A stretch of DNA of 33,931 nt from Oscillospiraceae bacterium (GTDB taxonomy: Bacteria; Bacillota; Clostridia; Oscillospirales; Ruminococcaceae), in contig JAKSPK010000027.1 in NCBI GenBank assembly GCA_024404875.1, positions 1-33,931 of the forward strand. Direction: 5' to 3'. A program made the position numbers and the translations under genes. The notes beneath the pieces were generated by a model. It worked only from the letters and a program-made list of their open reading frames with translations, had not been told where the DNA came from and ran no database searches. The first letter of the stretch is position 1. Every line of letters begins with the position of its first letter. This document shows positions 1-33,931 of the stretch, in pieces.

Positions 1-88
1 ACTGGCAGGAAGTCTGGCATTCGCCGCAGCCGCCGTTCTTTGCGCTCTCGCAAAGGCTGCGTGTCTCGATGGTCTGAATGTGACGCAT
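1..88 (-). CDS. scfA: SCIFF six-cysteine ranthipeptide precursor, N-terminal part (cut by window edge)
   Basis: Reading leftward from the ATG at 88-86, the frame gives 29 residues before the window ends. It starts MRHIQTIETR and continues through a CGECQTSCQ core. Cysteines at 13, 21, 24 and 28 and the CGECQTSCQ string match the SCIFF family (six cysteines in about 45 residues), near-universal in clostridia. In that family the peptide is modified by a dedicated radical SAM enzyme (ScfB) that forms Cys-derived thioether links; the maturase is normally the next gene downstream and would lie beyond the left edge. A strong ribosome site (GGAGG on the minus strand, plus-strand 99-103) sits 10 nt upstream of the ATG, with a near-consensus promoter at 170-198. 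About 16 residues, including the last two cysteines, should lie outside the window. Identity is confident from sequence; the cellular role of SCIFF is unresolved. Confidence 0.9.
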   Translation of the reverse strand, partial: MRHIQTIETRSLCESAKNGGCGECQTSCQ

Positions 89-169
89 GACTGATATACC
101 TCCTTCATACGGTAGTCTGCGGAAGCCCGCAGCGTGAGTATGCCGAAAACGGCATATAATCTCATGATT

Positions 170-198
170 ATTATACCACACTTTGGGAAAGAAGTCAA
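170..198 (-). promoter_or_regulatory. SigmaA promoter of the SCIFF gene
   Basis: On the minus strand there is TTGACT (plus 193-198), a 17-bp spacer and TATAAT (plus 170-175), with an extended -10 TGG immediately before the hexamer. It points at the SCIFF precursor about 80 nt downstream and diverges from the proS promoter. Confidence 0.85.
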
Positions 199-257
199 GC
201 GGCAATCTGCCTTGCAGTGCATTCCGGCAAAATTTAAGGGTTTTCTGCGGAAATGAC

Positions 258-286
258 TTGCATTTTCAGAAATAATATGGTAAAAT
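258..286 (+). promoter_or_regulatory. SigmaA promoter of proS
   Basis: TTGCAT (258-263), a 17-bp spacer and TAAAAT (281-286), with TGG preceding the -10. The leader up to the ATG at 344 is about 50 nt and holds a small hairpin (ATGCCG/CGGCAT, 304-320) followed by the purine-rich ribosome site AGGAAAGGAAG (326-336). The leader is far too short for a T-box. Confidence 0.8.
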
Positions 287-343
287 AAAAGAATATCATT
301 ATCATGCCGTCCTGCGGCATCAAACAGGAAAGGAAGAGTACTG

Positions 344-2071
344 ATGAAGGTTGCAAATATGCTCGGTGAGCGTTTCAAGAATGCGCCGAAAGACTGTGTG
401 ATCGAGAGCCATGCGCTGATGATGCGCGGCGGCTATATGAAATACATGGCAAACGGCATTTTCTCGCTGTATACACCCGCGAAGCGCATCATGCGGAAGA
501 TCGAACAGATCATTCGCGAGGAAATGGATGCCGTAGACGGACAGGAGGTCATGTTCCCGGTAGCGATGCCGGCATCTCTCTGGGAGGAATCCGGCCGCTA
601 TACCAGCATCGGCAGTGAAATGGCGCGCTGGAAGGATCGCTCCGGCAATCCGATGGTGCTGGGCATGACGCATGAGGAGGCTGCCGTGCATCTCGCACGC
701 GATACCGCTTCCTCCTATGCGGATTATCCGTTCATGATCTATCAGATTCAGACGAAATTCCGCGATGAGCCGCGCGCAAGAGGCGGCCTCATCCGCGTTC
801 GTGAATTCACGATGAAGGATGCTTATTCGTTCCACACCTCCCAGTCCGATCTGGAACGCTACTATGCGCGTGTCTACGACGCATACAACCGCATCTTCAA
901 GCGCTGCGGCTGCAAGAATTTCATTTCCGTTCAGTCGGACTCCGGCATGATGGGCGGCAGCATCTCTCATGAATTCATGCTGCTGACAGAGGTCGGCGAG
1001 GATACACTGGCAGTCTGCCCCTGCGGATACCGTGCCAATATGGAAGCAGCAGTGGTCAGCGTAACCAATGAGCCGGGCGAAATCGCCCCGCTGACAAAGG
1101 TCTCCACGCCAGATACCAAGACGATCGAGGATCTGAAGAATTTCCTGCATATGGATGAGAAGCAGCTCGCAAAGGCAGTTGTCTATCAGAAGAACGAGGA
1201 CGACAGCTATGTGATCGCCTTCATCCGCGGCGACCTTGAGGTCAACGAGACCAAACTTCGCAATCATCTCGGCTTCGAGATTCATCCGGCTGTCGATATC
1301 ACCGAGGAAAGCGGCATCGTGCCGGGCTTCATCGGTCCGGTCGGTCTGCCGAAGAATATTAAAGTCGTATTCGACAAATCGCTCGCGGGCATCGAAAACC
1401 TCGTCTGCGGCGCAAATGAAGCAGATGCACATTACACCGGTCTCAATGTCGCACGCGATCTCGGCAATGTCTCCTATGTCGATGTGGCAAAGACCTTTGC
1501 GGGCGCTGTCTGCCCGGAATGCGGTCAGCCGCATATCCGCATTGAAAAGGGCATCGAGATCGGAAATATCTTCCAGCTCGGTAAAAAGTATACCGAGTCC
1601 ATGGACATGACCTATCTTGATGAAGAGGGCAGCCGTCAGTATCCGATCATGGGCTGCTACGGCATCGGTGTCGGAAGACTCTGCGCATCTGTCTGCCAGG
1701 AAAGCCACGATAACTATGGCCCGATCTGGCCGATTACCATTGCGCCGTGGCAGGTCGAGATCTGCAATCTGCGTGTCGATGATCCTGCAGTCAAAGAGGC
1801 TGCTGACCGGCTTTATGCAGAGCTGATCTCACTGGGCGTTGAGGTACTGTACGATGACAGAGATATCCGTCCGGGCGCGATGTTCGCAGACGCTGATCTC
1901 TTCGGCATCCCGCTCCGCGCTGTAATCAGCCCGAAGTCGCTTGCAGCAGGCGGCATCGAAATCACCGCACGCGACAAGTCGATCAAGGAGAATATCCCGG
2001 CAGATCAGGCAGCGGCATGGCTGCGCAATAAAGTCACGGAGCTGCTTTGCGCTGCTTCGAATGACGACTGA
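344..2071 (+). CDS. proS: Prolyl-tRNA synthetase (bacterial type, with editing insertion)
   Basis: Class II aminoacyl-tRNA synthetase that charges tRNA-Pro with proline in the cytoplasm. At 575 aa it matches the bacterial ProS length. Visible features are an N-terminal catalytic half with the motif 2 region (FRDEPRARGGLIRVREFTMK, about residues 142-161), a middle insertion from about 225 to 405 in the position of the INS editing domain that clears Ala-tRNA-Pro, motif 3 (MGCYGIGVGR, about 436-445) and a C-terminal anticodon-binding domain ending in a short charged tail. The usual GIGVSR of motif 3 reads GIGVGR, a conservative change. The ATG at 344 has a good ribosome site. It is a single-gene unit with its own promoter and a strong terminator at 2153-2187. 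Confidence 0.97.
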   Translation: MKVANMLGERFKNAPKDCVIESHALMMRGGYMKYMANGIFSLYTPAKRIMRKIEQIIREEMDAVDGQEVMFPVAMPASLWEESGRYTSIGSEMARWKDRSGNPMVLGMTHEEAAVHLARDTASSYADYPFMIYQIQTKFRDEPRARGGLIRVREFTMKDAYSFHTSQSDLERYYARVYDAYNRIFKRCGCKNFISVQSDSGMMGGSISHEFMLLTEVGEDTLAVCPCGYRANMEAAVVSVTNEPGEIAPLTKVSTPDTKTIEDLKNFLHMDEKQLAKAVVYQKNEDDSYVIAFIRGDLEVNETKLRNHLGFEIHPAVDITEESGIVPGFIGPVGLPKNIKVVFDKSLAGIENLVCGANEADAHYTGLNVARDLGNVSYVDVAKTFAGAVCPECGQPHIRIEKGIEIGNIFQLGKKYTESMDMTYLDEEGSRQYPIMGCYGIGVGRLCASVCQESHDNYGPIWPITIAPWQVEICNLRVDDPAVKEAADRLYAELISLGVEVLYDDRDIRPGAMFADADLFGIPLRAVISPKSLAAGGIEITARDKSIKENIPADQAAAWLRNKVTELLCAASNDD

Positions 2072-2152
2072 GATTCCGAAGTCTCATCGCAGAAGCCGTT
2101 TGTTCAGCGAATCCGGCAAGCGGATGCGCCTGCTGTTTCGGAACGAAAGGGC

Positions 2153-2187
2153 AAAGCTGTACGGCTGAAAATGCCGTACAGCTTTTT
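2153..2187 (+). terminator. Rho-independent terminator after proS
   Basis: A perfect 13-bp stem (AAAGCTGTACGGC with GCCGTACAGCTTT), a 7-nt loop and trailing Ts, located 82 nt after the proS stop. The next 227 nt up to 2414 show no convincing promoter, RNA or gene. Confidence 0.9.
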
Positions 2188-2414
2188 GCATATCATTATT
2201 TCAGGGCTCATACGAACCAAATCTTTTCAAAGGCTTTCGGTTCCTTCGGTTAGTACCCCCGCATTCTATATGGGAAAAATTGCAGCTAATGCCATCATAA
2301 CTTTCAAGGGAAAGCACTGCGCGAAACCATGCGCAAAAAATGCATTGGCTGCAAATGATCTATGATATTCGTTTGGAGGCGGAGATAAAAACGCGCTCCG
2401 GAAAGGAACATTCG

Positions 2415-3059
2415 ATGAAAAAAGGAATCTTATTCGATCTCGACGGTACACTCTGGGATTCGTCAGAGTCGGTGACTGCTGCATGGAACCAAACAATCCG
2501 CGAGCGCACCGACCGCAGCGAGCAGTTCACCGTTGATGATATGCACAATTTTATGGGCAGGACAATAGAGGCGATCGCTGCACTGATGTTTCCCACGCTG
2601 CCCGATCCGGAACGCCTTGCCATTCTGGAGCAATGCAGCGAGGACGAGCTGACGTATCTCAGTGCGCAAGAATGCCCGCCGCTCTATCCGGAGGAGCAGG
2701 CTGTTCTGACAAAACTCGCATCGGAATATACACTCGGCATCGTCAGCAACTGTCAGGTCGGCTATATCGAGATCTATCTGGACAAGTGCGGCTTCCCGCA
2801 GCTGTTCTCCGATCACGAATGCGCCGGACAGACAGGGCTTTCCAAAGGGCAGAATATCCGGCTCGTCATGGATCGGCAGGGTATCACAGACTGCGTGTAT
2901 CTCGGCGATACACAGGGTGATGCGGATGCGGCAAAGGAAGCGGGCATCCCGTTCATCCATGCAGCATACGGCTTTGGCACGGCAGATGAATGTGCTGCGT
3001 CGGTCAGCGATATCCGCGATCTGCCGGAGGCGGTTCATGCAATCTTTGCCAAGAGATGA
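2415..3059 (+). CDS. HAD-family phosphatase (phosphoglycolate/beta-phosphoglucomutase-like)
   Basis: A 214-aa cytoplasmic HAD hydrolase, expected to dephosphorylate a small phosphometabolite through an aspartyl-phosphate intermediate. Motif I is FDLDGTLWDS with nucleophile D8 and acid/base D10. Motif II is the SNCQ segment at about residue 113, motif III is the lysine of LSKGQ at about residue 144, and motif IV is GDTQGDADAA with D165 and D169 for Mg2+. A helical cap lies between motifs I and II, as in subfamily IA. The frame is open further upstream, but the ATG at 2415 has AAAGGA 7 nt before it and places the DxD motif at the normal distance from the N-terminus, so it was preferred over the ATG at 2340. 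The substrate cannot be told from sequence. No promoter was found between the proS terminator and this gene. Confidence 0.88.
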   Translation: MKKGILFDLDGTLWDSSESVTAAWNQTIRERTDRSEQFTVDDMHNFMGRTIEAIAALMFPTLPDPERLAILEQCSEDELTYLSAQECPPLYPEEQAVLTKLASEYTLGIVSNCQVGYIEIYLDKCGFPQLFSDHECAGQTGLSKGQNIRLVMDRQGITDCVYLGDTQGDADAAKEAGIPFIHAAYGFGTADECAASVSDIRDLPEAVHAIFAKR

Positions 3060-3108
3060 TTCTTCGCGGCAACATACGCCGCTGCCATGATTTTTCATCG
3101 TATTTTCA

Positions 3109-3137
3109 TTGCATTTTAACATAAAATATGGTATAAT
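3109..3137 (+). promoter_or_regulatory. SigmaA promoter of the TerB-like/ATPase operon
   Basis: TTGCAT (3109-3114), a 17-bp spacer and TATAAT (3132-3137) with TGG before the -10. Transcription should start near 3144, giving a roughly 30-nt leader, so the in-frame TTG at 3109 cannot be the start codon of the following gene. Confidence 0.88.
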
Positions 3138-3174
3138 GAATCAGTATGTCATGACGGAAAGGAAGCGTTGCCGA

Positions 3175-4770
3175 ATGAGTATGCTAAATCTGCTGAAAAA
3201 GCTCTTCAAAGCCGCAGGCGGTACATTCGGAGAACCGCAGCCGACTGCATCAAAGCCGAAACGAAAACCAGCTGCCAAAAAAACGACGTCAAAAAAACCA
3301 GCCGCAGCGAAATCTGCTGCATCGAAGCGCAAGAGTACTGCATCGCACTCCGCACAGGTCTACGGCTCTGAAGCAATCTTTGCAAATCCGGCAGCGGTAC
3401 TGACGCCAGTTCCTGCGCAGATTCGGCAAATGCGTTCACTCTCAGGCTATGACAATCTAACCGGTCAGCGCTCTATGGAGCAGCTTTTCTATCAACAAGG
3501 CAAATACATGGAAAACTACACCGACGATTATGCCGAGACCGTCCAATGCGGCCGCAGCACGCCGATGTATTATAATATGAAAGATCCGGAGCTGCGCGCC
3601 TATTTCACATGGCGCACGCGCTACCGCCAGGGGATGCTGCCTGCTGCGCAGAATGCATTCCTGATGCTCTATACCTACGAGATCCTGAATCTGATCGGAT
3701 TCACTTCATCGGAACAGGCCTACGACGCACTCGGCAGGCTGTTCAGCGATTACGGAGAGACCTATCCGCAGGTGCGGAAATCGCTGCTGCGCTGGATACC
3801 GGATTTCGCCGCTTTTTATCATCTTCCCTATCGCCTTGACAACCCGCGTGAGGCGGCTCAGGTCACGATCCTGCGGCACAGCTCCCATTCCGCAGAAGAG
3901 CTGCTCCTTGCGCTCGACCTGCTCTCAAAGTATCACATCAAGGATTCCAAACTCTATCTCGCGGAGCCGGAAAAGGTTGCCGATCTGCTGAAAGCGGTCT
4001 ATGTGAAAATGCTGATGCACTATGCCGAAAACAAAAACGCATCGTTTTCCTCATATCTGCTCGGTGAACAGCGCCGCGAAGAATATATCATGTTCGAGGG
4101 GGCAGTCTTCCTGTTCCGCAGCTTGCAGCCGGACGGTGATTATCGTCTCTCACCGCTTTGCGTCTATCACTGCTGCAAGGGAAACTGGGCGCGCGAGACA
4201 TTCTGCTCGGATCCGCACAGCGACCGCATCGGCGCATTTCTGCGGACATTCGATTCGCTGCTGCGAGAAAAGCTGCATTTCAAGAGCAAGCTCAAACAGG
4301 GCGTTTTGCCGGCTGGCGAGACGGAGATCATCCGCGATGCAATCGACAGCTATTTCGAGGAACAGAAACGGAAAAACGCGCCGATCATCACGCTGAATGA
4401 GGAGGAGCTTGACCGTATCCGGCTCGCGGCAGAGCATACGACCGATATGCTGACGCTGCCAGAGGATGCTGTTCAGGAAGCATCGCCTGCAGCTCAACCG
4501 GAACCGGAGCAGGAGCCTGAAGATGACAATGACGAGATACCGGATCTGCCGCTCAGTGCACCGGCCATGGCGCTGCTGATCTGCCTGATGACAGGCGAAT
4601 CCTATCAGCCGCTGGTCGATGCCGGACAGATGCTCTCTGTGTTGGCGGACGAAATTAATGAAAACCTCTATGATCAAATCGGCGATACCGTAATTGAAAT
4701 GCAGGATGATGATACACCGGTACTGATCGAGGACTACCTTGACGATTTGAAAGGAATGCTGGAAACATGA
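3175..4770 (+). CDS. TerB_N / TerB_C domain protein
   Basis: A 531-aa protein with no signal peptide. Residues about 20-60 form a Lys/Ala/Ser-rich basic linker. Residues about 110-280 resemble the TerB_N domain, including an aromatic PMYYNMKDPELRAYFTWRTR segment followed by helices. An acidic Glu/Pro-rich stretch lies near 440-465. The last 70 residues (LADEINENLYDQIGDTVIE, then an IEDY-type tail) resemble the end of TerB_C. These domains are linked in the literature to predicted DNA-processing modules containing a P-loop ATPase and an SF2 helicase; no biochemical role is known to me. The ATG at 3175 was chosen because GGAAAGGAAG lies just upstream and the promoter overlaps earlier in-frame starts. 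The stop overlaps the start of the ATPase gene by 4 nt (ATGA), so the two proteins are probably made together as partners. Domain calls are by eye. Confidence 0.75.
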   Translation: MSMLNLLKKLFKAAGGTFGEPQPTASKPKRKPAAKKTTSKKPAAAKSAASKRKSTASHSAQVYGSEAIFANPAAVLTPVPAQIRQMRSLSGYDNLTGQRSMEQLFYQQGKYMENYTDDYAETVQCGRSTPMYYNMKDPELRAYFTWRTRYRQGMLPAAQNAFLMLYTYEILNLIGFTSSEQAYDALGRLFSDYGETYPQVRKSLLRWIPDFAAFYHLPYRLDNPREAAQVTILRHSSHSAEELLLALDLLSKYHIKDSKLYLAEPEKVADLLKAVYVKMLMHYAENKNASFSSYLLGEQRREEYIMFEGAVFLFRSLQPDGDYRLSPLCVYHCCKGNWARETFCSDPHSDRIGAFLRTFDSLLREKLHFKSKLKQGVLPAGETEIIRDAIDSYFEEQKRKNAPIITLNEEELDRIRLAAEHTTDMLTLPEDAVQEASPAAQPEPEQEPEDDNDEIPDLPLSAPAMALLICLMTGESYQPLVDAGQMLSVLADEINENLYDQIGDTVIEMQDDDTPVLIEDYLDDLKGMLET

Positions 4771-6086
4771 ATATCCCGAAGCGAATGGCCGGTGCAGTCA
4801 TCCATGCACTGCAGGGCGGCGTTGTGCCGCGCATCGGCTTGCAGTATATCGCGGTCGGCAGAGAAAAGGAAATCGAAGCACTGCTCCATGACATTGAAGT
4901 CATGGCAGACGGCGGGGCATCATTCCGGTTCATCAGCGGAAAATACGGAAGCGGCAAGAGCTTTCTGCTGCAAACGATCCGCAATTACGCAATGGACAGA
5001 GGCTTTGCGGTCTGCGATGCCGACCTCTCGCCTGAGCGCAGATTGCAGGGCACGAACGGTCAGGGACTTGCGACCTACAAGGAGCTGATGCAGAATCTCT
5101 CCACCAAGACCAAGCCGGACGGGGGCGCGCTCACGCTGATCCTCGACCGCTGGATCAACGGAATCCGGACAGGCATCGCAGCGGAAACCGGTCTTGAGCT
5201 GACTGATCCCGAATTTCACAAGCAGGTCGAAAGAAAAATCTATCAGACCGTCGATTTGCTGAGCGGACTCGTTCACGGCTTTGATTTTGCTGCGCTCCTG
5301 CGCATCTACTATCAGTCCTTTGTCAATGACGATGCGGAGACGAAGGCCAAGGTCATCAAGTGGTTCCGCGGCGAATATCAGAACAAAACCGAAGCGAAAA
5401 ATGAACTCGGCGTCAGCATCTGCATCCGTGATGACGACTGGTATGAATATATAAAAATCTTCGCGATGTTTCTGAAGCAGGCTGGCTATCAAGGATTGAT
5501 CGTGCTGGTCGATGAGCTGGTCAACCTCTACAAGATTCCGCAAAGCATCTCGCGTGAGCGGAATTACGAGAAGATCCTGACGATGTATAATGACACAATG
5601 CAGGGCAAAGCACAGTATCTCGGCATTGTCATGTGCGGCACGCCGCAGTGCATGGAGGATCCGCGCCGCGGCATTTACAGCTATGAAGCGCTCCGCTCGC
5701 GGCTCATGGACGGAAAATACTGCGACGGCAAAAACAATCTCAATGCGCCGATCATCCGGCTGGAAGCGCTCAATTATGCAGAGATGCGCATTCTGGTCGA
5801 GAAGCTCGCGGAGATCCACGCCGTGCTTTACGGCTATGAACAGATCGTCACCGCAGAGGACATGGACAGCTTTATCAAAATTGAATACGGACGAATCGGT
5901 GCGGACAGCAACCTGACGCCGCGCGAAGTAATCCGCGATTTCATCGAGGTGCTGGACATCATGCAGCAGCATCCGGGCAGCACGGCGGAATCGCTGCTCG
6001 GCGGCAGCAGCGGCTTCACTTTTGCGCCGACCGCACTGGAGGCTCAAGAACCGGTTGAGGACGAATTCGCGGAATTCACAGTATGA
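4767..6086 (+). CDS. P-loop ATPase, BrxD-like (DUF2791 type)
   Basis: A 439-aa predicted cytoplasmic ATPase. Walker A is GKYGSGKS (residues 58-65) and Walker B is LIVLVDE with D249 and E250. The N-terminal stretch NIPKRMAGAVIHALQGGVVP followed by YIAVGREKEI is typical of the DUF2791 family, which includes BrxD of BREX loci. A region rich in basic and aromatic residues lies between the Walker motifs, and a C-terminal helical part follows YEALRSRLMD. Its start overlaps the TerB-like gene by 4 nt, indicating translational coupling. The Lhr-like helicase that normally partners BrxD is nearby at 7119 but in a separate transcription unit. I infer a role in ATP-driven DNA handling with that helicase; the sequence alone does not show the substrate or whether it acts in defence or repair. 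Confidence 0.82.
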   Translation: MNIPKRMAGAVIHALQGGVVPRIGLQYIAVGREKEIEALLHDIEVMADGGASFRFISGKYGSGKSFLLQTIRNYAMDRGFAVCDADLSPERRLQGTNGQGLATYKELMQNLSTKTKPDGGALTLILDRWINGIRTGIAAETGLELTDPEFHKQVERKIYQTVDLLSGLVHGFDFAALLRIYYQSFVNDDAETKAKVIKWFRGEYQNKTEAKNELGVSICIRDDDWYEYIKIFAMFLKQAGYQGLIVLVDELVNLYKIPQSISRERNYEKILTMYNDTMQGKAQYLGIVMCGTPQCMEDPRRGIYSYEALRSRLMDGKYCDGKNNLNAPIIRLEALNYAEMRILVEKLAEIHAVLYGYEQIVTAEDMDSFIKIEYGRIGADSNLTPREVIRDFIEVLDIMQQHPGSTAESLLGGSSGFTFAPTALEAQEPVEDEFAEFTV

Positions 6087-6152
6087 CCGCGATTCAATAT
6101 ATGCCTGCGGCAGAGCAGCCCCAGGCACAATACAGATAAGGAGAGTATTGAT

Positions 6153-6812
6153 ATGAAACTGAGAAAGAAAGCAATCCTTGCAGCAGCAGCCATGCTGCTC
6201 GGCAGCACGCTCATGCTTGCGGGATGCGGCAGCACAGCAGGCGGCAACACAGCAGATGGACAAGCTGCCGGCACGGAGATCACACTGGAAAAGAATCAGT
6301 TTGTTGTGACGCTCTATCCGAAGTATGCGCCGATCACCTGCGAGAACTTTGAAGGTCTCGTCAAGGATAAATTCTATGACGGCCTGATCTTCCACCGCGT
6401 CGTCGACGACTTCATGGCGCAGGGCGGCGATCCCACCGGCACCGGTGCAGGCGGCAGCTCTAAGACGATCAAGGGCGAATTCAAGAGCAACGGTGTGGAC
6501 AATCAGCTCTCGCATACGCGCGGCATCATCTCGATGGCACGCAGCAGCGATCCGGACAGCGCATCAAGCCAGTTCTTCATCTGCTATTCGGACAGCGATA
6601 CATTCCTTGACGGCAATTACGCCGCATTCGGTGAGGTCACACAGGGCATGGAAGTTGTCGATGACTTCCTCAAGGTCGATCGCACAGTCAACAGCAGCGG
6701 CGAAATGGCCTCCCCGAAGACACCGATCACGATCGACACTGCTGTCATGGCGGCAGATGACAAGGACGGCAATCACCGCGTTCTGTTCACCATGCAGGAC
6801 TTCCTGAAATAA
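6153..6812 (+). CDS. Cyclophilin-type peptidyl-prolyl isomerase, lipoprotein
   Basis: A 219-aa exported foldase that catalyses cis/trans isomerisation of X-Pro bonds at the outer face of the membrane. The N-terminus is a lipoprotein signal (basic MKLRKK, Ala/Leu core, lipobox LAGC with Cys25) followed by a Gly/Ala/Ser linker. The catalytic domain carries the cyclophilin signature FHRVVDDFMAQGGDP with the active Arg at residue 82, and later SMARS, SSQFFI and LDGNYAAFGEV, all expected for the family. AAGGAGAG at 6138-6145 is an excellent ribosome site. It lies 66 nt after the ATPase stop with no terminator between, so it may be read through from that operon, but its extracellular role has no obvious link to the cytoplasmic ATPase. 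A terminator follows at 6853-6884. Confidence 0.95.
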   Translation: MKLRKKAILAAAAMLLGSTLMLAGCGSTAGGNTADGQAAGTEITLEKNQFVVTLYPKYAPITCENFEGLVKDKFYDGLIFHRVVDDFMAQGGDPTGTGAGGSSKTIKGEFKSNGVDNQLSHTRGIISMARSSDPDSASSQFFICYSDSDTFLDGNYAAFGEVTQGMEVVDDFLKVDRTVNSSGEMASPKTPITIDTAVMAADDKDGNHRVLFTMQDFLK

Positions 6813-6852
6813 TTTTTTCAGACTGATTTCAGCGAGAAGCATGATAATCAAT

Positions 6853-6884
6853 GCATCCCGTTCCGGACAAGCGGGACGGGATGC
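6853..6884 (+). terminator. Terminator after the cyclophilin gene
   Basis: A 13-bp stem (GCATCCCGTTCCG with CGGGACGGGATGC, one G-T pair) around a 6-nt loop, then TTTGTATT. The T tract is interrupted, so termination may be partial. Confidence 0.75.
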
Positions 6885-7007
6885 TTTGTATTATCTCTGC
6901 GTTATATCTTCAATGAATTCCGGAATATCCCCGGCCGGCAGTAAAGCGCCGTGCAAATTGCATTGAGAAGCGGATGATCCAATTCCGATCTATTCGTATT
7001 CTTTCCT

Positions 7008-7100
7008 GATAAACGATAATTATGATATGTTTGTTCAATCCGGCACGACGGATTACAGGCACTCTCTATTCATTTTTTTGATACAAAATTATCGTTAATC
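7008..7100. repeat. Long spaced inverted repeat upstream of the helicase gene
   Basis: The arm at 7008-7024 (GATAAACGATAATTATG) and the reverse complement of 7084-7100 match at 15 of 17 positions, including a perfect ACGATAATT core. The arm centres are 76 bp apart. The second arm ends 18 nt before the helicase ATG. A weak promoter-like pair lies between the arms (TTGTTC at 7031, TACAGG at 7054, 17 bp apart). The layout suits two operators for a dimeric regulator, or DNA looping. The rest of the 6893-7118 gap shows nothing else. Confidence 0.55.
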
Positions 7101-7118
7101 GAAAAACGGTGGTGACAT

Positions 7119-9362
7119 ATGAACGCATTTGACCGCTATGCGCCCTTCATTCAGGAATATATTTTCCGCAGCGGATGGCAGAGTCTCCGGCCGGTGCAGG
7201 TCGCTGCCGCGGATGTAATCTTCAATTCCGAGAACAATGTACTGATCTCCGCATCCACGGCCTCCGGCAAGACGGAAGCAGCATTTTTTCCGGTGCTGAC
7301 GCTCATGGAGGAAAACCCGCCGCAGTCTGTCGGCGCGATCTATATTGCCCCGCTGAAGGCACTCATCAATGACCAGTTTTCCCGCATGACCGAGCTCTGC
7401 ATGCCTGCGGACATCAAGGTCTGGCGCTGGCACGGCGATGTCGGGCAGTCTCAGAAAACAAAGCTGCTCAAAAACCCCTCCGGCATTTTGCAGATCACAC
7501 CGGAATCGCTCGAAGCACTGATGCTCCATAAGCACGCAATGATCCCGAAGCTGTTCCGCGATCTGCGCTTCGTCATCATCGACGAGGTGCATTCACTCCT
7601 GCGCGGCGACCGCGGCGGACAGACTCTCTGCCTGATCGAACGGCTTTCCGATCTCTCTGGTGCAAAGCCGCGCCGCATCGGGCTTTCCGCGACAATCGGC
7701 AATATCGAACAGGCGGCGGAATACCTCGGCACCGGCTCCGGCCGGCATACGGTCATACCGCGGCTCGAAGCGCAGAAAAGCACATGGCGGCTCTCGATGG
7801 AGCATTTCTATGCAATGGACACGCAGGCTGCAGAGGGGCGTGAGATCGAATCAGCTGAGCCTCTGGAGCGTGAGACCGATCATGCGCCGCAGCACGCCGA
7901 TCCCGCATACGGCTATATTTTTTCGCATACCCGCGGCAAAAAATGTCTGGTGTTCGTCAATTCCCGTGAAGAATGTGAAGCCGTCACGACTTCGCTGCGG
8001 CAATACTGCGAATGGAATCAAGAACCAGACAGATTTCTCATTCATCACGGCAATCTTTCCGCTGCATTCCGTGAGACTGCCGAAGCCGTTATGAAGGACG
8101 AGGAACAGATCCTGACGACCGTCACGACCGCTACGCTCGAACTCGGCATTGACATCGGCAAACTGGAGCGCGCATTCCAGCTCGATGCGCCGTTTACGGT
8201 CTCCTCATTCTTGCAGCGGCTCGGACGCACCGGCCGCCGCGGACTCCCGCCGGAGATGTGGTTTGTCATCCGCGAGGAAGAGCCGGAAGCACGGGCGATG
8301 CTGCCCTCCACGATTCCATGGAAGCTCCTGCAGGGCATCGCACTCGTACAGCTTTATGCCGAAGAACATTGGGTAGAGCCGCCGAAGCTCGACCGTCTGC
8401 CATTCAGTCTGCTCTATCATCAGACCATGAGCACGCTCGCGGCAAACGGCGAGATGACACCCGCGCAGCTCGCAGGCAGAGTACTGAAGCTTCAGCCGTT
8501 CCACCGCATCACGCAGGATGATTACCGCATCCTTCTGCGGCATCTGATCGACAAGGATCACATCCAACGCACCGAGCGCGGCGGCCTGATCGCCGGACTT
8601 GCCGGAGAGCGTGTCATCAACAACTTCAAGTTCTATGCTGTCTTTCAGGACAGCGAAGAATTCACTGTGCGCTGTGATTCGCAGGAGATCGGAACGATCG
8701 TCCAGCCGCCTCCGCCCGGTGAAAAAATCGCAATCGCCGGTCATGTCTGGGTCGTGGACGAGGTCGATTTTGATCGGCATATCGTTTACTGCACACAAGT
8801 CAAAGGCAAGGTTCCTGCCTATTTCGGCGACTGCCCCGGTGATATCCATACCAAAATTTTAGAGCGGATGCGCCGCGTTTTGCAGGAGGATATGAGATAT
8901 CCGTATCTCATGAAAAACGCAGTTGCACGGCTAGATCTCGCGCGGAATGCGGCGATGCATTCCGGCCTGCTGAAGGAGCCTCTGATCTGTATAGGCGGCG
9001 AAATGTGGGCGCTGTTCCCATGGCTCGGCAGTTATGCATTTCTGGCAATGGAGCGCTTTCTCAAGGTCAAATGCGCACAGCGGCTGCATCTTTCAGGGCT
9101 CAGCCCTTCGCGGCCGTATTTCATGACGTTCAAAATGAAGGTGAGCAAGGAGGAATTCTACCGCATCACGGCGGAGGAAGCAGCAACAGAATTTGATCCG
9201 ATGGATCTGGTCTATCCGGATGAGATCCCTCTCTTTGAAAAATATGACGAATATGTTCCGGCGGAGCTTGTGCGAAAGGGCTTCGCAAACGGCATACTGG
9301 CAGTCAGTGAGATGAAGATGCGCATTGCGGACTGGATGGGCGATATCGCACCGGAAGGCTGA
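7119..9362 (+). CDS. Lhr-like SF2 DEAD/DEAH helicase (BrxHI-like)
   Basis: A 747-aa predicted ATP-dependent helicase with all main SF2 motifs. These are motif I STASGKT (K51), Ia PLKAL, Ib TPES, II DEVH (residues 155-158), III SAT, V TTATLELGIDIG (about residues 330-341) and VI QRLGRTGRRG (from residue 366). The C-terminal 350 residues have the winged-helix and beta-rich layout of Lhr-type enzymes. No nuclease or methylase domain is visible. RBS GGTGGTG lies 4 nt before the ATG. The BrxD-like ATPase encoded 1 kb upstream is the usual partner of Lhr-like helicases in BREX types carrying brxD-brxHI, so I infer a shared function, though here a cyclophilin gene and a terminator separate them. The next gene starts only 22 nt later, so the protease may be co-transcribed. 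An ordinary DNA-repair Lhr is the alternative. Confidence 0.88.
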   Translation: MNAFDRYAPFIQEYIFRSGWQSLRPVQVAAADVIFNSENNVLISASTASGKTEAAFFPVLTLMEENPPQSVGAIYIAPLKALINDQFSRMTELCMPADIKVWRWHGDVGQSQKTKLLKNPSGILQITPESLEALMLHKHAMIPKLFRDLRFVIIDEVHSLLRGDRGGQTLCLIERLSDLSGAKPRRIGLSATIGNIEQAAEYLGTGSGRHTVIPRLEAQKSTWRLSMEHFYAMDTQAAEGREIESAEPLERETDHAPQHADPAYGYIFSHTRGKKCLVFVNSREECEAVTTSLRQYCEWNQEPDRFLIHHGNLSAAFRETAEAVMKDEEQILTTVTTATLELGIDIGKLERAFQLDAPFTVSSFLQRLGRTGRRGLPPEMWFVIREEEPEARAMLPSTIPWKLLQGIALVQLYAEEHWVEPPKLDRLPFSLLYHQTMSTLAANGEMTPAQLAGRVLKLQPFHRITQDDYRILLRHLIDKDHIQRTERGGLIAGLAGERVINNFKFYAVFQDSEEFTVRCDSQEIGTIVQPPPPGEKIAIAGHVWVVDEVDFDRHIVYCTQVKGKVPAYFGDCPGDIHTKILERMRRVLQEDMRYPYLMKNAVARLDLARNAAMHSGLLKEPLICIGGEMWALFPWLGSYAFLAMERFLKVKCAQRLHLSGLSPSRPYFMTFKMKVSKEEFYRITAEEAATEFDPMDLVYPDEIPLFEKYDEYVPAELVRKGFANGILAVSEMKMRIADWMGDIAPEG

Positions 9363-9383
9363 CTGCAAAAGGGGTTTTTTACA

Positions 9384-12300
9384 ATGAAAACAAAACGATT
9401 CTGTGCGGCGCTCGGCGCGGCGGCAGTGCTCGCTCTGACCGTGCGCGAGCTGCCGCCTGTCACGGCAGCTGCCGCAAAGACAGTCTCGCTGATGGACTTT
9501 GCAGCGGCCATGAAAAAGCTGACCGCGCAGGATGCCGAACGGGATATCTTCGGCGAACTGATCTTTGATAAGGCTGCCGGAACACTCTCTGCAGACGGCG
9601 GCGATCCGACCGATTCCGCCGGCGGACTGACCGTCAGCAGCGGTGAGCTGTATCTCGATACGGCGCAGTCCGGCAGGCAGAGCGGCATCTCCGCGCAGTC
9701 TGTTGTTGAGGCAGTACGCTTTGCAGATGCGGCGGAGGAAAACGGCTATACTGTGCGGGAGTGCGGTGATTCGCTGCGCATCACGAATGAATTTCAGACG
9801 GCGCGTCTCATCGTCAAGGCGGCGGGCGTGATCGATCAGCACGGTGCAAAGGATGTCGCCGAGGGCTACCGCGATCTGCATATCCTGCAATACGATACAC
9901 CCGCCGCGGCCTATGCTGCATATCTGCTTTATTCTGCAGATGCGGCAGTTCAATATGTCCAGCCGTCACACCGAATCACAGTCACGGCGGACGAATCCGG
10001 CGATACGCACGCTGCATCCTATAACACATGGGGTGCGGAGATGATGGGGATCCCGACATTTACAAAAACCTATCTGAATGCCGAAGTGCTGCCGGAGGTC
10101 AAAGTTGCGGTCATCGACACGGGCATTGATCCGCGTCCGGAGATCTTTGACGGGCGGCTGCTCGACTGCGGCTTCAACTTCTCCGGCTCCGGCAATGATA
10201 CACCGGATGACGATCTCTATCACGGCACACACGTTGCCGGAACGATCTGCGAGCTGACACCGCGCAATGTCAAATTACTGCCGGTCAAATCCTTTGACAG
10301 CAGCGGCAGCACGAGCGATGAACAGATCTATGCAGGCATCATGTATGCGCTGGAACAGGGCGCGGATATCGTCAACATGAGCTTTGGCGGACTCGGTGTC
10401 AGCCCGCTGGAGGTGGAGGCAATGGAAGTCGCCGATGAAGCAGGAATGATCTGCATCGCATCGGCGGGCAACAACGCAGACGATGCCGGCTATTATTATC
10501 CGGGCAGCATCGAAAGCTGCATCACGGTCGGCGCCGTCGATATCAATATGGCGCATCCCGGTTTTTCCAATACCGGAAAATCACTGGATGTCGTCGCACC
10601 GGGCGTCGATATTCTCAGCTACACGCTTGGAGAAAATACGCTGGAAAAGAAAAACGGAACGAGCATGGCCACGCCGCATGTCGCGGCCTGCTGTGCGCTG
10701 CTCCGTTCCTATGATAAGGAGATCACGCCGCGCCGTGCAGAGGCGCTCCTTCGGCTCAATGCAGTGGATATCGGCGAACCGGGCTTCGATGACGCATTCG
10801 GCTGGGGCTTCGCCTGTATGTCGGATTTCCGATGGGATGACGGCATCTGTCCCGCACCGGAATATTCGCTGAAATCCGGTAATTACGGCAAGGCAAAAAC
10901 AGTTGAGCTGACGGCGGATTCTCCGGATATGCAGATTTATTACACAACAGACGGCTCCGTGCCGACCAAACTGACCGGCACGCTCTATACTGAGCCGCTG
11001 ACGATCACAGAAACCACACATCTGCTTGCAGTCTGTGTTCAGGACGATTGGCTCAACAGCGTTCCGGCAGAGGCAGTCTATATGATCAGCGGAAAGGATG
11101 TTCCGGATGCGCTGAAGATCGCAGACGGCGTTGTGACTGCATACAGCGGTGTGCTGGAGGAGCTGACCGTTCCCGACACATATGACGGTCAGCCGGTCAC
11201 TGCGATCGGTGCTGCGGCCTTTGCGGATAACCATTTCGTCAAAGAGATCACGCTGCCGGATACGATCACAAAGATCGGGGACGCAGCATTTTCCAGCTGC
11301 GTTTCACTGAAACAGGTTACGGCAGCCGGCGCTGAGGAGATCGGTGCAAAAGCTTTTGCGAACGACACAGCACTGGCCGAAGTCTCCCTGGGCGACACAT
11401 GGACCGTGCTCGGACCGGATGCATTTTCCGGCTGCACATCCATCAAAACACTGTCTGCCCCCGGCATCCGGCAGATCCCGGAGAACACATTCCTAGACTG
11501 TACATCGCTTTCCAGTGTATCCTTTCCGGATGCGTCCGTCATCAATGCGAAGGCCTTCGCCGGATGCAGCAGCCTGACGGATATCCGGATCCCGTTTGAG
11601 AAGGTTTCGGAGATCGGCGCATTCGCATTTGCCGGCTGTCAGCAATGGCAGGATGTTTTGCAGCTGCCCGCGCTGAAATCGCTCAGCGAAGGCGCATTTC
11701 AGAATGCACGAAGCCTGCGCGGCGCAGAGCTTTCTGAAAGCATTACGGCACTGCCGGATTCGGCATTTGAGGGCTGCGAAAGCCTTCGCATCCTGAAGCT
11801 GCCGGGCGTCACTTCAATCGGTGCATATGCGCTGGCAGCGAATAACGGAACCGACCGCACAGTGCTTACGCTGGACTGTTCAAAAATCACAGAAGTCGGC
11901 GAATATGCATTCCGGGGCTTCACGCTCGGCAGTGCCTATGCGCGTGCGGAATTCTCCGCACTCACGGAGATCTCCGAGCATTCATTCAGTGGTGTCAGAG
12001 TCGGCAGTATCGCACTTCCGTATGTCAAAGCCGTGCCGGACAACGCCTTTGCGGAATGCAGTCTCCTATGTGTGGAGCTGCCGAATGCTGAAAGGATCGG
12101 AAACGGCGCACTGACCGGCTGCCGGGCGGCCTTCCTGACGAAGCAGCTCCGTTTGATCGCAGCAGATGCACTGATGGAAAATATGTGGATCATCACCTAT
12201 GACACGCTTCCGATCCCGAAGAATGCACCCGCATATCAGACCTGCGCAGAGCCGTTCGTCATGCATACCGCTCCCGGCAATCAGGAGGTCAGTGCACATA

Positions 12301-15300
12301 CCAATCATGTACTGGATGTTCTGGCCTGCGGAAAAGATCTGACTTATCAGTGGTATGTGCTTGACGGAGAAACAGAACACGCGCTTGACGGCGAGACCGC
12401 ATCACAGTTCACACCGGATACGGCGGAAACGGGCGTGCGCAATTACCGTTGCCGGATGACTGACAGCACCGGCATGACGGAGCAGGTCGATTTCCGGATC
12501 ACAGTCAGCAGCGGCGATTTCTTCAAAGAAGCCGCAACCGATACGCTTTACACTGAGGACGGCAGTACATCTGCGTATTATACTTTCACGCCGTCCGAAA
12601 GCGGAATCTATGCACTGCGAACCTACGGGGCGGCTGGGACAATCTGCCTGATGACCGATGCCGCAGGCAATGCAGCCGCATTTTCGGCGATCGAAAACGG
12701 CGAGACCGTTCTCCGCGCCGAACTAACCGCCGGGACACCGTATTACTTTGAAATAAGCGGCCTCTGGAAAGACAGCTACTCCGTGATCCTCAGCGAAAGC
12801 AGAGCAAGATATAATCTTGCAGATTGCAGTTTGCGGATCACAGCAACGGACAAAGTTCCCTACGATGCGGCATATCATCCGACAACCTCGGTGACCGCTC
12901 CGGACGGCACAGCACTGAACGAAAATACCGATTACATCATCCGCTATGAAGCACACGATCAGTATCAGTATATCCATGTCTACGGCATCGGCGATTATTA
13001 CGGCAGTATCGCAGAAACATTCACCGTCTATCAGCAGATCCGGGAGGATACGGTCATTCCGGCCGCACCGGAAAGCCGCTACGATCCCGCAGTCTATGTC
13101 TTCATTCCGAAGGTCAGTGCGGTTTATAACTTCTACGCATCTCCAGGCGAAGGCTATGCAGAAGACTATATGCAGCGAAACCGCGTTGGCTCCTTCCGGA
13201 ACGCACAATACGCCGGATTCCAGACAAATTGCATGATCGCCAATACCCCGGACGGCAGTGAGACTGTCTACGCCCGCGCAGATTATTCCGAAATCACAGG
13301 CACATTCTTCCGCATCTCCGTGATGCTTCGCGCCGGCCAGACCTATTATCTGCTCTGCGGAGCGAATGCGCCTGCAAAGTATACCTTCACCGTCACACAG
13401 AACGATTATGACATCCGTCAGGCGACCGTCTCCGGCATGTTCAATGCGGAATATGATCCCGATGAACAGTTCACGCCCAAAGTCAATTTGACGCTGAACG
13501 GCGAAAAGCTGATCCCCGGAAAGGATTTCCAGATCATCGCTCGGCAGCACGATGTTCCGGGAAAATCGGAAATCACGATCATCGGCTGCGGTCTCTACTA
13601 CGGACAAATCATCCGCACGGCGGAACTGATCTACAGCTATCCGGAACTGCCGGATTCCTATATCACAGAACGCGAATCGATCAGCGTGACCTGCGCAGAC
13701 AGCCGTCTGACAATCCTGCGGTTCAAGGTGACAGAGGGTGCGACGCCGAACGCTGTGCTTCGCTACCGCATCGTCAATGAGCGGCGCTCCGGCGGATATA
13801 TCCTCACGCAGCTTTTCCGGTATCTGCCGGAGGCGAAGATGTGTTCGCGCATCTCACCGATGGCCGGCGAGACCAATGACTATCAGCTGACGAACGGCGA
13901 ATACTGCGTGGTCTGCTGCCGTGAATTTGCTGACGCTGCATCCGCTGCGAATATCACAATTCTACAACCCTATTCACTGGCAGAGGCCGCGGTCGAGATC
14001 ACGGATATGCCCTATACCGGCTCAGAGGTTCCATGTCCCGTAACCGTAACCGCATCAGACGGAACCTTGCTGGAGGAAGGCAAAGATTTCAAAGTCACCT
14101 ATAAGGACAGCAATGTCTTGTTCGGCGAATGTGCATTTTCGCTGCGGCCGACGAACACAAGCTTCGGCATCCAGGACGGCACATTCAACATTTATGTTTC
14201 AATCCCAGAGGATGTGCCGGAGCTGGAGACAGGCTCCCATTCAGTCAAAGTCACACTTGATGACAGGCTGGCGTGCTTCCGCATCACACCTGATACCGAC
14301 ATGAGCTATCTGCTCGGCACAACCGATGTACCGAATACCGTTCTGCGCGTATTCTCTGAGGATCTTGAAATGCTGGAGCAGGATTACGGCACCGGTACGA
14401 ACGCCGTCAAATTCACAGTTCCCGCTGGTGAGACGCGTTATCTCATGGTAAAATTCAACGGCGAGGAGCGCGAAGGCACAATCAATTTCCGGCTCGAAAC
14501 AGCACTGCATCTGCTTGCCGACTGTGAGGTCATCACAACACCGCAAACATGGACAGGCGGGCAGATCACGCCCCCGGTACAGTTCATAGACGGCGACTAT
14601 ATACTGACCGAAGGCAAGGACTATGTGCTGCGCTACACCGCAGATGATGTCAATGTCGGAACGGCAACCGCGAATTATTACGGCATCGGCGATTATTATG
14701 GTGTCTGTGATGTGCAGTATCAGATCGTCGTGCCGAATCTTGAGACACTGCAAAGCGAAGACTGCTTCCCGATCCTGCTGAATGAAACCTACTATGCAGA
14801 TGAGATTGACACGCCCTATGTGCTGTTCAGCTATCAGGGTGCCTGCGCTGCAGAGCTGAATCTGCTGGTCTTCGATGCAAGATGCCGGCTGAGCGTGCAG
14901 GTCTATGACAGCCAGGGCGAACTGGTCTCAACGATGTTCATGAAATCCAGAGAATCGCTTCCGCTGAGCTATCCGGAGAACGGCGAAACCTACTATTTCC
15001 TCTTTGCACCAACTGATGTTTCCGGAACAAACCGTGCCTTCAATCTGATCCTTCAGGACAAGTCCAATCCGGGTATGGAGCGTCTGACCGATGAAGAGGG
15101 CGGTGTTGTATACCGAATCAGTCAGGAAAGCGGCTATGCTGAGGCCTATGGACTGGCCAAGGATTTCAAGGGCGATTCACAGCTCATCCTCAAGCCGGAG
15201 ATCGACGGACTGCCCGTACAGCTCATTCCGGAGGCACTGTTCGCGATCCTGCCGGAGGGTACAGTCGTAATCGGCTATCCCGGCTGTCCTGCGGCAGACT

Positions 15301-15551
15301 ATGCCGATCAATACGGATTCATCTATCAGGAGTCAGCTGCCAGTGCTGTCACCGGTGACATCAACGGCGACGGACGATGCTCTGAAGCAGATATCACGAC
15401 GCTGCTCGCATTCATGACAGAATATAACCTGCTGGATCCGGAGCGGATCGTGACGCCCAGCGCCGATCTCAACGGCGACGGTATCCTCGACCTGCTTGAT
15501 ATTCGTATATTGCAGAGCCTGCTGAATGATGTCAGAAAAGAAGAAACCTGA
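9384..15551 (+). CDS. Giant secreted subtilisin-like protease with LRR, beta repeats and dockerin
   Basis: A 2055-aa exported S8 serine protease. A signal peptide occupies about residues 1-30, then a pro-region to about 220. The catalytic triad is intact: D245 (VIDTGID), H280 (HGTHVAG) and S427 (GTSMATPH), with oxyanion Asn363 (AGNN). Then follow a CHB_HEX_C-like module (about 496-565, YYTTDGSVPT), BspA-type LRR_5 repeats (about 573-950), an Ig-like domain (about 956-1043), and an alternating array of PPC-like domains and GIGDYYG-type beta repeats (about 1049-1890). A short LRR-like cap precedes a complete type-I-like dockerin (about 1988-2052) with calcium loops starting DINGDG and DLNGDG. 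The dockerin suggests docking onto a cohesin-bearing scaffold or the cell surface. Substrate unknown; cell-wall protein or dietary protein turnover is plausible. AAGGGG precedes the ATG, 22 nt after the helicase stop. Confidence 0.93.
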   Translation: MKTKRFCAALGAAAVLALTVRELPPVTAAAAKTVSLMDFAAAMKKLTAQDAERDIFGELIFDKAAGTLSADGGDPTDSAGGLTVSSGELYLDTAQSGRQSGISAQSVVEAVRFADAAEENGYTVRECGDSLRITNEFQTARLIVKAAGVIDQHGAKDVAEGYRDLHILQYDTPAAAYAAYLLYSADAAVQYVQPSHRITVTADESGDTHAASYNTWGAEMMGIPTFTKTYLNAEVLPEVKVAVIDTGIDPRPEIFDGRLLDCGFNFSGSGNDTPDDDLYHGTHVAGTICELTPRNVKLLPVKSFDSSGSTSDEQIYAGIMYALEQGADIVNMSFGGLGVSPLEVEAMEVADEAGMICIASAGNNADDAGYYYPGSIESCITVGAVDINMAHPGFSNTGKSLDVVAPGVDILSYTLGENTLEKKNGTSMATPHVAACCALLRSYDKEITPRRAEALLRLNAVDIGEPGFDDAFGWGFACMSDFRWDDGICPAPEYSLKSGNYGKAKTVELTADSPDMQIYYTTDGSVPTKLTGTLYTEPLTITETTHLLAVCVQDDWLNSVPAEAVYMISGKDVPDALKIADGVVTAYSGVLEELTVPDTYDGQPVTAIGAAAFADNHFVKEITLPDTITKIGDAAFSSCVSLKQVTAAGAEEIGAKAFANDTALAEVSLGDTWTVLGPDAFSGCTSIKTLSAPGIRQIPENTFLDCTSLSSVSFPDASVINAKAFAGCSSLTDIRIPFEKVSEIGAFAFAGCQQWQDVLQLPALKSLSEGAFQNARSLRGAELSESITALPDSAFEGCESLRILKLPGVTSIGAYALAANNGTDRTVLTLDCSKITEVGEYAFRGFTLGSAYARAEFSALTEISEHSFSGVRVGSIALPYVKAVPDNAFAECSLLCVELPNAERIGNGALTGCRAAFLTKQLRLIAADALMENMWIITYDTLPIPKNAPAYQTCAEPFVMHTAPGNQEVSAHTNHVLDVLACGKDLTYQWYVLDGETEHALDGETASQFTPDTAETGVRNYRCRMTDSTGMTEQVDFRITVSSGDFFKEAATDTLYTEDGSTSAYYTFTPSESGIYALRTYGAAGTICLMTDAAGNAAAFSAIENGETVLRAELTAGTPYYFEISGLWKDSYSVILSESRARYNLADCSLRITATDKVPYDAAYHPTTSVTAPDGTALNENTDYIIRYEAHDQYQYIHVYGIGDYYGSIAETFTVYQQIREDTVIPAAPESRYDPAVYVFIPKVSAVYNFYASPGEGYAEDYMQRNRVGSFRNAQYAGFQTNCMIANTPDGSETVYARADYSEITGTFFRISVMLRAGQTYYLLCGANAPAKYTFTVTQNDYDIRQATVSGMFNAEYDPDEQFTPKVNLTLNGEKLIPGKDFQIIARQHDVPGKSEITIIGCGLYYGQIIRTAELIYSYPELPDSYITERESISVTCADSRLTILRFKVTEGATPNAVLRYRIVNERRSGGYILTQLFRYLPEAKMCSRISPMAGETNDYQLTNGEYCVVCCREFADAASAANITILQPYSLAEAAVEITDMPYTGSEVPCPVTVTASDGTLLEEGKDFKVTYKDSNVLFGECAFSLRPTNTSFGIQDGTFNIYVSIPEDVPELETGSHSVKVTLDDRLACFRITPDTDMSYLLGTTDVPNTVLRVFSEDLEMLEQDYGTGTNAVKFTVPAGETRYLMVKFNGEEREGTINFRLETALHLLADCEVITTPQTWTGGQITPPVQFIDGDYILTEGKDYVLRYTADDVNVGTATANYYGIGDYYGVCDVQYQIVVPNLETLQSEDCFPILLNETYYADEIDTPYVLFSYQGACAAELNLLVFDARCRLSVQVYDSQGELVSTMFMKSRESLPLSYPENGETYYFLFAPTDVSGTNRAFNLILQDKSNPGMERLTDEEGGVVYRISQESGYAEAYGLAKDFKGDSQLILKPEIDGLPVQLIPEALFAILPEGTVVIGYPGCPAADYADQYGFIYQESAASAVTGDINGDGRCSEADITTLLAFMTEYNLLDPERIVTPSADLNGDGILDLLDIRILQSLLNDVRKEET

Positions 15552-15574
15552 GTAAAGATGAATACATAAAAAGC

Positions 15575-15610
15575 TGCCCCGTAGCGATCAATGACAATCG
15601 CTGCGGGGCA
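15575..15610. terminator. Bidirectional terminator between protease and acetyltransferase genes
   Basis: A 14-bp stem (TGCCCCGTAGCGAT with ATCGCTGCGGGGCA, one T-G pair) and an 8-nt loop. Ts follow on the plus strand (TTCCTTTT) and an A run precedes it (Ts on the minus strand), so it can serve both convergent genes. Confidence 0.85.
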
Positions 15611-15641
15611 TTCCTTTTGCTTATTGAGCCTGTTTTCAGAT

Positions 15642-16136
15642 CTATTTCTTTGCGGCATCCTTTTTCTGTTTCGGAAATTTTTCCAGCCGGTATATGACAT
15701 TGTCCTCCAGCTTTTTCTTTCCGCCCTTGAACTGATAGCCTCGGGCAAGAAAGAATTCAAGCCCGGTGATATTCGACGGCACTTCAATGCGTTCTGCACG
15801 GCGGCCGTATTCATCATGCTCCAGCGATGCAAGAATGAATTTTCCGATACCCCTGCCCTGACATTCCGGCATGACGAAAATGTTCAGCAGGATGCTTTCC
15901 TTCTCATTGTCCCAGTAGGGCGCGACCGTGCCGGAACCGGCGATTGCGCCGTCCAGCAGGAATACATAAGTATGTCCCTGCTGTGCACGCTCCAGCAGCA
16001 TTTCCGGCGACTGCGCAGCCAGAAGCTTTTCGATACGGTCTTTGGAACAGGCCTTGCTGTTACTGATCGCAATCGTTCTGCGAATCATTTTGGAGAGTGC
16101 CTCAGCATCTTCCGGAATCATTCTGCGAATCTGCAT
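15642..16136 (-). CDS. GNAT-family N-acetyltransferase
   Basis: A 164-aa cytoplasmic acyltransferase that would use acetyl-CoA. The N-terminal MQIRRMIPEDAEALSKMIRR is a classic GNAT opening. The acetyl-CoA pyrophosphate loop QGRGIGKFIL lies at about residues 92-101, preceded by the strand LLNIFVMPE, and the FFLARGYQF segment near residue 130 is the usual C-terminal GNAT strand. A Lys-rich tail ends the protein. GGGAG lies upstream of the ATG. It begins 15 nt after the GH5 stop, so the two share a transcript. The acceptor substrate cannot be inferred. Confidence 0.9.
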   Translation of the reverse strand: MQIRRMIPEDAEALSKMIRRTIAISNSKACSKDRIEKLLAAQSPEMLLERAQQGHTYVFLLDGAIAGSGTVAPYWDNEKESILLNIFVMPECQGRGIGKFILASLEHDEYGRRAERIEVPSNITGLEFFLARGYQFKGGKKKLEDNVIYRLEKFPKQKKDAAKK

Positions 16137-16151
16137 TTTTCTGCTCCCATC

Positions 16152-17357
16152 CTAGTATGTATTCTCAGACCGCGCCTGCAATGGTGTGAACATTGCATTT
16201 CGCAGTGCCGGATCGTACATTTTGGCGGCATTGCGGTCATAGAAGTTTCCGGGCGTAGACCAAAGCACAGGACACATAGCCCGTGCGATCGCCTGCGTAG
16301 TGACCGCGCTAAGGAATTTTTGTATGGATGCTGCCTCCTTGTTCTTGGTTGGGCAGCCGAATTCACCGATGATGACCGGAACACCCTTCGAGACAAACCG
16401 CTCTGTCAGCTTCTCAAAATTCTGCTTCAGCTCATTGAGATCGCGCGGCGATCCCCAGTTTGAGCGAGCCTTGCCCCAGTCCGCATCCTGCTCCAAAATG
16501 CAGAAAGTCGACGGCGTATAGTAATGCACCGAGACCGCACAGCGATTCTGCGGATCCTCCGGCATCCGGAACATCTCATCGCAGGTGCAGTCGATATCGG
16601 TCGCATAACCCGCGATCAGCAGATGCCGGTTCGCATCGCATCCGCCCTTTCCGCGGACAATATCGACAAATTTCTGATTGATCTCCAGCAGCAGATCGTA
16701 AGCCTTCTGCTTACCGGAATCGTCACCGCTGTAGCGATCCCAGAGCGATGGCCATGCACCCTCCTCATTCAGCGACTCATAGACGAGATACTCATTCTCC
16801 GCGCCGAATTCATCGGTAATCTGCTCCCAGATGCGGGTATATTTTTCCATGCACTTGTCTTTTTTTGCTTCAGACGCAAAGCCATCCCACCAGCCGCCGT
16901 CCCAGTGAATATTCAGAATCACATAAAGTCCGGCATCCAGCGCCCAGCGCACGACCTCATGCACACGGCTGAGATACTCCGGATAGATCGTGTAATCCGC
17001 CTCCATCATATTTGACCATGCGACCGGTACGCGCAGCACACCGAAGCCCTCGTTCTTATAGCCCTGAATGATCTCCTGCGTGATCTCCGGACTGCCCCAG
17101 CTCGTCTCAAAGCTTTTGACTCCGCCGCTCAGAGAACCGGCTGTCGCCTCAAAGGTATTGCCGAGATTAATGCCCAGCCCCATATCACGCACTGCCTCCA
17201 TGGTCGTCATGGAAGCGGGCGCGACGGTATTCTCTGCAGAATCCTGATGCACGGCGGAATCCGCCGGCGCACCGCCGGATACAGTCTTCTCCGCACAACC
17301 GGCAAAGAGCGTACTCAGCGCGGCAAGCAGCAGCGCAATCGTTTTTCTGATTTTCAT
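16152..17357 (-). CDS. GH5 endoglucanase-type lipoprotein
   Basis: A 401-aa surface-anchored glycoside hydrolase, expected to cleave beta-1,4-glucan or mixed-linkage glucan/xyloglucan. The lipoprotein signal MKIRKTIALLLAAL ends in FAGC (Cys21), followed by a Ser/Ala linker. The GH5 barrel shows GLGINLGNTFEA, the strand-3 segment VLRVPVAW, NIHWDGGWW, the acid/base E198 in YESLNE, HYYTPSTF and the nucleophile E332 in VIIGEFG. The pattern fits GH5_4-type enzymes, by recall only. There is no dockerin or CBM, unlike the island enzymes, so it is cell-bound rather than scaffold-bound. The inner ATG was chosen because GGAAGGAAG immediately precedes it and it begins the signal peptide; an in-frame ATG 18 nt upstream lies inside that ribosome site. 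It shares a transcript with the GNAT gene downstream. Confidence 0.94.
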   Translation of the reverse strand: MKIRKTIALLLAALSTLFAGCAEKTVSGGAPADSAVHQDSAENTVAPASMTTMEAVRDMGLGINLGNTFEATAGSLSGGVKSFETSWGSPEITQEIIQGYKNEGFGVLRVPVAWSNMMEADYTIYPEYLSRVHEVVRWALDAGLYVILNIHWDGGWWDGFASEAKKDKCMEKYTRIWEQITDEFGAENEYLVYESLNEEGAWPSLWDRYSGDDSGKQKAYDLLLEINQKFVDIVRGKGGCDANRHLLIAGYATDIDCTCDEMFRMPEDPQNRCAVSVHYYTPSTFCILEQDADWGKARSNWGSPRDLNELKQNFEKLTERFVSKGVPVIIGEFGCPTKNKEAASIQKFLSAVTTQAIARAMCPVLWSTPGNFYDRNAAKMYDPALRNAMFTPLQARSENTY

Positions 17358-17465
17358 ATGCTTTCTTCCTTCCAAACGATACTATGGCATCACCGCACAA
17401 AATCAGTCTGACGGCTTCACAGCACATCTCCCTGCATATTATTCGCCGTCCTGCACAGAAATTCT

Positions 17466-17479
17466 TTGACGGGTGTCAA
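17466..17479. repeat. Short palindrome upstream of the GH5 gene
   Basis: TTGAC-GGGT-GTCAA, a perfect 5-bp dyad with a 4-nt centre, about 110 nt upstream of the GH5 start. It contains a consensus-like TTGACA on the minus strand, but no good -10 follows at 16-18 bp. It could be an operator; support is weak. Confidence 0.3.
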
Positions 17480-17547
17480 TCCCGCGGCATCATTGCTATA
17501 CCATCTGACCTGTGCATCTGAGCCGGCTCTGTGCGGTATTGCCTTGA

Positions 17548-18342
17548 CTATGTTTCTGCCTTCATCAGGCTCATGTCCGGAACCTGAACCTCCTTCGGGT
17601 ACCGCACCAGCGCTGAAACCGTGATATTGTCCTTTCCTCCGTTGGCGAGTGCGAGCACGACCAGCTCCTGCAAACGGCTCGGAAGCGGCTTCGGCTTCGC
17701 GAGTATCTCCTCCATTTCAAAGGTCGTTGCGTAATCGCTCAAACCATCCGAGCAGAGCAGCATCACATCGCCGGTGCGCATCCCGTCCGGAAAAACGATC
17801 ACCTCCGGCTTCGGCTCCGCCTCCAAATTGCCGATAACCGGCATCACGATATGCCGGTGCATATGACTTTTCTTTTCCTCGACCGTGATCGTACCCTCAT
17901 CGTAGAGCATCTGCACAAGCGTCTGATCGCGGCTGAGCTGCTCCAGCGAACCGCCCCGATAGCGGTAGATACGCGAGTCACCGACATTGAAGCAGTGCAG
18001 TCCCTCATTCTCGTCGATTGCAAGGCCGCAGAGCGTTGTCTGCATATTCGCGGTGCTTTTCTGCATAACGCTCTGCTCAGCGATCGCCGTATGGACATCG
18101 AGAATACGGCGCTTGAGATTCACACGCGCATTATATTCGAGTGTGGAAAGCATTTCCAGACAGGTACGCGACGCAAGCTCACCCGCATTTTCGCCGGAAA
18201 CGCCGTCGCAGACAGCCATAAGGAACGGCTCCGTCAAAACGTTCTGAACACCGCCCTCAGTGCATACACTCTCGTGGATGAGAAACGCATCCTCATTGTG
18301 TTCGCGGCTTCCTTTTTCTGTTATGCCGCAGCAATAATACAT
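17548..18342 (-). CDS. PP2C-family serine/threonine phosphatase
   Basis: A 264-aa cytoplasmic metal-dependent protein phosphatase of the bacterial Stp/PrpC type, which reverses Hanks-kinase phosphorylation. Expected motifs are present: HNEDAF (D18), VCDGVSGENAGE (D46), GDSRIYRYRGG near residue 120, LLCSDGLSDY near residue 195 and GGKDNITV near residue 235, supplying the Mn/Mg ligands. There is no membrane segment or sensor domain. AGGGGTG precedes the ATG on the minus strand. No cognate kinase gene is in the window, whereas many Firmicutes pair the two; the partner must be elsewhere. It lies 151 nt downstream of tgt with no obvious terminator or strong promoter between, so read-through from tgt is possible. 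Confidence 0.94.
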   Translation of the reverse strand: MYYCCGITEKGSREHNEDAFLIHESVCTEGGVQNVLTEPFLMAVCDGVSGENAGELASRTCLEMLSTLEYNARVNLKRRILDVHTAIAEQSVMQKSTANMQTTLCGLAIDENEGLHCFNVGDSRIYRYRGGSLEQLSRDQTLVQMLYDEGTITVEEKKSHMHRHIVMPVIGNLEAEPKPEVIVFPDGMRTGDVMLLCSDGLSDYATTFEMEEILAKPKPLPSRLQELVVLALANGGKDNITVSALVRYPKEVQVPDMSLMKAET

Positions 18343-18493
18343 GAGATCACCCCTGATTCTATGCAGGATAATTTGCGATAAACCGATGCAGATAATATTC
18401 GATCAAACTCAGATTCACCCGGTCTTCCGAAAACCATTCAGCACAAGAAAGTCGATCAATATTCCAAGGAACAAACATCAATCACGATTCTAT

Positions 18494-19633
18494 TCAGTCA
18501 AATTCATAGAGCTTGCCGAGCTGCTCGGAATGCTCTGCGCGGAACTGCGCAAATGTGCCTGCATCGAGATGATCCCGAATCTGCTTCATAAGATTATTGT
18601 AGAACCAGAGATTATGCTGCACGGCCAATCTGCCCGCGAGCTGCTCTCCGGCCTTGAACAGATGCCGGATATAGGCGCGGGAGAAATTGCGGCAGGTCGG
18701 GCACTGACATCCCGGCTCGATCGGCCGCGGATCCACGGCAAAGCACTGATTCGTCAGATGCATGATGCCGCGCATCGTGAAGACCGTCGCGTGACGGGCA
18801 TTGCGGCTCGGCATGACGCAGTCAAAAAGGTCGATGCCGCGCGCCGCTGCTTCAACAATATTCTGCGGCGTACCGACGCCCATGAGATATCGGATCTTCT
18901 CCTTCGGCATATGCGGCTCGACATGCTCGATGATATCATACATCACCTCAGTCGGCTCGCCGACGGCCAGTCCGCCGATCGCATAGCCGTCCATATCGAG
19001 CTGTGCGATCTCGTCCATATGCGCGATGCGGAGATCCGGATAGGTACAGCCCTGATTGATGCCGAACAGGAGCTGATGCGGATTGATCGTTCCCTCCTCC
19101 GCATTGAGCCTCACCATTTCATCCTTGCAGCGCTTCAGCCATCTAGTTGTGCGGTCACAGCTTTTCTTTGCATATTCATACGACGCGGGATTTTCCACAC
19201 ACTCATCGAATGCCATTGCAATGGTCGAGCCGAGATGCGACTGAATGCGCATACTCTCCTCCGGCCCCATAAAAATGCGACTGCCGTCTACATGGGAGCG
19301 AAAGGTCACACCCTCCTCCTTGATCTTGCGAAGCTGCGCGAGCGAGAAGACCTGAAAGCCGCCGGAATCGGTCAGCGTAGGGCCGCGCCAGCCGGTAAAC
19401 CCCTGCAATCCGCCCATTTGCCGAACGATTTCATCGCCGGGACGGATATGAAGATGATAGGTGTTGCAGAGCATGACCTGACATTCAACAGCCTCTAGGT
19501 CACGGGCAGAGAGTGCGCCCTTGATCGCACCGGCGGTCGCAACATTCATGAAGCACGGTGTCTGAAAGTCACCGTGGACGGTATGGAATACGCCGCGGCG
19601 GGCGGCCTGTTCCTGTTTCAGCAGTTCAAACAT
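18494..19633 (-). CDS. tgt: Queuine/preQ1 tRNA-guanine transglycosylase
   Basis: A 379-aa enzyme that replaces guanine-34 in GUN-anticodon tRNAs with preQ1 (or queuine) during queuosine synthesis. It has D89 in LTDSGGFQVFSL (general acid/base), D271 in IDLFDCVMPSRNARHA (nucleophile), and the zinc site C309, C311, C314 and H340 (CQCPTC, then a histidine 26 residues on). The length is normal and no key residue is missing. AAAGGAGA precedes the ATG, and a good promoter is at 19667-19695. No other queuosine genes (queCDE, queA) are nearby, so preQ1 may be salvaged or made elsewhere. Confidence 0.98.
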   Translation of the reverse strand: MFELLKQEQAARRGVFHTVHGDFQTPCFMNVATAGAIKGALSARDLEAVECQVMLCNTYHLHIRPGDEIVRQMGGLQGFTGWRGPTLTDSGGFQVFSLAQLRKIKEEGVTFRSHVDGSRIFMGPEESMRIQSHLGSTIAMAFDECVENPASYEYAKKSCDRTTRWLKRCKDEMVRLNAEEGTINPHQLLFGINQGCTYPDLRIAHMDEIAQLDMDGYAIGGLAVGEPTEVMYDIIEHVEPHMPKEKIRYLMGVGTPQNIVEAAARGIDLFDCVMPSRNARHATVFTMRGIMHLTNQCFAVDPRPIEPGCQCPTCRNFSRAYIRHLFKAGEQLAGRLAVQHNLWFYNNLMKQIRDHLDAGTFAQFRAEHSEQLGKLYEFD

Positions 19634-19666
19634 ACTGTTTTCTCCTTTGATTTCACTGTCCCCTCT

Positions 19667-19695
19667 ATCATACCATAAATCTGCAAAAAAAGCAA
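19667..19695 (-). promoter_or_regulatory. SigmaA promoter of tgt
   Basis: On the minus strand there is TTGCTT (plus 19690-19695), a 17-bp spacer and TATGAT (plus 19667-19672), with TGG before the -10. The start site would be about 27 nt upstream of the ATG. Confidence 0.82.
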
Positions 19696-19874
19696 GCGGG
19701 AAGACAGTGCCTGCCGCGCCGAGCGCGGCTCATATTCCCTGCGGTATCGTTTCACGGAGCATACGGTGCTGACCACGCCTGTTGAGCGGTCTGAGGAAAT
19801 CTGATTCTGCCTCTGACTTGTTGATCGAATCAAACAAAGCGGAAATGACCTCCACATGACTTCTGACATAATTT

Positions 19875-19932
19875 GATCCCCTTAGCGTAGTCACAAACTG
19901 TCTTGTGTATCTACCCTAAGGGGATCTTTTTT
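19875..19932 (+). terminator. Strong hairpin with T6 tail on the plus strand, next to the GH2 gene end
   Basis: An 11-bp perfect outer stem (GATCCCCTTAG with CTAAGGGGATC) encloses a second stem (GTAG/CTAC and CACAA/TTGTG), followed directly by TTTTTT on the plus strand. On the minus strand the tail reads CAAATT and is T-poor. It therefore terminates plus-strand transcripts best, yet no plus-strand gene precedes it: 19696-19874 holds nothing I recognise. It may stop antisense transcription into the GH2 operon or mark an island edge. Confidence 0.7.
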
Positions 19933-19935
19933 CGT

Positions 19936-24204
<4,269 letters not shown>

Positions 24205-24214
24205 TTATCTTATA

Positions 24215-27067
24215 TCAGTTGTCTGATTCATTCAGCAGCGCGCGCTTCATAAGTGCGAGATCAGATGCACTGATCATATCATCTGCTGTAAAATCACCGG
24301 CCTCCCAGTCTGCAGGAATGGTACCATCATGCAGAAGCCATCTCTGCAGTGTCACCACATCCAGCAAATCAAATGTTCCGTCAGCGGTAACATCTCCCAT
24401 AAGGAATGAATCTTCCTCATCAGGCGTATTCACACTGAACCAGTTCAGGTTGTACAGATATCCGTTTCCGCCCTTAAATACAAGGTAAACATCCTGCATT
24501 CCGGTTGTTCTGGTAATGGAGGCTGTCTGAGTCGCCCATTTCTGCCATCCGCCGGTTTCTTCCACATTCAGCTTACCGATTTGTTTTCCATCCGGTGAAC
24601 CCAGATGAATTTCCAGAGCAGAGCCGCTACTGTTCGCACCAATGCGGAAATCCATTGACTCCGCCCCGCTTCCAAAATCTACATTTTTGAATCCGATATA
24701 GTCACCATTTTCGATGTAAGCCACATCAGAACCGCCTTCACTGCAGTTTTCTGTCTGAATACCGGACTGTGCTGTAAAGCTTTCTGCTTCAATGACAGAA
24801 CCGGATCCTACAAGCCGAAGGATATGGGATGACTTACTGATAATCTTGCCATTATTGTCAACGGAATAGATACGGTATTCGCCTTCCTTCTTTGGTGTCC
24901 TGATGGAAACAGCTGCACCGGATGCCTTGGTCATATTGTCCCCTGCGGCAAATTCTGTTGTGCCGTCAGGAGCAATCCAGATCGCGGTACCGGTACTGCG
25001 AATGGGAAGCGTACTTTTGGTTGTTGTCTGACAGCTTGCAGGGAAAGCGTAATCTGCCGTGGAAATCAGCCAGTCAGGAACCAGGTTTCTGTTCTTGTCA
25101 GTTACGCCGGAGTTCAGACATACATTATACTGTGCCAAAGGCCATACATTATCCGAAACAACAATCGGCTGATCAATACGGCTGTTAGGAGGATTAACGC
25201 CCATTTTGCATACAGTTGCATAGGTACGCAGGATGGTCAGGTCATGCTTTTGCCCATAGTCTTCACAGTTGATCGTATAGGTAACATTCGGGCTGATTTC
25301 AAGAACATTATCGTTTTCTTCAACATACGCTGTTCCTTCATCGTTATGCAGACCATAAGTCGGCTGATAAGGTGCTGCTGCCGGAATACCCTGTACATAG
25401 TTTTCATTGATAATCGTGCCCGGCATCTGTCCGATGGTATAGATACCGCCGCTGTCGTGAAGTCTGTTCAGGGAATTCATTACACGGTTATTGCAAATCA
25501 TATTATCCCGGCAGGTTGTGCTGTCTTTGAAATTGCACCAGCCCCATCCAAGATGAATGCCATTATATGCGGTCTTGACAATCGTATTATTCAGAATCTT
25601 CAGTGAATCCACATAATAGGCTGTGATGCCTGCGCATCCGCCAAAGCCGTGAACGACGCTCAGGTCATAAAGAAAGTTGCCGGAAATCTCGTTATTTTTG
25701 CAGATGCCTTCAACTCCCTTAGGGAATTTCTCATGATTATCCCATGAGGCATCCCCGATGTACACATGCTGTGGATGACCGACTGTGATACCGCTGGAGG
25801 GAATGTCTGTAATGTAGTTGCCGGTAACACTGGAATTGATGACATCATTTGTCATGGAAAGTCCGTCGGAGCCTGTGTGCTTGATTACATTTCCTGTGAA
25901 TATGATAGAATCACTGTTGGTGATGTGAACAGCACCCGGAAGTGTATCGGCCATCTCATACTTTTTGCTGTGCCAGTTTGAATCAGCATAAGCGGTATAT
26001 GTCTGCGCAGCCTGGCAGGTCGCTTTTCCATGGGATCCATCCACATCAGTCAGCTGATACTCCGTATTCGCAAAAGTGATTCCGGAAAAGCCGATATTTT
26101 CCACTCGTTCATCCGTTGACTTTCCTTCAATCACGATCAGCTGATCGGCAATAGGCGCTTCCACATCCGCTGTCTGCATATCCTCCCCTTCTCTTGGGTA
26201 ATAATACAGAAGGTGTTCCGTTTTGTCAAAATAGAACTCACCCGGAGAATCTACAAAAGACAGAGAGTTGTAAATAGTATGGGTGCCGCCGGTGGAAAAA
26301 CCTGCACCCCATCCAGGCGTCTGGGCGATTGCACCATATGGCTGCTGCATCAGCAGAATCAGGGAACCGTTCTCGGTTTTGACATCTCTTGTACATACGA
26401 TGTTCTCATTCCATGTCGTTCCATTAATGATTTCAAGATCGTCGAAATTGGAGGTAATAGGAGGGACATCTGACAAATTATACGCTACGCCGTCACTTGC
26501 CTTACCAGAATCCCACGCCCATGATGCCTGTCCTGCACTGATGCGGTATTCACCATAACCGCCCTTTGCCTGAACAGTAACACTGCCCATATTTGCGCGT
26601 TTATCATTTACATACAGGTTTCGCATTTTCACATCTCTGTCCAAAGGTGCCGTATACAGCCGGTCATTCAACTTTGTCCAGCCGGTAACTCTTTGCGCTC
26701 CATTGATTACCGGTTTTTCGTCAGCATAAGCCTTATACCAGATTTGAAAACCATTGCTTGCAGAATCCCGTGTGTCAAACACAACAGGCTCTGTGATACG
26801 ATAATCACCGCCGCGTAGGTATACAATGATATCACCATTCATATTGGAATTCACTTTGCGGACAGCATCTCTCGCTGCTGTCAGTGTCCGGAACGGACTG
26901 CTTTCTGTTCCCTGACCGCTGTCATTGCCATCCGGCGAAACAAAAAATACAGCCTGAACATCAGTTTCCTCAGCCTGCACAGAAATCGTGTCTGCCGGCA
27001 GTGACAAAAGGAATGTGGTCATGCCAAGAACAGTCGCTATCCCCCTAGTAAATCTTCTTTGATTCAT
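24215..27067 (-). CDS. Secreted parallel beta-helix protein (GH141-like?) with CBM6 and dockerin
   Basis: A 950-aa exported polysaccharide-acting protein. The signal peptide (about 1-32) is followed by FFVSPDGNDSGQGT and PFRTLTAARDAVR, the usual opening of right-handed beta-helix carbohydrate enzymes. Many short strand-turn repeats (GNVIKHTG, GNYITDIPSSG, ILNNTIVKT) run to about residue 620. The opening with a NGAQRVTGW segment recalls GH141, which contains fucosidase and xylanase activities; this assignment is tentative and the active site was not identified. A CBM6-like domain (about 760-890, IEAESFTAQSG and YIENGDYIGF) and a dockerin (about 890-950, loops GDVTADGTFD and DFTADDMISA) follow. 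The ATG at 27067 was chosen because GAGGGGG precedes it and a signal peptide starts there, although the frame is open upstream. First gene of the island operon. Confidence 0.85.
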   Translation of the reverse strand: MNQRRFTRGIATVLGMTTFLLSLPADTISVQAEETDVQAVFFVSPDGNDSGQGTESSPFRTLTAARDAVRKVNSNMNGDIIVYLRGGDYRITEPVVFDTRDSASNGFQIWYKAYADEKPVINGAQRVTGWTKLNDRLYTAPLDRDVKMRNLYVNDKRANMGSVTVQAKGGYGEYRISAGQASWAWDSGKASDGVAYNLSDVPPITSNFDDLEIINGTTWNENIVCTRDVKTENGSLILLMQQPYGAIAQTPGWGAGFSTGGTHTIYNSLSFVDSPGEFYFDKTEHLLYYYPREGEDMQTADVEAPIADQLIVIEGKSTDERVENIGFSGITFANTEYQLTDVDGSHGKATCQAAQTYTAYADSNWHSKKYEMADTLPGAVHITNSDSIIFTGNVIKHTGSDGLSMTNDVINSSVTGNYITDIPSSGITVGHPQHVYIGDASWDNHEKFPKGVEGICKNNEISGNFLYDLSVVHGFGGCAGITAYYVDSLKILNNTIVKTAYNGIHLGWGWCNFKDSTTCRDNMICNNRVMNSLNRLHDSGGIYTIGQMPGTIINENYVQGIPAAAPYQPTYGLHNDEGTAYVEENDNVLEISPNVTYTINCEDYGQKHDLTILRTYATVCKMGVNPPNSRIDQPIVVSDNVWPLAQYNVCLNSGVTDKNRNLVPDWLISTADYAFPASCQTTTKSTLPIRSTGTAIWIAPDGTTEFAAGDNMTKASGAAVSIRTPKKEGEYRIYSVDNNGKIISKSSHILRLVGSGSVIEAESFTAQSGIQTENCSEGGSDVAYIENGDYIGFKNVDFGSGAESMDFRIGANSSGSALEIHLGSPDGKQIGKLNVEETGGWQKWATQTASITRTTGMQDVYLVFKGGNGYLYNLNWFSVNTPDEEDSFLMGDVTADGTFDLLDVVTLQRWLLHDGTIPADWEAGDFTADDMISASDLALMKRALLNESDN

Positions 27068-27090
27068 TTTTATCCCCCTCTTTATATTTG

Positions 27091-27107
27091 AAAATATTTC
27101 ATATTTT
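27091..27107. repeat. Palindrome in the 5' leader of the island operon
   Basis: AAAATAT-TTC-ATATTTT, perfect 7-bp arms with a 3-nt centre, located just downstream of the proposed -10 and upstream of the beta-helix start codon. It may be a second operator site; in such A/T-rich DNA it could also be chance. Confidence 0.35.
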
Positions 27108-27108
27108 A

Positions 27109-27137
27109 ATGTTAACATAAAATGTATTATTTCACAA
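27109..27137 (-). promoter_or_regulatory. Likely promoter of the beta-helix/GH2 operon
   Basis: On the minus strand there is TTGTGA (plus 27132-27137), a 17-bp spacer and TAACAT (plus 27109-27114), with TGT before the -10. The -35 element lies inside the 13-bp inverted repeat at 27116-27148, so binding there should block RNA polymerase. Confidence 0.6.
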
Positions 27138-27148
27138 TACATTTTATG
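27116..27148. promoter_or_regulatory. Perfect 13-bp inverted repeat, putative operator
   Basis: CATAAAATGTATT (27116-27128) and AATACATTTTATG (27136-27148) are exact reverse complements separated by 7 nt. The site overlaps the -35 region of the island operon promoter, as expected for a repressor dimer site. No regulator gene is intact beside it; the DNA to the right (27149-27360) may hold only a remnant. Confidence 0.65.
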
Positions 27149-27368
27149 CAGATTAGGTGGATAAAATGAATAAATGCGGCCGCCGCGCCGTTTTGCGAAG
27201 AATACCAGTCTCATTCGCGCCTATGGGCAACCTGGAATTTATTATGCTCCCGGAGAAGTATAGAGTCCGGATTCAGCACTGCCGCCGGATCCAAAGCGGG
27301 ATGATTACTGAAAATTGCGCATATTTTGAACATAAAATTATACTGCATACCAAAATATGAAAATGCAC

Positions 27369-27397
27369 TTGACAAATCTTTCACAATGTGCTATAAT
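27369..27397 (+). promoter_or_regulatory. Consensus sigmaA promoter of amt
   Basis: TTGACA (27369-27374), an exact 17-bp spacer and TATAAT (27392-27397), with TGC before the -10. Both hexamers are perfect. Such a strong promoter, followed within about 50 nt by a terminator, indicates control after initiation. The preceding 27149-27368 has no gene I recognise. Confidence 0.93.
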
Positions 27398-27407
27398 ACA
27401 GACAGAA

Positions 27408-27450
27408 CAGCAAAGGGGCTGCGGAGAACATAGAACTCCGCAGCTTTTTT
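27408..27450 (+). terminator. Leader terminator 1 of amt with overlapping hexaloop hairpin
   Basis: The terminator stem is GCTGCGGAG (27418-27426) with CTCCGCAGC (27436-27444), then TTTTTT. A competing hairpin, CAGC-AAAGGG-GCTG (27408-27421), uses the first four bases of the terminator arm. Its 6-nt loop has A at position 1 and G at position 4. The two structures are mutually exclusive, as in ANTAR-controlled leaders. Confidence 0.85.
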
Positions 27451-27454
27451 GTTC

Positions 27455-27498
27455 TTCCAAAGCGCTTTGAAATCCATAAAAAACGCACAATGGGGTGC
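27455..27498 (+). promoter_or_regulatory. Candidate ANTAR antiterminator element (dual hexaloop hairpins)
   Basis: Hairpin P1 is TTCCAA-AGCGCT-TTGAAA (27455-27472, one mismatch in the stem). Hairpin P2 is GCAC-AATGGG-GTGC (27485-27498). Both have 6-nt loops with A1 and G4, the known recognition feature of ANTAR-domain antiterminators such as EutV and NasR. P2 shares 27492-27498 with the 5' arm of terminator 2, so protein-stabilised P2 would prevent termination and allow amt expression. The structure is read from sequence; the binding protein is inferred and not encoded here. Confidence 0.7.
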
Positions 27499-27541
27499 AT
27501 GATGCTTGATTTTCGGCTCATGTGCCCCCTTTTCGTTTTTT
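27492..27541 (+). terminator. Leader terminator 2 of amt
   Basis: The stem is GGGGTGCATGA (27492-27502) with TCATGTGCCCC (27518-27528), two G-T pairs and a 15-nt loop, then TTTTCGTTTTTT. It lies 22 nt before the amt ATG and overlaps the P2 hairpin. Confidence 0.85.
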
Positions 27542-27562
27542 ACAGAAAAGGAGAAATAACTA

Positions 27563-29293
27563 ATGGCGAATGACATTTTACAGGCGGTGGACAGCGAGGT
27601 CTTTTCGATTTGGTTTCTGATCGGTGCCGCGCTCGTATTCTTCATGCAGGCTGGCTTTGCAATGGTCGAGACCGGCTTTACTCGTGCAAAGAATGCCGCC
27701 AATATTATCATGAAGAATCTCATGGATTTCTGTATCGGCACGCCGATGTTCGTTCTGATCGGCTTCGGACTGTTTATGGGAGAAGATCTGGTCGGACTGA
27801 TCGGCAAGCCCGGCTTCGATGTATTCACTGCATATGAAAACTTCGACTGGTCGAATTTCGTGTTCAATCTGGTATTCTGCGCGACCACTGCGACGATCGT
27901 TTCCGGCGCAATGGCAGAGCGCTGCAAGTTCCTCTCGTACTGCATTTATTCCGGCATCATCAGCGGACTGGTCTATCCGATTGAAGCGCACTGGATCTGG
28001 GGCGGCGGCTGGCTCGCACAGCTCGGCTTCCACGATTTCGCAGGCTCCTGCGCGATCCACATGGTCGGCGGCATTTCTGCGCTGATCGGCGCTAAGATCC
28101 TCGGCCCGCGCATCGGCAAATTCACGAAAAAATCCGACGGCAGCATTCAGCCGAACGCGATCCTCGGCCATAACCTGACGCTTGGTGCTCTCGGCTGCTT
28201 CATTCTCTGGTTCGGATGGTATGGCTTCAACGGCGCTGCCTGCACAAGCACCGGGCAGCTCGCATCGGTATTCGTTACCACGACAGTTGCTCCTGCAATT
28301 GCAACTGTCACCTGCATGATCTTCACATGGGTGAAGTACGGCAAGCCTGATGTTTCGATGTGTCTGAACGCTTCCCTCGCCGGTCTGGTCGGCATCACCG
28401 CCGGCTGCGATGTCATGGATGTTGCCGGTGCATCGATTGTCGGTATTGTCTCCGGTCTGCTCGTTTGCTTCGGCGTTTGGCTGCTCGATTATGTGCTGCA
28501 CATCGACGATCCGGTCGGCGCAGTCGCCGTACACATGATGAACGGCATCTGGGGCACTGTTGCGGTCGGTCTGTTCGCAACGACCTCTGTCCCCGGCAAC
28601 GATACACTCAGCGGACTGTTCTACGGCGGCGGTGTGAATCTGCTGGGCACGCAGCTGCTCGGCTTTGTCTCGGTCGCTGCATGGACGGTGGTCATGATGA
28701 CAATCGTATTCCTCGTCATCAAGCATACATTTGGTCTTCGCGCCTCGAAGGAAGAGGAAATCCTCGGCATGGATGCCGCAGAGCATGGTCTGGTCAGCTC
28801 CTACGCAGATTTTGCACCTGCAATGAGTGAAGCTGCGACGACTAAGTATTCTGAGCAGGATGAACATATCCCGACCACGCCGGCACCGGCTGTCAGTGTG
28901 ACAAACGAGCAAGATGCATCGCATCCGAAGATGACAAAAGTCTCTGTCGTATTCAATCAGGAAAAGCTGCACCATTTCATTCACGCAATGGAGCGTATCG
29001 GAATTACCGGCGTAACAGTTACGAATGTCATGGGCTGCGGCATCCAGAAAACCAGCAGCTATTACCGCGGCGCAAAAATGAGCGCAACGCTGCATCCGAA
29101 AATCAAGGCAGAAATTGTTGTCTGCAAGGTTCCGGTTGAGGACGTCATCAAAACAGCACGCGAGGTGCTGTATACCGGTCAGGTCGGCGATGGAAAGATC
29201 TTCACCTATTCGGTGGAACAGGTCGTCAAGGTGCGTACCGGCTCTGTTGATTACGCCGCGCTCCAGAACGAAGAGCTGCCGGAAACGAATTAA
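27563..29293 (+). CDS. amt: Ammonium transporter fused to a C-terminal PII (GlnB) domain
   Basis: A 576-aa inner-membrane ammonium channel with a built-in nitrogen sensor. Residues about 10-395 are an Amt domain with roughly 11 membrane helices. The twin pore histidines are H166 (SCAIHMVGG) and H324 (VAVHMMNG), and the family segment HWIWGGGWL is present. After a loose 50-residue linker, residues about 457-576 form a PII domain with a T-loop containing QKTSSYYRG (Y501 aligns with the GlnB Tyr51 position) and the ATP-binding B-loop TGQVGDGKIF (about 538-547). In most bacteria GlnK is a separate protein that plugs Amt when nitrogen is ample; here the plug is tethered. The T-loop appears one residue shorter than in GlnB. 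RBS AAGGAG precedes the ATG. The gene stands alone with an elaborate leader (27408-27541) and a strong terminator. Confidence 0.96.
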   Translation: MANDILQAVDSEVFSIWFLIGAALVFFMQAGFAMVETGFTRAKNAANIIMKNLMDFCIGTPMFVLIGFGLFMGEDLVGLIGKPGFDVFTAYENFDWSNFVFNLVFCATTATIVSGAMAERCKFLSYCIYSGIISGLVYPIEAHWIWGGGWLAQLGFHDFAGSCAIHMVGGISALIGAKILGPRIGKFTKKSDGSIQPNAILGHNLTLGALGCFILWFGWYGFNGAACTSTGQLASVFVTTTVAPAIATVTCMIFTWVKYGKPDVSMCLNASLAGLVGITAGCDVMDVAGASIVGIVSGLLVCFGVWLLDYVLHIDDPVGAVAVHMMNGIWGTVAVGLFATTSVPGNDTLSGLFYGGGVNLLGTQLLGFVSVAAWTVVMMTIVFLVIKHTFGLRASKEEEILGMDAAEHGLVSSYADFAPAMSEAATTKYSEQDEHIPTTPAPAVSVTNEQDASHPKMTKVSVVFNQEKLHHFIHAMERIGITGVTVTNVMGCGIQKTSSYYRGAKMSATLHPKIKAEIVVCKVPVEDVIKTAREVLYTGQVGDGKIFTYSVEQVVKVRTGSVDYAALQNEELPETN

Positions 29294-29320
29294 GCCAACT
29301 CCTACATCTCATTTCCTTAC

Positions 29321-29364
29321 AAAACGACAAGGGCACGGTCTTTTGACTGTGCCCTTGCCGTTTT
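29321..29364. terminator. Bidirectional terminator between amt and the esterase gene
   Basis: A near-perfect 20-nt arm (AAAACGACAAGGGCACGGTC with GACTGTGCCCTTGCCGTTTT) around a TTTT loop. A and T runs flank the GC-rich core symmetrically, so it works for both converging genes. Confidence 0.88.
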
Positions 29365-29411
29365 GCAGAATCATTCAGACAGATGTGATGCCAGGTCTGT
29401 GCGGTATTTCT

Positions 29412-30404
29412 TTATAAAAAGATCATTCGCAGGAAATTATACAGGTGCGCCTTGACACTTTCCACATTATGCGAATATCCATGCATCTCATGGAAGAGAT
29501 GCTCCGTGCCGTTCTCAATGAGCGCTTCCTCATACTGATACGGGATATCGCCGACTGCGCCGTCCTGATCGGCACAGCTCAGCAGCAGCAGCTCCGGGGC
29601 GTTTTCACGGAAACAGAAATCCGCGCGTTCCATGAGATGCGGTTCGCCCGTCCCGCTGATGACACCGGATGCCGGACAGATGCTCCCGATAAATCCGAAC
29701 TGCTCCGGATGTGAAAAGCCGACATTGAACGACTCCCTGCCGCCAAGCGAAAAGCCGGTAACTGCGGTATGCTCGCGACCCTCCGCAATCGAAAAATGCT
29801 CCGACATAAAGGGCATAATATCCGTTTCCAGATCATTGACGAAATTGTCAAAATTCAAGAAATTTTGCTCATCCAGTCCGGTGCAGCGCGGCATATCCTT
29901 GCTGCAATAGATATACGGCGAGACAACGATCATTTCCCGCGCCAGTCCATCCGCAACGAGATTATTGAGAATCACGCTGAGCTGCACCATGTCGCCCGCC
30001 ATCCAGTCCTCGGTATCGCCGGAGCCGTGCAGCACATACAGCACGGGATATTGCTTCTCCACCGTGTAATCCGGCGGCACAAGCACATTCAGTCCGGTCT
30101 TGCGTCCGGCAGTCTGTGAATCATAATAGAGCTTGACAAAGGAAGGATATTCCACGCCCTCGCGCATCTCCGTCAGATCCTCCGGCGGAAACTCCGAAAG
30201 CATTGCGCGGCACTGCTCAAGATAAACTGTTGTTGTCGTTGTTTCCGCTGTTGTCTCCGCAGCGGTGGTCTGCACCGTTGTCACAGCTTCCGTCTGCACC
30301 GCAGAGCTTTCCGCATTCTTCTGTGAACTGCTTTCTCCGCAGGCTGCCAGCAGCAGCAATGTGCCTGCCGCCGCCGTCAGCATCCCATAATTCAAGATGT
30401 GCAT
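29412..30404 (-). CDS. Alpha/beta-hydrolase esterase lipoprotein (esterase D / CE1-like)
   Basis: A 330-aa surface-anchored esterase, possibly removing acetyl or feruloyl groups from hemicellulose. The lipobox LAAC places Cys22 as the anchor. A Thr/Glu-rich linker (about 37-60) reaches out from the membrane. The hydrolase core shows VLYVLHGSGD (about 121-130, oxyanion region), nucleophile S219 in GFSLGG, an acid near CADQDG (D279 or D281) and H312 in GYSHNVES. This is the arrangement of the putative-esterase family that includes CE1 acetylxylan and feruloyl esterases. AGGAGG precedes the ATG. The start overlaps the end of the HD-GYP gene by 13 nt, so it is the last gene of that three-gene operon. 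The substrate is inferred only from the fibre-degrading context. Confidence 0.9.
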   Translation of the reverse strand: MHILNYGMLTAAAGTLLLLAACGESSSQKNAESSAVQTEAVTTVQTTAAETTAETTTTTVYLEQCRAMLSEFPPEDLTEMREGVEYPSFVKLYYDSQTAGRKTGLNVLVPPDYTVEKQYPVLYVLHGSGDTEDWMAGDMVQLSVILNNLVADGLAREMIVVSPYIYCSKDMPRCTGLDEQNFLNFDNFVNDLETDIMPFMSEHFSIAEGREHTAVTGFSLGGRESFNVGFSHPEQFGFIGSICPASGVISGTGEPHLMERADFCFRENAPELLLLSCADQDGAVGDIPYQYEEALIENGTEHLFHEMHGYSHNVESVKAHLYNFLRMIFL

Positions 30405-32611
30405 TCATTCCTCCTGTTATCTGCTTTCTCCAGCCAGCCTGCTTCATTCGTTCTCCGGCTGAATTCAGCCTCGATCATCTGAACCTCGTCTTCAGCACTG
30501 ACAAATGCATCGACAATCAGCGGATCAAAATGCTTTCCGGAACCTTCCTTGATGATCTGCATGGCCTCTTCAAAAGTAAAGGATTTCTTATAGCTCCGCT
30601 TCGAAACCAATGCATCGAAAACATCCGCGACCGCCATGACACGCGCCGAAAGCGGGATGTCCTCGCCGGCCAGCCCGGTCGGATAGCCGGAGCCGTCCCA
30701 TTTCTCGTGGTGATAGGCCGCCAGATTGCGTGCTTCATTCAGATAACCGGAATTCGGCACCAGCTTGATCGCCTCAGAGAGGATATTCTGGCCGGCAGTC
30801 GTATGGGTTTTCATAATCGTGAATTCCTCATCACTCAGTTTTCCTGGCTTATTGAGGATCGCATCCGGCACCTGGATCTTGCCGACATCGTGAAGCGGCG
30901 CGGAATTAACCACATCCGAGATGAATCCATCGGTCAGCGCATCGGCATAGTATCCCTTATTTCTCATTTCTTTCAGAATCAGATCGGTATAAGCAGCAGT
31001 CTTGCGGACATGCGCGCCGGTATTCCGGTCGCGGCTCTCGACGATATCTGCAAGCACCAGAATCAGTGCTTCCTGCATCCTCGAAATCTCCTCGTTCTTT
31101 CGCTGCACATCAGCAACATACCGCATACTGTCATCGGAGGTCTTTACAATCGCATGATAGAGATTCTCGACCTCGTCGCCGGTACGAATTTCCAGCTCGC
31201 GGATTCGCTCGATACTGCTTTCGCGTGCCTTCTCCGAATCATACGCAAATGTATCCGTGCTCATCGCGATCGAATTGACCGGAAGAATGATATGGTATTC
31301 GACCAGCCAGCGCACAAACGAAAAAATCAGAACAAAGAATCCGAGGAACAGCGCAAGCATTTCAACGAAGAAATTACGCTCAATGATCCCGATTTGCTTC
31401 ATCGGGACATCGGCGGCCGCATAGCAGACGCATTTTCCGGCATCGTTATAGACCGGCACAAAAACTTTCAGCAGCCAGCCGAAAAAACCATTTGACTCGA
31501 TCGGTTCAATTTGCCTGCCTGCCAGCAGATCAGGCAGATATGACTCCAAGGTCGGATCAAACGGGATGACATCACCCACAGGTGAACCTTTCACCTCATC
31601 CGTATCAAGATCAAAAACAACATGACAGCCATCATCCTCGATGCGGTACACATAAAGATAGAGGATATCCACCGAGCTTTCGCGAATCTCATAAAGCAGC
31701 TGCTCAGTCTCTGCATAGCCTTCTGCCGCAGCGCCATCTGCAAGGTAGGTATCTATCATATCCGGATTCAATACACTTGCAGCGATATTCGCCGTACCGA
31801 TCGCAACCTTGGTATGATCCTTGATGAGTGCATTCCGGTAGAGCCTCATACTGATGCCGGTCGCAGCGACCGAAACCGCAATCAGCGAAATGCTCAGCAC
31901 CAGAAGGATCTTCGTTCGGAGTGACATCACGCGGAAGGACATCTGCTTCGCTGACGCTGATTCCTCACTGGACAGCGGTGTCTGCATCCAGCCGGAAAAC
32001 CGGAACAGCCGCCGCACCTTTTCCGGGAGCAGCACCATAATGCCGACTGACAGCATGACAGTAATGGACTTATCCAGCATCTCTGTCAGCAGATTCGCTG
32101 TGAGCTGCGCCATGTACGGAGAAAAGAAGCCGGTCGAGAAAAGATACTTAGTAAGCGGCTCCGTCTCCAGGCTGACGCCATCCAGAAACCACGGGATCAA
32201 TGTTCCGATTCCGCCGCCGATCAGGGAAAAACAGCCGACCGCCGCAGAAAACACAACAATCCTGCTGCGGAAGCGCTTTTTTGCAATCCATGCGGATGCC
32301 AGCGCGATCAGAACATTCAGAAAGCCATAATAAAGTGCCGAAGGATCTGAAATGCTCTTGAACATATTCGTAGCAAAGCCGACGATCACACCCGGCAGAG
32401 AGCCGCCCATTGCAGCCGTCACGACCGTTCCGACTGTATCCAGCCAAATCGGCAGCCCCAGCTTTGAGCAAAGTGCAGAAAGCATAAGATTCATTATCAC
32501 GCTGCCTGCGCACAGCATCATTGTGATCAGATTTCGTTTTTTGCCCGAATCGGCAGGCTGAAGCTCTGCCATATCCATCACCTGCTTTTCAATAATTAGG
32601 GAACTGCTCAC
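30392..32611 (-). CDS. Membrane HD-GYP phosphodiesterase with multi-helix sensor
   Basis: A 739-aa signalling protein expected to hydrolyse cyclic di-GMP. Residues about 28-200 form a block of five or six membrane helices resembling an ECF-transporter S component (LDTVGTVVTAAMGGSLPGVI, then FATNMFKSI). A further membrane helix (232-254), an extracytoplasmic sensor-like domain (about 255-405, dCache-like by layout), a last helix (413-437) and a HAMP-like/coiled linker (438-510) lead to the catalytic HD-GYP domain (about 512-712). Catalytic signatures are intact: H574 and D575 in PLHDVGKIQ, HHEKWDGSGYP at 634-644, and VADVFDAL. The start overlaps the upstream gene by 4 nt (ATGA) and the end overlaps the esterase gene. 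No GGDEF protein is in the window. The sensed ligand is unknown. Confidence 0.92.
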   Translation of the reverse strand: MSSSLIIEKQVMDMAELQPADSGKKRNLITMMLCAGSVIMNLMLSALCSKLGLPIWLDTVGTVVTAAMGGSLPGVIVGFATNMFKSISDPSALYYGFLNVLIALASAWIAKKRFRSRIVVFSAAVGCFSLIGGGIGTLIPWFLDGVSLETEPLTKYLFSTGFFSPYMAQLTANLLTEMLDKSITVMLSVGIMVLLPEKVRRLFRFSGWMQTPLSSEESASAKQMSFRVMSLRTKILLVLSISLIAVSVAATGISMRLYRNALIKDHTKVAIGTANIAASVLNPDMIDTYLADGAAAEGYAETEQLLYEIRESSVDILYLYVYRIEDDGCHVVFDLDTDEVKGSPVGDVIPFDPTLESYLPDLLAGRQIEPIESNGFFGWLLKVFVPVYNDAGKCVCYAAADVPMKQIGIIERNFFVEMLALFLGFFVLIFSFVRWLVEYHIILPVNSIAMSTDTFAYDSEKARESSIERIRELEIRTGDEVENLYHAIVKTSDDSMRYVADVQRKNEEISRMQEALILVLADIVESRDRNTGAHVRKTAAYTDLILKEMRNKGYYADALTDGFISDVVNSAPLHDVGKIQVPDAILNKPGKLSDEEFTIMKTHTTAGQNILSEAIKLVPNSGYLNEARNLAAYHHEKWDGSGYPTGLAGEDIPLSARVMAVADVFDALVSKRSYKKSFTFEEAMQIIKEGSGKHFDPLIVDAFVSAEDEVQMIEAEFSRRTNEAGWLEKADNRRNECTS

Positions 32612-33282
32612 TGCATCTGCTGTGTTTGATGATCAGCAGACGGCCCTGGCTGCTCTCTGTGTTCATTCTGCGTATCATGAAAGCTCTGCAAGAACTCTAT
32701 ATTCTGTTTCATGCTTTCCGCGCTGACCGTATCATGCATATCCTGATGCGGCGCATTGGTTAATGTTTTTTCATGCTCCGATATCATTGCCCCAAGCCCC
32801 TCTGCCGCTTGCCGCATCACCGGAAACGCCGGGACGGAATCCCAGTTATAAATATCGGTCTTTGACCAGTCCACTGATTTCGCCGCAATACTGAACTGCT
32901 TGAGACAAGCATAATAGATCGAATCATATTTCTTATAAACATCGGAAAGAGCGGAACGACCGGAGATGCTGCGCTGCCGCTTCCGGGCGCGGTACTGCCG
33001 GATATTTTCCCGCATACTGCGGAACACGGTATCGCTGCCGGCACCCTGCATCTTCGCGCGCCGGAACAGACCGATCCGCAGCCTCGGATTCTCTTTCTCC
33101 ACATCGGCGAGCATCCAGTTGAGACGCGCTGCATACCGCAGCTTGGGAATGAGCAGACCAATCAGCATCGTCACAAGATAACGCAGTATCATCACAAATA
33201 CCGCAGCTAGAAACGCAGCAGCAGCAATGACCGCGCCCAAAACGCCGACAATGACCGACAGGATCGTTTCGAGCACATCCAT
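32608..33282 (-). CDS. Membrane-anchored protein of unknown function
   Basis: A 224-aa protein I do not recognise. Residues about 4-45 are strongly hydrophobic (Val/Ala/Leu/Ile-rich), enough for one long or two short membrane helices. A basic cytoplasmic part (RRAKMQG, RQYRARKRQR) and a helical segment with YKKYDSIYYACLKQF follow. The C-terminus is Gln/His-rich and polar. ATG at 33282 was chosen over the GTG 9 nt upstream because GGGAGG abuts the GTG but sits 8 nt from the ATG. A clear promoter lies at 33320-33348. Its stop overlaps the HD-GYP start, so it is probably a partner or accessory of that sensor. Confidence 0.75.
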   Translation of the reverse strand: MDVLETILSVIVGVLGAVIAAAAFLAAVFVMILRYLVTMLIGLLIPKLRYAARLNWMLADVEKENPRLRIGLFRRAKMQGAGSDTVFRSMRENIRQYRARKRQRSISGRSALSDVYKKYDSIYYACLKQFSIAAKSVDWSKTDIYNWDSVPAFPVMRQAAEGLGAMISEHEKTLTNAPHQDMHDTVSAESMKQNIEFLQSFHDTQNEHREQPGPSADHQTQQMQ

Positions 33283-33319
33283 GTGATACACCTCCCTTGC
33301 CTGATTCTGTTTTCTTTTT

Positions 33320-33348
33320 ATTATAGCACATTATGGAAAAAAGTGCAA
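33320..33348 (-). promoter_or_regulatory. SigmaA promoter of the HD-GYP/esterase operon
   Basis: On the minus strand there is TTGCAC (plus 33343-33348), a 17-bp spacer and TATAAT (plus 33320-33325), with TGC before the -10. It drives the three overlapping genes down to 29412. Confidence 0.88.
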
Positions 33349-33437
33349 TGGATATGGTGAATTATAATACCGGATTTCCTATCCTGATCCCATATCGGAG
33401 CCGGACGATGCGAAATACAAAAAGGAACGGCCAACAC

Positions 33438-33466
33438 TTGCATTTTTGACCGGAATATGCTACAAT
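33438..33466 (+). promoter_or_regulatory. SigmaA promoter of acyP
   Basis: TTGCAT (33438-33443), a 17-bp spacer and TACAAT (33461-33466) with TGC before the -10. It sits about 25 nt upstream of the acyP ATG, leaving a very short leader. Confidence 0.85.
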
Positions 33467-33497
33467 ATCCTTATCCTCACAGAAAGGCGGCAAGATC

Positions 33498-33767
33498 ATG
33501 GATATCATCCGCAGACATATCATTTTTCACGGCTGGGTGCAGGGCGTCGGCTTCCGCTACACCGCAAAATATCAGGCATCCGCCCGCAATGTGACCGGAT
33601 GGGTGCGCAATCTCGCAGACGGCAGTGTCGAAATGGAAGCCGAGGGCAGCCCTGAAGCTGTCCGCGGGCTGATCGCAGCCATGGAGCAGCACCGCTTCGG
33701 TGACGTCACGGAAATCGAGACCAACGATATCCCGCCGAAACATGACCTCTTTTTCGATATTATCTGA
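33498..33767 (+). CDS. acyP: Acylphosphatase
   Basis: An 89-aa cytoplasmic enzyme that hydrolyses acyl-phosphates such as acetyl phosphate or carbamoyl phosphate. The signature GWVQGVGFRY holds the phosphate-binding loop and catalytic Arg20. Asn38 in VRNLADGSVE orients the nucleophilic water. Length and fold order match the family. AAAGGCGG lies just upstream of the ATG. It has its own promoter, with a hairpin (33773-33809) after the stop, and stands alone between the HD-GYP operon and the tRNA gene. Confidence 0.97.
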   Translation: MDIIRRHIIFHGWVQGVGFRYTAKYQASARNVTGWVRNLADGSVEMEAEGSPEAVRGLIAAMEQHRFGDVTEIETNDIPPKHDLFFDII

Positions 33768-33772
33768 AACAA

Positions 33773-33809
33773 AAAGCGCTCCGGGAAAGCAGAAATCCCG
33801 AAGCGCTTT
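33773..33809. terminator. Hairpin between acyP and tRNA-Arg
   Basis: AAAGCGCT..GGGA pairs with TCCC..AGCGCTTT, with a 2-nt internal mismatch. The plus-strand tail (TTTGATAC) is weak; the minus-strand tail (TTTTTGTTTC) is better. It may end acyP poorly and back up the tRNA terminator. Confidence 0.6.
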
Positions 33810-33811
33810 GA

Positions 33812-33853
33812 TACATCAAAAACAAAAAACTCCCATACATTTCTGCATGAGAG
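33812..33853 (-). terminator. Terminator of tRNA-Arg
   Basis: On the minus strand, CTCTCATGCA-GAAA-TGTATGGGAG forms a 10-bp stem with a GAAA tetraloop, followed by TTTTTTGTTTTT. It begins 9 nt after the tRNA end. Confidence 0.88.
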
Positions 33854-33861
33854 CTTTTGAA

Positions 33862-33931
33862 TGCGCCGGAAGGGATTCGAACCCCCGACCTACTGGTTCG
33901 TAGCCAGTTACTCTATCCAGCTGAGCTACCG
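33862..33931 (-). tRNA. tRNA-Arg(ACG), 5' end cut by window edge
   Basis: The minus strand reads CGG-TAGCTCAGCTGG (D arm), an anticodon arm ACTGG-CTACGAA-CCAGT with anticodon ACG (plus 33899-33901), the T arm GGGGG-TTCGAAT-CCCTT and the acceptor 3' arm CCGGCGC with discriminator A at 33862. The 3' CCA is not encoded. The first four bases of the acceptor 5' arm lie outside the window. Confidence 0.95.

Follow-up and report, generated by a model that had tools for sequence, protein, structure and literature searches.

The published target RNAs of ANTAR regulators are described as dual hairpins, P1 and P2 (PMC3369931). According to the same source, eutP is no longer induced when P1 is removed, and induction falls drastically if the linker between the hairpins is 3 or 14 nt long. 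The linkers of eut RNAs are 5–12 nt long, and a linker of 2–25 nt was allowed in a search of actinobacteria (PMC8164766). Both the 2012 search (PMC3369931) and the 2021 actinobacterial search (PMC8164766) demanded two stem-loops, and the targets predicted in 2012 include ammonium transporters and glutamate and glutamine synthase enzymes (PMC3369931; PMC3369936). In the structure of EutV with RNA, the ANTAR dimer makes contact with no more than one hexaloop at once (PMC8934654), thus a single hexaloop is the minimal binding site. The authors of the structure retain P1 in the role of a recruitment hairpin, since there is little time before polymerase moves on, and P1 spacing is reported to matter in vitro for EutV (PMC8934654) and P1 to be needed in vivo (PMC3369931). 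They allow lone hexaloops where the timing of polymerase is irrelevant, citing EutX and stem-loops of M. tuberculosis that lie off the dual motif (PMC8934654). Among Clostridia, NitR of Clostridium saccharobutylicum is an ANTAR regulator, with GS/GOGAT genes reportedly induced by antitermination under nitrogen limitation (PMC6316151), and an ANTAR gene of C. thermocellum is reported in a co-regulated ammonia-assimilation cluster (PMC4676874).

The DNA analyzed here (the window) is a stretch of 33,931 nt from an Oscillospiraceae bacterium, one contig (G000:C35) of a draft genome that is 87% complete. The closest named relatives of its amt gene are in Ruminococcus MAGs (90% and 86% identity, among the best 80 of 586 relatives). 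Profile matches place an Amt domain (PF00909) at residues 16–410 and a C-terminal P-II (GlnK-like) domain (PF00543) at residues 457–560 of one protein. Near-full-length matches to this Amt-P-II protein at an identity of at least 85% are found in 18 of the 30 genus genomes, its own included, and C. thermocellum has also been described as having an AmtB-PII protein (PMC4676874). Elsewhere in the window, very large predicted secreted proteins are encoded at 9384–15551, 19936–24180 and 24215–27214, each with a dockerin-like C-terminal module as judged by eye; they include a subtilisin-like protein with repeats and a beta-galactosidase-like protein, and one adjoins amt. A tRNA gene on the minus strand (33862–33931) is cut by the contig end. 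The amt leader and gene comprise the following features.

27369..27397, plus strand: sigma-70-type promoter TTGACA-17-TATAAT, 12/12, with TG before the -10
27408..27421, plus strand: hairpin A, CAGC[AAAGGG]GCTG, candidate single ANTAR-type site for terminator 1
27418..27450, plus strand: intrinsic terminator 1, a 9-bp GC-rich stem with a 9-nt loop and a T run
27458..27469, plus strand: hairpin B, CAA[AGCGCT]TTG, possible but weakly supported P1 (recruitment hairpin) of the second site
27485..27498, plus strand: hairpin C, GCAC[AATGGG]GTGC, P2-type hexaloop of the second site
27492..27541, plus strand: intrinsic terminator 2, its 5' arm common with hairpin C
27563..29293, plus strand: amt, ammonium transporter fused to a P-II domain

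A preliminary description of this DNA had placed a perfect promoter before amt, followed by two terminators that are each overlapped by a hexaloop hairpin with A at loop position 1 and G at position 4 (A1/G4), and all of these elements are present. The -35 box (27369–27374) and the -10 box (27392–27397) are separated by a 17-nt spacer, and shuffles of the promoter's 500-nt region contain a mean of 1.0 promoter scoring at least 9/12. Both hexamers are largely kept in 25 aligned leaders, and the amt transcript is expected to start near 27403–27405. Hairpin A begins about 10 nt downstream of the -10 box and, given the predicted start, would sit at the 5' end of the transcript; the 10 nt between the -10 box and its stem base hold no P1 hexaloop. 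The 5' arm of terminator 1 (fold z -7.3) overlaps the 3' arm of hairpin A, and hairpin A in isolation folds at -4.7 kcal/mol. The whole leader folds at -55 kcal/mol (z -5.5), with the terminators as the stable folds. The hexaloop hairpins are weaker alternatives in these predictions and would form only with assistance, as an antiterminator should. A scan of the whole window for terminators overlapped by a hexaloop of the form C[A(A/G)NG(G/A)N]G returned three, namely terminator 1, terminator 2 and a weak one (-9.9 kcal/mol) located within the coding region of amt. A generic terminator scanner with a loop limit of 8 nt listed neither of the leader terminators, the loop of terminator 1 being 9 nt.

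Hairpin C overlaps terminator 2 (fold z -3.2) in the same manner. A linker of 15 nt separates it from hairpin B, which the preliminary description had taken as a third A1/G4 hexaloop. The loop of hairpin B reads AGCGCN in all 24 genus leaders (19 distinct), the sixth base being T, G or A. Its stem is less convincing: it has only 3 bp and is closed by A-U, the predicted fold favors a 4-bp stem with a GCGC tetraloop, and stem pairing is slightly above partner shuffles (P = 0.025), a weak covariation. When the fragment 27455–27512, in which terminator 2 is incomplete, is folded, hairpins B and C are not the lowest-energy structures and the fold is no better than shuffles (z 0.5). A reading of hairpin B as a palindromic DNA site was weakened because 5 of the 19 distinct leaders lose the palindrome and retain AGCGCN. 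Hairpin B is at most a plausible P1 for terminator 2.

The leader resembles the RNAs of EutV/eutP, NasR/nasF and AmiR/amiE in its A1/G4 hexaloops, in the placement of a P2-type hairpin on the 5' arm of a terminator, and in the presence of an ANTAR protein in the genome. In contrast to those RNAs, terminator 1 and the glnN and glt sites described below lack P1, the hairpin is at the predicted 5' end of the transcript, and the loops have a C-G closing pair and are mostly AANGGN. Terminator 1 is outside the dual-hexaloop definition of an ANTAR target, yet it plausibly acts like an ANTAR switch.

The conservation of the hexaloops was examined in an alignment of 25 leaders, 24 from the genus (two of them duplicates of others) and one from a relative. 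Every one of the 25 has A1 and G4 at each of the two sites. The -35 box, the -10 box, AACAGCAA-G--GCTGC and GCACAA-GGGGTGC are near-invariant, while the terminator loops and spacers drift. Since the 5' stem of hairpin A and its loop positions 1–3 are located outside the 9-bp terminator stem, their conservation is unexplained by the terminator stem alone.

A wider set consists of 103 amt leaders from many Clostridia. Only the best 80 of 586 amt relatives were kept, thus these are the leaders nearest to the amt studied here; 7 of 110 loci were left out because the amt start is missing, and the set contains near-duplicates (L033/L007, L034/L015). Among hairpins overlapping the 5' arm of a terminator in these leaders, 101 are hexaloops, and loops of 4, 5, 7 and 8 nt number 20, 12, 8 and 57, some of the octaloops being the same hairpins counted with one pair open. 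Although the 101 hexaloops were chosen regardless of loop sequence, A1 is found in 89, A2 in 93, G4 in 89 and G5 in 84 of them. The loop is constant, and the stems co-vary. At promoter-anchored sites selected with no stem requirement, total stem pairing exceeds that of all 1000 partner shuffles, and the same holds for leaders outside the genus. An alignment of 77 sites contains 128 cells changed on both sides, a count that is not relied on because the sites were chosen for pairing, which makes it circular. Under a stricter test, the hexaloop site is present in 42 and absent in 36 of the 78 leaders outside the genus set, which include two divergent amt copies from genus genomes (L026 and L028). 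One genus genome (G024) has an ANTAR gene and a divergent amt (54% identity) without a hexaloop site.

In 78 amt loci, an A1/G4 hexaloop is present on 53 of 135 leader terminators and on 50 of the 1512 other terminators of these loci, the terminators here being defined by a faster filter than in the 103-leader census. Of the 50 non-leader cases, 31 combine a strong terminator with a hexaloop of the complete C[A(A/G)NG(G/A)N]G form. A downstream ORF is found for 26 of these 31, and all are glutamine or nitrogen genes according to translations read by eye (9 glnN, 8 glutamate synthase, 5 glnA, 2 CTP synthase, 1 PurF-like and 1 class-II amidotransferase). At six loci (L035, L038, L039, L040, L074 and L081), a divergent glutamate synthase gene is head to head with amt across a shared intergenic region and carries its own hexaloop-terminator on the minus strand, about 250–570 nt upstream of amt.

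A covariance model of the hexaloop and T run (R1) was built from 77 sites and run over the whole genome. The hairpin was chosen as the model structure because the terminator stems shift by about three columns between rows, and a model with the terminator as structure was dropped on the same ground. The site set was cut from 98 to 77 by dropping 9 rows (8 loci), 10 rows longer than 60 nt and 2 awkward rows. The training set included the genome's own amt sites and the glt- and glnN-linked sites of other genomes, and excluded its own glt and glnN sites. Four matches have E < 0.1 (3.7e-5 to 0.047), all on nitrogen genes: hairpin A of amt terminator 1 (36.5 bits, the best match genome-wide, at a training site), a glt site at C38:43466-43527 (27.3 bits), hairpin C of amt terminator 2 (27.3 bits, also a training site) and glnN (23.5 bits). 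The next match has 17.4 bits and E 1.4, with 150 of 337 candidates scored. As R1 was trained on amt-, glt-, glnN- and glnA-linked sites, the recovery of those genes with it is partly circular. The pattern CAGCAANGGNGCTG had four matches in the genome, namely amt terminator 1, glnN and two in coding sequence; the latter two, ribosomal protein L4-like and GroEL-like by translations read by eye, were rejected.

A separate promoter lies immediately before the glt site, and downstream of the site are genes for a class-II amidotransferase, glutamate synthase, a pyridine-nucleotide oxidoreductase, a GXGXG domain, CTP synthase, a PurF-like protein, GlnA and the ANTAR protein. If this cluster, in which one gap measures about 450 bp, is one transcript, the regulator would control itself. 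The region as a whole (G000:C38:30064-43527; L002, L174) is a co-directional cluster of mostly glutamine-making and glutamine-using enzymes, its members comprising glutamate synthase parts, CTP synthase, a PurF-like protein, GlnA, the ANTAR protein, GlnN and the carbamoyl-phosphate synthase small chain.

An ANTAR-domain protein was looked for in the genome, and exactly one match was found, in the glutamine synthetase cluster; the same search gave no ANTAR match in 14 control genomes.

G000:C38:33524-34126: ANTAR gene, overlapping the end of glnA and followed by glnN

The ANTAR domain scores 48.5 bits, the receiver match is under its cut-off, and in sequence comparisons the protein matches Rv1626, EutV and AmiR. 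Residues were compared in columns read from printed alignments, with EutV numbers taken from PMC8934654, which are offset by two in the deposited chain. At the column of the phosphate-accepting Asp54 of EutV the protein has Asn, and the 21 genus proteins have 20 Asn, one Gln and no Asp, which makes the domain a pseudo-receiver like that of AmiR. The loop-plugging Met172 is kept, Lys143 and Lys147 are replaced by Arg, and Tyr164, which stacks on G4, is replaced by His as in AmiR; Arg142, important for binding in EutV, is Leu, which counts against the proposed RNA binding. AmiR (PDB 1qo0) likewise combines a pseudo-receiver (PMC8934654) with an ANTAR domain and has His at the G4-stacking position. 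Clostridial NitR and, for the pseudo-receiver, AmiR are closer comparisons than EutV and NasR, which the preliminary description had named. AmiR is controlled by AmiC, whereas the neighbor genes of the regulator here are glnA and glnN. The tie of the regulator gene to glutamine synthetase and glutamate synthase genes is shared with NitR; unlike for NitR, candidate target RNAs are defined here, amt included with two sites, and the regulator gene is between glnA and glnN. By these sequence features, the regulator is best described as a NitR-like pseudo-receiver/ANTAR protein.

The gene order is conserved in the genus. All 21 genus loci have glnA adjacent to the ANTAR gene, and glnN is present at 19–20 of them, 19 being the safer count as L114 is a cross-match inside glnA; among the 30 highest-scoring ANTAR loci at class level, glnA is adjacent in 15. 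One genus contig (G007:C141) carries two ANTAR genes about 5 kb apart (L113, L132), and for the L113 gene the residue in the receiver Asp column is Gln, and a glnA-like neighbor and a hexaloop site of its own are present. Both amt and ANTAR are found in 20 of the 30 genus genomes, amt alone in five and neither in another five; no genome has ANTAR alone. The five amt-bearing genomes (of 25) in which ANTAR was not matched (G001, G014, G019, G020 and G027; two at least 90% complete) do carry R1 matches. An R1 match at E ≤ 0.2 is found in 27 of the 30.

The association extends across the class. In 246 genomes, for each of which 24 candidates were scored under stricter filters, R1 (E ≤ 0.01) was found in 97 and ANTAR over its cut-off in 129: 89 genomes have both, 8 R1 only, 40 ANTAR only and 109 neither (P = 1.8e-25, Fisher's exact test, which ignores phylogeny). 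The R1-positive genomes cover 42 family labels. The genomes are drafts, thus sites and ANTAR genes may be missed. Importantly for the use of R1, its co-occurrence with ANTAR genes is not circular. At least 36 R1 sites, in 34 genomes, are within 12 kb of an ANTAR gene, a floor rather than a rate for the 51 sites counted, which were picked mainly on ANTAR-bearing contigs. The gene next to the 28 best-scoring class-wide loci (28 of 29 parsed, with L257 at a contig end left out) is glnN in 15, glnA in 5 and amt in 4, and is unassigned in 4; five of the glnN cases align only from about 1.1–1.2 kb downstream, and one of the amt cases is 34% identical.

We also examined where the hexaloop is placed relative to the promoter. 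Among 127 collected sites, 76 have a promoter scoring at least 9/12 within 60 nt, compared with 9, 12, 14, 10 and 19 in five shuffled controls. The -10 box ends 5–19 nt before the stem (mode 10–11) in 74 of the 127, thus transcription is expected to begin a few bases ahead of the hairpin, and none of these 74 promoter-proximal sites has a P1 of at least 3 bp between the -10 box and the hexaloop. The 28 class-wide loci, which were found with a promoter-free model, have a promoter within 20 nt in 22 cases and a P1 in none. In amt leaders outside the genus set, 29 of 42 first sites are promoter-proximal, and a P1 candidate of at least 4 bp within 30 nt is found at two of the 42 (L037, L105). The genome's own glnN and glt sites are likewise promoter-proximal single hexaloops without P1. 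Among the relatives examined, this layout with a single hexaloop is the prevalent one. In contrast to the model for EutV in PMC8934654, the single hexaloops here sit on terminators. The 5'-terminal single-hexaloop layout was not found in the full-text literature, in which "single hexaloop" together with ANTAR matches only PMC8934654, subscription papers being mostly outside the scope of the search; among the papers listed for ANTAR and Ruminococcus, the titles are unrelated. The layout looks like a new, testable variant of ANTAR control, a kind that is itself known.

Taken together, the amt leader very probably works as an attenuator of transcription in two stages, under the control of the only ANTAR protein of the genome, which is NitR-like. 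The two-stage antitermination of amt had been proposed in the preliminary description, and it is well supported by the kept loop, the one ANTAR gene in the glutamine synthetase cluster, the sites on other operons and the co-occurrence of the genes; the part that fits less well is site 1, which lacks P1. Also counting against this reading are the 8 of 97 R1-positive genomes without ANTAR and the 40 of 129 ANTAR genomes without R1. The attenuator might work as follows. By default, when nitrogen is plentiful, each terminator would fold as it is transcribed and the message would stop. When nitrogen is short, as perhaps signaled by glutamine or ammonium, the ANTAR protein would become active, grip the hexaloop in the first ~20 nt of RNA and hold the 5' arm of terminator 1, so that polymerase passes; the same step would be repeated at hairpin C for terminator 2. 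Two terminators in series would give a tighter off state. Control by this protein would also extend to glnN and to the glutamate-synthase/pyrG/purF/glnA/ANTAR cluster, which probably makes its own gene a target. Since the receiver has no phosphate-accepting Asp, a bound partner protein seems likelier than a kinase. Glutamine synthetase would be the obvious candidate partner, as its gene overlaps that of the regulator and it is reported to bind TnrA, a nitrogen regulator, in Bacillus (PMC6316151).

Alternatively, only the second site, with hairpin B as P1 and hairpin C as P2, could be an ANTAR switch, terminator 1 and its hairpin being an unregulated promoter-proximal attenuator that lowers expression. 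Hairpins B and C together do resemble the published motif, the AGCGCN loop of hairpin B is invariant in form, and the 15-nt linker is within the 2–25 nt range for actinobacterial ANTAR RNAs (PMC8164766); however, a 14-nt linker at eutP led to a drastic loss of induction (PMC3369931), and a P1 of at least 4 bp is found at none of nine second sites outside the genus set. Moreover, few parts of the leader are as well conserved as the loop and 5' stem of hairpin A, which lie beyond the terminator stem, and the genome's remaining sites (glnN and glt) also consist of one promoter-proximal hexaloop, like terminator 1. We therefore consider this explanation unlikely. A still smaller chance is given to the possibility that the hexaloops are bound by another RNA-binding protein, or belong to a glutamine or ammonium riboswitch, with the ANTAR association being indirect. 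Some genomes with sites and no detected ANTAR gene would agree with it, but the A1/G4 loop is the published ANTAR signature (PMC3369931), the co-occurrence with ANTAR is strong class-wide, and the conserved core is one short hairpin; Rfam searches gave no family at gathering score in the leader, with no credible family in the window search and four matches far below gathering scores in a permissive leader search. That the terminators are constitutive, serving insulation or noise control, with the hexaloops as by-products of terminator sequence, is highly improbable. The terminator arms do force G-rich sequence near the 3' half of the loop, but loop positions 1–3 and the 5' stem are conserved outside the terminator stem, A1/G4 hexaloops are concentrated on leader terminators (53/135 versus 50/1512), and the four genome matches at E < 0.1 are all on nitrogen genes.

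Beyond the two-stage attenuator at amt, we lean, with less confidence, toward a more general reading. A nitrogen regulon of Clostridia, with amt, glnN, glnA and glutamate synthase as members and, in some genomes, pyrG or purF, would be switched by antitermination at a lone ANTAR hexaloop, which would be the first structure to leave polymerase and would act without a recruitment hairpin. The 5' position would replace P1; for example, the hairpin could form during promoter escape, which would give the ANTAR dimer time to bind. The pseudo-receiver regulator would sense nitrogen via a partner, perhaps glutamine synthetase.

The 2022 paper on the EutV-RNA structure calls for bioinformatics on single hexaloops and holds that antitermination needs P1 (PMC8934654). 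The sites described here provide a large, natural and conserved set of single-hexaloop attenuators on clear terminators, tied to ANTAR genes by gene order and co-occurrence, with which the requirement for P1 becomes directly testable. They also allow ANTAR regulons that would be overlooked with a two-hairpin model to be searched for in a simple way, and they suggest how many Clostridia may control ammonium assimilation.
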